DNA of 57,937 nt from Chloroflexia bacterium (GTDB lineage: Bacteria; Chloroflexota; Chloroflexia; Thermomicrobiales; CFX8), in the NCBI GenBank assembly GCA_030431755.1, contig JAUIIK010000015.1, positions 1 through 57,937 of the forward strand. The letters run 5' to 3'. The notes under the pieces are model-generated. The model was given only the letters and a program-made list of their open reading frames with translations. It searched no databases and was not told the DNA's origin. Positions 1 through 57,937 of this stretch are shown in pieces. The position numbers and the translations under genes are program-made. How positions within the stretch are numbered: position 1 is the stretch's first letter; every line of letters starts with the position of its first letter.

Positions 1-789
1 AGCCACACTTTCAACGTCTCGACATCGTTGAGCGGCGACAGCAACAGCGGCAACAACAGCAAGACCTCGAACAGTGTCACGGTCAACGCCCCGCAGCAGA
101 CGGTGGATGCCGAAGTGGTCAGCGCCTCGGCCAGCCCGACCTCGATCACCCAGAACAGCGGCAACGTCGTCGTCACGGCGACGGTCCGCAACAACGGCGA
201 TGCCAGCGCAACGATCCCGGTCAGCGTCAGTGGACCGAACAACTGGTCCAACTCGACCAACCGCACCCTCGCCAGCGGCGCATCGACGACAGTCCAGTTC
301 AGCTGGCCTGCGTCGGTCGTCGGCAATCACACCTTCACGGTGTCGACCAGCCTGAGCGGCGACGGCAACGCCGGCAACAACAGCAAGACAACGAACAACG
401 TCAGCGTCAACGGCCAGACGTCGAGCAACACGATCTACGTCAACGGCATCGACGTGACGGCGACGCCGACCGGTGGCGGCAACTACAACCTCCAGGCCGT
501 CGTCAACATCGGTCCCGACGCGGCCTCGGGCTCGGGCGCCTACATGTACGGCTACTGGATTAGCCCCCAGAACCAGTACCGCTTCGCCTACGGCTATGCG
601 AATAGCTCCGGCCAGCTGACGCTGGAAAACACGACGAACGTGACCGGGACCCATCAGCTCCGGATCTACTACGTCAGCAAGTCCGGCAAGCAGTACGTCT
701 CGAGCCAGAACGTCGGCAACCCCGGCACCGTCAACGTTGGCGGCGGCTCCCAGACGCAAGGCGCGTTCAACGGCGTCACGCCCTGGTAG
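1..789 (+). CDS. CARDB-repeat surface/secreted protein, 3' part (5' end outside window)
   Basis: The reading frame is open from base 1 to the TAG at 787-789, so this is the C-terminal part of a longer protein. Residues about 40-130 form a CARDB-type (cell-adhesion, Ig-like) repeat with the typical VRNNGDASATIPVSV strand. The end of a preceding copy is visible at the start: STSLSGDSNSGNNSKT is repeated later as STSLSGDGNAGNNSKT, and DNA at about 1-90 closely matches 325-420. The last ~115 residues form a separate Tyr/Asn/Gly-rich beta domain (VNGIDVTATPTGGGNYNLQ). The composition (Ser, Thr, Asn, Gly, almost no Cys) fits an extracellular protein. CARDB domains usually serve as spacer or adhesion modules; the role here is unknown. 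A strong terminator follows. Confidence 0.8.
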   Translation, partial: SHTFNVSTSLSGDSNSGNNSKTSNSVTVNAPQQTVDAEVVSASASPTSITQNSGNVVVTATVRNNGDASATIPVSVSGPNNWSNSTNRTLASGASTTVQFSWPASVVGNHTFTVSTSLSGDGNAGNNSKTTNNVSVNGQTSSNTIYVNGIDVTATPTGGGNYNLQAVVNIGPDAASGSGAYMYGYWISPQNQYRFAYGYANSSGQLTLENTTNVTGTHQLRIYYVSKSGKQYVSSQNVGNPGTVNVGGGSQTQGAFNGVTPW

Positions 790-810
790 CTCCAGACCAA
801 TCGCAATGTC

Positions 811-850
811 AGAGCCCCGCGCGGGATAACTCGCGCGGGGCTCTCGTTGT
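811..850 (+). terminator. Rho-independent-type terminator after the CARDB gene
   Basis: A perfect 13-bp GC-rich stem (811-823 with 832-844) closes an 8-nt loop 21 bases after the stop codon, followed by the T-rich CGTTGTTA. This is the clearest hairpin terminator in the first 10 kb and separates the CARDB gene from the lipoprotein gene at 950. Confidence 0.8.
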
Positions 851-949
851 TATGGCGTCTAGCGTGTCCGGGCGTTAGGCTTGGATCGTTCGCGCGAACA
901 CCAGTGAGACCGTGCGCGGCACGGATCGGGTAGAGAGCGGGAGGGCGGT

Positions 950-2209
950 GTGACGCACGCGCCGAGACAGATCACAGTCGTGTTGCTACTCACCCTCGCG
1001 CTTGCCACAGCATGCAGTAGCCCCCTGGGCGATGACGACCCGGACGCGACACCGACGACGCCCGACGCGACGAGCGCGGCGACAGCAACCACGCTCCCTG
1101 CGACCGCCGCGACAGCGACGCCGGAGCCGGCCGATCCGGAACCGAGCGCGACATCCGGCAGCCCCACGGCCACGCCCGCGCAATCAACCGCAACCCGCCC
1201 GGCTGCCACTTCCGCGGCGACGGCAACGGATGAACCGCTCCCGGCGGACGGCGCGGAGCTTCTCATTGAGGGTGGGCCGGCAACTGCGGTCGTCAATGGC
1301 GACGAGTCGGGCACGACGCTCTATGCGACGTCGGCTGGCCAGCTCTGGCGCTCAGACGACAGCGGCCGCACCTGGACAGAGATCAGCAAGGGCGAATTCG
1401 GCCCGCTCATCACTGCAATCAACAACGAGAACGTCCTCTTCTCGGGCGACCGTGGTGGTTGCGGCCGCGGCTTCTCGTTCCTGCCCTTCCAGCGTTCGTT
1501 AGATGGTGGCGAGACGTGGTCCACACTCAGCGACAGCATGGACATCGCGCCCTACCTGGCCTTCGCCATCCAGGACACGACGATCGTCTACGGCTCGAAC
1601 TGCGGCCTGAGCGTCTCGACCGACAGCGGCACGACCTGGGTTCCGGTGCCCGACCTGAACGGCGAGGAAATCTTCGCCGTCGCGACCGAGCGCACCGCAC
1701 CCATGGAGCAGCTCATCGTCGCCGCCGCGACCGAAGGCGGCACCGGGCGGCTCTTTCTCCTCGACACGGCCGACCCCGCCAACCCGCTCTTCGTCGACAC
1801 TCTGGCACAGTACTGGGGCGACGCGGCGATTGACTGGAGCGCCGGCCGCATCGTCATCGCCCACGCGCACCAGGTCGGCGTCAGCGACGATGGCGGCGCG
1901 ACCTGGCAGTGGAGCCGTGACGGTCTGGAGGACGCCACCTACTCGGTCGATCCATTCCTCGAGGCGATCCCCGAGGATGAGATTGATCCAGCCCGGCGCT
2001 TCAAGTATGTGCGGATCGATCCCGACGACCGTGACCGCATTTGGATCGGCGGGACGCGCGGAGCGTTCCTGAGCGTCGATGGCGGCGCGACCTGGGAGCG
2101 CATCGGCGACGATGTCGACATCACCGGGATTGCCGTCGCCAGCGAATCCAATCGGGTCATCATCTCATCGGCGAATGGCGCGCGCCTCTGGGACCGCGAC
2201 CGCGACTAA
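950..2209 (+). CDS. Lipoprotein with BNR/sortilin-like beta-propeller
   Basis: A 419-residue exported protein starting at GTG, preceded by GGGAGG. Residues 1-22 are a lipoprotein signal peptide with lipobox LATAC, so Cys22 is the probable lipidated residue. A low-complexity Thr/Ala/Pro/Ser linker (about 25-100) is followed by a beta-propeller with at least five Asp-box (BNR) repeats: SDDSGRTW, SLDGGETW, STDSGTTW, SDDGGATW and SVDGGATW. Such propellers occur in sialidases, photosystem II assembly factor Ycf48 and many bacterial surface proteins. No sialidase catalytic residues are recognisable, so a binding or scaffold role outside the membrane is more likely than an enzyme. Its stop overlaps the stop of the convergent MFS gene by 4 bp. 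Confidence 0.85.
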   Translation: MTHAPRQITVVLLLTLALATACSSPLGDDDPDATPTTPDATSAATATTLPATAATATPEPADPEPSATSGSPTATPAQSTATRPAATSAATATDEPLPADGAELLIEGGPATAVVNGDESGTTLYATSAGQLWRSDDSGRTWTEISKGEFGPLITAINNENVLFSGDRGGCGRGFSFLPFQRSLDGGETWSTLSDSMDIAPYLAFAIQDTTIVYGSNCGLSVSTDSGTTWVPVPDLNGEEIFAVATERTAPMEQLIVAAATEGGTGRLFLLDTADPANPLFVDTLAQYWGDAAIDWSAGRIVIAHAHQVGVSDDGGATWQWSRDGLEDATYSVDPFLEAIPEDEIDPARRFKYVRIDPDDRDRIWIGGTRGAFLSVDGGATWERIGDDVDITGIAVASESNRVIISSANGARLWDRDRD

Positions 2210-3414
2210 CCGCCCGGGTCCGGCGCGGAGTGGCTGACGACCGACGCAACCCGCGTCTCGCGCACGAGGAATAGCAGCGTCGCTGACGAGGCCAGACCGA
2301 TCCCGGCCAGGATATAGGCCGTCGCCGCGAAACCAGTCGAATCGGCAAGCGAACCGACCGCAAGCGGCCCACCAGCCCTTCCAGCATCGCCGACGAAGCG
2401 CCAGAGCCCCATGAACTCGCCGACCGCCCCGCGCGGGGCCAGATCGGTGCCGAGCGTCATCATCGCCCCGCTCCCGAGCCCGTTGCCGAGCCCGATGACG
2501 AGCGACACGGCCAGCAATGAGAAGTAGCCGCCCGCGAACGGGATGAGCGCAAGGCCAATCGACATCACCGCGAACGACGGCACCGAGGTGAATTTCCGGC
2601 CAAAGCGGTCCATGATGTAGCCGGCCGGGAAGAAGAGCGACATATCGACCAGTGAGGAAGCCGACTGAATCGTGCCGATCTGCGTCGCGCTCAACCCGAG
2701 CACCGCCTCGGCATAGAAGGGGATGATCGCCTGCCGACCGGCACGGATCATCTGGCCGGCCAGCTGAGCGACAGACGCGGCGCTGAGGTCGCGCCAGTTC
2801 ACCCGCAGGAGCTCCCAGACCATCGACCAGCGCGTGCGGTGGCTCGACTCGACATTGACCTCGGTCGAATCGACGAAGATCAGTGAGACGACAAGCGCGG
2901 CAACCGCCAGCGCCCCGGCCAGCATGAATGCCGAGCGCAGCCCGAAGAGATCGGCCACGACACCGCCGGTTACCGGCCCGGCGAACGCGCCGATGCGATT
3001 CAGGCCGCCAAAGATCGAGATAGCCCGGCCGCGCTCGGCGGGCTCTATAGCTTCGGCAATGTACGAAACCCGCGAAAGCGCCCACATTGAGCGTCCGACG
3101 CCGTCCGCCAGCCGGTAGACAATCAGCAACGGGAGAAATGACGAGTAGCCGAGCAGAAAGAGCGAGATCGCGATGATCGCTGTGCCGACCAGCATCGTGC
3201 GCTTCAGGCCGAACCTGCCGAGCACCATGCCCGCCGGGACATCGGCAAACATCGTGCCAAGCCCGGAGGCAGCCACGACCAGCGCGGCCATCGAGTAGCT
3301 GACATCGAATTGCAAGGCGAAGAGCGGCAGCGTCGGGAGCAGCAGTCCCTCGCTGAACGCCAGCAGGGCCGACGGCACGTAGACCGAGAGCATAAGCGCT
3401 CTGCGCGTCGTCAC
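2206..3414 (-). CDS. MFS transporter, drug/sugar exporter type
   Basis: A 402-residue integral membrane protein with about 12 hydrophobic segments and both MFS signature loops: GMVLGRFGLKRTM after helix 2 and GYIMDRFGRKF after helix 8. The second loop is the better match to the DRxGRK consensus. Length and the two-times-six helix layout are normal for the family. The substrate cannot be told from sequence; short loops and the lack of sugar-transporter motifs suggest a small-molecule exporter. Start taken at GTG 3414; an internal ATG seven codons later (3393) is also possible. It stands alone, convergent with the lipoprotein gene and divergent from the VOC gene. Confidence 0.88.
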   Translation of the reverse strand: MTTRRALMLSVYVPSALLAFSEGLLLPTLPLFALQFDVSYSMAALVVAASGLGTMFADVPAGMVLGRFGLKRTMLVGTAIIAISLFLLGYSSFLPLLIVYRLADGVGRSMWALSRVSYIAEAIEPAERGRAISIFGGLNRIGAFAGPVTGGVVADLFGLRSAFMLAGALAVAALVVSLIFVDSTEVNVESSHRTRWSMVWELLRVNWRDLSAASVAQLAGQMIRAGRQAIIPFYAEAVLGLSATQIGTIQSASSLVDMSLFFPAGYIMDRFGRKFTSVPSFAVMSIGLALIPFAGGYFSLLAVSLVIGLGNGLGSGAMMTLGTDLAPRGAVGEFMGLWRFVGDAGRAGGPLAVGSLADSTGFAATAYILAGIGLASSATLLFLVRETRVASVVSHSAPDPGG

Positions 3415-3603
3415 GAAGTCTGTGGCTCCCGCAGGATGTCCCGCGTCATCAATCTCCCTGACAGCTTGGGCGCATTGCCAGCGCGGATGCTAGCATGTCC
3501 CATCGTCCAACGGCGCAATTCCGGGTGGCGAATCAGCCCCCTGGCCCGGCAACCGCGTCTGAGGAGTGGACTACTAATACGCAAACTGAGGGAGCAAGCA
3601 GAT

Positions 3604-3987
3604 ATGGCAAGCGTCAGGCTCGAACACGTTGGCATCCCAGCCACAACCGACAACTTCGATGAGGTAGTGAGCTTCTACTGCGAAAACTTCGGCTGGACGG
3701 TCATCCGTGACCTGGAAGGACCGCCACGGATCAACTTCATCTCCGACGGCAGCGGCGGCAGGCTCGAGGTCTACGTCGCCGACGGCCCGGCCATGGCCCA
3801 CCCATCGCACCTCGCCTTTGCAGTCCCGGTCGCCGAGTACGACGCGCTACGCGACCGCTTGGTCGAAGCCGGCGTCGCCTTCGACGTCGACACGACCAAC
3901 CCCGCCGGCGACAAGCTCGGCTTCTTCAATGACCCGGCCGGCAACCGCGCCCAGATCGTCGGACGGATCGCCGCGCTACCGGACTAG
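3604..3987 (+). CDS. VOC/glyoxalase-fold protein
   Basis: A 127-residue protein of the vicinal oxygen chelate superfamily. It begins with VRLEHVGIPATTD, the usual first betaalphabeta unit with a metal-ligand His, and ends with the second unit (HLAFAVPVAEYDAL ... FFNDPAGNRAQIVG) typical of glyoxalase/bleomycin-resistance/dioxygenase proteins. The frame stays open upstream, but ATG 3604 follows GAGGGAGCAAGCAG and gives the standard length of one VOC domain. Substrate unknown. The following ~430 bases carry no gene and hold two inverted-repeat elements. Confidence 0.85.
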   Translation: MASVRLEHVGIPATTDNFDEVVSFYCENFGWTVIRDLEGPPRINFISDGSGGRLEVYVADGPAMAHPSHLAFAVPVAEYDALRDRLVEAGVAFDVDTTNPAGDKLGFFNDPAGNRAQIVGRIAALPD

Positions 3988-4052
3988 TGCTCTGATACTC
4001 GTGGAGTGAAGGGATTGTCCGATCTCGCCAGGCAACTCAACCATAACGAGAC

Positions 4053-4151
4053 TGTCATTTCGAGCGGGGACCCACGGCGTGGGTGCGAGAAATCTCAGTT
4101 TTGCGCCAGAGCGACGTCAGACTGAGATTTCGCTCGCTGGTCAAAATGACA
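4053..4151. repeat. Imperfect inverted-repeat (MITE-like) element
   Basis: The outer ends TGTCATTT (4053-4060) and AAATGACA (4144-4151) are exact inverted copies. Inside them GAGAAATCTCAGT is mirrored by ACTGAGATTTCGCTC. The ~99-bp unit lies in the gene-free stretch 3988-4413 and encodes nothing convincing; a 123-codon frame across it is built from repeat sequence. Confidence 0.6.
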
Positions 4152-4273
4152 ATTTCAACGCAGATGAGTGCCCCGGCGAGGTCAGCGGTTACCGTCCATT
4201 CACATGTAACGGAGCACTACACTCAGTTGCAGAATCATTGATGGTTCGATTGCAGAGCGGGCCAATCGACATC

Positions 4274-4347
4274 GTAGGGATGGGGCTTGTCCCCATCCGC
4301 GTACGTACGCATGTGCCTTACCGGATGGGGACAAGCCCCATCCCTAC
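4274..4347. repeat. REPIN-like element, family A copy 1
   Basis: Two 26-bp arms (4274-4299 and 4322-4347) are perfect inverted copies around a 22-bp spacer. Each arm starts with GTAGG and is itself a small hairpin (GGATGGGG ... CCCCATCC). The same unit recurs at 17951-18027 and in diverged form at 49363-49436. A GTAG-tipped palindrome present as an inverted doublet is the layout of REP/REPIN sequences. Confidence 0.75.
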
Positions 4348-4413
4348 AAGATCCGGGAATCTTTGGTACGCGGACCCTTCGATGTCTTCGACAGACGGTC
4401 TAGACATCCGCGC

Positions 4414-6546
4414 TCACGCCCGCTCGACGCGGAACTCATCTTCGAAGTAGCGGCGGATGCGTTCCTCTGAAGCGACGCTCGTCACGACGCCGACACGGTC
4501 GCCCGGCTCGAAGGTCGTGCCGCCGTGCGGGAACCGGACGACCTCGTTGCGCGTGTAGCTCACCAGCAAGGCGTCGTCCGGGAGCTCAAGCAGTCGTACC
4601 GGCAGATTGCACAGCGGTGAATCCGCCGTGACGCGCACTTCGAGCAGGGTGCTGCCGACCATCATCCGGTCGGTCCGACGGACTTTGCGGCGCAACGCCA
4701 ACCGGTACGCCGACAGCACCGACTGCAAGGTCACGATGCCCACAAGCCGGTCGCGGCGGCCATGGACTGTCTCGGTGATCGGGATCCAGCCCAGATTCTC
4801 GGTCGCCATCGAGTCGAAGATCGTGTCAAGCGCGGCAGTCCGATCGTAGCGCGTGCGCGGGGCTGACATGAGGTCAATGACGTAAGTTGTGGGCCGCTCG
4901 CTTTCCTCGACAACCGCGATATCGGTGGCCGTTAACACCCCAACAAGCTCCTGGTCTTCGTTGACAACCGGCGCTCCAGTAAGCGCCGCGTCGTGCAACA
5001 GCTCCTCCGCCTCGGCAATCGACTGGCCGGGCCGCAACGTGCGCGCCGCCGTCTGGACCGCTTCGCCCGCGATGAGCGTCGATAGCAATGGAAATGCGTA
5101 GCGGTGCCGGTGTACCGGCGAATCGGACTTGACCGGCAGCTGGCTCCGAAAGAGCGTCTCCGGCCCGACGACCAGACTCGCAATTCCTAGGGCTACCATC
5201 GCCGGCGCGAGCAACGACAGATTGCGCGTCATCTCAGCGACCATCAGCATGGCTGCGAGTGGCACATGTGAGACCGCGCCGAGATAGGCGATCATCGCAA
5301 TGATTGTCATCGACGCCGGGTCGGCTGGCATGGCCGGCAAGCGATCTTCAAACAGACGCCAGTAGGCCGCGCCGAGCATCGCCCCGATAAAGGCGCTCGG
5401 TCCGAAGACGCCACCCGATGTCCCGGAGCCGACGGTCAGGCTCGTTGTCAGGATCTTGAGCAGCGGCAGAAGCAGGAGCACGGCGAGCGAGATCTCGGCG
5501 AAGTTGCCGTCGATGACATGCTGGACCCAGCCGTAGCCGGTTTCCAGCGTCTGTGGCGCGGCCAGCCCGATGGTGCCGACAAGCACGCCGGCAATCCCGG
5601 TCTTGACCGGCAACGGCAGGGCCATGCGCTGAAAGAGCCGCTCGGTCTGATGAAAGCCACGCACGAAGAGTATTCCGAAGAGGCCGGTGATGACGCCGAT
5701 GACAACGAAATGCGGCAACTGCGCCGCGTCGTTGAAGAGGACATCACCCTGTTCGCCAAAGAGCGGGTCGAACCCGCCGTACAGGCTCCAGACGGTGTAG
5801 CTCGCAATCGAGCCGATCAGCGCCGGAATGAGCGCGTCAGACTCGATGTCCTCCCGGTACATCATCTCGCTGGCCAGCACTGCGCCACCAAGCGGGGCGC
5901 GAAAGATCGCCCCGATACCCGCGCCCATGCCAATCAACACGCATCGGCGGAGCTCGCTTGTGTTGAGATTTAGCGCCGACCCGATGAGGCTTCCAAATCC
6001 GGCTGAGATCTGCCCGGCAGGGCCCTCTCGGCCCGCACTACCGCCGGTACCGATAGTGAGCGCCGACGCGGCCATCTTGACGAAGGGCACCCGCCGCCGG
6101 ACACGCCCTGCTTCGTAGTGATACGACGCGATTACGCTTTCGTTGCCACCGCCAGCGCTCTCCGGAGAGAATCTGGCAACCAGTAGCCCGCTGAGGAAGC
6201 CGCCAAGTCCGACGACAACCGGCAAGAACCAGACGCTGCCAACCTGCACGACAACCCGGTTCCAGGGCCCACGCGGTTCTGCGGCGGTAAGCGGGATGGT
6301 CGTATCCGCCATATCGCGCAGCGCAATGACGGTAATCATGTTGATCAGGAGATCGAAGACTATCGCGCCGAGCCCGGCCACGACACCGATAGCGGCGGCA
6401 ATCCAGACCCACTTGAAGGCGTAGTAGCCATAGATCGACTCACCGCCGGTTTGCGGGCCGGCCGCGCGCCGGCTATGCGACCCACGCCGCCCCTCGCGGT
6501 CCCGCCGATCGATGATCGACCGCCACAACGATCTCAGCTCGTGCAT
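4414..6546 (-). CDS. ClC-family chloride channel/transporter with CBS pair and TrkA-C domain
   Basis: A 710-residue membrane protein. Residues about 40-475 form the voltage-gated ClC domain with the signature GSAGREGP (169-176; Glu174 is the external gating glutamate position) and GTSGGVFGPSAFIGA near 390. A pair of CBS domains follows (about 490-610), which in this family bind adenine nucleotides. A TrkA-C/RCK-C domain (about 625-705) ends the protein, as in other ligand-regulated bacterial channels. By eye, the internal proton glutamate of E. coli ClC (Glu203) aligns with Met228 in APLGGAVLASEMM, so it may be a passive channel rather than an H+/Cl- antiporter. That alignment is unaided. Start is the ATG at 6546. 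Confidence 0.9.
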   Translation of the reverse strand: MHELRSLWRSIIDRRDREGRRGSHSRRAAGPQTGGESIYGYYAFKWVWIAAAIGVVAGLGAIVFDLLINMITVIALRDMADTTIPLTAAEPRGPWNRVVVQVGSVWFLPVVVGLGGFLSGLLVARFSPESAGGGNESVIASYHYEAGRVRRRVPFVKMAASALTIGTGGSAGREGPAGQISAGFGSLIGSALNLNTSELRRCVLIGMGAGIGAIFRAPLGGAVLASEMMYREDIESDALIPALIGSIASYTVWSLYGGFDPLFGEQGDVLFNDAAQLPHFVVIGVITGLFGILFVRGFHQTERLFQRMALPLPVKTGIAGVLVGTIGLAAPQTLETGYGWVQHVIDGNFAEISLAVLLLLPLLKILTTSLTVGSGTSGGVFGPSAFIGAMLGAAYWRLFEDRLPAMPADPASMTIIAMIAYLGAVSHVPLAAMLMVAEMTRNLSLLAPAMVALGIASLVVGPETLFRSQLPVKSDSPVHRHRYAFPLLSTLIAGEAVQTAARTLRPGQSIAEAEELLHDAALTGAPVVNEDQELVGVLTATDIAVVEESERPTTYVIDLMSAPRTRYDRTAALDTIFDSMATENLGWIPITETVHGRRDRLVGIVTLQSVLSAYRLALRRKVRRTDRMMVGSTLLEVRVTADSPLCNLPVRLLELPDDALLVSYTRNEVVRFPHGGTTFEPGDRVGVVTSVASEERIRRYFEDEFRVERA

Positions 6547-6678
6547 GCTCCCCCTACCGGCCGCCGCACTGTCAGCTAGACGCGGTGACCGACCATAATG
6601 TTAGTTCACGGCGAGGCGTCGCAGTGGCCAGACGTTGACGCTGCGGCCCAGTCCGCCGGTCAAAGAAGGGGATCGCGT

Positions 6679-8904
6679 CTACATCACAGTCGGAGCGGGA
6701 ACACTGAGCAGCGCGAGCCCGTTCTCAAGCGTCTGACGCGTCGCGGCGACGAGGGTCAGTCGCATCGAGCGGGCCGGCTCGTCGGCGTTGAGGATCGGCC
6801 GGGCGTCGAAGTCCGCGTAGAAATCGTTGAAGAGCCGGGCCAGCTCGAAGACGTAATCGGCGATGACGAGCGGGCGGTATTCGGTGGCCGCCTGGGTCAC
6901 CTCTTCCGGGAACTCGGCGATCTTCTGGATGAGATCGATCTCTTCCGGCTGCAAGTCGACGAACTCGACCGGTCCATCGGGCAGTTCGCCGGCGCGTTCG
7001 AGAATCCGGCACGCGCGGGCGTGGGCATACTGGATATAGGGCGCCGCGTGACCCTGGAATGAGAGCGCCTCTTCCATGTCGAAGGCGATCTGAGTGTTGT
7101 TGTCCCGCGAGAGCATCAGGTAGAGAATGCTGCCGACGGCGACCTGCCCGGCGATGTCCTCTTTCTTTTCGTCGGAGAGGCGGCCGTCCGGGTTCTTTTC
7201 CTCGATGATTTCGAGGGCGCGCTTGCGCATCGCCTTCATCGCGTCCTCGTAGAGCACGGTGATGCCGTGGCGGCTGCTCATCATGCCCTCCGGCAGGGTG
7301 ACAAACTCATAGCCCAGGTGGAAGCACTTCTCGGCCTGATCGAAGCCCCACAGCTCCATGATCTTGAAGATCTGCTGCAGGTAGAACCCCTGGCGGTTAT
7401 CGATCACCCAGATCGAACGATCGATATCGAAGTCCTCGAACTTGCGCCGGGTCAACTCCAGGTCTTTCGTCGAGTAGAGTGTCGTGCCGTCCGAGCGCAG
7501 CAGCGGCAGCGTGCGGTACTTGTCCTCCAGCCCGAGGGCCTTGTCGATGTCAACGACCGGCATGCCGTCGCTCATCTCGGCAATGCCCCGGTCGACGAGG
7601 TCGTAGACGATCTGGCGGCCTTCCTCCTCGACCTCGCTCTCGGAGAACTCGACATCGAAGCGGATGCCGAGCTCGTCGTAGATGCGGTGGAACTCGTCGA
7701 TGCTCCACTGGCGCGTCTCCTCCCAGAGCGCGACCAGCTCTTCATCTTTCCGTTCCCAGGCCTGGAAGGTGTCCTTGATCTGCTGCTGCCACTCCGGCAC
7801 CTCCGGCCACCACTCGGGCGTCGCGTTGAGCCGCTTCCAACGGGCAATCCGCTCGGTCGTGTTCTCAATGGTGACGACAGGCGGCGGGTAGCGCACGTTG
7901 GCCGTCCGTGACGTGGGCGGCGGCGCTTCCTGCGGGCCGTGCTCGCGCACGAAGGCCAGCTCTTCCTTGAGCTGCGGCCCGACGTACTTCAACAGCATCG
8001 GGACGCTCATCGGCTCGAAGAGCTTATCCTCGTCAATCTCCCGGTGGTTCGCGATCTGTCCGAGCAGGTAGGCGACATCCTCGCCACAGACGCCGTCCTC
8101 GCGGTACATCTCGGTCACGATGGCGTCGATCTTCTCGACAAAGAGCGCATCGTCCTCGGCCAGCTCGTGGAGCAGCCCGAGCACGTCCTTGCGGTAGTTC
8201 AGCCGCTGGACCGCTTCGGTGTAGTACTCGCCCAGCCGCCGGCCGCGCAGCTTGCGGGTGATGCGCCGGTCCTTGTGAAACGACTGGTAGCACCAGAGAC
8301 ACTGGATGACGTGCATCCCGATATCGCCCCAGTAGTTGGCGCGAATCGTCTCGAAGCCGGCGAACTCGGTGATGTTCGCCAGCGCATTGCCGAGCGCGGC
8401 GTTGCGGGTATGGCCAATGTGGAACGCCTTGTGGGTGTTGGGCTGGGAGAACTCGACCATGACCTTGTCGGCGCGCTGTGTGCCCCGGCCATAGTCCGCG
8501 CCCTGGTCGATCGCTGTCCGCAGCACGTCGGTCGCGACGGTCGAGGTGTCGAAGAAGAGGTTGACGTAGCCGTTGACCGACTCCGCCCGGCTGATCGCCG
8601 ACGCGCCGTTCTGGCCGATGACGCCGCCGTTCAAACGCTCGGCAATCGCATCGGCCAGTTCCAGCGATTTCTCGCGCACGAGGCCCGACTGCCGTTTCTT
8701 GAGCTCTTTCTTCGAGAGCCCCTCGAACTCCTCTGCGTGTTCGGCGGCGACGATCTTGCTTGCCAGCGGGAACGACGCCAGCGATGTGCCCCATGAGCCG
8801 GAGAAGGGAATCGGCCTGAGCTGCAGCTCCTGGCGCTCGTAGCCCAGTTCCTCCAGCACGCCATTGATGAGATCAGACGCTCGATCTTCGTAGTGCTGTA
8901 ACAT
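6679..8904 (-). CDS. argS: Arginyl-tRNA synthetase
   Basis: Class I aminoacyl-tRNA synthetase that charges tRNA-Arg. An N-terminal Add-1-type domain (PIPFSGSWGTSLASFPLAS) is followed by the HIGH motif in QPNTHKAFHIGHTRNA, the KMSKS counterpart MSSRHG, and a C-terminal DALR anticodon-binding domain (AAPYIQYAHARACRI ... ENGLALLSVPAPTVM). At about 741 residues it is 150-200 longer than a usual bacterial ArgRS. The extra length lies mainly between the HIGH motif and the second half of the catalytic core, a charged stretch including TEMYREDGVCGEDVAY and TPEWWPEVPEWQQQ. ATG 8904 is preceded by GGGAG at good spacing; an upstream in-frame ATG at 8922 lacks such a site. Confidence 0.93.
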   Translation of the reverse strand: MLQHYEDRASDLINGVLEELGYERQELQLRPIPFSGSWGTSLASFPLASKIVAAEHAEEFEGLSKKELKKRQSGLVREKSLELADAIAERLNGGVIGQNGASAISRAESVNGYVNLFFDTSTVATDVLRTAIDQGADYGRGTQRADKVMVEFSQPNTHKAFHIGHTRNAALGNALANITEFAGFETIRANYWGDIGMHVIQCLWCYQSFHKDRRITRKLRGRRLGEYYTEAVQRLNYRKDVLGLLHELAEDDALFVEKIDAIVTEMYREDGVCGEDVAYLLGQIANHREIDEDKLFEPMSVPMLLKYVGPQLKEELAFVREHGPQEAPPPTSRTANVRYPPPVVTIENTTERIARWKRLNATPEWWPEVPEWQQQIKDTFQAWERKDEELVALWEETRQWSIDEFHRIYDELGIRFDVEFSESEVEEEGRQIVYDLVDRGIAEMSDGMPVVDIDKALGLEDKYRTLPLLRSDGTTLYSTKDLELTRRKFEDFDIDRSIWVIDNRQGFYLQQIFKIMELWGFDQAEKCFHLGYEFVTLPEGMMSSRHGITVLYEDAMKAMRKRALEIIEEKNPDGRLSDEKKEDIAGQVAVGSILYLMLSRDNNTQIAFDMEEALSFQGHAAPYIQYAHARACRILERAGELPDGPVEFVDLQPEEIDLIQKIAEFPEEVTQAATEYRPLVIADYVFELARLFNDFYADFDARPILNADEPARSMRLTLVAATRQTLENGLALLSVPAPTVM

Positions 8905-9047
8905 CCCCAACTCCCGTCCCATCGGCCCACAACCTGACGCAGCTAAAAGTATGGCAGAAAACCGCCACTGAGCGCGGGGATCGCCCGTCTCTTCAGGAAA
9001 CCGCTGACACGGTAGTGGATGCAGTCGCGACCGGCAGGAGCTACAGA

Positions 9048-9088
9048 GGGAAACGGACCGTCCGCAAGCTCACCTTGCGAACGGTCCG
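9048..9088 (-). terminator. Terminator of the aldehyde dehydrogenase gene
   Basis: A 15-bp stem with one mismatch (9054-9068 with 9074-9088) closes a 5-nt loop. Read on the minus strand it lies 25 bases past the stop at 9114 and is followed by TTTCCCTC. Confidence 0.72.
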
Positions 9089-9113
9089 AGTGCTGCCTGG
9101 GGAAGCTTCGAGG

Positions 9114-10577
9114 CTAGCTCAGGTCGATATGGATGCTCTTGACCTGGGTGTAGAGCTCCAGGCCGTGCATGCCCAGCTCGCGGCCGATGCCGCTCTTCTT
9201 GTAGCCGCCGAAGGGCCCGAAGACTCCGGCCGAGCCGCTGCCGTTGACGCTCATCATGCCGGTGCGGACACCCTTGGCAACCCGCAGGGCCTTGTTGATG
9301 TCCTGCGACCAGACGGACCCGGCCAGGCCGTAGTCATTCTGGTTGGCCATCTTGATCACGTCGTCGACATCATCGAAGGGGATGACCGTCAGGACCGGGC
9401 CGAAGATCTCTTCGCGGGCGATGCGCATGTCGTTCGACGCCTGGGCGAAGATCGTCGGCTGGTAGAAGTAGCCGTCATTCAGCGCCGACGGGCGAGCGCC
9501 GCCGTAGACGACCTCCGCGCCCTCGTTGCGGCCGATCTCGACGTAGGCGTTGACGCGCTCCCACTGAGCGTCGGAGATGACCGGGCCCATCAGGGTATCG
9601 TCGGCCATCGGGTCGCCGACCTTGAAGCTTTCGGTCTGGTCGACGATCAGGTTCATGAAGTTGTCGTACTGGCCCTTGTCGAGGAAGAGCCGCGTCCGCG
9701 CCGTGCAGACCTGGCCGCTGTTGCCGAACGCGCCACCGACGGCGGCCGCGGCGGCCTTCTCCATATCGGCGTCGGCGAAGACGATGTTCGGGCTCTTGCC
9801 GCCGAGCTCGAGCGAAACTTTCTTGATCGTGTCGGCGCTGGCTTTGAGGATCTTCGCGCCGGTCTCGGTCTCGCCGGTGAACGCAACCTTGTCGATCAAC
9901 GGGTGCGAGGCGAGGTACTCGCCAATCTGGCCGCCGGGCCCAGGTAGGACGTTGACGACGCCCTCGGGCACACCGGCCTCGTAGGCGATCTCGCCGAGAA
10001 TCTGGGCCGTGACCGGGGTGTTCGAGGCCGGCTTCAGGATCAGCGTGCAGCCTGCCGCAAGCGCCGGACCGAGCTTCCAGGCGGACATCATGAAGGGGAA
10101 ATTCCAGGGCACGATCTGGGCGCAGACGCCAAGCGGCTCGCGCAATGTCATGCTGAGCGCATCCTCGCCGAACGGGATCGTCTCGCCGAAGAACTTGTCG
10201 CCAGCGCCCGCGTAGTAGTCAAAGACCATCGCGCTGGCCAGAATCTCGCCACGCGCGCGGGCCAGCGGCTTGCCGGTGTCCTGTGCCTCGAGCTCGCCGA
10301 TCTCATCAGCGCGCTCGCGCATCAAATCAGCCATCTTGGCCAGCACCCGACCACGGGCGAAGGGCTGCATCCGCGGCCAGGGACCTTCGTCGAAGGCCTT
10401 GCGAGCGGCGGCAACTGCCCGGTCGACATCCTCATTGCTCGCCTTGGCGATGGTCGCCCAGGCCTTGCCGGTCGCCGGGTTGACTGACTCGAAGGTCTCC
10501 CCTTCGGCGGCATCAACCAGCTTGCCGGCGATAACGAGCTGAACTTTCCTCAATTCACTGGCGGTATCAACAGCCAT
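9114..10577 (-). CDS. NAD(P)-dependent aldehyde dehydrogenase
   Basis: A 487-residue enzyme of the ALDH superfamily oxidising an aldehyde to the acid. Visible elements are VPWNFPFMMSAWKLGPAL with Lys182 in LKPASNTP, the cofactor loop FTGETETG (233-240), the general base Glu257 in LELGGKSPN and the nucleophile Cys291 in GNSGQVCTAR. The sequence is closest in style to betaine-aldehyde/4-aminobutyraldehyde-type dehydrogenases, but the substrate cannot be fixed from motifs. AGGA lies 7 bases before the ATG at 10577. Monocistronic, with its own terminator. Confidence 0.92.
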   Translation of the reverse strand: MAVDTASELRKVQLVIAGKLVDAAEGETFESVNPATGKAWATIAKASNEDVDRAVAAARKAFDEGPWPRMQPFARGRVLAKMADLMRERADEIGELEAQDTGKPLARARGEILASAMVFDYYAGAGDKFFGETIPFGEDALSMTLREPLGVCAQIVPWNFPFMMSAWKLGPALAAGCTLILKPASNTPVTAQILGEIAYEAGVPEGVVNVLPGPGGQIGEYLASHPLIDKVAFTGETETGAKILKASADTIKKVSLELGGKSPNIVFADADMEKAAAAAVGGAFGNSGQVCTARTRLFLDKGQYDNFMNLIVDQTESFKVGDPMADDTLMGPVISDAQWERVNAYVEIGRNEGAEVVYGGARPSALNDGYFYQPTIFAQASNDMRIAREEIFGPVLTVIPFDDVDDVIKMANQNDYGLAGSVWSQDINKALRVAKGVRTGMMSVNGSGSAGVFGPFGGYKKSGIGRELGMHGLELYTQVKSIHIDLS

Positions 10578-10692
10578 GATGCATTCCTCTCCCTGCTGGA
10601 CGTAAGGACAATCCGTTCCCTACATTGTAATCGAGCGCAAATCCGGTGTCTCTTAACACCTGCCCAGGCCAACAGCGAGCCTCTCAGCTGGC

Positions 10693-10839
10693 ATCCCGAG
10701 CGGAGGCTCTGCGGAGAGAGGGATCTACCCAGGATCATTGAGAGTGTCGGAGAAGGCGTCGCCGCCAAACTTCTGGTTTCTGCGTCACTTCGCGACACCG
10801 CAGCTAGATCCCTCTCTCCGCAGAGCCTCCGCTCGGGAT
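10693..10839. repeat. Long inverted repeat, 34-bp perfect arms
   Basis: Bases 10693-10726 and 10806-10839 are perfect inverted copies (GATCCCTCTCTCCGCAGAGC and neighbours) around a 79-bp spacer. The unit fills the ~310-base space between the aldehyde dehydrogenase start and the aminopeptidase stop. No gene is seen there. It belongs to none of the GTAG-tipped families elsewhere in the window and resembles a small non-autonomous element. Confidence 0.75.
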
Positions 10840-10888
10840 TCCATTCGGGGGTGCAGAATGTCTTCCGCTGTCGCCCTGGCAAGTCCGA

Positions 10889-12400
10889 CTAGGCCTCCGC
10901 CAGCCGCTCCAGGTAGGTCACAAGCGTCCGGACGGCGACGCCGGTCGCGCCCTTAGGCGTGTAGCCCTTGGACGAGCCGGTCCAGGCCGCCCCGGCGATG
11001 TCGAGGTGGGCCCAGCGCTTGCCCTCGGCAAACTCGGAGAGGAAGAGCGCCGCGGTGATCGAGCCGCCGCCACGACCACCGGTGTTCTTCATGTCGGCGA
11101 TCTCGCTATCGAGCTGCGAGCGCAACGAATCCCAGAGCGGCATGTGCCAGAAGAGCTCACCGGACTCGTCCGCGGCGGCGATGATCGCCTCGGCCAAGTC
11201 ATCGTCGTTGCTGAAAACGGCGACGCTTTCCTCGCCGAGCGCGACGACCTTCGCGCCGGTCAGCGTGGCGAGGTCGATCATGACCTCGGAGCCCAGCCCG
11301 GCGGCGTAGACCAGGGCGTCGGCCAGCACCAGCCGCCCCTCGGCGTCGGTCGAGATGACCTCAATCGTCTTGCCGTTCATTGCTTTGAGGACGTCGCTGG
11401 GCCGGTAGGCGGTGTCGCTCGGCATGTTCTCGGCGGCGGCGATGATGCCGTGGATCGTGATCGGCAGATCGAGCTCCGCCACCGCCCGCATCGCGCCAAG
11501 CACAGCCGCTGAACCGGCCATGTCCGTCTTCATCGGGACCATCCCCGCGCCGGTCTTGAGGCTCATACCGCCGGTGTCGAAGGTGATGCCCTTGCCAACC
11601 AGCGCGACCGTGGCCACTGACTCGCCGGAGGGCGTGTAAGTCATGCGGACCAGACGCGGCAGATGCTCGCTGCCCTGCCCGACCGCGACGATCGCGCCAG
11701 CGCCCATCTCGGCAAGCTGCACCTCGTCAAAGACCTCGTACTCGAGCTCGACGTGCCGCGCCGTCTCCTCGGCAACCCTGGCCAGCGATTCAGGGTAGAT
11801 CGTGTTGCCCGGCTCGAAGACCATGTCGCGCGCTAGGTAGACACCAGCCGCGAGCGCCTGACCAACCCGGACGCCCTCGCCGGCATCGGCGGTCTCGTCG
11901 CCGACGAAGACCAGCCGTTCGACGTTCGGCTTCTCATCTCCGGAGCGGTAAGTCTGAAAATCGTAGAGGCCGAGCAGGAAGCCCTCGGTGGCGGCGCGGT
12001 AGGTCCCCGTCGCGCCGGCCGCGCCCTCTGGAACGATACAGGCGACGGCTGCACTCTTCGCGCTCTTTGCGGCCATCGCGCCGGCCCCGAAAGCCTGGCG
12101 GACGTCCTCCTCGCTGGCGTCATCCGCGTTCAGACCGACGACGACGACGCGCTTGGCTTTCAACATGCCGGGCGTCGGCAGAACGAAGGTCGAGCCGGGC
12201 TTACCGTTGAAGTCGGCATCGGCGAGCGCGGCCTTCAGCGAGCCGTCCAGCTCCGCGTCGGCGATCAGCGCGCCGGCGCTCCAATCATCGTCGCCTCCCG
12301 GCACGGCGACGACGATCGAGTCGACGTCGAGATCGGCCAGCGGCGCCTGGATGAATTCGATGGCGACATCCGGGGCCGCTCCACTTTGGCGTTGGGGCAT
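10889..12400 (-). CDS. pepA: Leucyl aminopeptidase (M17 cytosol aminopeptidase)
   Basis: A 503-residue two-metal exopeptidase that removes N-terminal residues from peptides in the cytoplasm. The C-terminal catalytic domain carries GKGITFDTGGMSLK (metal-ligand Asp and catalytic Lys region), MKTDMAGSAAV and the M17 signature STDAEGRLVLADAL. The N-terminal ~170 residues form the macro-like domain of the family. Length is normal. ATG 12400 follows GAGGAGG with ideal spacing. Confidence 0.95.
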   Translation of the reverse strand: MPQRQSGAAPDVAIEFIQAPLADLDVDSIVVAVPGGDDDWSAGALIADAELDGSLKAALADADFNGKPGSTFVLPTPGMLKAKRVVVVGLNADDASEEDVRQAFGAGAMAAKSAKSAAVACIVPEGAAGATGTYRAATEGFLLGLYDFQTYRSGDEKPNVERLVFVGDETADAGEGVRVGQALAAGVYLARDMVFEPGNTIYPESLARVAEETARHVELEYEVFDEVQLAEMGAGAIVAVGQGSEHLPRLVRMTYTPSGESVATVALVGKGITFDTGGMSLKTGAGMVPMKTDMAGSAAVLGAMRAVAELDLPITIHGIIAAAENMPSDTAYRPSDVLKAMNGKTIEVISTDAEGRLVLADALVYAAGLGSEVMIDLATLTGAKVVALGEESVAVFSNDDDLAEAIIAAADESGELFWHMPLWDSLRSQLDSEIADMKNTGGRGGGSITAALFLSEFAEGKRWAHLDIAGAAWTGSSKGYTPKGATGVAVRTLVTYLERLAEA

Positions 12401-12493
12401 CGGTCATTCCTCCTCGATAGCGTTGCCTTCGCGCACCTCGCGCGGCAGCCCGAAGATTGTAGAGCAGTCCAGAGGCGACCGGAGCCCAGCATC

Positions 12494-12526
12494 AAAGAAG
12501 GCCCGGCGACGGTGTGTCGCCAGGCC
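12494..12526 (-). terminator. Hairpin terminator downstream of the small Cys-containing gene
   Basis: An 11-bp stem with one mismatch (12500-12510 with 12516-12526) and a GGTGT loop. On the minus strand it is followed by TTCTTTGAT and lies about 65 bases past the stop at 12592. It supports transcription of the small gene at 12592-12936. Confidence 0.6.
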
Positions 12527-12591
12527 CTGCAGGCGTTCTACGCGTCAGTGCCACATCCACAAGTGCACTGAAACTGATGTATTCAGGAATG

Positions 12592-12936
12592 CTAGTCGGC
12601 GGCTTCCGCCGAGCGTGGTTTGTCAGGCGACTCCTCATGGTCTACCACGTGGACGCCCTCCAACTCCTTCCAACACTCCGAAGGTCCAGCAACAGCGAGG
12701 CACTTACAAACGTCTTCATCGGTCCGTATGGCGAAACCCAACGCGCAACGCGCCGGAACGCGGGCGCGTGGATCACGAATGCGGTACCGAACTTTGCCGA
12801 GTGCGACGCAACCGAAGTGGACTTCGTCTTCGTCCGGTTGCTCCTGCCGATAGCGGATCTCGCGGCTCGGCGACTCATGTTCGGATGCGGCCTGTTTGCG
12901 AGGACGCCGTCGACGACGACGCATCTTCGCATCCAT
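12592..12936 (-). CDS. Small hypothetical protein with paired cysteines
   Basis: A 114-residue protein of unknown family. The first ~35 residues are Arg-rich and polar. The second half looks folded: FGCVALGKVRYRIRDPRARV, RCALGFAIRTDEDVCKCLAV and GPSECWKELEG contain five cysteines that could bind a metal. It competes with frames on the other strand. The minus-strand reading is preferred because of its balanced composition, stop-free length and a terminator-like hairpin downstream on the same strand. No function is assigned. Confidence 0.5.
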   Translation of the reverse strand: MDAKMRRRRRRPRKQAASEHESPSREIRYRQEQPDEDEVHFGCVALGKVRYRIRDPRARVPARCALGFAIRTDEDVCKCLAVAGPSECWKELEGVHVVDHEESPDKPRSAEAAD

Positions 12937-13072
12937 TCCGCTGACTCATGCTACCCGGCCCCCGCCCGGTAGCGATTGCAAGATTCATCGCTGAGTACAG
13001 CAATATGACGACAGAGACTATCTCTGCCCACCTGCATTATACGCTACGCTACCTCGCGAGAGTTCAGGGGCT

Positions 13073-14008
13073 GTGCGGCCCCAGCAGGGAATGGAAACAA
13101 CAACGATGGACACAGCGACAGCGCAATCCAGGGTAGCCGAGATCGTGGCCGGGCTCGACGGCAGCATGGGCGTCGCAGCCTGGACCGTCGGGTCGGAAGA
13201 TCCCGGCATCCGGGTCAACGCCGACGTGCTCTACCCGACCGCCAGCACCTTCAAGATCCCGATCCTCTACTCGCTCTACCGGATGGTCGACCAGGGCGCA
13301 ACGGATCTCGACGAGCGCATCGAGCTCACCGACGCCCACCGCGTGCCAGGTTCCGGCGTCCTCCAGCACCTGCGGGTCGGCCTCCAGCCAACGATCTACG
13401 ACCTGGCGATGCTAATGACGATCGTCTCCGACAACGAAGCGACCGACATCCTCCACCAGCACGTCGGCGTCGAGCGGTTGCACGCCGACCTCGACGAGCT
13501 GGGCCTGTCTCGCATCCGCGTGCCGCTGACCTGCCGTGAATTGCTCTACACCATCGTCGGCATGGACGCTTCGAATCCCGAACACACCTACGAGATGTTC
13601 CGGGAGCGCGCCCGAGCCGGCGAGTACGACAAGAGCGGTCTGGGCTGGGACGATAGCGAAGGCTCGGGCAACGATCTGACGCCGCCAGACCAGATGTCAC
13701 GGCTCTGCGAACTGATCGAGCAGGGCGTTGGCCTGAGCGACGAGGCGCGCGAGGGCGTCCTCGATACGATGAAGCGCCAGACGCTCAACGCCCGCATCCC
13801 AGCCGGCGTGCCCGAAGGCGTGACCATCGCCCACAAGACCGGCTCGCTACGCGGCGTTCGCAACGACGCCGGCATCGTCTACGCCGAGCAGCCCTACGTC
13901 ATCTCAATCTTCTCGAAGCACCTCGAAGACGAAGACGCCGGCGTCGCCGCGATGGTCGAGATCTCGCGGACGGTCTGGGCAGCGCTCGGCGACGAGGAGG
14001 CGAAGTGA
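13073..14008 (+). CDS. Class A beta-lactamase-like serine hydrolase
   Basis: A 311-residue member of the serine beta-lactamase/DD-peptidase fold. Motifs are present in the right order: Ser58-x-x-Lys61 (ASTFKIPI), Ser119-Asp-Asn121 (VSDNEATD) and Lys255-Thr-Gly (HKTGSLRG). The omega-loop ExxLN motif of true class A beta-lactamases is not visible, and no signal peptide is seen, so a peptidase/esterase role is as likely as beta-lactam hydrolysis. The start is uncertain: GTG 13073, ATG 13091 and ATG 13106 are in frame, and the conserved fold begins only after about residue 20. The stop overlaps the start of the CoA-transferase gene (GTGA), so the two are translationally coupled. Confidence 0.82.
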   Translation: MRPQQGMETTTMDTATAQSRVAEIVAGLDGSMGVAAWTVGSEDPGIRVNADVLYPTASTFKIPILYSLYRMVDQGATDLDERIELTDAHRVPGSGVLQHLRVGLQPTIYDLAMLMTIVSDNEATDILHQHVGVERLHADLDELGLSRIRVPLTCRELLYTIVGMDASNPEHTYEMFRERARAGEYDKSGLGWDDSEGSGNDLTPPDQMSRLCELIEQGVGLSDEAREGVLDTMKRQTLNARIPAGVPEGVTIAHKTGSLRGVRNDAGIVYAEQPYVISIFSKHLEDEDAGVAAMVEISRTVWAALGDEEAK

Positions 14009-15201
14009 GCGAACCGACTGGACCACTCAAAGGCATCCGCGTCGTCGATCTGACGCGGGTCATGGCCGGCCCCTACGCGACGCTGATGCTCGGCGACATG
14101 GGCGCGGACATCATCAAGATCGAGCGACCGGGCGCGGGCGACGACACCCGCGCCTGGGGACCGCCCTGGGTCGAGCAGGAAGGTGTGCCCCGCGAGTCCG
14201 GCTATTTCCTGTCAGTCAACCGCAACAAGCGCTCGATCACGCTCGATCTGAAGTCCGGCGAGGGCCAGGAAGTGCTCTGGAAGCTGATCGAGAGCGCCGA
14301 TGTGCTGGTTGAGAATTTCTCGCCGGGCACCATGGGGCGGCTTGGGTTCGACGCCGAGACGGTCATGGCGCGCAAGCCAGAGCTGATCTACTGCTCGATC
14401 TCGGGCTTCGGCCAGACAGGCCCGGGACACGCCCGCACCGCCTACGACCTCATCATCCAGGGCATGAGCGGCATGATGAGCGTCACCGGACCGCCGGGAC
14501 AGCCGACGAAGATGGGCGTCCCGATCGCCGATATCGCGTCGGGCATGTGGGCCGCGTACGCCGTCGTCTCGGCCTTGTTCGAGCGCGAACGTAGCGGCCA
14601 GGGACAGGTCATCGACACGACGATGCTCGGCGGCCAGGTTGCGCTGTTGACCTTCCAGGCCGCGATCTACTTCGCGACCGGCGAAGTGCCTGAGATGACC
14701 TGGAACGCCCACCCCATCGTCGCGCCCTACCAGACCTTCCCGACGAGCGACGGCCACGTCAACGTCGCCGTCGGCAATGACCGCTTCTGGCACACCTTCA
14801 CCCGCGTCATGGAGCTGGAGGAATACCGCGACGATCCGCGCTTCGTGGACAACGAGGGCCGCATCACCAACCTGCCCGAGCTCGAACGGATCATCGAGCA
14901 GCGCTTCGCCGATTTCACGACCGCGCAGGTCGTCTCGATGCTCGAAGAGGCCGGGGTCCCGGTCGCCCCAATCCTGACCGTCCCCGAGGTCTTCGCCGAC
15001 GCCCAGACTCAACACCTCGGGCTCGAACGCAAGGTCGACCACGCGACGCTCGGCGAGATCTCGACAACAGGCTTCCCGTTCAGCATGTCACGCACCGACC
15101 CCAGCGCCCACCTCCCGCCACCGCTGCTCGGACAGCACACCGAGGAAGTGCTACGCGAGTTGGGCTACGGGGACGACATGATCGCGCGGCTTACGGGATA
15201 G
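14005..15201 (+). CDS. Class III (CaiB/BaiF) CoA-transferase
   Basis: A 398-residue family III CoA-transferase moving CoA between organic acids. The N-terminus LKGIRVVDLTRVMAGPYAT and DMGADIIKIERPG are signatures of the family. Asp176 in GVPIADIASGM is the expected catalytic aspartate that forms the acyl anhydride. Length is normal. Substrates are unknown (formyl-, carnitine-, succinyl- and methylacyl-CoA enzymes share these motifs). The start GTG overlaps the preceding hydrolase stop by 4 bp. The next 320 bases hold no gene but two inverted-repeat elements. Confidence 0.92.
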   Translation: MSEPTGPLKGIRVVDLTRVMAGPYATLMLGDMGADIIKIERPGAGDDTRAWGPPWVEQEGVPRESGYFLSVNRNKRSITLDLKSGEGQEVLWKLIESADVLVENFSPGTMGRLGFDAETVMARKPELIYCSISGFGQTGPGHARTAYDLIIQGMSGMMSVTGPPGQPTKMGVPIADIASGMWAAYAVVSALFERERSGQGQVIDTTMLGGQVALLTFQAAIYFATGEVPEMTWNAHPIVAPYQTFPTSDGHVNVAVGNDRFWHTFTRVMELEEYRDDPRFVDNEGRITNLPELERIIEQRFADFTTAQVVSMLEEAGVPVAPILTVPEVFADAQTQHLGLERKVDHATLGEISTTGFPFSMSRTDPSAHLPPPLLGQHTEEVLRELGYGDDMIARLTG

Positions 15202-15221
15202 CCCTCCACCGCTCGCCCCAT

Positions 15222-15363
15222 CCCCTGTACCCGCAATACGGTGCATTGCTCTGTAGGGATTGCTTGCGCTCTGCCAGTATCCGGAGCGGCACACGCGATC
15301 GCTTCCCGGTCCGCAATCACATGCAACCGGGAATGGCAATGCACCGCATTGCGGGTACAGGGG
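15222..15363. repeat. REPIN-like element, family B copy 1
   Basis: Arms 15222-15249 and 15336-15363 are inverted copies with one mismatch around an 86-bp spacer. Each arm ends in CCCCTGTAC and contains the palindrome GCAATGCACCGCATTGC or a close variant. Related units lie at 31564-31670, 31810-31910 and 38533-38638. Confidence 0.75.
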
Positions 15364-15404
15364 GCGGATTTTACCGATGCGCCGGCCACTGTTCCGCAAC
15401 ATCA

Positions 15405-15490
15405 GTAGGGGCGTGATTCATCACGTCCGTGCCACGAGGTTACGTACGCTCGCAGGCAGTGAAACCGGACGTGATGAATCACGCCCCTAC
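15405..15490. repeat. REPIN-like element, family C
   Basis: Perfect 24-bp inverted arms (15405-15428 and 15467-15490) around a 38-bp spacer. Each arm starts with GTAGGGG and holds the small palindrome CGTGATTCATCACG. It lies 41 bp from the family B element in the same intergenic region. Confidence 0.75.
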
Positions 15491-15521
15491 CGGCAAGGTT
15501 GGTTGTTGGCTTCGATGGCGC

Positions 15522-16301
15522 CTACCGGAATTTCACATCCCGGTTGACGTCTTTGTAGAGCAGGTAGGCCGCCTCGTCCCAGCCGGTGCAGAAGCAGAAC
15601 TGCGGGCAGTACGAAGCCATCCAGATAAAGTCGCCCGCTTCCACCTCGTGCATGTCGCCGGCCAGCTGGTAGAGCATCTGGCCCTCGAGCATGTAGAGTC
15701 CGTGCTCCATGATGTGCGTCTCGACGTACGGGAAATAGTTGCCTGGCTTGAAGCCGAGGATGTTGACGTGCATGTCGAAGGCGATGTCGTCGGTCGGTAG
15801 GAAGTATTGCCAGTAGCGGCCGTCGGTGTGCGGCCGGTCCTTCTCGACCTCGTCGCGGTGGCCGACGATCGGGTTGGGCACCGGCACGTCGATCATCTCG
15901 TAGGGCCGCTTGATCCAGATCAGCCGCGACGGCGCGTCGCCATTGTCGAGCGTGTAGTGCGAACCGGCTGGAACGTAGCCGAACCCGCCGGAGACGAGCC
16001 TGTGGTGTGTCTCGTCGATGGTCAGATCGAGCTCTCCGCTGACGAGGTAGAAGAAATGCTCCAGACCATCGTGCCGCGCGCCCTCGGTGCCGCCGCCGGG
16101 CGCGATCTCCAGCAACACCTGGGCGAAGCGCGCGCCCATCTCCGGCGAGGTCTGAAAACGCACGGTCGTGTCGCGTAAACCCGGCAGACGGCTGGGCAGA
16201 ATACCCGCCGGCGGCATGACCGAGTATTGCGGCGTCACGACGCCTCGATTGTGCGCATAAACTCCGAACGGCAGCACATCCTGCCCGGTACGATCTTCCA
16301 C
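15522..16301 (-). CDS. allE: (S)-ureidoglycine aminohydrolase, double cupin
   Basis: A 259-residue bicupin matching the AllE/YlbA/UGHY family, which releases ammonia from (S)-ureidoglycine in purine (allantoin) breakdown. The C-terminal cupin has the metal-ligand pattern ETHIMEHGLYMLEGQ (Glu, His, His) and a later Gln in YCPQFCF, as in the Mn-binding site of the family. The N-terminal cupin contains GLEHFFYLVSGELDLTID-like strands. GTG 16301 follows GGGAGG. No other allantoin-pathway gene is nearby, so the assignment rests on the protein itself. Confidence 0.87.
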   Translation of the reverse strand: MEDRTGQDVLPFGVYAHNRGVVTPQYSVMPPAGILPSRLPGLRDTTVRFQTSPEMGARFAQVLLEIAPGGGTEGARHDGLEHFFYLVSGELDLTIDETHHRLVSGGFGYVPAGSHYTLDNGDAPSRLIWIKRPYEMIDVPVPNPIVGHRDEVEKDRPHTDGRYWQYFLPTDDIAFDMHVNILGFKPGNYFPYVETHIMEHGLYMLEGQMLYQLAGDMHEVEAGDFIWMASYCPQFCFCTGWDEAAYLLYKDVNRDVKFR

Positions 16302-16354
16302 GTTGCCTCCCGCGTCTACTAGCTGATTCGCTGCACTAGCCTAGCCGATTCGGC

Positions 16355-17905
16355 TCAGGGCAGCGGAATGAGCTTGTAGAGCGAGGGCTCGCCGTCCGCC
16401 TGGCCCCAGCCTCCGACGATGGAGAGATCCGCCGGGTTGACAACGATGACCTCGCGACCGGACTCGGTTGTCGTTCGGATATAGACATGCTCGGCGGTAA
16501 CGATCATCGACTGCTTGCCATGCGACGGTCGTCCCGGTAGATCAAGGCGCTCGACGACGTCACCGGTCGCGCTGTCGAGCAGAAAGAGCGTCTGCCCCTC
16601 GTCATTCGAGACAGCATCGAGCAGAAAGATTCTGTTGGCGGCATGCACAAGCAGCCGGTCTCCGACTGGCGACTCGGCGATAGCGTGAATGGCGCCGAGA
16701 TGGCTCTGCCAGACCTGCTGGCCCGTGGTGGTGTCGACCGCCCACACCGGACCGTGTGTAGCACTTTCGAGATTCGAACGATCTTTGTTGAGATCCTCCC
16801 AAGCCGATGAGTAGGCAGCGAGTTCACCACCGTTTAGGGACAGCGCGTGTCCCCACGACAGACCCCGCACAACGGCATGGGCGGTTGGCACAAGCCAGGC
16901 CGCTAGCCTGTCGAGCCACGCCGCGCCCTCGTCGTATGTGTAGACACCCGGGACGGAACCATTGGCAAGGTCTAGGGCCGCTCCCTGCATCCAACCATCG
17001 CCGTTGTAGCCGATATAGAGACGGCCCGCACTGAGATCCCAATCCAATCCTGGACTGACGCTACGGACCGGATAACCGTCGCCTTCAATGTCATCGAGCG
17101 GCACACCGCCAGCTTCGACACCAACAAGCTCTATCGTGCTCAGAATCTCGCCGCTGCCAAGATCGACGGTGAGCAACTGAGCGTCGCCGGCTGCGAACTC
17201 GCCGAGGACGTATCCGTTGTCTGTCGGGAGGTTATGTTGGACCGGCGTGCCGAACACGTACCAGGTGCGCTCGTCAAAGCTCACGCGGTGGTCGATTGCG
17301 ACGAAGCCCTCCGGCAACGTCGCCAGCTTCTCCTGCGCGCCGGTAGCGAGCTGCATGCGGTGGAGCGACCGCTCGCCAGAGCCAATAGATCTGGCAATCC
17401 AAAAGATAGTCGCCCCATCCGCTGAGAATGTCGAGTTGAGCGCGCTCGAGTAACCAGTAGCGAAGGACCACTCAGCCGCGACAACATCGGTCCAGTTCAT
17501 CAAGTCAACGACGTGCAGCTTGATCATGCCCGGCTCCATCGAGCTGCTGGGGATATGCGTGACGAGGACGGCCGTCGTCCCGTCCGGGCTGACGGCGGTC
17601 TCGACGTAGCCGCCTGCCTGCGGCCGTTCAATCTCGATGGGGACGTAACCCGGCAGCGGTTCAAAGGTCACCGGATCGACCGGTTGGAGCAGATTCGTCT
17701 CGTCGCGCCAATCCCAGGGATCCCAGATCGCAAGGAGCGGAAACGGCGATGCGATCTCGACAACAGGCGCTGCTGCAATTGCGCTTGTGTCTGCAGGAAC
17801 GGCAGCTTGTGTGGCCCCGGACGCCGGACGAGAAGCAAGCATGACAGTTGCGGCGATGAGTATGAGTGTGAGCAGCGGTACTCCGGAACGCGGCATCCGA
17901 GCCAT
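16355..17905 (-). CDS. Secreted beta-propeller-like protein of unknown function
   Basis: A 516-residue exported protein with a signal peptide (about 1-30, hydrophobic core LLTLILIAATVMLA, cleavage near ASG-AT). The rest is rich in short beta-strands with repeated units such as LFLLDSATGDVVERLDLPG and VWAVDTTTGQQVWQ, the pattern of PQQ/WD-like propeller blades. No catalytic motif is recognised. AGGA lies upstream of ATG 17905. A role as an extracytoplasmic binding or sensing protein is inference only. Confidence 0.75.
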   Translation of the reverse strand: MARMPRSGVPLLTLILIAATVMLASRPASGATQAAVPADTSAIAAAPVVEIASPFPLLAIWDPWDWRDETNLLQPVDPVTFEPLPGYVPIEIERPQAGGYVETAVSPDGTTAVLVTHIPSSSMEPGMIKLHVVDLMNWTDVVAAEWSFATGYSSALNSTFSADGATIFWIARSIGSGERSLHRMQLATGAQEKLATLPEGFVAIDHRVSFDERTWYVFGTPVQHNLPTDNGYVLGEFAAGDAQLLTVDLGSGEILSTIELVGVEAGGVPLDDIEGDGYPVRSVSPGLDWDLSAGRLYIGYNGDGWMQGAALDLANGSVPGVYTYDEGAAWLDRLAAWLVPTAHAVVRGLSWGHALSLNGGELAAYSSAWEDLNKDRSNLESATHGPVWAVDTTTGQQVWQSHLGAIHAIAESPVGDRLLVHAANRIFLLDAVSNDEGQTLFLLDSATGDVVERLDLPGRPSHGKQSMIVTAEHVYIRTTTESGREVIVVNPADLSIVGGWGQADGEPSLYKLIPLP

Positions 17906-17950
17906 GCGAATTTTCCTATCGCAGATCGAGATACAACCGCATCAACGAAC

Positions 17951-18027
17951 CGTAGGGATGGGGCTCGTCCCCATCCGCGTTTGCACAGAGTCAATTCAGG
18001 AGGATGGGGACGAGCCCCATCCCTACG
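17951..18027. repeat. REPIN-like element, family A copy 2
   Basis: Perfect 26-bp inverted arms (17951-17976 and 18002-18027) with a 25-bp spacer, nearly identical in arm sequence to 4274-4347 but with an unrelated spacer. It lies in the 252-base gap between the SerA-fusion stop and the propeller gene start. The rest of that gap shows nothing recognisable. Confidence 0.78.
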
Positions 18028-18157
18028 AGGCGACGTTCTGCTCGATGCGTGACGACGTCACCGTGTAATACGCGGCCGGATCGGAAAGGTAACGTCGAGC
18101 ATTGCTGCGGGCTCGGGGCGCTATCTCCGGGTTCCGGGTTCAAGCGACCGCGTGCGC

Positions 18158-20317
18158 CTACGCCTCGCTAGCGCCAGGCAATGACACGACGTAGGCGTTG
18201 TCGATGTTGAGAGTGGTCTTGATCTCGTTGAGGACATCTGAGCCGATGGCGTCGTCGACGTTGAGCACCATCAGCGCCTCGCCGCCCAGCCCATGACGGC
18301 CGAGCTGCATGCCGGCGATGTTGACGCCGTGGCGGCCGAGGATCGTCCCAACCTGGCCGACGACGCCCGGAACATCGCGGTGGTGGGTGATCAGGACGTC
18401 ACCGGCCAGTGGATGACCGAGCGAGAAGCGGTCGACCTCGTAGATCCCGACGTCGTTGCCGGCCCAGCGGATCGTGACGTGGTGCGTGTCGTCGTTGCGG
18501 ACCTCGAACTCGAATTCGACATCTTCGCCTTCGGGCGTGTTGTAGCGTGACAGGTGTAGTTCAATCTTTAGCTCGCTGGCGATCATGCGGGCGTTGACCG
18601 GCGAGACGCGCGCGTCCGACCACTGCTCGAGCGCCGCCGCGAGCGCCGCGCTGAAGACGAGCTCGTAGACCTCGTCGGAGAGGTTGCCGCGCGCGGTCAT
18701 CGCGAAGGACGCCGGGACATCCGGTTCGAGGACGCTGAGCAGGTTGCCTGCGGCCGAGGCTGCCCGGCCGAGCTTGCGCGAAGCGGCAGGTTCAATTTGG
18801 GCTGCCGGGAGGTTGACGGCGTTCGGGACCGCTTCGCCATGCAGCGCCGCCAGCACCGAGTGGCTGATCATCTGGCCAACCGCCGCCAACGCCTCATCGC
18901 TGCTGCCGCCGAGGTGTGGCGTCAGGACGACGTTCGGGCGACCCCAGAGCGGGCTGGAAAGCAGCGGCTCTTCCGGGAAAACATCAACCCCCGCGCCGCC
19001 GACCTTGCCGGCATCGAGCGCCTCTGCCAGCGCCTCGTGATCGATCACCTCGCCGCGCGCCGCATTGATGACGACCGCGCCCGGCTTGAGCTGCTGGATC
19101 GCATCGTGAGACAAATAGTGATAGGTCTCGTCGGTCAGCGGGACGTGGTAGCTGACGATATCGCTCGTGCCAAGCAGTTCCGGGTAGCTAACGCGCTCGA
19201 TCTCGTTCTCTCTGAAAATCTCGGCGCTGACATAGGGATCGTGGGCGATAACATGGCAGCCGAAAGCCTTCAGGCGGTGGGCGACCACCCGTCCAACGCG
19301 GCCCAACCCGACGACGCCGACCGTCTTGCCGCGCAGGTCGAAGAGCTTGAATGACTTGCGCTCCCACTTCCCGGCGTGCATCGAGGCGTTGGCGCTCGGA
19401 AGCTGCCGGGCAACCGAGAGCATCATGGCGATGGTGTGCTCGCCGGCCGAGTAGCGGTTCGCGCCGGGCGCGTTGAGGACGATGATCCCGGCCTCGGTCG
19501 CGGCCTCGACATCGACGTTGTCGATACCAACCCCGGCCCGGGCGACGACGCGGAGCCGCGGCGCGGCAGCCATCAGCTCCTTGGTCACCTGGGTCTCGCT
19601 ACGGACAACCAGCGCGTCGGCGTCGGCGACCGCTGCTGTCAACGCAGCAACATCCGTGCCATCGACATCGACCAGCTCGCCGCACGCGCCGAGCACTTCA
19701 CGGGCCTGGGCATCGATGACATCGCTGACGACAATCTTCGGGCGGTCTCCCTGCGGCGCGGCGGCTGACACGATAGTGTTGATCTCCTTCAATGCGGCCT
19801 TCAGATCGGGAACCTGACGAATCGCGCCGTCGAGCTCCGCGTCTTCTTCTAACGTCAGGAGGATCGGGATTATGCCGGCCGCGGCGTAGTCGGTCGCGTG
19901 GCGCAGACTATCCTCGACGGCCACTTGGATGCCCAGCGCCTGCGCTTCGGCCACCTTGTGCGGATCGAACGTGACCTCGCAGCCGCTGAGACCATGCTGC
20001 TCGAACCAGCTAGCGGTCATGACCTTCGAGACCGCCGGCCGGGCGGTGATGATGTGGACATTGCCCTCGCCAACGAGCTGCAGCAACGCCCGCAAGAAAT
20101 CGCGCGCGCCGTGCGCCGGCAGCAGGTTCGCCGCCGGGCCGTCCGCGCTGTAGACCCACTGGCGAATCTCCTCGGTGACACCGTACCCGGCCGAGTCGAC
20201 GAAGACCGTGTCGGGGAAGTCGACGCCAAAGCGCTCATTGGCCGCGCGCGCCAGCGACGCCAGCGGCTCGGTCAGCACGCCGTCGATGTCAACCGCAATT
20301 CGCACGTTTGATTCCAA
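18158..20317 (-). CDS. serA: HAD-hydrolase / D-3-phosphoglycerate dehydrogenase fusion
   Basis: A 719-residue fusion. Residues 1-180 are a HAD-type phosphatase domain of the NT5C (5'(3')-deoxyribonucleotidase)-like kind with all four motifs: DIDGV (Asp10, Asp12), IITAR (Thr91), Lys121 and VEDS (Asp136). From about residue 193 a complete long-form phosphoglycerate dehydrogenase follows: Rossmann motif [11 protein letters not shown], Arg in [13 protein letters not shown], Glu in VDVFPEEPL and His in LTPHLGGSS, then the allosteric substrate-binding domain and a C-terminal ACT domain ([17 protein letters not shown]). PGDH makes 3-phosphohydroxypyruvate for serine synthesis; ACT domains normally mediate serine feedback. 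The start is TTG 20317 or GTG 20305; neither has a strong ribosome site. It lies 11 bases after the subtilase stop. Confidence 0.9.
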
Positions 20318-20328
20318 TCCGGAATGGT

Positions 20329-22911
20329 TTACTCGGCGACCACCGGCGCGTACACAGCGTAGTTAATGACCAGGAAGACGCCGTCGCCCACACCGACCAA
20401 ACCGGCGCTACCAACCGCAGCGCCCTCATGCTCGGCATAGCCGACAATCTCGCCATTAACTTCCAGCCAGTGGGAGCTGCCGCTGCTCAGAATGCTGATC
20501 TGGACCCCAGCCGACATTTCAGCCGGTTGGACATAGCCCGCTTCAACGATCAACGGCTCCTCGCCATACAGCAAGCTGACATCGCCATTGGCCCCGATGC
20601 AGGCCCGGTATTGAACACCCGCCGTATGCACAAAGCGTGAGACGACGCAGAACGCGCCACCTGCTTCTGCATCGAGGAAGCGCACCGTGCCGGTCACGAT
20701 CACGTCCTCGACCGTCAATTGTGGGATCAGCGCGCCGATCTCGGCGTCGGCATTGTCAACCTCGATCAGGTAGCCCTCTTCGACGACCGTCCGCGAACCA
20801 GCGTCGATCTCGGCCGACCCGAAGACCTCGAAGCCGGCCTCGAAGATCAGCTCGCCGCGCGCTGGCGCATCGGGATCTTCCGGGGGTTCGATGGGCGGCT
20901 GACTCTCATCGTCGTAGCGCCAGGCGTAGTAGTGGAGCCCGACGTTGCCCATCTCGACTCTCCAGGCCAGAGGGTTGGAGGGCGTGTAGGTCAGGCACCG
21001 GCGCTCGAAGCACTGCATCAGCACATCCTGGACAACCCCGGCGACCTTGACTTCAGCCCAGTACGCCTCCGTCACCGGCAGGCCGGTCGCGAAGAACCAG
21101 GGCTCGAAGAGCGGCCCGTCGACCAACCCCTCATTTGTCGCGATTGGCCCGGTCGAGTTGAGATAGTCCCAGAAGACGTTGGCCACGCGGTGACCGGTCG
21201 TCTCGTCCAGATATGCGCCGACGACTCCGTAGCTAATCAGCAACGGATCCGCGCCAACGTCTCCGTCGCGCGTGATCGTCTGCGAAATCGGCAGGTTCTC
21301 AGCGACCGGGTCGGCGTCCAGGACTTCAGAGAATGTCGCGTAAGTCGGGCCGAGCGTGTCGTCGGGATCACCGGCTACGTTCACCGCGGCCGGCTCGCGG
21401 TCGATGAAGTCGCCGTCGCCGACCTGCACCCGCCCGGTGATGAGCTCATTGACGAGCAGACCGTTGGTGACGTACCAGACAGCTGCGCGGTCATCGAATG
21501 GATCGGTGATCTCCATGCGGCTCTTGTCGTAGTAGTAGACCAGGCGCACGCCATGCTGGGCTTCGGCATAGGATTCGTAGGCGAAGTAAGGCGGCGGGTC
21601 TTCGCCCCAGAGCCAGGTGCGCTGGACCGCGCCGCCGGCAACCGGGCTATCCGTCGGGAACCAGGTGTCGAACATCGCGGCAAAGGCGACCGAGCGCAAG
21701 GCTGCTTCGGCATCAAGCTGCCCCGCGCCAACCCCGGCTTCGTTGCCCGGCTCGCCGGAGTCGACCGCGGTCGACGTCAGAACCGACCGCACATCCTCCG
21801 GACCGAGGTCGCCATTGACGGACCGCAGCAGCGCCGTCACTCCGGAGGCTATCGCCACCGCGAAGGATGTTCCGGAAACGGGCTGGTTGTTGAGGACGTT
21901 CGTCCAGCCATCGCCGGCCGGCGACCAGTGCGGCGAGTAGATCAGCACGCCCGGCGCGGCGAGATCGACCTCGGAGATGACCGAGGAGAAAACGGCTCTG
22001 TTGCCGCTGCTATCGAGCGCGCCGACCGAGATCGCCTCGGGGTAGCTGGCCGGATAGCTAATGCGGTTCGTGTAGTTGCCGGAGGCCGCGAGCACCGGGA
22101 CGTTGGCGTTGTAGGCATACTGGACAGCCTCTTGCTCGATGGTCGAGGCCGACTGCGCCCCAAAGCTGAGGTTAATCACATCCGCGCCGTTATCGACCGC
22201 CCACATGATCCCGTCGGCGATTGAGGCAGTTGAGATGAAGTTCTCATCATCTAGCACACGGACCGGCATGATCTTGACGTCCATCGCGACACCGGCCGTG
22301 CCCTGGGCGTTCGAGCCGCTGGCCGCGATGATTCCCGCAACATGGGTGCCGTGACCATTGTTGTCGGCCCAGTTCTCATCGCCGTCGACGGCGTTGTAAC
22401 CGCTGACCAGCTTATCTTCGAAGTCCGGATGGGTTGGGCTGACGCCGCTGTCAACGACACCAACGACAATCGTGTCATTGCCGGTCGAGATGTTCCAGGC
22501 GGCCGGCAGGTTGACCTGCTCGACCCACTCCTCTTGCAGATCATAGTCCGGCTCGTCATCGGGCTCCCAGAAGAGCTCGCGACCCTGCTCCAGCTCGGCG
22601 ACCAGCACCGCCGGATGGTGGCGCAGCTGAGCCAGGGCACGCAGCGCGGCGGCGTCATCGGCATAGGCAACCCGCGTGATGTTCGCGTCGCCGGAGAGCT
22701 GCCGTGCGGCTCCGCCGGAGACTGTCTGGAGCGCGTAGCCGTCGTAGGTCGCGAGCACGCCGTCAAGGTCTGCCCCGGGCGCAAGTTTCAACAGCAGCTC
22801 GGTAGGCTTGCCCGACGAGGCGGGCGCGCCCGTTGCCGCAACCGGCGCGAATACCAACAGCGCCAGGACGAGACTGGCGGCCAACGGAGCAAAACGTCGT
22901 AGAAATGTCAC
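20329..22911 (-). CDS. Secreted subtilisin-like serine protease (S8)
   Basis: An exported subtilase of about 860 residues. A signal peptide begins MTFLRRFAPLAASLVLALL. A propeptide-like region follows (ELLLKLAPGADLDGV), then the S8 catalytic domain with Asp154 (VVGVVDSGVSPTHPDF), His187 (NGHGTHVAGIIAA) and Ser349 (SGTSFAVAIASG). The C-terminal half lacks protease motifs. It includes a region ending ECF-like CFERRCLTYTPSNPLAW, seen in other Chloroflexota secreted proteins, and a jelly-roll-like end. GTG 22911 is chosen for its AGGA site and because the signal peptide begins there; the frame extends to GTG 23001. Confidence 0.9.
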   Translation of the reverse strand: MTFLRRFAPLAASLVLALLVFAPVAATGAPASSGKPTELLLKLAPGADLDGVLATYDGYALQTVSGGAARQLSGDANITRVAYADDAAALRALAQLRHHPAVLVAELEQGRELFWEPDDEPDYDLQEEWVEQVNLPAAWNISTGNDTIVVGVVDSGVSPTHPDFEDKLVSGYNAVDGDENWADNNGHGTHVAGIIAASGSNAQGTAGVAMDVKIMPVRVLDDENFISTASIADGIMWAVDNGADVINLSFGAQSASTIEQEAVQYAYNANVPVLAASGNYTNRISYPASYPEAISVGALDSSGNRAVFSSVISEVDLAAPGVLIYSPHWSPAGDGWTNVLNNQPVSGTSFAVAIASGVTALLRSVNGDLGPEDVRSVLTSTAVDSGEPGNEAGVGAGQLDAEAALRSVAFAAMFDTWFPTDSPVAGGAVQRTWLWGEDPPPYFAYESYAEAQHGVRLVYYYDKSRMEITDPFDDRAAVWYVTNGLLVNELITGRVQVGDGDFIDREPAAVNVAGDPDDTLGPTYATFSEVLDADPVAENLPISQTITRDGDVGADPLLISYGVVGAYLDETTGHRVANVFWDYLNSTGPIATNEGLVDGPLFEPWFFATGLPVTEAYWAEVKVAGVVQDVLMQCFERRCLTYTPSNPLAWRVEMGNVGLHYYAWRYDDESQPPIEPPEDPDAPARGELIFEAGFEVFGSAEIDAGSRTVVEEGYLIEVDNADAEIGALIPQLTVEDVIVTGTVRFLDAEAGGAFCVVSRFVHTAGVQYRACIGANGDVSLLYGEEPLIVEAGYVQPAEMSAGVQISILSSGSSHWLEVNGEIVGYAEHEGAAVGSAGLVGVGDGVFLVINYAVYAPVVAE

Positions 22912-23044
22912 CTGATCCTGGACTCCCTGCCTGCCGGATGTCGGGCCTGAGAGTGATCGTACAGGCCTCGATACTCCGCGCAGGATTGTACCTAGAACCA
23001 CGGTCCCATAACGACGACGGACCGGGAATGGTTGTGCTTCGGCG

Positions 23045-23620
23045 TCAGGACTGGGTCACGACGATGCGGTGTCCATCCGGATCCTCGAGCTCGAACTCCC
23101 GGTCACCCCAGGGCCGTGTCACCGGCCCGTTGATCACGACGCCCGGCTGCTGATGATCCAGTGGCTGTAATCCGGCCGTCGTGACCTGCTCGAACAGCGC
23201 GTCGACATCTGGCGTTGCGACGTGAATGTGCGGCGCATTGCCGGACGGCCCCTGCTCGGCTGGATGGAGCATGAACTCGTGCGGCCCGGCGTTGAACCAG
23301 TGCATCCCGCCATAGCCACGGTTGTACTCGAACCCGGCGCGGGCGTACCACTCACGGCTGCGCTCGGTGTCGGCGCAGAAGAGCACAACATGGTGCAGAC
23401 CACTAAGCATCGTTGACTTGTCCTTTCCCAATCCAAAGAGATCGCGCCGCAGCTCGGACCTGAACGTGTCAGCCGGCTGCAGCACATCGAGCGCCATCGC
23501 GGTGAGGAGACGGCGCAGCACGCGAGACGCAGCGACGTCGACCGACTCCAGGCTATCGGGGCTGAGAGCATCGAGGGCCGCGTCCAGGCGCTCGATGTCG
23601 CGGCGTGGTTCACTGCTCAT
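23045..23620 (-). CDS. VOC-domain protein with N-terminal helical extension
   Basis: A 191-residue protein whose start overlaps the ECF sigma factor stop (ATGA). Residues 71-191 are a VOC/glyoxalase domain (MLSGLHHVVLFCADTERSRE ... PHIHVATPDVDALFEQV ... ELEDPDGHRIVV). Residues 1-70 are a charged, probably helical segment (ERLDAALDALSPDSLESVDV, LRRLLTAMALDVLQ) not normally part of a VOC protein. The segment sits where an anti-sigma factor would be expected, so it may contact the sigma factor, or be a leftover of one. An internal ATG at 23410, 10 bases after AAGGA, could make a separate VOC protein. Confidence 0.75.
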   Translation of the reverse strand: MSSEPRRDIERLDAALDALSPDSLESVDVAASRVLRRLLTAMALDVLQPADTFRSELRRDLFGLGKDKSTMLSGLHHVVLFCADTERSREWYARAGFEYNRGYGGMHWFNAGPHEFMLHPAEQGPSGNAPHIHVATPDVDALFEQVTTAGLQPLDHQQPGVVINGPVTRPWGDREFELEDPDGHRIVVTQS

Positions 23621-24177
23621 ACGCCACCTCCCCCACCGTCCGACATGGCGTGCCGACGCTTTAGCTCGGCAACTGCGCGAAACTGCAACGCCCGCACCGC
23701 GCCCGGCGTGCGCCCGGTTGCCGCAGCGATCTCGACGGCGTTTAGCCCGGCCAGCCGCAGCGTCAGGACCTCCTGCTGATCGGCCGTGAGTGTAGTGAGC
23801 GCGGCGTGCAGCCAGCGGGCATCCTCCGCCGCCATCAACGCTGCCTCGGGCGACGGCGCGATCTCGACCGGGACCGACGGCGCATACTCAGTCAGTTCCC
23901 GCTGGCGTCTGCGTTGGATGTCGATAACGGTCGTGCGAGCTATCGCGAAGAGCCAGGCAGGGACCGACCCGCCGCGATAGCTGTCCAGCGCAGCCAACGC
24001 CTTCACGAACGTCTGGCTGGTTGCGTCCTCAGCCTGCTCGCGGCTCCAGAGACGCACGGCGCAGTAGCGGTAGAGCGGGCCGACGTAGCGCTCAAAGATC
24101 GGCGCGAACTGATCCGGGTCAGCGCGCGCTGCCTGCATCAGCCGGCTCTCGTCACCGCCACGCTCCAACGGCTGCAC
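23617..24177 (-). CDS. ECF-type RNA polymerase sigma factor
   Basis: A 186-residue sigma-70 family factor with region 2 (FAPIFERYVGPLYRYCAVRL, EQAEDATSQTFVKAL, PAWLFAIARTTVID) and region 4 (LTADQQEVLTLRLAGL, EIAAATGRTPGAVRALQFRA). It has only these two regions, as expected for the extracytoplasmic-function group. The stop overlaps the next gene's start, so both are made from one message; the partner has a VOC domain, not a membrane anti-sigma factor. Start GTG at 24177. Confidence 0.92.
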   Translation of the reverse strand: MQPLERGGDESRLMQAARADPDQFAPIFERYVGPLYRYCAVRLWSREQAEDATSQTFVKALAALDSYRGGSVPAWLFAIARTTVIDIQRRRQRELTEYAPSVPVEIAPSPEAALMAAEDARWLHAALTTLTADQQEVLTLRLAGLNAVEIAAATGRTPGAVRALQFRAVAELKRRHAMSDGGGGGV

Positions 24178-24339
24178 CCGGCCAGTCTGCCTCTCATTCC
24201 CACGCGAAACACTCGCCCCATCTACTGTATAGACGCGCGCACGGCGCGGGTGTTACGCAACTCTCGAACTCGCCAGCAATCGCATATCTCGGCTACACTG
24301 TGCGATCTTGCTCGATACACGATGAAGGGACCACGTCAC

Positions 24340-26007
24340 GTGGCCGTAGATGTCAAGGAAACGACCGACAAATCGCTCGAAGCTTCATTCCAGCAATCAC
24401 GCTCACCGGCCTTCTCACGTGGCGGCATGGTGGCCGCCGCCCACCCGCTCGCCGTCGCCGCCGGTCTCGATGCACTCCGCAAAGGCGGCAACGCAATGGA
24501 CGCCGCGATTGCGGCAGCGCTGACCACCGGCGTCGTCATCCCGGCGATGAACGGCCTCGGCGGCGACTGCTTCATGATCCACTGGGACAACAAGAAGAAG
24601 CGCGCCACCGCCGTCAACGGCTCCGGCATCGGGCCGCGCTCGGTCGACCGCGACTGGTTCGTCTCACGCGGCCACGAGAAGATGCCCTTCTACGGGCCGC
24701 TCTCGATTGCCGTGCCGGGCGCGGTGGCCGCGTACTTCTGGGCCATCGAGAACCACTGCAAGCTCGGTCCGACTGAGCTGTTTGAGTATGGCATCCACTA
24801 CGCCGAGAATGGCTTCCCGCTCTCGGTCAGTGGCGCCCGCATGATCCGCGTCGCCGGCACTGAACTGGGCAACTTCAAGAGCTCGCGCGAAGTCTTCATG
24901 CCGGACGGCGAACCGCTTGGTGTCGGTGAATTTCTCGTCAACAAGAACCTCGCCAACACGATGCGGCTCGTCGAGAAAGGCGGCCCCGAGCTCTTCTACG
25001 ACGGCGAGATCGCCCAGCGCATCGGCGCGGCAATCGAAGAAGCCGGTGGTCAGGTATCCGCGTCCGACTTCGGCGGCCACGTCAGCGAGATCTACGAGCC
25101 GATTTCGGTCGACTATCGCGGTATCACGATCTACGAGACGAAGCCGCCGAGCCAGGGCCATCTGGTGCTCCAGGAGATGAACATCCTCGAGAATGCCGAC
25201 ATGGCCGGCTACGGCCACAATAGCGCCGACGCGCTGCACCTGATGATCGAGGCCAAGAAGCGCGCCTTCGCCGACCGCCTGGCCTATGCCAAGGACCCGC
25301 TCTTCGGCCATGTCCCGCTCGACGAGATGCTCTCGAAGGAGTTCGCCGCCGAGCGCTACGCCACGATCGACATGACCAAGGCGACTGAGAAGGTCGCTGC
25401 TGGCGCGCTGCCCGAGTCCGGCGGCGACACGACCTACCTCTGCACGGCGGACGCCGAAGGCAACATGGTCTCGCTGATCACCTCGCTCTCGGCCGGCTTC
25501 GGCAGCCAGTTCATGGCCGGCGATACCGGCGTCCTGATGAACAACCGCGCCGGACGCGGCTTCTCGCTCGAAGAGGGCCACCCGAACGTCATCGAGCCGG
25601 GCAAGCGCACGATGCACACGCTTAACTGCTACGCGCTCGGGCGCGACGGCGAGATCTTCCTCGTCGGCGGCACGCCCGGCGGCGACCAGCAACCGCAGTG
25701 GAACATGCAGGTGCTGACGAACATGATCGACTACGGCATGGACGTCCAGGCCGCCGTAGAAGCGCCGCGTTGGACCTCCTTCCCCGGCACCGACCCGATC
25801 AACATCGACAACGAGTTCGTCGTCCGGGCCGAGTCACGCATTTCGCCCGAAGCCCTCGCTGGCCTGCGTGAACGCGGCCACCGCGTCGAAGTGCTCGAGC
25901 CCTACGGCGCTGGCGGCACGATGTTCGTCATCAGCCGCGACACCGAGACCGGCGTCCTCCAGGGCGGCGGCGACCCACGCAGCGAAGGTCTGGCGATGGG
26001 CATCTAG
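24340..26007 (+). CDS. Gamma-glutamyltransferase family protein
   Basis: An Ntn-hydrolase of about 555 residues in the gamma-glutamyltranspeptidase family. The N-terminal part has AAAHPLAVAAGLDALRKGGN and MNGLGGDCFMIHWDN. The autoprocessing site is in ESGGDTTYLCTADAEGN, where the first Thr of the TT pair would become the nucleophile of the small subunit. GGTPGGDQQPQWNMQVL is the family's conserved C-terminal loop. No signal peptide is seen, unlike classical periplasmic GGT, so a cytoplasmic acylase/hydrolase role is likely. Start: GTG 24340 lies 9 bases after AAGGGA; ATG 24322 in the same frame has no ribosome site. Confidence 0.9.
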   Translation: MAVDVKETTDKSLEASFQQSRSPAFSRGGMVAAAHPLAVAAGLDALRKGGNAMDAAIAAALTTGVVIPAMNGLGGDCFMIHWDNKKKRATAVNGSGIGPRSVDRDWFVSRGHEKMPFYGPLSIAVPGAVAAYFWAIENHCKLGPTELFEYGIHYAENGFPLSVSGARMIRVAGTELGNFKSSREVFMPDGEPLGVGEFLVNKNLANTMRLVEKGGPELFYDGEIAQRIGAAIEEAGGQVSASDFGGHVSEIYEPISVDYRGITIYETKPPSQGHLVLQEMNILENADMAGYGHNSADALHLMIEAKKRAFADRLAYAKDPLFGHVPLDEMLSKEFAAERYATIDMTKATEKVAAGALPESGGDTTYLCTADAEGNMVSLITSLSAGFGSQFMAGDTGVLMNNRAGRGFSLEEGHPNVIEPGKRTMHTLNCYALGRDGEIFLVGGTPGGDQQPQWNMQVLTNMIDYGMDVQAAVEAPRWTSFPGTDPINIDNEFVVRAESRISPEALAGLRERGHRVEVLEPYGAGGTMFVISRDTETGVLQGGGDPRSEGLAMGI

Positions 26008-26050
26008 CGGGAGAGTTTTTAGTAGGTAGGTTGTAGGAGAGTCGAAGAGG

Positions 26051-26182
26051 CCCCCTCCCTCGAGATCAAGGGAGGGGTACCCATCCGAAACTCATGAGTC
26101 CCTGCGTAGCTCATCTCCATCGCAGAAATCCCCCGTCCCTTTGGGCGCACTCTGGGCACGAGGGAGGGGACAGGGGCGGGAG
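26051..26182. repeat. Imperfect inverted repeat with CCCTCCCT-type arms
   Basis: CCCCCTCCCT near 26051 faces AGGGAGGGGACAGGGGC at 26161-26177 in inverted orientation, with a further GGGAGGGG at 26070. The unit fills the space between the converging GGT and MerB-like genes. Arms are low in complexity and imperfect, so the boundaries are approximate. It resembles the element at 36382-36521 in composition. Confidence 0.45.
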
Positions 26183-26184
26183 CC

Positions 26185-26865
26185 TTACGGAACCTGCCAG
26201 AACTCCGACGTCAGCCCGAAGCGTTGGAACGTCGCGCGGACGCGGTCGGGCTTCAGGCCACGGAAGTCGGGGTCGAGCCGGTCCCGATACCATTCCTTGC
26301 CAAGCTCCCAGACGGTCATTAGCGGAACCGCTTCGCCGCGGTTGTTGCCCGTCTTGCCTGCCCAGGTCTCGATGTCCTCTTCCGACCGGAAGAGCAGCAT
26401 CGTCGCTCAGGTGTGGATCTGGTCGGCGTACCAATCCTTGAACGGCACCGAGAAGTTCACCAGGTAGTCGCGGTCCGGTTGCGGTTCACCGCCGACCACT
26501 GGAATGCCAACCGTCTTGCTGACGACCTCAAGTTTGGCGCGGATCAAGGCATCGGTCCCGAGCATTCCCGGAATGCCAAGCATGTCCCAGGCGCAGTTGG
26601 CGAAGTAGCGCTGCTGGCCCACCTCGACCGTGTACGCGGTTGGGATCGCCGAGAACGGGTTGAGGATGCGTATTCTATCGCCGCCCGGTTCGAGGAGAAG
26701 GGCGTGAGCATCGTGCAGCCGCCGGTAGGCCGCGCGGGCCTCGCGCTCCGAGATACCGAATTCGGTGGCGATGTCGGTGTATCGGGGCGCTCGGGCACGC
26801 TCGACGAAGAACTCGTAGACCCGCGTCCTTATCGCCCAATCATGGGTTGTTGGTTGGGTCGTCAT
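26185..26865 (-). CDS. MerB-like (alkylmercury lyase family) protein with in-frame TGA, candidate selenoprotein
   Basis: Read through one TGA (26407-26409) this is a 226-residue protein of the alkylmercury lyase family. Residues 1-60 form a winged-helix-like N-terminal domain (YTDIATEFGISEREARAAYR). The catalytic core has Cys91 and Asp94 in FANCAWDMLGIPGMLG, matching Cys96 and Asp99 of E. coli MerB. The TGA is residue 153, in DQIHT-U-ATMLLFRSEED, and aligns without gaps from the downstream FRS/FAS block with catalytic Cys159 of MerB (FCCHVHFFAS). The frame continues unbroken to FGLTSEFWQVP with family-like sequence. A hairpin fitting a bacterial SECIS starts 12 nt after the TGA. ATG 26865 follows GAGAGG; the frame is open upstream to 26919. 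It lies 10 bases after the hydrolase gene. Alternatives: nonsense-mutated pseudogene or sequencing error. Mercury as substrate is not established for such distant homologues. Confidence 0.78.
26377..26394 (-). promoter_or_regulatory. Candidate bacterial SECIS hairpin
   Basis: In the transcript the 5' arm CUCUUCC (26394-26388), loop GGUC (26387-26384) and 3' arm GGAAGAG (26383-26377) make a perfect 7-bp stem. The loop begins 19 nt after the TGA. Bacterial SECIS elements are a stem-loop directly after the UGA with guanines (GGU in E. coli fdhF) in a small apical loop, which binds SelB. The form and distance fit; function is inferred. Confidence 0.65.
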
Positions 26866-26875
26866 CTTGAGCCTC

Positions 26876-27712
26876 TCAGATCGTTTGTCGCTGTCGGTCG
26901 ATATGCCGGGCAAGCACACCGGGGCGGTCGATTGGCACGAAGTGATTGCTATTGCGGAGGACGACCAACCGTGCCTGCGGCATCAGCTTAAGTATGTCGT
27001 GAGCGCGGTCGATGCGAAAGGTCGGATCGCGTCCGCCCCATATGATCGATGCCGGACCAGCGTATGCCGTGAGCGCTGCACACCATCGCGCAACTGCCTG
27101 TTCGTCCACTGCATCGGACCGGAAGAGTCGCAGGAGCGTTGCCGAGAACTCGCGCTCGAACGGGCGCCAGAAGGCATCCAGAAGCTCCGGCGTCAGCCGC
27201 CGCTGGCAAGCGACATAGGGCCTGAATGCAAGCCGCAGCATCCACCGCCGGGCACAGAAGAACGCCGCCTCGCCGATCCACGGAAGCGCGATCAGCCGGA
27301 GCGGATTGAGGCCCGAGCCAGACCAATCAGCCAGTCGCAGGCTCGTGTTCGTCAGGACCAGCCCGGATACCCGTTGCGGCGCAAGGCTCAGGATCTCGCA
27401 CGCCACGAGCGCGCCGTAGTCATGGCCAACAAGCTGAAACCGGCAGACATTGCAATCATCGAGGAATGCCAGCGAGTCCCGCGCCTGCTGCCGGGGCGAG
27501 AGGTCTGACACCGGCGGCGCAGGCTCCGAGCCAAAACCGGTGAGGTCGGGCGCGATGGACCGGACTCGCGATCCAAGCCGCTCGACTGTCGCGTGCCAGA
27601 GATAGTGATTCGTCGGGATGCCGTGGAGCATGACAACCGTCACTGGACCGCCGCCAGTGTCGACATACTGGCGGCGGCGTCCGGCGACTTCGGCGACGTG
27701 GGGCTCGAGCAA
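26876..27712 (-). CDS. Alpha/beta-hydrolase with aspartate nucleophile (haloalkane dehalogenase/epoxide hydrolase type)
   Basis: A 278-residue alpha/beta-hydrolase. The oxyanion motif HGIP is at 30-33. The nucleophile elbow reads VGHDYGA, so Asp98 replaces the Ser of esterases, as in haloalkane dehalogenases and epoxide hydrolases. The acid is probably in WGGRDPTF and the base is the His in NSNHFVPID. It starts at TTG 27712, six bases after the slipin stop, and is followed after 10 bases by the MerB-like gene. The context suggests a pair acting on organic compounds with a carbon-heteroatom bond; that is inference. Confidence 0.85.
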   Translation of the reverse strand: MLEPHVAEVAGRRRQYVDTGGGPVTVVMLHGIPTNHYLWHATVERLGSRVRSIAPDLTGFGSEPAPPVSDLSPRQQARDSLAFLDDCNVCRFQLVGHDYGALVACEILSLAPQRVSGLVLTNTSLRLADWSGSGLNPLRLIALPWIGEAAFFCARRWMLRLAFRPYVACQRRLTPELLDAFWRPFEREFSATLLRLFRSDAVDEQAVARWCAALTAYAGPASIIWGGRDPTFRIDRAHDILKLMPQARLVVLRNSNHFVPIDRPGVLARHIDRQRQTI

Positions 27713-27718
27713 GTACGA

Positions 27719-28573
27719 CTATGGCTCTTCGGACTCGGCCTCGAGCGTGGCCTCAGCTGCCTTGGCAGACTCGTTCTCGAGTTCCTCAATCAGCGGACCG
27801 GCCACGGCCTCGACTGCACGGCCGACATTGCGGAACGCGTCGAGCAGGTCGATCGGGATCGGGAAGAGAATCGTCGAATTGTGCTCGGCCGAGATGTCAT
27901 TGAGCGTCTGCAGGTAGCGTAGTTGCAGTGCAGTCGGCTCCTGAGCGATGACCGTTGCCGCCTCGTGCAACCGCTGAGCTGCCAGGAACTCACCCTCGGC
28001 GTTGATGATGCGGGCGCGCTTGTCGCGCTCGGCTTCAGCCTGCCGCGCCATCGCCCGCTGCATGACCTCCGGCAGCTCGACGTCCTTGACCTCGACGATA
28101 TTGACCTTGATGCCCCAGGGCTCCGTCTGTTCGTCGATGATGAGCTGCAAGCGGTCGTTGATCTCCTCGCGCTCGGAGAGCAGCTCGTCGAGCTCGGACT
28201 GACCGAGAATCGAGCGTAGCGTCGTCTGGGCGATCTGTGATGTTGCCCGGATGTAGTCGTTGACCTCGATCACGGCGCGTTCCGGATCGAGCGCTCGGAA
28301 ATAGGCGACGGCATTGACCTTGACCGTGACGTTGTCGCGTGTAATGACCTCCTGCGACGGGATGTCGAGCGTCAGGATTCGCAGGTCGACCCGCTCGATG
28401 CGTTCGACGAAGGGAATAAGAAAGATGAGACCGGGTCCCCGCGTCCCGACGTAGCGACCCAGCCGAAAGATGACGCCGCGCTCGTACTCCTGCGTGATCT
28501 TAATCGCCGCCGAGAGGACGATGGCGACGAAGACGACGATAGCGATAAGCGCGACGAGAATTCCAGTATCCAA
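27719..28573 (-). CDS. Slipin / SPFH-domain (Band 7) membrane protein
   Basis: A 284-residue stomatin-like protein with one N-terminal membrane segment ([18 protein letters not shown]) and an SPFH domain ([41 protein letters not shown]). A helical coiled-coil stretch follows ([20 protein letters not shown]). Slipins oligomerise at membranes and are cleaved by the NfeD protease encoded beside them. The start is 3 bases after the nfeD stop, the classical nfeD-slipin arrangement. Confidence 0.93.
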
Positions 28574-28576
28574 CGA

Positions 28577-29983
28577 CTAGTCCGTTTCCAACCCTCTGGC
28601 CGAGGGATTCATGATCGGTTCCACCTCAACACTCGCGATCTCTTCCTCAACGGTAACCCGCTCGACCTCGAGCGTCATGCCCTCGCGCTTCACGACACGC
28701 ACCGGCTCCCCTTTCAGGATGACCGGCTCGCTGACTGCCACAGCCGACCAGATCGTGCCCTCTACAAAGACACGGCCGCCGGGATCGAGATCGGAGCGCG
28801 CGACGCCCTGCAACCCCTGCATCGCCTCCCGGCCGGTCGAAGGTCGCTGGCCGCGCGTCCTGACAACTGAACCAACGACGAAGAAGAAGAACAGACCGAT
28901 CAAGAGCGCGACGGTGATGATGACCGAACGGGAGATCTGCAAGACCTCGGGATTGCGGGTGTTCGACAAGAGCAAGCCGCCGAGGACGAACATGATGATG
29001 CCGCCAACGGTCAGCACACCGCCGCTGACGACGAAGACCTCGAGCACAAAGAGCACGAAGGCCAACCCGATCAGGATGAAGCCGGTCGCGTTGCTCTCAA
29101 GCGTGCCGAGCGCGTAGAAGCCGATGATGACCATGATCGCGCCAGCGACACCCGGGAAGATCGCGCCCGGATTCGAAAGCTCGAAGATCAGCCCGAGGGT
29201 CCCGAGACTGAGCAGCACGAAGGCGACGTTCGGGTCGACGATGATCTGTAGCAGGCGCTCAAAGAAGGACATATCGGTCGTCGAGATAGACGCGCTGGCA
29301 GTGTTGACCGTGGCCGTATCACCATTCACGATCACGCTCATCCCATCAGCCTGGTCGAGCGCGTCCTGGATATCGGTCGCAATGAAATCGACGATGTTCA
29401 GCTCGACGGCATCGGATGCGCCCACGTTGACTGCGTCCCGGACGGCCTCCTCAGCCCAATCGGCGTTTCTACCGCGCAGCTCAGCCAGCTCGCGGACGCG
29501 GGCAACGGCATCGTTAACGACCTTGCGGTCGAGCGCTGTCTCCTCCGCCTGTTCGCCCTCGCCGCCAAGCTGCACCGGGGTCGCCGAGCCAATGTTCGTC
29601 ACCGGCGCCATCGACGAGACGTGCGCCGCATAGGAGATGTACATGCCGGCCGACGCGGCGCGTGCCCCTTCCGGACCAACCCAGACAATGACCGGGATCG
29701 GCGACGCGAGGATATCGCTGATGATGTCGTCCATCGCCGAGGAGAGGCCGCCCGGCGTGTCGAGCCGGATGATGACCGCGTCGTGGCCATTGTCAACGGC
29801 ACTGTCGATGCCGCGGTCGACGTAGGTCGCAACGACCGGCGTAATTGTGCTGTCGACGGTTAGCTGGGTCACCCGCGGCGACTGCTCTTGAGCCGAGAGC
29901 GGCATCACGAGCAAGCCGAGCCCGATCAGCGCGAGGCTACAGGCGCGGACAAGCAGTTGTAGAGTGCTGGAAATGCGCATCAC
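28577..29983 (-). CDS. nfeD: NfeD-family membrane-bound serine protease (ClpP class)
   Basis: A 468-residue protein with a signal/anchor segment and an N-terminal ClpP-like protease domain. The nucleophile Ser lies in GARAASAGMYISYAAH and the base Lys in ALDRKVVNDAVARV. Four or five membrane segments follow from about 245 (LLQIIVDPNVAFVLLSLGTL onward), then a C-terminal OB-fold NfeD domain (GLQGVARSDLDPGGRVFVEG). This is the long NfeD1b type, which processes slipin. It is the first gene of the operon nfeD-slipin-hydrolase-merB-like. Start GTG 29983 or the adjacent ATG 29980. Confidence 0.92.
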   Translation of the reverse strand: MMRISSTLQLLVRACSLALIGLGLLVMPLSAQEQSPRVTQLTVDSTITPVVATYVDRGIDSAVDNGHDAVIIRLDTPGGLSSAMDDIISDILASPIPVIVWVGPEGARAASAGMYISYAAHVSSMAPVTNIGSATPVQLGGEGEQAEETALDRKVVNDAVARVRELAELRGRNADWAEEAVRDAVNVGASDAVELNIVDFIATDIQDALDQADGMSVIVNGDTATVNTASASISTTDMSFFERLLQIIVDPNVAFVLLSLGTLGLIFELSNPGAIFPGVAGAIMVIIGFYALGTLESNATGFILIGLAFVLFVLEVFVVSGGVLTVGGIIMFVLGGLLLSNTRNPEVLQISRSVIITVALLIGLFFFFVVGSVVRTRGQRPSTGREAMQGLQGVARSDLDPGGRVFVEGTIWSAVAVSEPVILKGEPVRVVKREGMTLEVERVTVEEEIASVEVEPIMNPSARGLETD

Positions 29984-30126
29984 TTCCCCGGCAATTCACT
30001 ACGGATACGGGACGCTGGACCGGGTCTTGTTTGAGTATATCGCGGCGCAAATCCCAGCCGGGCGGCAGCGACGACAGGTAGAATCACAGCGCCTCGGGCT
30101 AACGTCCGTACCGAACGTGGACAGGG

Positions 30127-31539
30127 ATGCAAGAGCTCACACAACCGGCTCCCGCGCGCGCGATCTATGACGCGGCAGAACGCTATATCTTCAGCCTCAT
30201 CACCGGCCCGCCAACGCCGGCGGCCGAAACGCCGCCGGAGGTCATCCGTGAACGCGCGCTGGAACGGCTCGACCGAATGCGGGCTTTTCTCGACTTTCTC
30301 GGACGGCCGCAGGACCAGTTCCGCGCCATCCACATCGGCGGGACCTCCGGCAAAGGCTCGACCGCTGCGCTGACGGCGGCGATCCTGACCGAGGCGGGTT
30401 ATCGCACCGGCCTGCATGTCTCGCCCTATCTCCAGGTCGCGACCGAAAAGCTTGTTGTCGACAACCGGCTGGCCTCCGCGCGTCGGTATCATGAACTGGT
30501 CGAGCAACTTGCCGAACGTGTTGCCGCCTGGATCGGCTCCGGCCAGCCACCAATCAGCTATGGCGAGTTCTGGGTAGCGTTGACCTTCCTCTACTTCGCC
30601 GAGGAGGCGGTAGATGTCGGCGTTGTCGAGGTCGGCGCGGGCGGCCGCTTCGATCTAACCAACGTCATCGCACCCGAGGTCGTCGCCATTACGAGCATCG
30701 GGCTCGACCACGTCGTCACCCTCGGCAACACGCTGGCCGAGATCGCCTGGCACAAAGCCGGAATCATCAAACCCGGGACGACTGCCGTCACCGCTGTGAC
30801 CGAGAGCGAGCCACTCGACGTCATTCGCGCAGAGGCAGACGCGACCGGCGCGCGCCTGATCGAACTCCGCGCCGGCGACAGCTACTATCTAGAGTCAACC
30901 GACGCCAGCGGCACGCGCTTCGTCGACCACGCCTCGGGCGAGACCTTCGCCGCGCCGCTCGCGGGCGCGTTCCAGGCGTCCAACGCGGCGACCGCGATTG
31001 CGCTTGCGCGGGCATTCACCGGCGGCTCTATCGACAACGCGACAATCCGGCGCGGCCTCGCTAGCGCGCGCTTCCCCGGCAGGATGGAGATCGTCCAGCA
31101 AGCGCCACTGGTATTGCTCGACGGCGCGCACAACCCGCAGAAGGTTGCCGGCCTGGCAGCGGATTTGGGCCAGATCACCGGCCATCGCCGGACCGTCGCC
31201 GTCTTCGGTGTCTTGGACACCAAGAACTACACGGACATGCTGGCGGAGCTTGCGCCGCACGTCGATGTGTTGGTCGCGACAAGCCCGCTGGTCTACGCCA
31301 AACCCGCCGTGCCCGCAGCGGAGGTCGCGGAGCACGCCCGGGCCTTCATCGACGACGTCCACGTCGAACCCGAGCCGCTCAAGGCCATTGAGCGAGCATT
31401 GCAATTGGCAGCGGAATCCGACGCGGTTGTCGTGACCGGTTCGCTCTACCTGATCGGCAACGTCCGCGAGCGCTGGTTCCCAACCGAAGCCATCCTCAGC
31501 CAGGGCACGATGTGGCCGCAGCGTTCCAATGGGCAGTGA
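30127..31539 (+). CDS. folC: Folylpolyglutamate synthase / dihydrofolate synthase
   Basis: A 470-residue Mur-ligase-fold enzyme that adds glutamate to folates. The P-loop GTSGKGST is at 72-79, followed by the FolC folate loop TGLHVSPYLQVATEKLVVDN. Later come ISYGEFWVALTFLYFAE and the C-terminal signature LLDGAHNPQKVAGLA. Length and order are normal. Transcribed divergently from nfeD. The next ~390 bases hold two REPIN-like units and a fragment of a neighbouring gene, but no intact gene. Confidence 0.93.
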   Translation: MQELTQPAPARAIYDAAERYIFSLITGPPTPAAETPPEVIRERALERLDRMRAFLDFLGRPQDQFRAIHIGGTSGKGSTAALTAAILTEAGYRTGLHVSPYLQVATEKLVVDNRLASARRYHELVEQLAERVAAWIGSGQPPISYGEFWVALTFLYFAEEAVDVGVVEVGAGGRFDLTNVIAPEVVAITSIGLDHVVTLGNTLAEIAWHKAGIIKPGTTAVTAVTESEPLDVIRAEADATGARLIELRAGDSYYLESTDASGTRFVDHASGETFAAPLAGAFQASNAATAIALARAFTGGSIDNATIRRGLASARFPGRMEIVQQAPLVLLDGAHNPQKVAGLAADLGQITGHRRTVAVFGVLDTKNYTDMLAELAPHVDVLVATSPLVYAKPAVPAAEVAEHARAFIDDVHVEPEPLKAIERALQLAAESDAVVVTGSLYLIGNVRERWFPTEAILSQGTMWPQRSNGQ

Positions 31540-31563
31540 CCACCGAACCACAACGCCCGCAAT

Positions 31564-31670
31564 CCCTCTGTAGCTGCAACGCGACGCGTTGCCTCGTTTG
31601 GAGATTCAATTTATCCGCGGGTGCCGCAGATTCCCGCAGCGTGGCAACGCATCGCGTTGCAGGTACAGGG
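31564..31670. repeat. REPIN-like element, family B copy 2
   Basis: Inverted arms at 31564-31593 and 31643-31670 (core GCAACGCGACGCGTTGC and GCAACGCATCGCGTTGC) with outer CCCTCTGTAG / GTACAGGG ends. It is the downstream half of a ~242-bp tandem duplication whose other half carries the element at 31810-31910. Confidence 0.75.
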
Positions 31671-31684
31671 TAAATCACTCCGTC

Positions 31685-31765
31685 GTGGCTAGCCCCGCCA
31701 AGCCAGCCGGCGCTCGACAGGCGCGAAATCGTTGGCCGGAGAACGGCTCGATGTAATCGTGCTAC
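31685..31765 (-). pseudogene. Duplicated 3' tail of the luciferase-like gene
   Basis: Bases 31685-31765 match 31927-32007, the last ~27 codons and stop of the adjacent luciferase-like gene, at an offset of exactly 242 bp. The translation reads SPANDFAPVERRLAWRG-stop against SPANDFEPVERLLAWRG-stop in the intact gene. No start or catalytic part is present. An 84-codon frame ending here (from 31943) is a by-product of this copy. Confidence 0.8.
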
Positions 31766-31809
31766 CCCGACAAGTCAGCAGCGAACACCAACGCGCTGCG
31801 TCCGCGACT

Positions 31810-31910
31810 CCCTTGTAGCCGCAACACGATGCTTTGCTGCAGAAATCTGCGGCTGCCAGGAATAGGTCGAATTGCGATACGGGGCGACGCATCGCGTTGC
31901 GGCTACAGGG
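31810..31910. repeat. REPIN-like element, family B copy 3
   Basis: Arm 31810-31837 (CCCTTGTAGCCGCAACACG) faces 31884-31910 (GCGACGCATCGCGTTGCGGC and CTACAGGG), inverted and imperfect. It lies directly after the luciferase-like gene stop and forms part of the 242-bp tandem duplication. Confidence 0.7.
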
Positions 31911-31930
31911 AGACGAGGGTTCCGGTGTGG

Positions 31931-32701
31931 CTATCCCCGCCAAGCCAGCAGGCGTTCGACGGGCTCGAAGTCGTTGGCTGGGGAGCGGACACTGTAGATG
32001 AAGTGGCTAATGCCGGCTTCTACATACTCAGCGGCACGGTCAACCTGCCGGGGATAGATCAGGAGCACCGAGCGCTCGATCTCGGCAGGGTCGCGGCCGA
32101 CGCGCTCGCACCATCGATTCAGGACAGCGCTAAGCCGCGCAATCTCGGGCGGGTCGCCGAGGCCGTTCCAGCCGTCGGCGTGCTCGGCGACGATCCGCAG
32201 CCCGAGCTGCTCGCCGTTCGTCCCGACCATGATCGGGATCGTTCCGTTGACCGGCGGCGGGCTCTTCTCCCGCCAGCGTTGCCGGATGATCGGGATCGCC
32301 CGCTCCAGCTCCTCTAGCCGTGACCGGGCCGTACCAAGCGGGTAGCCAGCGTCGAGCAGATCACGCTCCCAGCCACCCCCACCGAGCCCGAGGATCAGCC
32401 GACCACCGCTCAGCACGTCTACCGTCCGCGCCATGTCGGCCAACAGGGCCGGATTCCGCAACGTGATCGCCGACACCGCCGGTCCGATCTGCACCCGCGA
32501 CGTCGCCTCGGCCATCGCTCCCAGCGTCGTCCAGCACTCGTAGACATCGCCGTCGAGATCCCCGAAACGCGGCGCGAGGTGATCCCAGTTGAAGAGCCCA
32601 TCGACTCCGAGCGCTTCGGCTCGCTGCCACGCGTCGCGCATCGCAGCGACCGGCTGGTGATGCGGCTGGACCTGGACACTGACCCTGATCGGGGCTGACA
32701 T
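31931..32701 (-). CDS. LLM-class (luciferase-like, probably F420-dependent) oxidoreductase
   Basis: A 256-residue TIM-barrel protein of the bacterial luciferase/F420-dependent family. Signatures are RAEALGVDGLFNWDHL, VQIGPAVSAITLRNPALLA, TVDVLSGGRLILGLGGGGW (flavin phosphate-binding region) and PIMVGTNGEQ. It is shorter than most members (about 300), lacking some insertions. Substrate unknown. ATG 32701 follows AGGAGG and lies 14 bases past the 2'-5' ligase-like gene stop. Its 3' tail is duplicated downstream. Confidence 0.9.
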   Translation of the reverse strand: MSAPIRVSVQVQPHHQPVAAMRDAWQRAEALGVDGLFNWDHLAPRFGDLDGDVYECWTTLGAMAEATSRVQIGPAVSAITLRNPALLADMARTVDVLSGGRLILGLGGGGWERDLLDAGYPLGTARSRLEELERAIPIIRQRWREKSPPPVNGTIPIMVGTNGEQLGLRIVAEHADGWNGLGDPPEIARLSAVLNRWCERVGRDPAEIERSVLLIYPRQVDRAAEYVEAGISHFIYSVRSPANDFEPVERLLAWRG

Positions 32702-32715
32702 TGCCGTCCCGCCTC

Positions 32716-33273
32716 CTACTCGCGGCCAAGCATGAAGGTTTCTGCCGTCCTAAAGTGAAAGTCGTCATCGGGCCGAATCCAGGCGACCGATGTCAGTTGG
32801 AAGCGGCCACGTGGCTCGCTCCCAGCGAGCGCGGCCAGGGTCACGCGCGTTTGCGCCTCGTCCGGATATCCGTCGGTGATGCTCATGTGGGGGATGAACT
32901 CGTCCGGATCGCTGAAGGGTAGCGAGAGATCGAAGAGCCCGAGGTCGTGGAGGGCGCGCCTCAGGCTTCGCACGGCGTTCGCAGGTTGGATGTCGAGGTA
33001 GACACAGGGGTAGGGTAAGAACGTCGCCAGCGGGCCATACTCGAGCTCGACAGGCGCAAAGTCGCTCACGGTCTCGCTGATGCGAGCGAGATCCTCCGCC
33101 GAGGGTTCGCGCACGAAGGGCTGCGTCAGGGTGATGTGCGCGTCACAGATTGCCTGGGAAGCCGGGTCGTAGCGTTGTCGGAGCGCGCCGACAGCGGCAC
33201 GGACATCGTCGGGCGGCCAGATGACGAATGTGCCGTGGCAGTAGGTCTGTTTGAACTCGTCGCTGGCTCCCAC
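32716..33273 (-). CDS. 2'-5' RNA ligase / cyclic phosphodiesterase family protein
   Basis: A 185-residue 2H phosphoesterase-superfamily protein. The two HxT/S motifs are HITLTQPF (about residue 46) and HMSIT (about 133), which together form the active site for 2'-5' ligation or cyclic phosphate hydrolysis. Spacing and length fit the LigT group, although the second motif reads HxS. Starts at GTG 33273, preceded by AGGGA, 12 bases after nuoN, so it may be carried on the tail of the complex I message. Confidence 0.87.
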   Translation of the reverse strand: MGASDEFKQTYCHGTFVIWPPDDVRAAVGALRQRYDPASQAICDAHITLTQPFVREPSAEDLARISETVSDFAPVELEYGPLATFLPYPCVYLDIQPANAVRSLRRALHDLGLFDLSLPFSDPDEFIPHMSITDGYPDEAQTRVTLAALAGSEPRGRFQLTSVAWIRPDDDFHFRTAETFMLGRE

Positions 33274-33285
33274 GGTACGACGTCC

Positions 33286-34788
33286 CTAGAACGGAACGGT
33301 CAGAGCTTCGACCCACTCCTGCGCCAGGTCGATGACCTGCCCGGAGAAGACGCCGACCAGGACTGTGCCCGCCACCATCGTGATCAACCCCGCGCCGAGG
33401 AAAGGCGTGCTGCCCTCCGGCGCAGGCTGCTCGGCCTGCGAGAAATACATCGTCGCGATCAGGCGCAGATAGACGAACGCCGACGCCGCCGACGCCAGAA
33501 CGATTGCGACCGCCAGCCAGATCAGGTCGGCATCGACCGTCGCCAGAATGACATAGTACTTGGCGTAGAAGCCGACCAGTGGCGGCAGCCCGGTCAATGA
33601 CAGCAGAAAGATCGTCATGATGACGGCGGCATAGGGCGATTGACTCGCCAACCCCCGGAAATCCTCGACATCGACCCCGCGCCCACGGTCCTGCAACCAG
33701 GTAACGACCGCAAACGCGCCGATGTTCATGAAAGCATAGGCCAGCAGGTAGAAGAGCAGCGATGTTACCGACAGGTCGTCGTTCAGGTCGCTGCTTGCGC
33801 CGAAGGCCGCCAGTGCCGCCAGCATGTAGCCAGTATGGCCAATCGACGAATAGCCGAGCATGCGTTTGACGTCGGTCTGGGCAATCGCGACGATGTTGCC
33901 GAAGAACATCGTGACGACAGCGAGGACGGCAATGATGATCGTCCACTCATCGCGTAGTGGCGCCATCGCCTGGACCAGCAAGCGCACCATCGCCGCGAAC
34001 CCGGCCGTCTTCGGGATGACCGACATGTAGGCCGAGACGGGCGTCGGCGCGCCCTGGTAGGCGTCCGGCGTCCACATGTGGAACGGGACTGCCGCCACCT
34101 TGAAGCCGAGGCCGATGATGACCAGCAGCACGGCCAGCAACAAGGACGCTTCGACACCGCCAGCGGTATCGAACGCGGTCAACTCCGTGGCAATTTCAGT
34201 GAGGTTCGTCGTCCCGGTCGCGCCGTAGGTCCAGGCCATGCCGTAGACGAGAATCGCCGAGGCGAAAAGCCCCAGCAGGAAATACTTCAGCGCGCCTTCG
34301 AGCGACGTCGTCCGGTGCCGGGCGAAGCCGGTCAATGTGTAGGCCGCCAACGAGGTCATCTCGATGCCGAGGAAGACGATCAGCAGATCGCCAGCCGCGC
34401 CGACGATCATCGTGCCGAGGATCGAGAAGGTGATCAGCGTGTAGTACTCCGGCACGGGCATCGAGCCGGGTTCCGCCCGGGAGGTCATGTAGTTGATCGA
34501 GATCAGCACGGAGAGTATGCCGGCCGTCAAAACGATGATGTTGACGAAGACGCTGAAGTCATCGGCCCGGAACATGCCGTTGAAAGTTGTCTCGTTTGTG
34601 TCGATCATCAGCAACGTCGCAACCAGCGCCGCGGCATAGCCGATGATCGTCAAGTAGGCCATTGGCGCGCCACGCCAGCGCGGCACGATGACATCGATCG
34701 CCAGGAGCAGCAGCGCCAGCCCCAGGATGATGAGGTGCGGCGTCAGCAGCGCGAGATCGGGATTTACCGTTTCAAGTCCCGGCAGCAT
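33286..34788 (-). CDS. nuoN: NADH-quinone oxidoreductase subunit N
   Basis: A 500-residue antiporter-like membrane subunit of complex I, with about 14 helices. Typical stretches are GDLLIVFLGIEMTSLAAYTLTGF, LEGALKYFLLGLFASAILVYG, PFHMWTPDAYQGAPTPVSAY and KRMLGYSSIGHTGYMLAALA. The central Lys/His/Glu chain positions expected for proton movement are visible. Start ATG follows AAGGA, 9 bases after the nuoM stop. Last complex I gene of this block. Confidence 0.95.
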   Translation of the reverse strand: MLPGLETVNPDLALLTPHLIILGLALLLLAIDVIVPRWRGAPMAYLTIIGYAAALVATLLMIDTNETTFNGMFRADDFSVFVNIIVLTAGILSVLISINYMTSRAEPGSMPVPEYYTLITFSILGTMIVGAAGDLLIVFLGIEMTSLAAYTLTGFARHRTTSLEGALKYFLLGLFASAILVYGMAWTYGATGTTNLTEIATELTAFDTAGGVEASLLLAVLLVIIGLGFKVAAVPFHMWTPDAYQGAPTPVSAYMSVIPKTAGFAAMVRLLVQAMAPLRDEWTIIIAVLAVVTMFFGNIVAIAQTDVKRMLGYSSIGHTGYMLAALAAFGASSDLNDDLSVTSLLFYLLAYAFMNIGAFAVVTWLQDRGRGVDVEDFRGLASQSPYAAVIMTIFLLSLTGLPPLVGFYAKYYVILATVDADLIWLAVAIVLASAASAFVYLRLIATMYFSQAEQPAPEGSTPFLGAGLITMVAGTVLVGVFSGQVIDLAQEWVEALTVPF

Positions 34789-34797
34789 CTGGCGTCC

Positions 34798-36381
<1,584 letters not shown>

Positions 36382-36521
36382 GAGCCCTCACCCCCTGCCC
36401 CTCTCCCAATGCTGGTAGAGGGGTGTCTTCTCGTTGCATTGCCAGTTCCCCGTTGATCCGTATTCTTCCCATCTTTTCCCCCACTCCTAGGATTGGGAGA
36501 GAGGGCCAGGGGGTGAGGGCT
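36382..36521. repeat. Inverted repeat between nuoL and nuoM
   Basis: Arms 36382-36410 and 36492-36521 (GCCCTCACCCCCTGCCCCTC and inverted) are about 90 percent complementary around an ~80-bp spacer. The unit fills the whole nuoL-nuoM gap, and its inner arm supplies the nuoM ribosome-binding sequence. Confidence 0.72.
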
Positions 36522-36527
36522 GTTCCC

Positions 36528-38492
36528 TCAACCCAACAAATCGCTCTGCAGCGCCAGCGCGATGCCGATCACGATGACCGCGCCGATGGCAATCGCCAGC
36601 GCGTAGTTCGCAACGAATCCGGTCTGGACGCGGCGCAGCTGGTTGGACGAGTAGTTGACCGTCGCCGCGACGCCGTTGACCGTGCCGTCGATGATCTCGA
36701 TATCGACGATCTTCCAGAGAATGTTCTCGGAGATCCAGTAGAGTGGGTGAATGATCAGGCGTTCGTAGATCTCATCAAGGTAGTACTTGTTGTAGAGCAG
36801 GTCGTAGACCGGCCCGGCCCGCTCGGCCCAGGCGCGTGGATCAAACGCCGGGTGCTTGGCGACGTAGGCAAGATATGCGATCGCCAGACCGCCAATTGCG
36901 AGGACCGTCGAGAGCGCAAAGAAGGTTATCGTCATCGCCGTAGAGACGTGATGTCCTTCCTCCGCATGCTCCTCCCCCTCCTGGAAGATGGCGATTGCGG
37001 ATGCGGTCTCCTCAGCGTGTTCCTCGACATGGAACGCCGGTTCGAGGAAGTCGTGGATCCAGCCATCTTCGGGAGGCAGGCCGACGACACCAGCGGCGAA
37101 CGCCGGGATCGCGAGCAGGATCAACGGCACCGTCATGATGCGCGGAGATTCGTGCGGATGGACATGCTCGGGGTCGAAGCGTTCTTCGCCCCAGAAGGTC
37201 ATGAACACCGCGCGGAAGATATAGAGCGACGAGAAGAATGCCGCGCCGAACATGATGATTGTCAGCGCGTACTGATGATCGAGCCAGCCGCCAACCAGGA
37301 TCTCGTCCTTACTGAAGAAGCCCGCAAAGACGATGATGCCGGCGTTGGACGCCGCGGCAATCGCGAAGGTCCAGTAGGTCGTCGGCATGTATTTCCGTAG
37401 ACCGCCCATCTTCCGCATGTCCTGCTCCTCGTGCATCCCGTGGATGACCGAGCCGGAGCCGAGGAAGAGCAGGCCTTTGAAGAAGGCGTGCGTAAACAGG
37501 TGGAAGATCGCCGCGACCCAGGCGCCAACGCCGATGGCGAAGGCCATGAAGCCGAGATGCGATACCGTCGAGTAGGCGATCACCCGCTTGATATCAAACT
37601 GCGTCAGGGCAATCGAGCCGGCCATGAAGGCGGTGATTGCGCCAACGAGCGCGATGACGAACATCGCGTCCGAACTGGCCGAGACGATCGGGTACATCCG
37701 CGCCAGCATGTAGATGCCGGCCGTGACCATCGTCGCGGCATGAATCAGCGCCGAGACCGGGGTCGGACCCTCCATCGCGTCCGGCAGCCAGACGAAGAGC
37801 GGGAGCTGGGCCGACTTGCCGGCCGCGCCGGTGAAGAGCAGCAGGGCGATGATCGTCAACGTGTCGACGCTGACCAGCTCGAGCCGGGCGAAGACCTCCG
37901 AGAAGACGACCGAGTCGAACTTCCAAAAGATCAGCATGATGCCGGTTGCGAACCCAAAGTCGCCGACGCGGTTGACGATGAATGCTTTCTTGGCAGCCTG
38001 ATTGGCCGAGTGGCGTTTGAAATAGAAGCCGATCAACAGGTAGGAGCAGAGCCCGACCGCCTCCCAGCCGAAGAAGATCACCAGGAAATTGTCGGCCAGG
38101 ACCAGCATCAGCATCGAGAAAACGAAGAGCGGCAGGAACGAGAAGAAGCGGTAGAAGCCGGGGTCACCGGCCATGTAGCCCTGCGAGTAGATGTGCACGA
38201 CCAGTGAGACTGACGTCACCACCAGCAGCATGATCGCCGTCAGGTGGTCGACGTACAGATTCAGCGGCACATGGAACAAGCCCGCCGGAATCCAATCATA
38301 GAGATGCTGGGTCAGCGGCTCGTCGGAATCCAGCTGGTTGCCGAAGGCCGCCAGGCTGAGCGCGAACGAGCCGGCGATGGAAGCCGTCGCCAGCCATGCC
38401 GTCTGGGCATCCGCCATCCGCCGGCCAAAGACGAAGTTGATCGTCGCGGCCAGCAGCGGCAGCAGTGGAATGAGGAATAGAAGATCGCTCAC
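36528..38492 (-). CDS. nuoL: NADH-quinone oxidoreductase subunit L
   Basis: A 654-residue complex I antiporter-like subunit with the long lateral helix region at the C-terminus. Key stretches are LNLYVDHLTAIMLLVVTSVS, FFGWEAVGLCSYLLIGFYFK, PLFVWLPDAMEGPTPVSALI, HAATMVTAGIYMLARM and KRVIAYSTVSHLGFMAFAIG. A His/Glu-rich loop (VEEHAEETASAIAIFQEGEE, then HAEEGHH) lies near residue 510. GTG 38492 follows GGAGG by 9 bases; the frame continues upstream only through repeat-like sequence. Confidence 0.95.
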   Translation of the reverse strand: MSDLLFLIPLLPLLAATINFVFGRRMADAQTAWLATASIAGSFALSLAAFGNQLDSDEPLTQHLYDWIPAGLFHVPLNLYVDHLTAIMLLVVTSVSLVVHIYSQGYMAGDPGFYRFFSFLPLFVFSMLMLVLADNFLVIFFGWEAVGLCSYLLIGFYFKRHSANQAAKKAFIVNRVGDFGFATGIMLIFWKFDSVVFSEVFARLELVSVDTLTIIALLLFTGAAGKSAQLPLFVWLPDAMEGPTPVSALIHAATMVTAGIYMLARMYPIVSASSDAMFVIALVGAITAFMAGSIALTQFDIKRVIAYSTVSHLGFMAFAIGVGAWVAAIFHLFTHAFFKGLLFLGSGSVIHGMHEEQDMRKMGGLRKYMPTTYWTFAIAAASNAGIIVFAGFFSKDEILVGGWLDHQYALTIIMFGAAFFSSLYIFRAVFMTFWGEERFDPEHVHPHESPRIMTVPLILLAIPAFAAGVVGLPPEDGWIHDFLEPAFHVEEHAEETASAIAIFQEGEEHAEEGHHVSTAMTITFFALSTVLAIGGLAIAYLAYVAKHPAFDPRAWAERAGPVYDLLYNKYYLDEIYERLIIHPLYWISENILWKIVDIEIIDGTVNGVAATVNYSSNQLRRVQTGFVANYALAIAIGAVIVIGIALALQSDLLG

Positions 38493-38532
38493 GCCACACG
38501 TCCTCCATAGTAGTGGGTCGAATCCGCCGCCA

Positions 38533-38638
38533 CCCCTGTACCGGCAACGTGCTGCATTGCCTCGCAGCAGCTGCGTGCGCATACCGAAACAGAGGCGCTG
38601 TGTCGCATCAGGCAACGCAACGCGTTGCGGCTACAGGG
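38533..38638. repeat. REPIN-like element, family B copy 4
   Basis: Arms 38533-38561 (CCCCTGTACCGGCAACGTG and on) and 38611-38638 (GGCAACGCAACGCGTTGCGG, CTACAGGG), imperfectly inverted. It separates nuoK from nuoL, so the complex I message must run through this palindrome. Confidence 0.7.
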
Positions 38639-38673
38639 CGCGGGCTGTGTGCTGGTTAGCAAATGCGCCATCA

Positions 38674-38982
38674 TCACTCCCGCAACTGCCGGACGTCGGC
38701 GACGTCGATGGTGTCAATACGGCGCTGGAGGGCCATGATGATGCCGAGGCCGACGATCGACTCTGCGGCCGCGACAGCGATGACGAAGAGCGCGAACGAC
38801 TGGCCGACCATGCTGTTCTGTTCCCAGGCGAAGCCGATCAGCGCGACGTTGACGCCGTTGATCATCAGCTCGACCGACATGAAGATGACGATGACGTTGC
38901 GTCGGGTCAGGACACCCATCATCCCGATGATGAAGAGCGCCGCGCTCAGCAGGAGGAAGTGCGTTGCGGTGAGTTCTTCCAC
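38674..38982 (-). CDS. nuoK: NADH-quinone oxidoreductase subunit K
   Basis: A 102-residue, three-helix complex I subunit. The conserved membrane glutamates are visible in VIFMSVELMINGVNVALIGF and in FALFVIAVAAAESIVGLGII. Starts at GTG directly after the nuoJ stop, preceded by GGAGGGGG. Confidence 0.95.
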   Translation of the reverse strand: MEELTATHFLLLSAALFIIGMMGVLTRRNVIVIFMSVELMINGVNVALIGFAWEQNSMVGQSFALFVIAVAAAESIVGLGIIMALQRRIDTIDVADVRQLRE

Positions 38983-39726
38983 CTAGTCGTCCCCCTCCAG
39001 CCGGTCACCGCCCCAGGCGGTCTGGTCGGTGAACGCTTCGGCGTTGTCGACGAGGATGACGCCGCGGTCATCGAAACGCACGCCGGAGGTCTCCCCACGC
39101 CGGGAGGCTTCAAGGCCGGCCGGCAGCGCCGCGGCAACCTCGCGGTCCGCGCCGCGCGGGTGGGCCAGTGAAATGAGCCCGGTACGCTTGACGCGGTCCG
39201 GCAGCGTTGCCGACGCCGGCCGTGCCAGCACGAGCGCCGCGACCGTGCCAACGAGCAACAACACTGCGGTGATTTGAATCGCCAGGACGTACTCCGAGTA
39301 GAGCACCTGCCCGATCACCTCGGCGTTGCCGCCGGCGTCGGCGATCGCTTCCGCCGTCCAGATATCGCTTGCGCCGATGGCCGAGCGAGTCAGGATTGCC
39401 GCCGCCACCTCGCCAAGCAACGCCAGTCCAATCAGCAGCGCGAAGATGCGTTGCACCGGATTGCCGCCGTAGAACTCCGGCAGATCATCGACCTTGACAA
39501 GGAAGATGACGAAGACGATCAAGACCGTCACCGCGCCGGTGTAGACCAGGAGTTGGACAGCGGCCAGGAACTCGGCGTGGAGCATGACGAAGATCGCCGC
39601 GAGATTGATGAAGGTCACGATCAGGGCGACGGCGCTGTGGACCGGGTTGCGGGCCAGGATCACGCCGAGCGCCGCGATCACCGCGACGACCGCCAGGATG
39701 TCGAATACGAGTACTTCGGTAGACAT
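38983..39726 (-). CDS. nuoJ: NADH-quinone oxidoreductase subunit J
   Basis: A 247-residue complex I membrane subunit with five helices (ARNPVHSAVALIVTFINLAA, LHAEFLAAVQLLVYTGAVTV, LIVFVIFLVKVDD) and a ~70-residue soluble C-terminal tail. ATG 39726 overlaps the nuoH stop by 4 bp (ATGA), so H and J are coupled with no room for nuoI, which normally lies between them. Confidence 0.93.
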   Translation of the reverse strand: MSTEVLVFDILAVVAVIAALGVILARNPVHSAVALIVTFINLAAIFVMLHAEFLAAVQLLVYTGAVTVLIVFVIFLVKVDDLPEFYGGNPVQRIFALLIGLALLGEVAAAILTRSAIGASDIWTAEAIADAGGNAEVIGQVLYSEYVLAIQITAVLLLVGTVAALVLARPASATLPDRVKRTGLISLAHPRGADREVAAALPAGLEASRRGETSGVRFDDRGVILVDNAEAFTDQTAWGGDRLEGDD

Positions 39727-40793
39727 CAAATCCAGCCAAACAACAGGTCGCGTATGAAGCCGAGCACATTTGTGTCACCGTTGCGCTCTAGCACAATGAA
39801 GCCGGTCAGCAATAGGTTGAAGAGCGTCAGCGGCAGCAGCACCTTCCAGGCCAGCCCCATCAACTGATCGTAGCGGAAGCGCGGCAGCGTCGCCCGCAGC
39901 CAGACGAAGAAGAAGAGGAAGATGAAGGTCTTGAGCAGCAACCACCAGACGCCGTCCTTGATCGGCCCGTCGATGCCGCCGAGGAAGAGCGTCGCCGCCA
40001 GCAACGAGATCACGATGACGGCGATGAATTCACCGAGGAAGTAGAAAGACCAGCGGAAGCCGGAATACTCGGTGTGGAAGCCGCCGGTCAGCTCCGTCTC
40101 GGCCTCGGGCAGGTCGAACGGCGGCCGGTTCGTCTCAGCCACGCCGGCGATCATGAAGAGCACGAAGGCGAGCGGCTGGGAGAAGATGAACCAGTTCGGG
40201 ATTTCGACGCCGAAGAAATCGAGCGCCTGCCGCTGCTCATTGACGATCGTCACCAGCGAGAGCGAGCCCGACAGGATGAATACGCCGACGAGCGAGAGTC
40301 CCAGCACGATCTCGTAGGAGATAACCTGAGCCGCCGAGCGCAACGCGCCGAGCAACGAATAGCGGTTGGCCGAGGCGTAGCCGCCGAGGATGATGCCGTA
40401 GGTGCCGACCGAGCTGATGCCGATGACAAAGAGCGCCGCGACGCTGATATCAGTCACCGCCAGGCTGATCTCCTGGCCGGCGATTGTCACCGGATCGCCA
40501 AAGGGGATGAAGAGCGCGATCAGCGGCGCGGTGACGAAGGTGATGAGCGGCGCGATCAGGAAGATGCGCTTGTCGGCATGCTCGGGGATGATGTCTTCTT
40601 TGCCGAGCAGCTTGACGCCGTCGGCGATGGGTTGGAGCAGGCCAAAGGGGCCGGTCCGGTTCGGGCCGACGCGATCCTGCATCTGGGCGAGCATGCGGCG
40701 CTCGAACCAGGTCATGTAGGCCATGCCGATGAGCATGACGTTGAGGACGACGAATGCGGAGATGACGGTGATCCAGAACGGCTGGTCAACCAT
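39726..40793 (-). CDS. nuoH: NADH-quinone oxidoreductase subunit H
   Basis: A 355-residue complex I subunit forming part of the quinone site. Signatures are ERRMLAQMQDRVGPNRTGPF (after the first helix), GVKLLGKEDIIPEHADK and GVAETNRPPFDLPEAETELT, GGFHTEYSGFRW. AGAGGGGA lies upstream of ATG 40793. First gene of the HJKLMN block, divergent from the LuxR-family regulator. Confidence 0.96.
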   Translation of the reverse strand: MVDQPFWITVISAFVVLNVMLIGMAYMTWFERRMLAQMQDRVGPNRTGPFGLLQPIADGVKLLGKEDIIPEHADKRIFLIAPLITFVTAPLIALFIPFGDPVTIAGQEISLAVTDISVAALFVIGISSVGTYGIILGGYASANRYSLLGALRSAAQVISYEIVLGLSLVGVFILSGSLSLVTIVNEQRQALDFFGVEIPNWFIFSQPLAFVLFMIAGVAETNRPPFDLPEAETELTGGFHTEYSGFRWSFYFLGEFIAVIVISLLAATLFLGGIDGPIKDGVWWLLLKTFIFLFFFVWLRATLPRFRYDQLMGLAWKVLLPLTLFNLLLTGFIVLERNGDTNVLGFIRDLLFGWI

Positions 40794-41074
40794 CGTTGGC
40801 GTCGATTCCCCTCTGCTATTCCCCGATCAGGCCAGCTCCCCCGAACTGGCCGGTAGCATCGGCGGTCAGTGTACCGTACTAAGGCGAATCGGTCATAGCG
40901 TCAGCCGCCAACCAGGCCAATGCATCAGAGCCCGCGCCTTCTTGTCCGCATGCAGCGCTCGGTCAACGAGGGAAGCACTACCCTCGACCGACCATCCACC
41001 GGCAGCTTCGTGGCGCGAGCTCTTGCCAGCGGTGGGGCGGCTTCATTTTCCAGCCTGCGCCCTGGCGCACCCGT

Positions 41075-41086
41075 ACACTGCAGTGT
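41075..41086. promoter_or_regulatory. Perfect 12-bp palindrome in the nuoH/LuxR-regulator divergent region
   Basis: ACACTGCAGTGT is a perfect dyad 76 bases before the regulator start, in the 368-base gene-free region 40794-41161 between divergent genes. This is a usual position for an operator. Nothing else recognisable lies in the region, and no clear -35/-10 pair could be fixed. Binding by any protein is unproven. Confidence 0.3.
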
Positions 41087-41161
41087 GCAGAGACACTTGA
41101 GGGGAAATGCTAGCCTTAGCCATCGAGTTCGTATTCGAAGAAGAAATCCAGATCGCGCGAA

Positions 41162-44149
41162 ATGACCCCTCACACCGTCCTGGTTGGCCGTTCGAGCGAG
41201 CAGGACAGCCTCTTCTCAATGCTTGCGCTGGCGCTCCAGGGGACAGGGTCGACGGTCCTGGTGTCTGGCGATGCCGGAGCGGGCAAGACGGCGCTCGCCC
41301 GAGCGCTGGCCGAGCGCGCCGCGGGCCAGGCGTGTGTTGTCGCCTACGGTCAGGCCTATGATCGCACCGAAGCCGCGCCATACAGCATCTGGTTCGAGCT
41401 ACTGAGCGCGATCGGACGCGATCAGAGCGTCGCTCATGAGACGCGCGATCGTCTCGTTTCGATCCTCGCGCCAGACGCCAACCATGGCGGTCAGCATAGC
41501 CTCGTCGACCGAATCGTCGCCGTGCTCCAGGCGCTCGCGGCAGAGCGCCCGCTCCTCCTCGTCCTCGAAGACTTGCAGTGGGCCGACCGCGCAAGCATCG
41601 AACTCCTGCGCCTCTTCGTGCGAAGCGTGTCGAGCTTCCCAATCATGGTACTGGCAACCTACCGGCAGGAAGATCTCACACAGCACAGCCCACTCTATGA
41701 ATACCTCCCGAATCTCGTTCGGGAAGCCGGCGCGGAGCGCATTGAGCTGCGGCCCCTTGGTAGGGCGGAGATTGTCGAATTCCTATGCGCGCAGTATGCG
41801 ATTGTCTTCGCCGACCCGGAACCACTCGTCGACTATCTCCAAGACCACACGGAAGGTAATCCGCTCTTCCTCGGCGAGATGATTCGTGTGCTTATCGAAA
41901 CGGGAACGATCTACCCGGAAGGCGAGTACTGGCGGCTCGGCGCAGTCGTCGTTCCGCCCCTCGTGAAACAGCTCGTCGCGACACGGCTCAATGATTTGTC
42001 GGCTGACACGCTGCTGGCGTTGCGCACGGCGGCCGTCGTGGGACAGGTCGTCCCGTACGATCTCTGGATTGCGTCCCTGGCAATCGACGAGCAGCGTCTG
42101 GCGCAGGTTATCCGCGAAGCCATCGACGCCAACGTGCTGCGCCAGAGCGATGACGGCGATCAACTCGAGTTCGCCCACGCGATCGTGCGCGACGTCATCT
42201 ATGAGGACCTCGTGATACCCGAGCGTCGGAAGCTGCACCGCGTTGTCGCCGACGCGCTCATCGCGTCATTCGAACCAGATCCGGATGCAGTCGCGTCGCA
42301 CCTGCAGCGCGCGCGCGACGAGCGTGCGTTCGAGTGGCTCATGCGTGCTGGGAACCGTGCCCAGCGAGCCTACGCGCTGAGAATGGCCGCCGACCGCTTC
42401 AAGTCAGCACTCCGCACACGCGGCACGCCCGCGGAACCAACGCGCGAATATGGCTGGTTGCTCTACCGCACAGGACGACTCATGCGCTTCTCCGATCCTG
42501 TGGGCGCTGTGAGCTTCATGACGCAGGCAGAACGCGCGGGGCGCTCCGCCGGCGATCCTGTGCTGGCAGCCTACGCGATCGCCGACCGCGGCTTGATGCG
42601 CTCGTTTGAGGGGGAGCTCAAGGCGGGGCTGATCGACATCGAGATTGGTACGAGCCGGCTGGAGCGGCTGGCGGAGGCTCGCACGATGCTGCCTCCGGCG
42701 GTATCCCTGTGGATCCAGGATATGGTGGATGCCGGGGCAGCAACCTCCGAGGCACAGGGCGAACCGCAACTGATTGAACGGGTTCCGACTGGAATGCGCT
42801 GGGGCGCAAGCGTTGCCTGGCAATCTACAGCGGGGCAGTTCGAGCGGGCGCGCGAGCTAGGTGAACGGCTGTTGCAGCAGGAGCGAAGTGTGCCCGCCGG
42901 CGTACACATCGGGCTGGCCCGAAGCTATGCGGCGACCGGGGACGTAAAGGCAGCGCGCGCAGCGTCCGAAGCAGCGATTGCGGGCGTCGCGAACCAGGAC
43001 AACTTCGTGCTCGTTGGCCACTTCGTCGCCGAGCAGCTCGAGATAGTGGAGCTGCCCTATGCCGCCGACGACATACCCGCGCGGAGGCAATTGCAGGAGC
43101 TCGGCGAGTCCGCCTGGAGCAGGTCTACAGAAGCGCTGCCCGGACAGGTGCCGCCACGCGCGGCCTGGTCCAGCGTGCTGCTGCTGGAGGGCGAGTGGCG
43201 CGATGCCCTGCAGCTCGCCCGGTACGAGGCCGAGCGTGGCTTCGCGATGCGCCGGCTGCAAGCCCTGACGACGCAGGCATCGATAGCAACCTGGCAGGGC
43301 GACTTCGCGCGCGCTACCGAGATCATCCGCCAAATCCTGCCACTGGGTCCGGACACCGAACCGGGCGATGGAGCGTTCTATCCGACTGTCGATGCCCAGA
43401 AGCTCGCGCTCGAAATCGCGCTGCGTCGCGGAGATCATGCGAGCGCGCGCGATTGGCTCGATCACCACCGGCGCTGGATAGAGGCGTCGGGCGCATCCGC
43501 GCTTGAACCGGATGTGTTGCTCAACGAAGGGCTGTTCGAGAGTGAACTGGGCAACCCGGCAAAGGCGCTAGCGATCTTCGAGCGTGTCATTTCGCTGGCG
43601 GCGGAGCCTCGACGTCCGCTGGTCCTGATAGCTGCGCAGCGCCATGCGGGCCGCGCCAGGCTCGTCCAAGGTGATATCGCAGCGGCACAAGCCATACTCA
43701 GCGATGCCCTGCTGTTGGCCGAGTCTTGTCTGGCACGCTACGAGACGGGGCTGACCCTTGCCGCCCTCGCCGACTGCGAGGTCGCCCGTGGGAACACGGC
43801 GACAGCCGCCGATCAGGTCGATTCCGCCCGTGCGATCTTCGAGCAGCTGGGGGCGCAACCGGCCTTGGACGCCCTCCTTGCCGCGGCCGACAGCCGCGGC
43901 CTCCCAGATCGCCGGACCAGCCTCGTGTCGTCAGAGCTGGACGAGCTCCCTAATCCTGCAAACCTCACCAGCCGCGAGATCGAGGTTCTGCAGCTTGTCG
44001 CGTCCGGAATGAGCAACCGGGAGATCGCCTCGGCGCTCGGCCTGAGCATCCGGACGATCGAACGCCATGTGAGCAACATCTATGACAAGATCGGCGTTCA
44101 CAATCGCGTCGACGCAACCGCATTCGCTATCCGCCAGCACCTCGCCTAG
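41162..44149 (+). CDS. LuxR-family transcriptional regulator with AAA/STAND ATPase domain (LAL type)
   Basis: A 995-residue regulator of the large ATP-binding LuxR kind. N-terminal ATPase: Walker A GDAGAGKT (36-43) and Walker B LLLVLEDLQWADRAS. A winged-helix region follows, then a long alpha-helical TPR-like middle part (about 370-900, for example FRALDRLLYRTG-like repeats and ALAALADCEVARGNTATAA). The C-terminal GerE/LuxR HTH reads LTSREIEVLQLVASGMSNRE and then ASALGLSIRTIERHVSNIYD. LAL proteins couple ligand binding and ATP to activation of target promoters. It is divergent from nuoHJKLMN, so control of that block is possible but unproven. Confidence 0.93.
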   Translation: MTPHTVLVGRSSEQDSLFSMLALALQGTGSTVLVSGDAGAGKTALARALAERAAGQACVVAYGQAYDRTEAAPYSIWFELLSAIGRDQSVAHETRDRLVSILAPDANHGGQHSLVDRIVAVLQALAAERPLLLVLEDLQWADRASIELLRLFVRSVSSFPIMVLATYRQEDLTQHSPLYEYLPNLVREAGAERIELRPLGRAEIVEFLCAQYAIVFADPEPLVDYLQDHTEGNPLFLGEMIRVLIETGTIYPEGEYWRLGAVVVPPLVKQLVATRLNDLSADTLLALRTAAVVGQVVPYDLWIASLAIDEQRLAQVIREAIDANVLRQSDDGDQLEFAHAIVRDVIYEDLVIPERRKLHRVVADALIASFEPDPDAVASHLQRARDERAFEWLMRAGNRAQRAYALRMAADRFKSALRTRGTPAEPTREYGWLLYRTGRLMRFSDPVGAVSFMTQAERAGRSAGDPVLAAYAIADRGLMRSFEGELKAGLIDIEIGTSRLERLAEARTMLPPAVSLWIQDMVDAGAATSEAQGEPQLIERVPTGMRWGASVAWQSTAGQFERARELGERLLQQERSVPAGVHIGLARSYAATGDVKAARAASEAAIAGVANQDNFVLVGHFVAEQLEIVELPYAADDIPARRQLQELGESAWSRSTEALPGQVPPRAAWSSVLLLEGEWRDALQLARYEAERGFAMRRLQALTTQASIATWQGDFARATEIIRQILPLGPDTEPGDGAFYPTVDAQKLALEIALRRGDHASARDWLDHHRRWIEASGASALEPDVLLNEGLFESELGNPAKALAIFERVISLAAEPRRPLVLIAAQRHAGRARLVQGDIAAAQAILSDALLLAESCLARYETGLTLAALADCEVARGNTATAADQVDSARAIFEQLGAQPALDALLAAADSRGLPDRRTSLVSSELDELPNPANLTSREIEVLQLVASGMSNREIASALGLSIRTIERHVSNIYDKIGVHNRVDATAFAIRQHLA

Positions 44150-44375
44150 CGCCGATTCGCTGCCCACTACGTACCGACTCTGACGGCTACGCAGAGCGCT
44201 ACCTGTGCGCTACATAGGTAGTCACACCGATGCAGTCCAGCTGGCTCCCGCATATCGTGGTTCTACCGCTGGCGTTGACGGATGGTGGTCGCGCAACCGC
44301 GCCACAACCGGCGGCGCCGGCGGATACCTGGGGATGCAATGTGCATCCGGCATTACCCGATGAAGGGGGTAGAAC

Positions 44376-44657
44376 ATGTTGTTTGTCGCGCAGGGCCGCG
44401 TTAAGGACAGCAGCCATCCGACCGAGCGGATCACACAGCGCCTGGAATGGGACTATCCGGAGACGACGCAGATGGTTGGCGAGTACTGGCTGGGCTCGAC
44501 GCTGATCGCAATCTTCGAGACCGACAGCCACGAAGACATCCTCACCATGCAGCGCTACTGGGAGCCGCACATCCAGTTCACCGTCTCGCCGGCAATCACC
44601 GCAGAAGCCGGCATGAGCGCGGCGCGCGCGATGATGCAGGCAGCCGCTACCGCCTGA
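44376..44657 (+). CDS. Small DUF3303-like protein
   Basis: A 93-residue protein starting MLFVAQGRVKDSSHPTERI with the conserved core YPETTQMVGEYWLGSTLIAI, FETDS and WEPHIQFTVSPAITAEAG. This is typical of small single-domain alpha/beta (ferredoxin-like, ABM-type) proteins of unknown function. AAGGGGG is well placed before ATG 44376. The 226 bases between the LuxR-family gene and this one show no other feature. A strong terminator follows. Confidence 0.75.
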   Translation: MLFVAQGRVKDSSHPTERITQRLEWDYPETTQMVGEYWLGSTLIAIFETDSHEDILTMQRYWEPHIQFTVSPAITAEAGMSAARAMMQAAATA

Positions 44658-44674
44658 CGTTTCCGATGAACGCT

Positions 44675-44720
44675 CCGCAGTGCGCGCAGGTATCGAGTAC
44701 GTGCGCGCACTGCGGTTGAC
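44675..44720 (+). terminator. Strong hairpin terminator
   Basis: A perfect 14-bp stem (44675-44688 with 44702-44715) with a 13-nt loop, 18 bases past the stop of the small gene. The hairpin is nearly symmetric and may also serve the converging phzF gene, whose stop is at 44739; T-runs are weak on both sides. Confidence 0.65.
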
Positions 44721-44738
44721 GATTGTGCAGTGACCGGC

Positions 44739-45530
44739 CTAGACCGCCAGCTCACCACGCAACACCGTCACTGCCTGGCCGGTCAGATAGACGCGCTCGC
44801 CGTCGATCCTGACCCGCAGCTCGCCGCCACGGGGAGATGCCTGGTAGGCCAGGAAGTCGCTCTTGCCGAGCCGCTCCCGCCAGTAGGGCGCGAGACTGCA
44901 ATGGGCGGAGCCAGTTACGGGGTCTTCCGGAACCCCGAAGGGCACCGCGAAGTAGCGCGACACGAAGTCGTAAGGCTTGCCGTCCGAACGGGCCGTGATC
45001 ACCAGCCCGCGGTCGAGCTTTTGGAGTATTCCAAGCTGCGGCTGGAACTCGCGCACCATGCGTTCCTCGGGCAATTCGACGACGTAGCGGCGGGGCTCGG
45101 CGTACGCCTCAGCGAGATCGACGCGAGCGGCAGCGGATAAGCGGGCCGGGATATCGACGCCCTTCAGATGATCGAGCTGGACGACCGGAAAGTCGAGCTC
45201 GATACCAGCATCGTTCGCGGTCGCCGAGAGTTCGCCGCTGAGCGTCTTAAACCACAGCGGCGCTGCCCGGTCGACGCCAAGCTCATTCCACAGCACATGC
45301 GCCGTCGCCAGCGTCGCGTGGCCGCAGAGCGGCACTTCGCTCACCGGTGTGAACCAGCGCAGACGGTATCCGCTGCCCTCGGGCCAGAAGAAGGCGGTCT
45401 CCGACAGGTTCATCTCAGCCGCAACAGCCTGCATCCAGCCTTCCTCGGCTGCCTGTTCCAGCCGGCAAACTGCCGCCGGATTACCCTTGAATGCCTCGCT
45501 CGTAAACGCATCAACCTGCCACAGACGCAT
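44739..45530 (-). CDS. PhzF-family epimerase/isomerase
   Basis: A 263-residue protein of the PhzF (diaminopimelate-epimerase-like) fold. The N-terminus LWQVDAFTSEAFKGNPAAVC and the catalytic Glu44 in MNLSETAFFWP are present, as are RWFTPVSEVPLCGHATLA and the second-half mirror DPVTGSAHCSLAPYW. Most members outside phenazine clusters have unknown substrates, and no phenazine genes are seen here. ATG 45530. Confidence 0.92.
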   Translation of the reverse strand: MRLWQVDAFTSEAFKGNPAAVCRLEQAAEEGWMQAVAAEMNLSETAFFWPEGSGYRLRWFTPVSEVPLCGHATLATAHVLWNELGVDRAAPLWFKTLSGELSATANDAGIELDFPVVQLDHLKGVDIPARLSAAARVDLAEAYAEPRRYVVELPEERMVREFQPQLGILQKLDRGLVITARSDGKPYDFVSRYFAVPFGVPEDPVTGSAHCSLAPYWRERLGKSDFLAYQASPRGGELRVRIDGERVYLTGQAVTVLRGELAV

Positions 45531-45642
45531 CGGGGGATCCCCTTCCCGGAGAACGAGTCGGGCCTATCCTAGCCGGGATCGTGCTGCTACGATCCCAGCG
45601 ACGACACCCCAGCCGAGTATGCAGGTGGGCGAGTGACAGACT

Positions 45643-46623
45643 ATGCGCATCACGATCCTTGACGACTACTTCGACACGCTCCGGACGCTGCCGAGCTTTC
45701 GTAAGCTCGACGGCCACGAGGTGACCGTCTGGAACGATCACCAACCGGACGTGGATACCCTGGTTGAGCGCCTGCACGACACGGAAGCGCTTGTCCTCTT
45801 CCGCGAGCGCACCCAGATCCCCGGCGAACTGCTCGACAGGTTGCCAAACCTCGAGCTGATCAGCCTCCGCAGCGTCTTTCCGCACGTCGACGTCGACGCC
45901 TGCACGCGCAACGGTGTCCTGCTCTGTTCGAACCTGCACGCAGAGGCCTCCTATGCCGCAGCGGAGCTGACCTGGGCTCTGATCATGGCCTCAGCGCGCC
46001 AGATACCGCAGCAGACGGCCTCGCTGAGAGCGGGACGCTGGCAGATGGGCGTCGGCAAGTCGCTGCGCGGGCGGACCATCGGGATCTACGGCTACGGCCG
46101 GATCGGCAAAGTCATCGCGGACTACGCGAAAGCGTTCGGCATGGATGTCTGGTGGTGGTCTTCGGACGAGGGCCGGCAGCGCGCCGCATTGGCTGGGGAG
46201 ACGCTCGCGCCAGACCGCGCCACGTTCTTCGCTGAGTCCGACGTGGTCAGCGTGCATGTGCGGCTCAAGCCGGCGACCTACGGCCTGATCACGCTCGCGG
46301 ACCTCCAGAAGATGCGCCCAGACGCGCTCTTCGTGAATACGTCGCGGGCCGGCCTCGTCGCGCCGGGCGCGCTGGCACAAGCGCTCCAGACCGGGCGGCC
46401 CGGCTTCGCGACGGCCGACGTCTTCGAGACAGAGCCTGCGACCAATCCGGACGATCCGCTGATCTCCCACCCCAATTTCCTCGGGACGCCGCATATCGGT
46501 TACATCACCGAGGACGAGTTGGAGGAGATCTTCTCCGAAACGTACGACCAGATCCTCGCCTACATCGCCGGCAACCCGATCAACATGATCAACCCAGAGG
46601 CGCTGGACCAGCGCACGAAGTAG
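45643..46623 (+). CDS. D-2-hydroxyacid dehydrogenase family protein
   Basis: A 326-residue NAD-dependent D-isomer-specific 2-hydroxyacid dehydrogenase. The Rossmann motif is GIYGYGRIGKV. Catalytic Arg is in NTSRAGLV, Glu in DVFETEP and His in GTPHIGY. It lacks the ACT domain, so it is not the serine-pathway enzyme (that is at 18158-20317). Glyoxylate, hydroxypyruvate or another 2-oxo acid are possible substrates. Divergent from phzF. Confidence 0.9.
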   Translation: MRITILDDYFDTLRTLPSFRKLDGHEVTVWNDHQPDVDTLVERLHDTEALVLFRERTQIPGELLDRLPNLELISLRSVFPHVDVDACTRNGVLLCSNLHAEASYAAAELTWALIMASARQIPQQTASLRAGRWQMGVGKSLRGRTIGIYGYGRIGKVIADYAKAFGMDVWWWSSDEGRQRAALAGETLAPDRATFFAESDVVSVHVRLKPATYGLITLADLQKMRPDALFVNTSRAGLVAPGALAQALQTGRPGFATADVFETEPATNPDDPLISHPNFLGTPHIGYITEDELEEIFSETYDQILAYIAGNPINMINPEALDQRTK

Positions 46624-46639
46624 GTCAGTAGCGCCAATG

Positions 46640-46775
46640 CCAATCGGCCAACCTCAGTGCGATGTGTATGTTGCCGATGGAGTCGGCGAGCATGGCATCC
46701 TCGGCCGTGTGAGGCAGCATTTGGAGGTTGACGAACCCGGACATATGGATACGCATCCGGTTAGGGTATTGCGTC
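46640..46775 (-). pseudogene. Degenerate duplicate of the nuoD 3' end
   Basis: Bases about 46658-46770 match the last ~40 codons of nuoD (47388-47505) at roughly 80 percent, in the same orientation and with a short deletion. The shared blocks include GAGTCGGCGAGCAT and TGGAGGTTGACGAA. It has no start or intact frame. Together with the true nuoD end it flanks the toxin-antitoxin pair as an imperfect direct repeat. Confidence 0.78.
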
Positions 46776-46785
46776 AGGGGTTGAC

Positions 46786-47118
46786 CTATGACAGAACAAG
46801 CAAACCCTCATCGGCGTTCGCAACGAATTTCTCAATGACGCGAACTTGTGCTCGTAGCAGTGTTGCAATCTCCTGAGTGCCTGCGTTTCCGATCGCTAGC
46901 CAGATAACCGTCGGAGGCGGTCCAAGCAGAAAGACTCGCTGACGGAAGTCGTTGTCTTTCGAAACGATCGTGCAGCCATGAACCCGAGCGTGCTCCCAAA
47001 TGGTGAGGTCCGATGCTCCACGCATGGAATGGTTCTCGATATGACTACTGTCGGGAAACTCGGCAGCGAGAATCCTAACTAGCTTTGGACTGAGATTCTC
47101 ATCGAAGAGAAGCTTCAC
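46786..47118 (-). CDS. DUF5615 PIN-like toxin of a toxin-antitoxin pair
   Basis: A 110-residue PIN-like (Mut7-C-type) protein. MKLLFDENLSPKLVRILAAE has the first acidic cluster (DEN). GASDLTIWEHARVHGCTIVS and KDNDFRQR carry the second Asp pair typical of this nuclease-like family. Start overlaps the DUF433 stop (ATGA). PIN-domain toxins cut RNA; for DUF5615 this is inferred from fold and from its constant pairing with DUF433. Confidence 0.88.
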   Translation of the reverse strand: MKLLFDENLSPKLVRILAAEFPDSSHIENHSMRGASDLTIWEHARVHGCTIVSKDNDFRQRVFLLGPPPTVIWLAIGNAGTQEIATLLRAQVRVIEKFVANADEGLLVLS

Positions 47119-47342
47119 GGCGTGGCAAGCGACGCCAATCTACGCTCTCGTGCCGCAGCGAACGACAGCACCGCTCGAATGTCTTCCCGCCGGAGGCTTG
47201 GAAAGTCATCCAGGATTTGATCTTCGGTCATGCCACCGGCGAGATACTCGAGGACATCATACACGGTGATGCGCGTCCCCCGAACACACGGCTTGCCGCC
47301 ACGCACCTCAGGATCAATTGTGATGCGCTCAGTGAAGCTCAC
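47115..47342 (-). CDS. DUF433 antitoxin
   Basis: A 75-residue DUF433 protein with the family core ITIDPEVRGGKPCVRGTRIT, VYDVLEYLAGG and the C-terminal helix-turn-helix-like segment ILDDFPSLRREDIRAVLSFA. It lies first in the pair, coupled to the DUF5615 gene, and 25 bases after the nuoD stop on the same strand, so it may be read from the nuo promoter. Confidence 0.88.
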   Translation of the reverse strand: MSFTERITIDPEVRGGKPCVRGTRITVYDVLEYLAGGMTEDQILDDFPSLRREDIRAVLSFAAARERRLASLATP

Positions 47343-47367
47343 CTGGAAGTTTTCCCTACCGTCTCCG

Positions 47368-48609
47368 CTATCGATCCACCGAGCCCAGCACGATGTCGAT
47401 GGTGCCGATGAGGGCGACGGAGTCGGCGAGCATCGCGCCCTCGGCCATGTACGGCAGCACCTGGAGGTTGACGAAGTCGGGCGTGCGAATGCGCATCCGG
47501 TAGGGCATCGAGGTGCCGTCGGAGACGATGTAATGGCCTAGCTCGCCCTTCGAGTGCTCGATGGCGCTGTATACCTCGCCCTTCGGCGGGTTGAACCCCT
47601 TGATAACCCAGACGAAGTGGCGCTGCATGTCCTCAGCTGTCCGCAGGACGTTGTGGTGGGGCGGGATGACGTAGTTTGAGTCGTTCGCCATGATCGGGCC
47701 GTCGGTTGGCATCTGGTCGAGACACTGGCGGAGAATCCGCAACGTCTGCCGCAGCTCCTCCATGCGCACCAGATAGCGATCGTAGACATCGCCGTTGGTG
47801 CCGATCGGAACCTCGAAATCGAGGCGGTCGTAGATCAGATAGGGCTGGGCCTTCCGAATGTCGTAGTTGATCCCGCTGCCGCGCAGACAGGCGCCGGTCA
47901 GGCCGTAGTCGATGGCCGCTTCCGGCTCGATGACGCCGACACCGCGGGTACGGGCCAGCCAGATCGGATTCTCAGAGAGCAAGTCTTCCCAGTCCTGCTG
48001 GGCGGCGGGGAACTCCTTGAGCAGCTGCTCGATCTTCTCGATAGTAGAGGGCTTGATGTCGCGCGAGAAGCCGCCGATCTCCATCATGTTCGTCGTCAGC
48101 CGCGCCCCGCAGAACTCCTCGAAAATGTCGAGGATCTTCTCGCGTTCGATGAAGGTGAAGAGCGCCATTGACAACGCGCCGATGTCGAGCGCGTGGGTCC
48201 CGAGCCAGACCATGTGGGCGGCGATGCGGCTCAGCTCGGCCATGATGACGCGGATGTACTGGGCGCGCTCCGGCGCGACGATGCCGCAGAGCTTCTCGAC
48301 GGCCAGAATGTAGCCCAGGTTGTTCAGTGGCGCGGCGGTGTAGTCGGTGCGGTCGGTCCAGGGCGTGAACTGGCTATAGCGCTTGTTCTCGCCGATCTTC
48401 TCGATTCCCCGATGGAGATAGCCGATGATCGGGTCGGCGTGGATGATCGTCTCACCGTCGAGCGTCAGCAGCAGCCGCATGACCCCGTGGGTTGAGGGGT
48501 GCTGCGGCCCCATGTTGAGGACCATCTCGCGCTGGCCGCCGCCGAGATCGCGCTCTTCGGAGACGTCCCAGGTGCCGAAACCCGTCGTTTGTTGCTCGGT
48601 CGTCGCCAT
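47368..48609 (-). CDS. nuoD: NADH-quinone oxidoreductase subunit D
   Basis: A 413-residue 49-kDa-type subunit forming the quinone-reduction site. Signatures are MGPQHPSTHGVMRLLLTLDG, DPIIGYLHRGIEKIGE, AGCLRGSG-like TGACLRGSGINYDIR, EHSKGELGHYIVSDG and a C-terminus ending IDIVLGSVDR. GGAGG precedes ATG 48609, 3 bases after nuoC. The last ~40 codons exist in a second, decayed copy at 46640-46775. Confidence 0.96.
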   Translation of the reverse strand: MATTEQQTTGFGTWDVSEERDLGGGQREMVLNMGPQHPSTHGVMRLLLTLDGETIIHADPIIGYLHRGIEKIGENKRYSQFTPWTDRTDYTAAPLNNLGYILAVEKLCGIVAPERAQYIRVIMAELSRIAAHMVWLGTHALDIGALSMALFTFIEREKILDIFEEFCGARLTTNMMEIGGFSRDIKPSTIEKIEQLLKEFPAAQQDWEDLLSENPIWLARTRGVGVIEPEAAIDYGLTGACLRGSGINYDIRKAQPYLIYDRLDFEVPIGTNGDVYDRYLVRMEELRQTLRILRQCLDQMPTDGPIMANDSNYVIPPHHNVLRTAEDMQRHFVWVIKGFNPPKGEVYSAIEHSKGELGHYIVSDGTSMPYRMRIRTPDFVNLQVLPYMAEGAMLADSVALIGTIDIVLGSVDR

Positions 48610-48612
48610 GAT

Positions 48613-49323
48613 CTAGAGCCTCCGGTTGTCCTTGACGCGAGGAGCAGCGCCCCCCTCGAAGCCGGGTTCGACGTATTGCGAGTAGCCGCGGATCGGGTAA
48701 TCCTTCCGCAGCGGGTGGCCCTCTTCCCAATCGTCCGCCAGCAACATTCTGCGGAGATCAGGGTGGCCCTCGAAGGTGATGCCGAACATGTCGAACGCCT
48801 CGCGCTCGAGCCAGCCGGCGGCGGCGTAGACACTGGTGAGCGTCTCGATCAGCTCGCCGTCCTCGATTCCGCCTTTCAGCCGCAGACGCCAGCGCTTCTT
48901 GATCGAATAGAGTTGGCTGACCACGTCGAAGCGTGGCGCGGCGCGCAGCTTCAACATATCGACAGCCGTCAAATCGGAGAGCATGCGGTAGGCGAGATCG
49001 GCGTCGTCGCGCAGCAAGACATGGGCATCAACCCAGATCGACGGATCGACCCGAATGGTCACCTCGTCGCGAAAGAAGGCGATCTCCTTGACCCGGTCGC
49101 CAAAGGCAGTCATGAGGGCGACGTGGGCAGGATGATCCTCGCTCAACGGCCCCCAAAAACCTGTCAGCACCAATGATGGATGGACCTTGGCGATGCCGGT
49201 CTTGTCGTGGGCGGGCTCAGTGAGCTGTTGCTCGGCGATCTCGGTGAGCCAGGGATTGTCCTCGTCAGCCGTCACCACATCGTCAGGGCTGGCGGTTGGT
49301 TGCAGGTCCTGCTCGTCAGCCAT
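48613..49323 (-). CDS. nuoC: NADH-quinone oxidoreductase subunit C
   Basis: A 236-residue 30-kDa-type subunit. The C-terminal signature is DMFGITFEGHPDLRRMLLAD, DWEEGHPLRKDYP. The N-terminal ~75 residues are polar and poorly conserved. ATG 49323 preferred; TTG 49329 is two codons upstream. Separated from nuoB by 148 bases that hold a repeat. Confidence 0.95.
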   Translation of the reverse strand: MADEQDLQPTASPDDVVTADEDNPWLTEIAEQQLTEPAHDKTGIAKVHPSLVLTGFWGPLSEDHPAHVALMTAFGDRVKEIAFFRDEVTIRVDPSIWVDAHVLLRDDADLAYRMLSDLTAVDMLKLRAAPRFDVVSQLYSIKKRWRLRLKGGIEDGELIETLTSVYAAAGWLEREAFDMFGITFEGHPDLRRMLLADDWEEGHPLRKDYPIRGYSQYVEPGFEGGAAPRVKDNRRL

Positions 49324-49362
49324 GCTCAATCTCGCTTCCCTCGAGGGCCGGACTCAACTCTG

Positions 49363-49436
49363 GTAGGGGTGGAGCTTGTCTCCACCCGTGTAAGGGTGAG
49401 TAATGTCTACCCGGTGGAGATGATCTCCACACCTAC
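49363..49436. repeat. REPIN-like element, family A diverged copy
   Basis: Arms GTAGGGGTGGAGCTTGTCTC (49363 on) and its imperfect inverse ending ACACCTAC (49436). Each arm is itself a small hairpin (GTGGA ... TCCAC). Same plan and end sequence as 4274-4347 with several base changes. It lies between nuoB and nuoC inside the operon. Confidence 0.65.
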
Positions 49437-49471
49437 GAATCACTCGGCTCGCCGTCACCTGGAAGTCCAGT

Positions 49472-50044
49472 CTAGCGAGCCGCCGCGGCCACCGGCCGGC
49501 CCATAGCCTCGCCGGTCGCGATGCGATCTTCCTCGCGCTGCGCGTCAGCGGCCTCCTGGCCCTCCTTGCGCAGCACGCGGTCGTACTTGATGACTTTGTT
49601 CTGGAGTTCGAGTACGCCGTAGTAGAGCGCTTCCGGCACCGGCGGACAGCCCGGCACGTAGACATCGACCGGGATGACCTGGTCGACACCCTGCACGACG
49701 GCGTAGGTGTCGAAGGGACCACCGATGTTGGCGCAGGAGCCCATCGAGATGACCCACTTCGGCTCCGACATCTGGTCGTAGAGGGTGCGGACAACCGGCG
49801 CCATCTTGCGGGTCACCGTGCCGGCAACGATCATCAAATCGGCCTGGCGCGGGGAGGCCCGGAAGAGCATCCCGAAGCGCTCGCCCATATCGAAGCGTGG
49901 CTGCATCGCAGCGATCATCTCAATCGCGCAGCAGGCGAGGCCGAACTGGAGCCACCAGAGGCTGGAGCGCCGGGCCCAGTTGAAGACCCAGTCGACCGAC
50001 GTCGTCAGGACATTCTCTTCGAAGCGGTTCTCCATTACACCCAT
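49472..50044 (-). CDS. nuoB: NADH-quinone oxidoreductase subunit B
   Basis: A 190-residue subunit holding the terminal 4Fe-4S cluster N2. The four ligands are Cys38-Cys39 in [12 protein letters not shown], Cys104 in [13 protein letters not shown] and Cys133 in [11 protein letters not shown]. Start ATG 50044 overlaps the nuoA stop; a second ATG at 50035 overlaps it as TAATG. Confidence 0.96.
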
Positions 50045-50439
50045 TCAAGGGCTCCCTTCTTCCACTCGTAGGCAAGCCCGCCCAGAAGCAGGGCGATGAA
50101 GATGACAGCCTGGATGTAGCCGTATAACCCGAGCGCATCGAACGCGACCGCCCAGGGGAACAGAAAGATCGCCTCGATGTCGAAGACGACGAATAGGAGC
50201 GCGACCACATAGAAGCGCGGGGTATAGCGATTGGTTGGCGGGTCGATGTTCGGGATGCCGGATTCGTAGGGTGCTTGCTTCTTGGGATTGGGCTTGCTCG
50301 GCCGGATCAATGTGCCCAGCAGGAGCAGGGACCCGCCCATGACAATGGCCAGGATCAGGGCAACGCCGATGATCGCGTAATTCTCAAGCAACGATGCTCT
50401 CGCTTCCAACTCCGCTGGCCGGCTCAGTGCGCGCGGCAC
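50035..50439 (-). CDS. nuoA: NADH-quinone oxidoreductase subunit A
   Basis: A subunit of up to 134 residues with three membrane helices and the loop [20 protein letters not shown] and [12 protein letters not shown] typical of NuoA. The annotated GTG 50439 gives an unusual polar N-terminus; TTG 50391 ([10 protein letters not shown]), preceded by GGAAGCGAGAG, is a likely true start. First gene of the ABCD block. Confidence 0.94.
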
Positions 50440-50455
50440 GCCTGAACTATAGCAC

Positions 50456-51088
50456 TCACGTTCCCTGAAACAGGTTGCAGGAGAGGCAGTAGGGCAGCAG
50501 CCGGTACGGCTCGCTGACCGGCGGGTCGATGCCGATCCGGCGCAGCATCCGGATCGTCAACGCCAGCGGCAATCCAACGACGTTGCAGTAGCAGCCGTCG
50601 AAGTGGGCGACGGGCAAGAAGCTGTCATCCTGGATCGCATAGCCGCCCGCTTTGTCGAAGGGTGTCCCGGCCCGGATCGACGCCGCGATCTCGTCGTCGC
50701 CGTAGGGCCGCATCGTGACGCGGGTCGTCGCGGCGTCGAGCAGCAGCTGCCCGTCCGCGCTGGCGACAGCCACGCCGGTCGTGACCTCGTGCGCCTGGCC
50801 GCGGAGCTCGCGCAGCATCGCTACAGCCTCAGCCGGATCCCCTGGCTTGCCGAGCAACCGGTTGTCGAGCGCGACGACCGTGTCGGCGGCAATGACCGGT
50901 GTGCCCCGGTTGCGCATCGCGACGACGCTCGCTTTGGCGCGTGCCAGCGCCCGCGCGAACGCTTCCGGGCTATCGACGTGGGTCGGCTCCGGCTCGTCGA
51001 TCTGCGCCGGCTCAACGACGTAATCGAGACCAAGTAGCTCCAGGAATGTGCGACGGCGCGGCGAGCCGGAGGCGAGGATCAGTGCCAT
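50456..51088 (-). CDS. maf: Maf-family nucleotide pyrophosphatase
   Basis: A ~210-residue Maf/Ham1-fold house-cleaning pyrophosphatase acting on dTTP/UTP or modified nucleotides. Signatures are ILASGSPRRRTFLELLGL (phosphate-binding), VIAADTVVALDNRLLGKP, and DKAGGYAIQD. A Cys-containing extension (RLLPYCLSCNLFQGT) ends the protein. ATG 51088 shares its A with the TGA stop of the upstream methyltransferase gene. Confidence 0.93.
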   Translation of the reverse strand: MALILASGSPRRRTFLELLGLDYVVEPAQIDEPEPTHVDSPEAFARALARAKASVVAMRNRGTPVIAADTVVALDNRLLGKPGDPAEAVAMLRELRGQAHEVTTGVAVASADGQLLLDAATTRVTMRPYGDDEIAASIRAGTPFDKAGGYAIQDDSFLPVAHFDGCYCNVVGLPLALTIRMLRRIGIDPPVSEPYRLLPYCLSCNLFQGT

Positions 51089-52296
51089 CACTCGCCCGCG
51101 TACGCCAGCGTCGTGATCGATTCGATGTGGTAGGTCTGCGGGAACATATCGACCGGCGTGACATCCTTGAGCTCGTAGCCGCCGTCAATGAGCGTCCGCA
51201 GGTCACGGGCCAGCGTTGACGGGTTGCAGGAGACGTAGATGAGCTGGCGCGGCTTGAACTTCAGCACCGCCCGCAGGGTCCGCTTATGGCAGCCGGAGCG
51301 CGGCGGATCGAGGATTACGGCGTCGGGCGCAATGTCCAGCTCGCCGAGGATGTGCTCGACCTTGCTCTGGTGGTACTCGATGTTCTCGATGCCCTCGACA
51401 TTGATCCGGGCATCGGCGACGGCCGAGGCAGACTCTTCGATCGCAATGACCTGCACCACATGTGGCGCGAGCAGCTTCGCGAAGGTCCCGACACCGGCAT
51501 ACGCATCGACGACCGTCTCATCCCCACGCAGCTCCAGCCGCTCGGTCACCAGCCGGATCAGCATCTCGGCCTGCTGTGTGTTCGTTTGGAAGAACGACGG
51601 CGCGGAAACCATGAAATGCGCGCCACTCAGCTCCTCGCCATAACCCGGCTGCCCGGATTCGACCACCGTGGTGCGTTCGCTGAGGTCAGGCTGGATGAAG
51701 AGATCACCGGTATGCTCCCCGATGCGAATCACGACCTGATGCAGTCCCGCGCCGTGTCCTTGTAGTTGCGCGAGCACGTCGTTGATCCGCGGGTTCATGA
51801 TCATGCACTCGTCGATCCGCAGGAACTCGCGCCCGGCCGGGCCACGGGTGATGAAGCCGAGACTGCCGTCCTCATCGTTCGTCGAGAAGCGGGCGTTGTT
51901 GCGGTAGCCGTAGGGGTTGGGCGAGCCAACGGTCGGCGAGACCGGCGGATCCTGAATCTTGCCAATGCGGCGCAGCTGGTCGTGCATCACATGCTGCTTG
52001 AGCCGCAGTTGCTCGTCATATTCGATGTGCTGCCACTGGCAACCGCCACAACGCCCGAAATAGGGGCAGGGCGGGTCGATACGCGACGCGGCGGGCGTCA
52101 GGACGTCGATGACGCGCCCTTCGAGGAAGTGCCGTCTCGAGGTCTCGATCTGGACAACGACTTCCTCATTCGGGATGCCGTAGTCGGCGAAGATGACCTG
52201 GCCGTCGTGGCGGCCGAGCGCCGCCCCCTCAAAGGCCATGTCGTCGAGTGTCAATTGGATGGTTGCGGGCCGTGTCTCCGGCGTCTCAGTGCTCAT
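51088..52296 (-). CDS. rlmD: 23S rRNA (uracil-C5)-methyltransferase, RlmD/TrmA family
   Basis: A 402-residue RNA m5U methyltransferase. An N-terminal TRAM domain (LTLDDMAFEGAALGRHDGQV) is followed by an iron-sulfur type Cys cluster CPYFGRCGGCQWQH. The SAM-binding domain holds VVDAYAGVGTFAKLLAP and ILDPPRSGC. The catalytic Cys is in YVSCNPSTLARDL. The product could be RlmD-like (U1939), RlmCD-like or TrmA-like; the Cys cluster favours the RumA group. Coupled to maf. Confidence 0.9.
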   Translation of the reverse strand: MSTETPETRPATIQLTLDDMAFEGAALGRHDGQVIFADYGIPNEEVVVQIETSRRHFLEGRVIDVLTPAASRIDPPCPYFGRCGGCQWQHIEYDEQLRLKQHVMHDQLRRIGKIQDPPVSPTVGSPNPYGYRNNARFSTNDEDGSLGFITRGPAGREFLRIDECMIMNPRINDVLAQLQGHGAGLHQVVIRIGEHTGDLFIQPDLSERTTVVESGQPGYGEELSGAHFMVSAPSFFQTNTQQAEMLIRLVTERLELRGDETVVDAYAGVGTFAKLLAPHVVQVIAIEESASAVADARINVEGIENIEYHQSKVEHILGELDIAPDAVILDPPRSGCHKRTLRAVLKFKPRQLIYVSCNPSTLARDLRTLIDGGYELKDVTPVDMFPQTYHIESITTLAYAGE

Positions 52297-52340
52297 AGTT
52301 GAGCAAGTGTAGGCCGCGAGCCGCCGTCACTGCCAACTCG

Positions 52341-55088
52341 TCAGCTCTCGCGGATCGCCAGCGAGATGCTGGAATCTTCCGGAACCAGCTCGCCCGGCGC
52401 AGGCGATTGGAAGTAGACCTCGCCAACGTCGACGATCCTGATATCGAGGCCCGGAGGCAGGTCCGCCTGGGAGATGTAGATGATGTCGCCGACCGCCAGG
52501 CCGCTGTTGGCCAGCGTTGTGCGCGCCTGCGCCAGCGTCATGCTGTTGACGTTGGGCACGCGCACCGACTCACCGGAAGGTGTCGGGGTGCTGTCCTCAT
52601 CGACAGTCGGGGTGGGCGACGGGATCGGCGTCGGTGTCGGGAACGGCGTCGACGTCGGCCGTGATGTCGGCGCGGGTGGCGCGGTCGCCGTGGCGGTTGG
52701 CTCAACCGTCCCGGTGGCGGTCGGAGTCGGCTCTCGGGCATCGTCGGGCACGCCGATGCCGCCGCCGACGGCACTGGCGTAGCTCAGGAGCGAATCACGC
52801 GCCTCGGCGGTGAATGGCCCGCTGTCCTCGCCGAGCGCGGTCAGAGCGCCTTGGAGGTTCTCCCACTCGGAGGCGGTCAGTTGATCGCAGCGCACGGCCG
52901 GGCGGGCATTGCGGTCGACCAGGATCGTTTCAGCCGCATCGGCGGGCCGGGCTAATCCACCGGTCGCCGCGCAGACATCGAGCGGGATCAACCCATCGGG
53001 CACGTCAAAGCCCATCGCGCGCGGTTCCTCAAAAACGCCGCCGAGCGTGCGGTCGAACTCGCCGGAATGGGCCGCCAGCATGAGTTCCTGGAAGACCGGC
53101 GCAGCGCCAACCGCGCCGTCAAGCTCGCGCAACGGCTGGTTCGACGCGTTGCCAACCCAGACGCCGGCGACGAGGTCCGGAGAGTAACCGACCGTCCAGT
53201 TGTCGAACCAGTCGAACGACGTCCCGGTCTTGACCGCTATTGGAAGACCGTCCAGCTCGTTGAAGTTGAGCGCGCTGTCGCGGCCAAACGCCGGCAAGCG
53301 GGCTTCGGTGTCGCTCAGAATGTCGCTGATCAGATATGCCGTCTCGGGCCGGATCACCTGCTGACCGGCATCGACTTCGAGTTCCGCCCCCAGGCTGTAG
53401 ATCGTGTCGCCGGCGCTGTTCTGGATCTCGAGGATCGACCGTGGACCGACATAGCGGCCGCCGTTGGCGAAGGTCGCGTAGCTGCTCGTCAATTCCAGCG
53501 GCGAGACCTCGCCTGCGCCGAGCGCCAGCGCCAGGCCGTAGAACTCCAGCCCGCGCCAGAGGCCGGTCCGGACGCCCAGCTGGTGGGCCAGGTCGATCGT
53601 CGGCCCGATCTCGGCATATTCGAGTGTCTTGACAGCCGGCACGTTGAGCGAGCGGGCCAGCGCGTCGCGCGCCGGAACCGCGCCATAGTGCATGTGGGTC
53701 GTGTTCTGCGGAATAAAGACCGGCGACGGCGCGCCCGGCGTCGAGTACTGCACAGGGTAATCGAGGATCACCTGAGCCGGGCTCCAGCCCTGTTCGAAGG
53801 CCGAAGCGTAGACAATTGGCATGAAGGCCGAACCCGGCTGACGCTCCGAGGTGGCGACGTTGAACTGGCCGGCAATTGCATCGTCGTTGTAGTCACGCGA
53901 ACCGACCATGGCGACGATCTCACTGGTGCCCGGCAACATCGCCACGACCGCGCCGTTGTTGGCGTCATACACATCCAGCGACGCGAGCTGCTCGTCGAGC
54001 GCGCGTTCCGCAACCTGCTGGAGATCCAGGTCGAGGGTTGTCCGCACCGACAGGCCGCCGCGGTACACCTGTTCCGCGCCAAGCCGGTCTTCGAGATCAC
54101 CGATCACGTAGTTGACCCAGTGCGGCGCGAGAATTTCGGCGTTCTGCCGCGGGTAGATCACGAGCACCTCGCGCCAGGCGTTTTCGGCGTCGTCCCGGCT
54201 GATAGAGCCTGCCTCGACCATCTGATCGAGCACGTAGCGCTGGCGAGCTTTGGCGGCCCCGAGATTCACCGTCGGGTCGTAGGCGCTCGGCGCTTGCGGC
54301 AACCCGGCCAGCAACGCAGCCTCGGCCAGCGTCAGATCCGCCGGTTCCGTGTCGAAGTAGGCCCGCGCCGCCGCGTCGATGCCGTAGGCGCGGTTTCCGT
54401 AATAGATCATGTTGAAATAGAGTTCCAGAATTTCTTCTTTGGAGTAGGCCTCGGTGAACTGCGTCGCGACGGTTGCCTCACGCATCTTGCGGTCGAGCGA
54501 GCGTTCATAGCCGATGGTGTCCGGGTAGAGCTGCCGTACAAGCTGCTGGGTAATTGTCGAGCCCCCCGAGCGGCCATCGCCGGTCAGTGTGATGTAGACA
54601 CCACGAATGATCGCGATGGGGTCGACGCCGAAGTTCGTCCAGAAGGTGCGGTCCTCGGCGGCGACGGTCGCATCGACGAGCGCCATGTTCGAGCCGTTGG
54701 CGGTGATGTCGTCGAGCGAGCTATAGGTCCGGAACCCGGTGAGCGGGTCGTTCACCTCGTAGAGCAGGTTCCAGTTGCGATCGTAGATGCGGGTCGTCTC
54801 GAACTGCCGCGCCTCGACCGAGTTCAGGTCGGGCAGGTCGGCGCTGAAGTAGATCCAGATCGACATTCCGCCTGCGGCAGCTGCCAGCGTCGCGGAAAAG
54901 ACGAAGGCCGCCAGCACCATGAGCCCGATGCCGAGCATCCGGCCAAACGCCGGGCCGCTACGCCGCCCACGCCGTTCGCGCGCTAGCCGCAAGGCTGCCA
55001 GCCGCGACGCCCGCACACGGCGGCGAGCGCGCACTGGAAACCCTCGACGATAGTGATTTCTGACGATCCTTCGAGCCATCCGAGCCAC
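52341..55088 (-). CDS. PBP1A-like bifunctional peptidoglycan synthase with PASTA domain; SxxK reads SxxM
   Basis: A 915-residue class A penicillin-binding protein: a basic cytoplasmic tail, a membrane helix (about 50-75), a GT51 glycosyltransferase domain (VAAEDRTFWTNFGVDPIAI, GGSTITQQLVRQLYP), a transpeptidase domain, a Pro/Thr linker (EPTPTATGTVEPTATATAPP) and a C-terminal PASTA domain (VRVPNVNSMTLAQARTTLAN). In the transpeptidase domain Ser480-Leu-Asn482 and Lys620-Thr-Gly are intact. The active-site motif, however, reads QPGSAFMPIVY: Ser420 is present but the catalytic Lys is Met423 (ATG in place of AAG). The transpeptidase may therefore be impaired; the glycosyltransferase half looks intact. 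Confidence 0.92.
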   Translation of the reverse strand: MARMARRIVRNHYRRGFPVRARRRVRASRLAALRLARERRGRRSGPAFGRMLGIGLMVLAAFVFSATLAAAAGGMSIWIYFSADLPDLNSVEARQFETTRIYDRNWNLLYEVNDPLTGFRTYSSLDDITANGSNMALVDATVAAEDRTFWTNFGVDPIAIIRGVYITLTGDGRSGGSTITQQLVRQLYPDTIGYERSLDRKMREATVATQFTEAYSKEEILELYFNMIYYGNRAYGIDAAARAYFDTEPADLTLAEAALLAGLPQAPSAYDPTVNLGAAKARQRYVLDQMVEAGSISRDDAENAWREVLVIYPRQNAEILAPHWVNYVIGDLEDRLGAEQVYRGGLSVRTTLDLDLQQVAERALDEQLASLDVYDANNGAVVAMLPGTSEIVAMVGSRDYNDDAIAGQFNVATSERQPGSAFMPIVYASAFEQGWSPAQVILDYPVQYSTPGAPSPVFIPQNTTHMHYGAVPARDALARSLNVPAVKTLEYAEIGPTIDLAHQLGVRTGLWRGLEFYGLALALGAGEVSPLELTSSYATFANGGRYVGPRSILEIQNSAGDTIYSLGAELEVDAGQQVIRPETAYLISDILSDTEARLPAFGRDSALNFNELDGLPIAVKTGTSFDWFDNWTVGYSPDLVAGVWVGNASNQPLRELDGAVGAAPVFQELMLAAHSGEFDRTLGGVFEEPRAMGFDVPDGLIPLDVCAATGGLARPADAAETILVDRNARPAVRCDQLTASEWENLQGALTALGEDSGPFTAEARDSLLSYASAVGGGIGVPDDAREPTPTATGTVEPTATATAPPAPTSRPTSTPFPTPTPIPSPTPTVDEDSTPTPSGESVRVPNVNSMTLAQARTTLANSGLAVGDIIYISQADLPPGLDIRIVDVGEVYFQSPAPGELVPEDSSISLAIRES

Positions 55089-55207
55089 TTGCGCTACGAA
55101 TCCCGGGACGACACACGCTAAAGCCTACAACCCGGCGGCCCGTTACGTGTACGTTCAGGCTGGATTTGGGGGTCAGAATGTAGCGTGCTACTCCGCGCAG
55201 ACGCGAT

Positions 55208-56518
55208 TTAGGACGAATCAGACTGCGCGCGCAGCTTGCGCATGACAGCCTTGCGGCTGGCCGGTTGCGCCTGCTCCTGGGCCGGCTGAGTGTCTGAGGG
55301 CGGTTCAGGCTTTGAGATCTCGTCGGTCCACTCGAAGTCGGGGCGGACCTCGCGCATCGCCCGGTGCTCCCGCTTCGGCTCCTTGAGGCGGGCATCCTTG
55401 AGGATCTTGAGCTTCTCTTCGATCGGTTGCTGTGGGAACTCGATTACCGGCGGCGGGCCAGCCGGTTCGGGCTCTGGTTCTGGCTCCAGCGCGTCCGGAA
55501 TCAGATCGGGCTCATCGACAAAACCGGCCGGCTCCAGGTCGAACCCGACATCCGCAGGCGGCGGCGTGCTGGTTGCCGGCGCATTGCGGATCCAGCGACG
55601 CTGCGGCGCGCCATAGTCGTCAACGGTCGGGAACGATTGCGGGAGGCCCAGCACAAGGTCATCCGCGCCCGTCGCTGGCAATGGCTCCGGCGCGCGGCTC
55701 ATGCGCGCGCCGATCAGGAAGAGCAGACAGATCAGACCACCCAGCGCCGCCATGCTGGCAACAAGGGGGTAACGACCGCGCGCGGTGAGGATGCTCTCGG
55801 ATTCCGTGTTGATGCGCGTTGCCCAGCGCTCGGCCGTCGTCGGCACATAGGTTGCTCCGGCGGCTTCAAGCTCGGTCGGAGTCGGTGGGTCGACCATCTG
55901 AGCTGCCAGCAGCCCGCCGAGCGCCGTGAGGTCGCTGCTCGCGAAGCCGGGATCATCCGTCGTCTCGTAGCTGGCGTGGGCGACAAAGTTCCCCTGTTGG
56001 AACATCAGGACTTGATAGGTACGCTCAGTGTCGCCAACGACCTGGGAGTAGCTCACCAGCGCCGAGCGCTCGGCCCCGTCGACCACGCCGGCTTCCACCG
56101 TCGCGCTATCGACCGTTCCGACGGTGATGCCGCGCTGGCAGCCATTCTCCGTGTCGCGTGCCACATCGTCCATGATCGCGCGGGCATTGCCGGCTGAAGT
56201 CTGGATGACAAGCATCCGCGCGCCGGGAGCGGCTCCAGTCGGCGGGACGTAGCCTGTCGCACCGCGTCCATCGATGCCGACCCCGGCGAGCAACGGTGTC
56301 TGGAGGCAGGGTGCGATGAACTCTTCGCTGAAACGGGCATCGCCAAGCGGCGCGGTCTCCCAGCCGTTCGGCGCGAGCGACGTCAGCAGCAGCTCGCGGT
56401 CGAGGTCCGCCTCATCGCTCTGAAATGTCAGGAATGCGTCTGACGCGCCATAGGCGATGACGAGCAAGAGGCCGGCAATGGAAACGATCAGCGCGATGGT
56501 CGAGATAGCGCCACGCAT
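55208..56518 (-). CDS. Membrane protein of unknown function with cytoplasmic Pro/Glu-rich tail
   Basis: A ~436-residue protein with an N-terminal membrane segment (ISTIALIVSIAGLLLVIAYG), an extracytoplasmic domain of ~220 residues and a second membrane segment (LVASMAALGGLICLLFLIGA). A polar tail follows (EPEPEPEPAGPPPVIEFPQQ), ending in a basic KREHRAMREVRPDFEW-type stretch. No known domain recognised. ATG 56518 gives a clean start just before the first helix; the frame runs up to GTG 56557. The gap to the PBP gene (55089-55207) shows nothing. Confidence 0.7.
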   Translation of the reverse strand: MRGAISTIALIVSIAGLLLVIAYGASDAFLTFQSDEADLDRELLLTSLAPNGWETAPLGDARFSEEFIAPCLQTPLLAGVGIDGRGATGYVPPTGAAPGARMLVIQTSAGNARAIMDDVARDTENGCQRGITVGTVDSATVEAGVVDGAERSALVSYSQVVGDTERTYQVLMFQQGNFVAHASYETTDDPGFASSDLTALGGLLAAQMVDPPTPTELEAAGATYVPTTAERWATRINTESESILTARGRYPLVASMAALGGLICLLFLIGARMSRAPEPLPATGADDLVLGLPQSFPTVDDYGAPQRRWIRNAPATSTPPPADVGFDLEPAGFVDEPDLIPDALEPEPEPEPAGPPPVIEFPQQPIEEKLKILKDARLKEPKREHRAMREVRPDFEWTDEISKPEPPSDTQPAQEQAQPASRKAVMRKLRAQSDSS

Positions 56519-56925
56519 CACCGCGCCGCCCCGCTTGTCGGACGGCGGGCCAGGCACGCTGGGATAATGCGCTGTTGCTGTTGCCGGTTGCTTGTCCAGA
56601 CCATCGTCGCGGCGCTCCCCGCATGTGCGGACATACTGACTTCCAGTGTTGGCTCCCGGCCCCGCAACGTCAATAGTTTCAGCGCCAGGTCAGTACGGAA
56701 TTCCTATCTGGTTGCCAGCGCGCTCGCCCGTTGTGCCGGCTGCCCGATCATCAGGACTATCTGGTGAGTTGTTCGCGCTGTCCAAAGCAGTTTTGCTCCC
56801 TATACTCAAGACAGGCACTCGGGCTCGCTCGCGCTCCGCTTGCAACGGACCATCGCGAGCATCTAGCGTTTGAATCGGACTCGGGATCTTCCTTGAACGC
56901 CTCCATAGCCCCGGAACCTAATGAC

Positions 56926-57937
56926 ATGTACGAGCAGCGTGACCTGATCGGCGCGATCAACGTCGATCCCGAAGCACTGGCAGCGCCGCGCCTGCCGCTG
57001 CGGCACCGTGTCACCGCCTGCCTGACCTACTTTGGGTTCATGCCACTCGTGCTCGCGGCGACGCGGCCAAAGACACGCTTCGTCAGCCGCCACCTCCATG
57101 TTGCGCTGGTCATATTCGCGGTACGCGTGGCATGGCTTGGCGGTGTGCTCGCCGGCTGGTGGCTGCTAACCGAGCCTCAGGACGGCGCGAACCGCCTCCA
57201 GGGTCTGCTACTCGACACTCTCTTCACGCTCGCTATCGGATTTCCGCTGAGCGACACCTGGCGCACCGACGCGCTCCCCTGGCTGCTCGCGCCGGCTGCC
57301 CTGACCTTCCTGGCGACGATAACCGGCGCGATGCTCGCGCTGGCAGGCAAGACCGTCGACGTCCAGGCGCTGGTATCGGCCGACTGGTCGGACCCGCACG
57401 CCCGCCGCTCCTATCTTGGGATGACCCCCGAGGACGAGAAGGCGTTGGCGCGTCGCGCCCGCGAGCGACAGATCGAGCGGCTCCAGAAGTCATCACAGAT
57501 GCTGCGCACCGAGCAGGCCCGGCGCACGCGCATGTCGGATGTCGAGACGCAGCTCGAGCGCGTCGAGCTCCAGCGCGAGTACCACGATCAGCTGCTGGCG
57601 CTCGGTGAGATCAGCCAGCGGCGCTATGAGCAGGTCAACGAGGAGCTCGACGATCAGGTTGCGACGCTCCGGGCACAGCTGTCGAGCCTCGAAACGCGCG
57701 TCTTGAGCGCCGACGCTGCACATGCCGATCAACGCGATGGCGCGCGCTTGCGGCGCCCCGCCGAGACACTGCTGGAGTCGCTGGCGTTCGTCACACCGGA
57801 CGGTGTGCCGATATTTACCTACGGCCAGTTCCAGCTCGACGACGCCATCGTCGCCGGTATGCTCAGCGCCTTCGACAGCCTCAGCGAGGAGGTCTTCGGT
57901 TCGCGCGTGAGCAAGACGGCGCTGGCCGAGGGGCAGG
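56926..57937 (+). CDS. Membrane/coiled-coil protein with C-terminal longin- or roadblock-like domain (3' end outside window)
   Basis: An open frame of 337 codons from ATG 56926 to the window end with no stop. It has three or four membrane segments (FMPLVLAATR, VALVIFAVRVAWLGGVLAGW, LLLDTLFTLAIGFPL, LLAPAALTFLATITGAMLAL). A long charged coiled coil follows (about 185-275, LERVELQREYHDQLLALGEI). The visible end SLAFVTPDGVPIFTYGQFQL and VAGMLSAFDSLSEEVFG resembles the start of small longin/roadblock-type regulatory domains. That comparison is from memory and tentative. An in-frame TTG at 56893 could extend it. The divergent gap 56519-56925 shows no clear promoter or repeat. Confidence 0.7.
   Translation, partial: MYEQRDLIGAINVDPEALAAPRLPLRHRVTACLTYFGFMPLVLAATRPKTRFVSRHLHVALVIFAVRVAWLGGVLAGWWLLTEPQDGANRLQGLLLDTLFTLAIGFPLSDTWRTDALPWLLAPAALTFLATITGAMLALAGKTVDVQALVSADWSDPHARRSYLGMTPEDEKALARRARERQIERLQKSSQMLRTEQARRTRMSDVETQLERVELQREYHDQLLALGEISQRRYEQVNEELDDQVATLRAQLSSLETRVLSADAAHADQRDGARLRRPAETLLESLAFVTPDGVPIFTYGQFQLDDAIVAGMLSAFDSLSEEVFGSRVSKTALAEGQ

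Follow-up and report, generated by a model that had tools for sequence, protein, structure and literature searches.

Does an in-frame TGA in a MerB-like gene of a Chloroflexia bacterium mark a broken gene, or does it encode selenocysteine (Sec) in the active site of an organometal lyase? The gene lies in the 57,937-nt stretch of contig JAUIIK010000015.1 that was analyzed here as a whole (the window), and an earlier note had proposed that the TGA specifies Sec at the position of a catalytic cysteine. The catalytic residues of E. coli MerB are Cys96, Asp99 and Cys159, and the textbook methylmercury-cleaving enzyme uses sulfur; the affinity of mercury for selenium is central to mercury toxicology and geochemistry.

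Translation with the TGA read through yields a 226-residue product in which this codon is the only TGA, at residue 153, followed by ATMLLFRSEED. The Pfam match to MerB (PF03243) runs across it, from residue 71 to residue 193 (2.5e-25; 89.3 bits against a gathering score of 27), confirming a single MerB-family frame interrupted at this codon alone (Table 1). When the family profile was aligned to solved MerB, Cys91 matched Cys96, Asp94 matched Asp99 and residue 153 matched the cysteine kept in 3f2g; since 3f2g is a C160S mutant, that cysteine is Cys159. The catalytic correspondences claimed in the earlier note are thus borne out, as is the 62-residue gap between Cys91 and residue 153. Across 58 aligned homologues the Cys91 position is invariably Cys or Sec, and the Asp94 position is conserved at no less than 90%. 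A structural model computed with AlphaFold2 from the family alignment (pLDDT 97) retrieved only MerB among PDB matches with E < 0.001, with moderate global superposition on the crystal structures (TM 0.56-0.69). In the alignment the predicted Sec stands where MerB has Cys159, and Cys91 and Asp94 stand where it has Cys96 and Asp99; the gene almost certainly encodes an intact MerB relative with Sec instead of one of the two cysteines that bind the metal.

Table 1. Features of the MerB-like locus, in window coordinates
Feature	Position	Strand	Details
Putative Sec-containing MerB-like CDS	26185..26865	-	226 aa plus TAA stop; ATG start
Predicted UGA selenocysteine codon	26407..26409	-	residue 153, equivalent to MerB Cys159
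Cys91 codon	26593..26595	-	equivalent to catalytic MerB Cys96
Asp94 codon	26584..26586	-	equivalent to catalytic MerB Asp99
Candidate SECIS hairpin	26377..26394	-	CUCUUCC-GGUC-GGAAGAG; 7 bp stem; GGUC loop 26384-26387
AGAGG upstream of MerB-like ATG	26872-26876	-	
Alpha/beta hydrolase (Abhydrolase_1)	26876..27712	-	upstream, co-directional; ends 10 nt before MerB-like ATG

The claim that the TGA is no random nonsense hit is upheld by its recurrence. All 34 close homologues first fetched (the window gene not counted) carry TGA at the codon for residue 153; they come from Chloroflexota, Actinomycetota and one Gemmatimonadaceae genome (Gemmatimonadota), and most share a motif around the Sec of approximately T-U-[AS]-T-M-x-LF[RQ]SEE. 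Searches of relatives and of named genomes returned one TGA per homologue. A wider survey, in which the MerB family was sought in 400 Chloroflexota genomes and, using the family alignment, in 396 Actinomycetota genomes, raised the number of distinct proteins with UGA at the Cys159 site to 76, from at least three phyla. Five members of the clade have Cys instead: L111, L161 and L162, from Chloroflexota and Actinomycetota, in which the motif reads TC, and L146 and L147, which lie on plasmids of proteobacteria. Sec and Cys are the only residues seen at the position in the intact members among the homologues surveyed. The UGA clade stands apart, with an SH-aLRT of 100, in a tree built from 91 proteins of the MerB superfamily, and the five Cys members fall inside it, spread over two sub-branches. 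Downstream of the UGA and the SECIS hairpin the median pN/pS is 0.26 over 244 pairs; the codons beyond both elements are under purifying selection, and relatives retain the reading frame there.

Some plasmid-borne copies depart from this picture. Those of Sphingomonas panacis (L146) and Paraburkholderia (L147) have a Cys at the Asp99 position, within PCLWC and PCMWC, respectively. The RefSeq merB on plasmid 1 of Rubrobacter radiotolerans (L148; NZ_CP007515.1, 3932-4423) terminates at the family's UGA, and its remainder runs on in a different frame; this copy seems to be damaged or misassembled.

The signal expected for Sec insertion lies just 3′ of the codon. The published bSECIS model specifies an apical loop of 3-9 nt with a G within its first two positions, a stem of 4-16 bp, a distance of 16-37 nt from the UGA and an MFE of -7.5 or lower (PMC13188914). 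The hairpin in the window agrees with this model: it starts 12 nt after the UGA, its GGUC loop starts 19 nt after it, its stem has 7 bp, and the fold energy is -18.0 kcal/mol. Over 56 sequences, pairing in the stem reaches 92.3%, versus 49-67% in slid versions, three stem pairs show changes on both sides, and in the most distant group UUCC-GGUC-GGAA has become UUCU-GGUC-AGAA, a compensatory change. The Ser codon forming the loop is TCG in 55 of 58 Sec genes and TCA in the other 3, versus TCG at 122 of 592 Ser codons (21%) elsewhere in these genes, and the Arg codon of the hairpin is CGG in 40/40 cases versus 21% elsewhere. The Cys homologue L111 has no hairpin. A synonymous-recoding test of the hairpin in individual genes gave p-values of about 0.02-0.45, so that the evidence for the hairpin, weak one gene at a time, draws its strength from the whole set of genes.

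Selenocysteine decoding also requires dedicated machinery, and the earlier note had named its components as a check. All are present in the genome of the window: tRNA-Sec (anticodon UCA, 78 bits), SelB (318 bits), SelA (506 bits) and SelD (363 bits; L119, G000:C13:10733-11668). SelD, an enzyme unrelated to the MerB-like protein, is itself a UGA selenoprotein, with the codon likewise at an active-site Cys position (STAGUASK), and provides an internal control for Sec decoding in this genome. SelB was detected at E 1e-60 or better in 25 of the 28 Chloroflexota genomes carrying UGA forms; the exceptions are two metagenome-assembled genomes 72-75% complete and G302, which is 98% complete and has tRNA-Sec. 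It was also found in the genomes of L041, L042 and L044 (two Actinomycetota, one Gemmatimonadota). The presence of SelB alone is not discriminating, since most Chloroflexota genomes with a Cys-containing MerB also encode it; the four MerB-bearing genomes with neither SelB nor tRNA-Sec (G346, G081, G143 and G100), however, have UGA-free frames.

These results bear on two readings that deny Sec at codon 153. A nonsense mutation or decaying pseudogene would account for an in-frame stop, and the Rubrobacter plasmid merB, annotated to end at this UGA and with further frame damage, provides an example in its favor; against it stand the same-codon UGA in 76 distinct proteins of at least three phyla, the purifying selection after the UGA, the conserved hairpin and a complete Sec machinery. 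We consider this reading vanishingly improbable for the window gene and refuted for the family, and sequencing error is rejected with it on the basis of conservation, selection and the internal controls. Decoding of the UGA as another amino acid, whether by general reassignment or plain readthrough, is something that an open frame alone cannot distinguish from Sec insertion, but Pfam-supported neighboring genes terminate in TGA (an ordinary stop for 4 of the 11 ORFs neighboring the MerB-like gene in the window), the second in-frame UGA found in the genome is the known Sec/Cys site of SelD, and the position holds Cys whenever it is not UGA. This reading is hardly more probable than the former, and code reassignment is rejected on the same three grounds. 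The Sec reading advanced in the earlier note, supported by the machinery, by homologues restricted to TGA or Cys and by the retained downstream frame, leaves us close to certain that Sec is inserted at this codon. To that note the present analysis adds the SECIS hairpin, the fact that a MerB-like family with Sec, SaoL, had been recorded before, and relatives with two predicted Sec residues.

Comparison with known systems indicates how far the protein can be assigned. It resembles MerB (PF03243; NF009710/NF033555; PDB 1s6l, 3f2f, 5c17) in fold, overall length, N-terminal helical domain and the Cys96/Asp99/Cys159 positions, and differs from it in the Sec at Cys159, in the motif (TU, with no second Cys after the Sec, where MerB has FCC), in a conserved C-terminal extension of ~25 residues ending in FW and in the absence of a mer operon. 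It falls far short of both MerB equivalog cut-offs (32.4 of 193 bits for NF009710 and 26.3 of 200 bits for NF033555). Sec within the MerB superfamily is not new: SaoL (NF040728), the MerB-like organometallic lyase of the SAO system, is a selenoprotein with the motif CU (PMC13188914), and a Sec-containing MerB-like family had earlier been entered as 'Alkylmercury lyase MerB-like protein' (PMC9312934). The window protein shares with SaoL a Sec and membership in the superfamily, but has TU in place of CU, and a Cys before the Sec is absent from the relatives inspected. Membership in SaoL was rejected given this motif and a score far below the cut-off (27.8 of 140 bits), and none of the 400 Chloroflexota genomes contains a protein above that cut-off. 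Across the 58 aligned members, NCBIfam matches comprised MerB twice (NF009710, NF033555) and SaoL once, with no others. Literature searches for selenocysteine MerB returned SaoL entries only (the 2023 SaoL paper lay outside their scope), and neither the GOS nor the ISME selenoproteome paper, nor deep-Sep, mentions MerB in its main text. Judging by scores and motif, the clade would therefore represent a distinct variant within a family in which Sec is already known.

What the enzyme acts upon is less readily read from its surroundings. No merA, merR, arsenic or other metal genes lie beside it in the window, and 94 neighbors of homologues show no recurrent family of metal genes; a mer operon context, sought in both settings, was not found. 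The pairing with the upstream hydrolase gene is not conserved elsewhere. In many Anaerolineales the Sec-MerB gene sits directly 3′ of an HMG-CoA reductase gene, an arrangement checked with Pfam in L020.

By homology, the window protein would be a carbon-metal lyase in which Sec153 takes the part of the Cys159 thiol. Following the established bacterial pathway, SelB and Sec-tRNA would bind the hairpin just 3′ of codon 153, and Sec would be inserted at the UGA in place of termination. If MerB chemistry applies, an organometal, most probably an organomercurial, would then have its metal held between the thiolate of Cys91 and the selenolate of Sec153, and Asp94 would protonate the carbon before the metal leaves; Sec may be advantageous in being ionized at neutral pH and in having a higher affinity for soft metals. 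The protein would probably act as a chromosomal house-keeping detoxifier or scavenger and not as part of a mercury resistance operon. Since mer and other metal genes are missing from the neighborhood, the substrate, organomercury or another organometal, can only be inferred, and we lean but slightly towards organomercury as the main one. The protein might instead be a true selenoprotein of other function, acting on a different organometal or soft-metal compound (organo-tin, -lead, -arsenic or similar) or serving as a selenol-based metal binder. The lack of adjacent mer genes, the score of 32.4 bits against the MerB equivalog cut-off of 193 and the naming of SaoL's system for organometal, not mercury, chemistry (PMC13188914) are consistent with such a function, while the retained positions of the Cys/Asp/Cys triad and the closest solved structures, all of them MerB, argue against it; we regard it as a possible but distinctly less probable account. 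A selenoprotein of MerB fold, working as an organometal lyase through Sec153, Cys91 and Asp94, is the best explanation of the evidence as a whole, and in our assessment a likely one.

Some MerB homologues carry UGA in place of each catalytic Cys, 96 as well as 159. They make up two distinct groups in the tree: L104, L106-L108 and L168-L170 nest within the clade, adjoining the single-Sec L103, and L105, L109 and L110 fall outside it. One genome (G196) encodes three such paralogues. In these double-UGA genes the first UGA, too, is followed by candidate hairpins, with the loop CGUGC in L104, L105 and L109. A further single-Sec protein (L101; G126, around 1929-1976) lies outside the main clade, among ordinary MerB-like proteins, and in its motif LUCKIYYFAS the pair UGA-Cys (UC) is the counterpart of FCC in MerB. 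Sec probably arose in the active site of MerB on several occasions, with both metal-attacking cysteines replaced in two branches. The literature searched yielded no description of a double-Sec MerB state, which constitutes the most novel part of the finding.

If this is correct, the double-Sec forms would be organometal lyases gripping the metal between two selenols. The widespread Sec form and its natural Cys counterparts make the benefit of Sec to a metal-attacking enzyme directly testable, and any MerB survey that ends its reading frames at UGA overlooks or cuts short a large set of candidate organometal lyases from bacteria of soil and groundwater.
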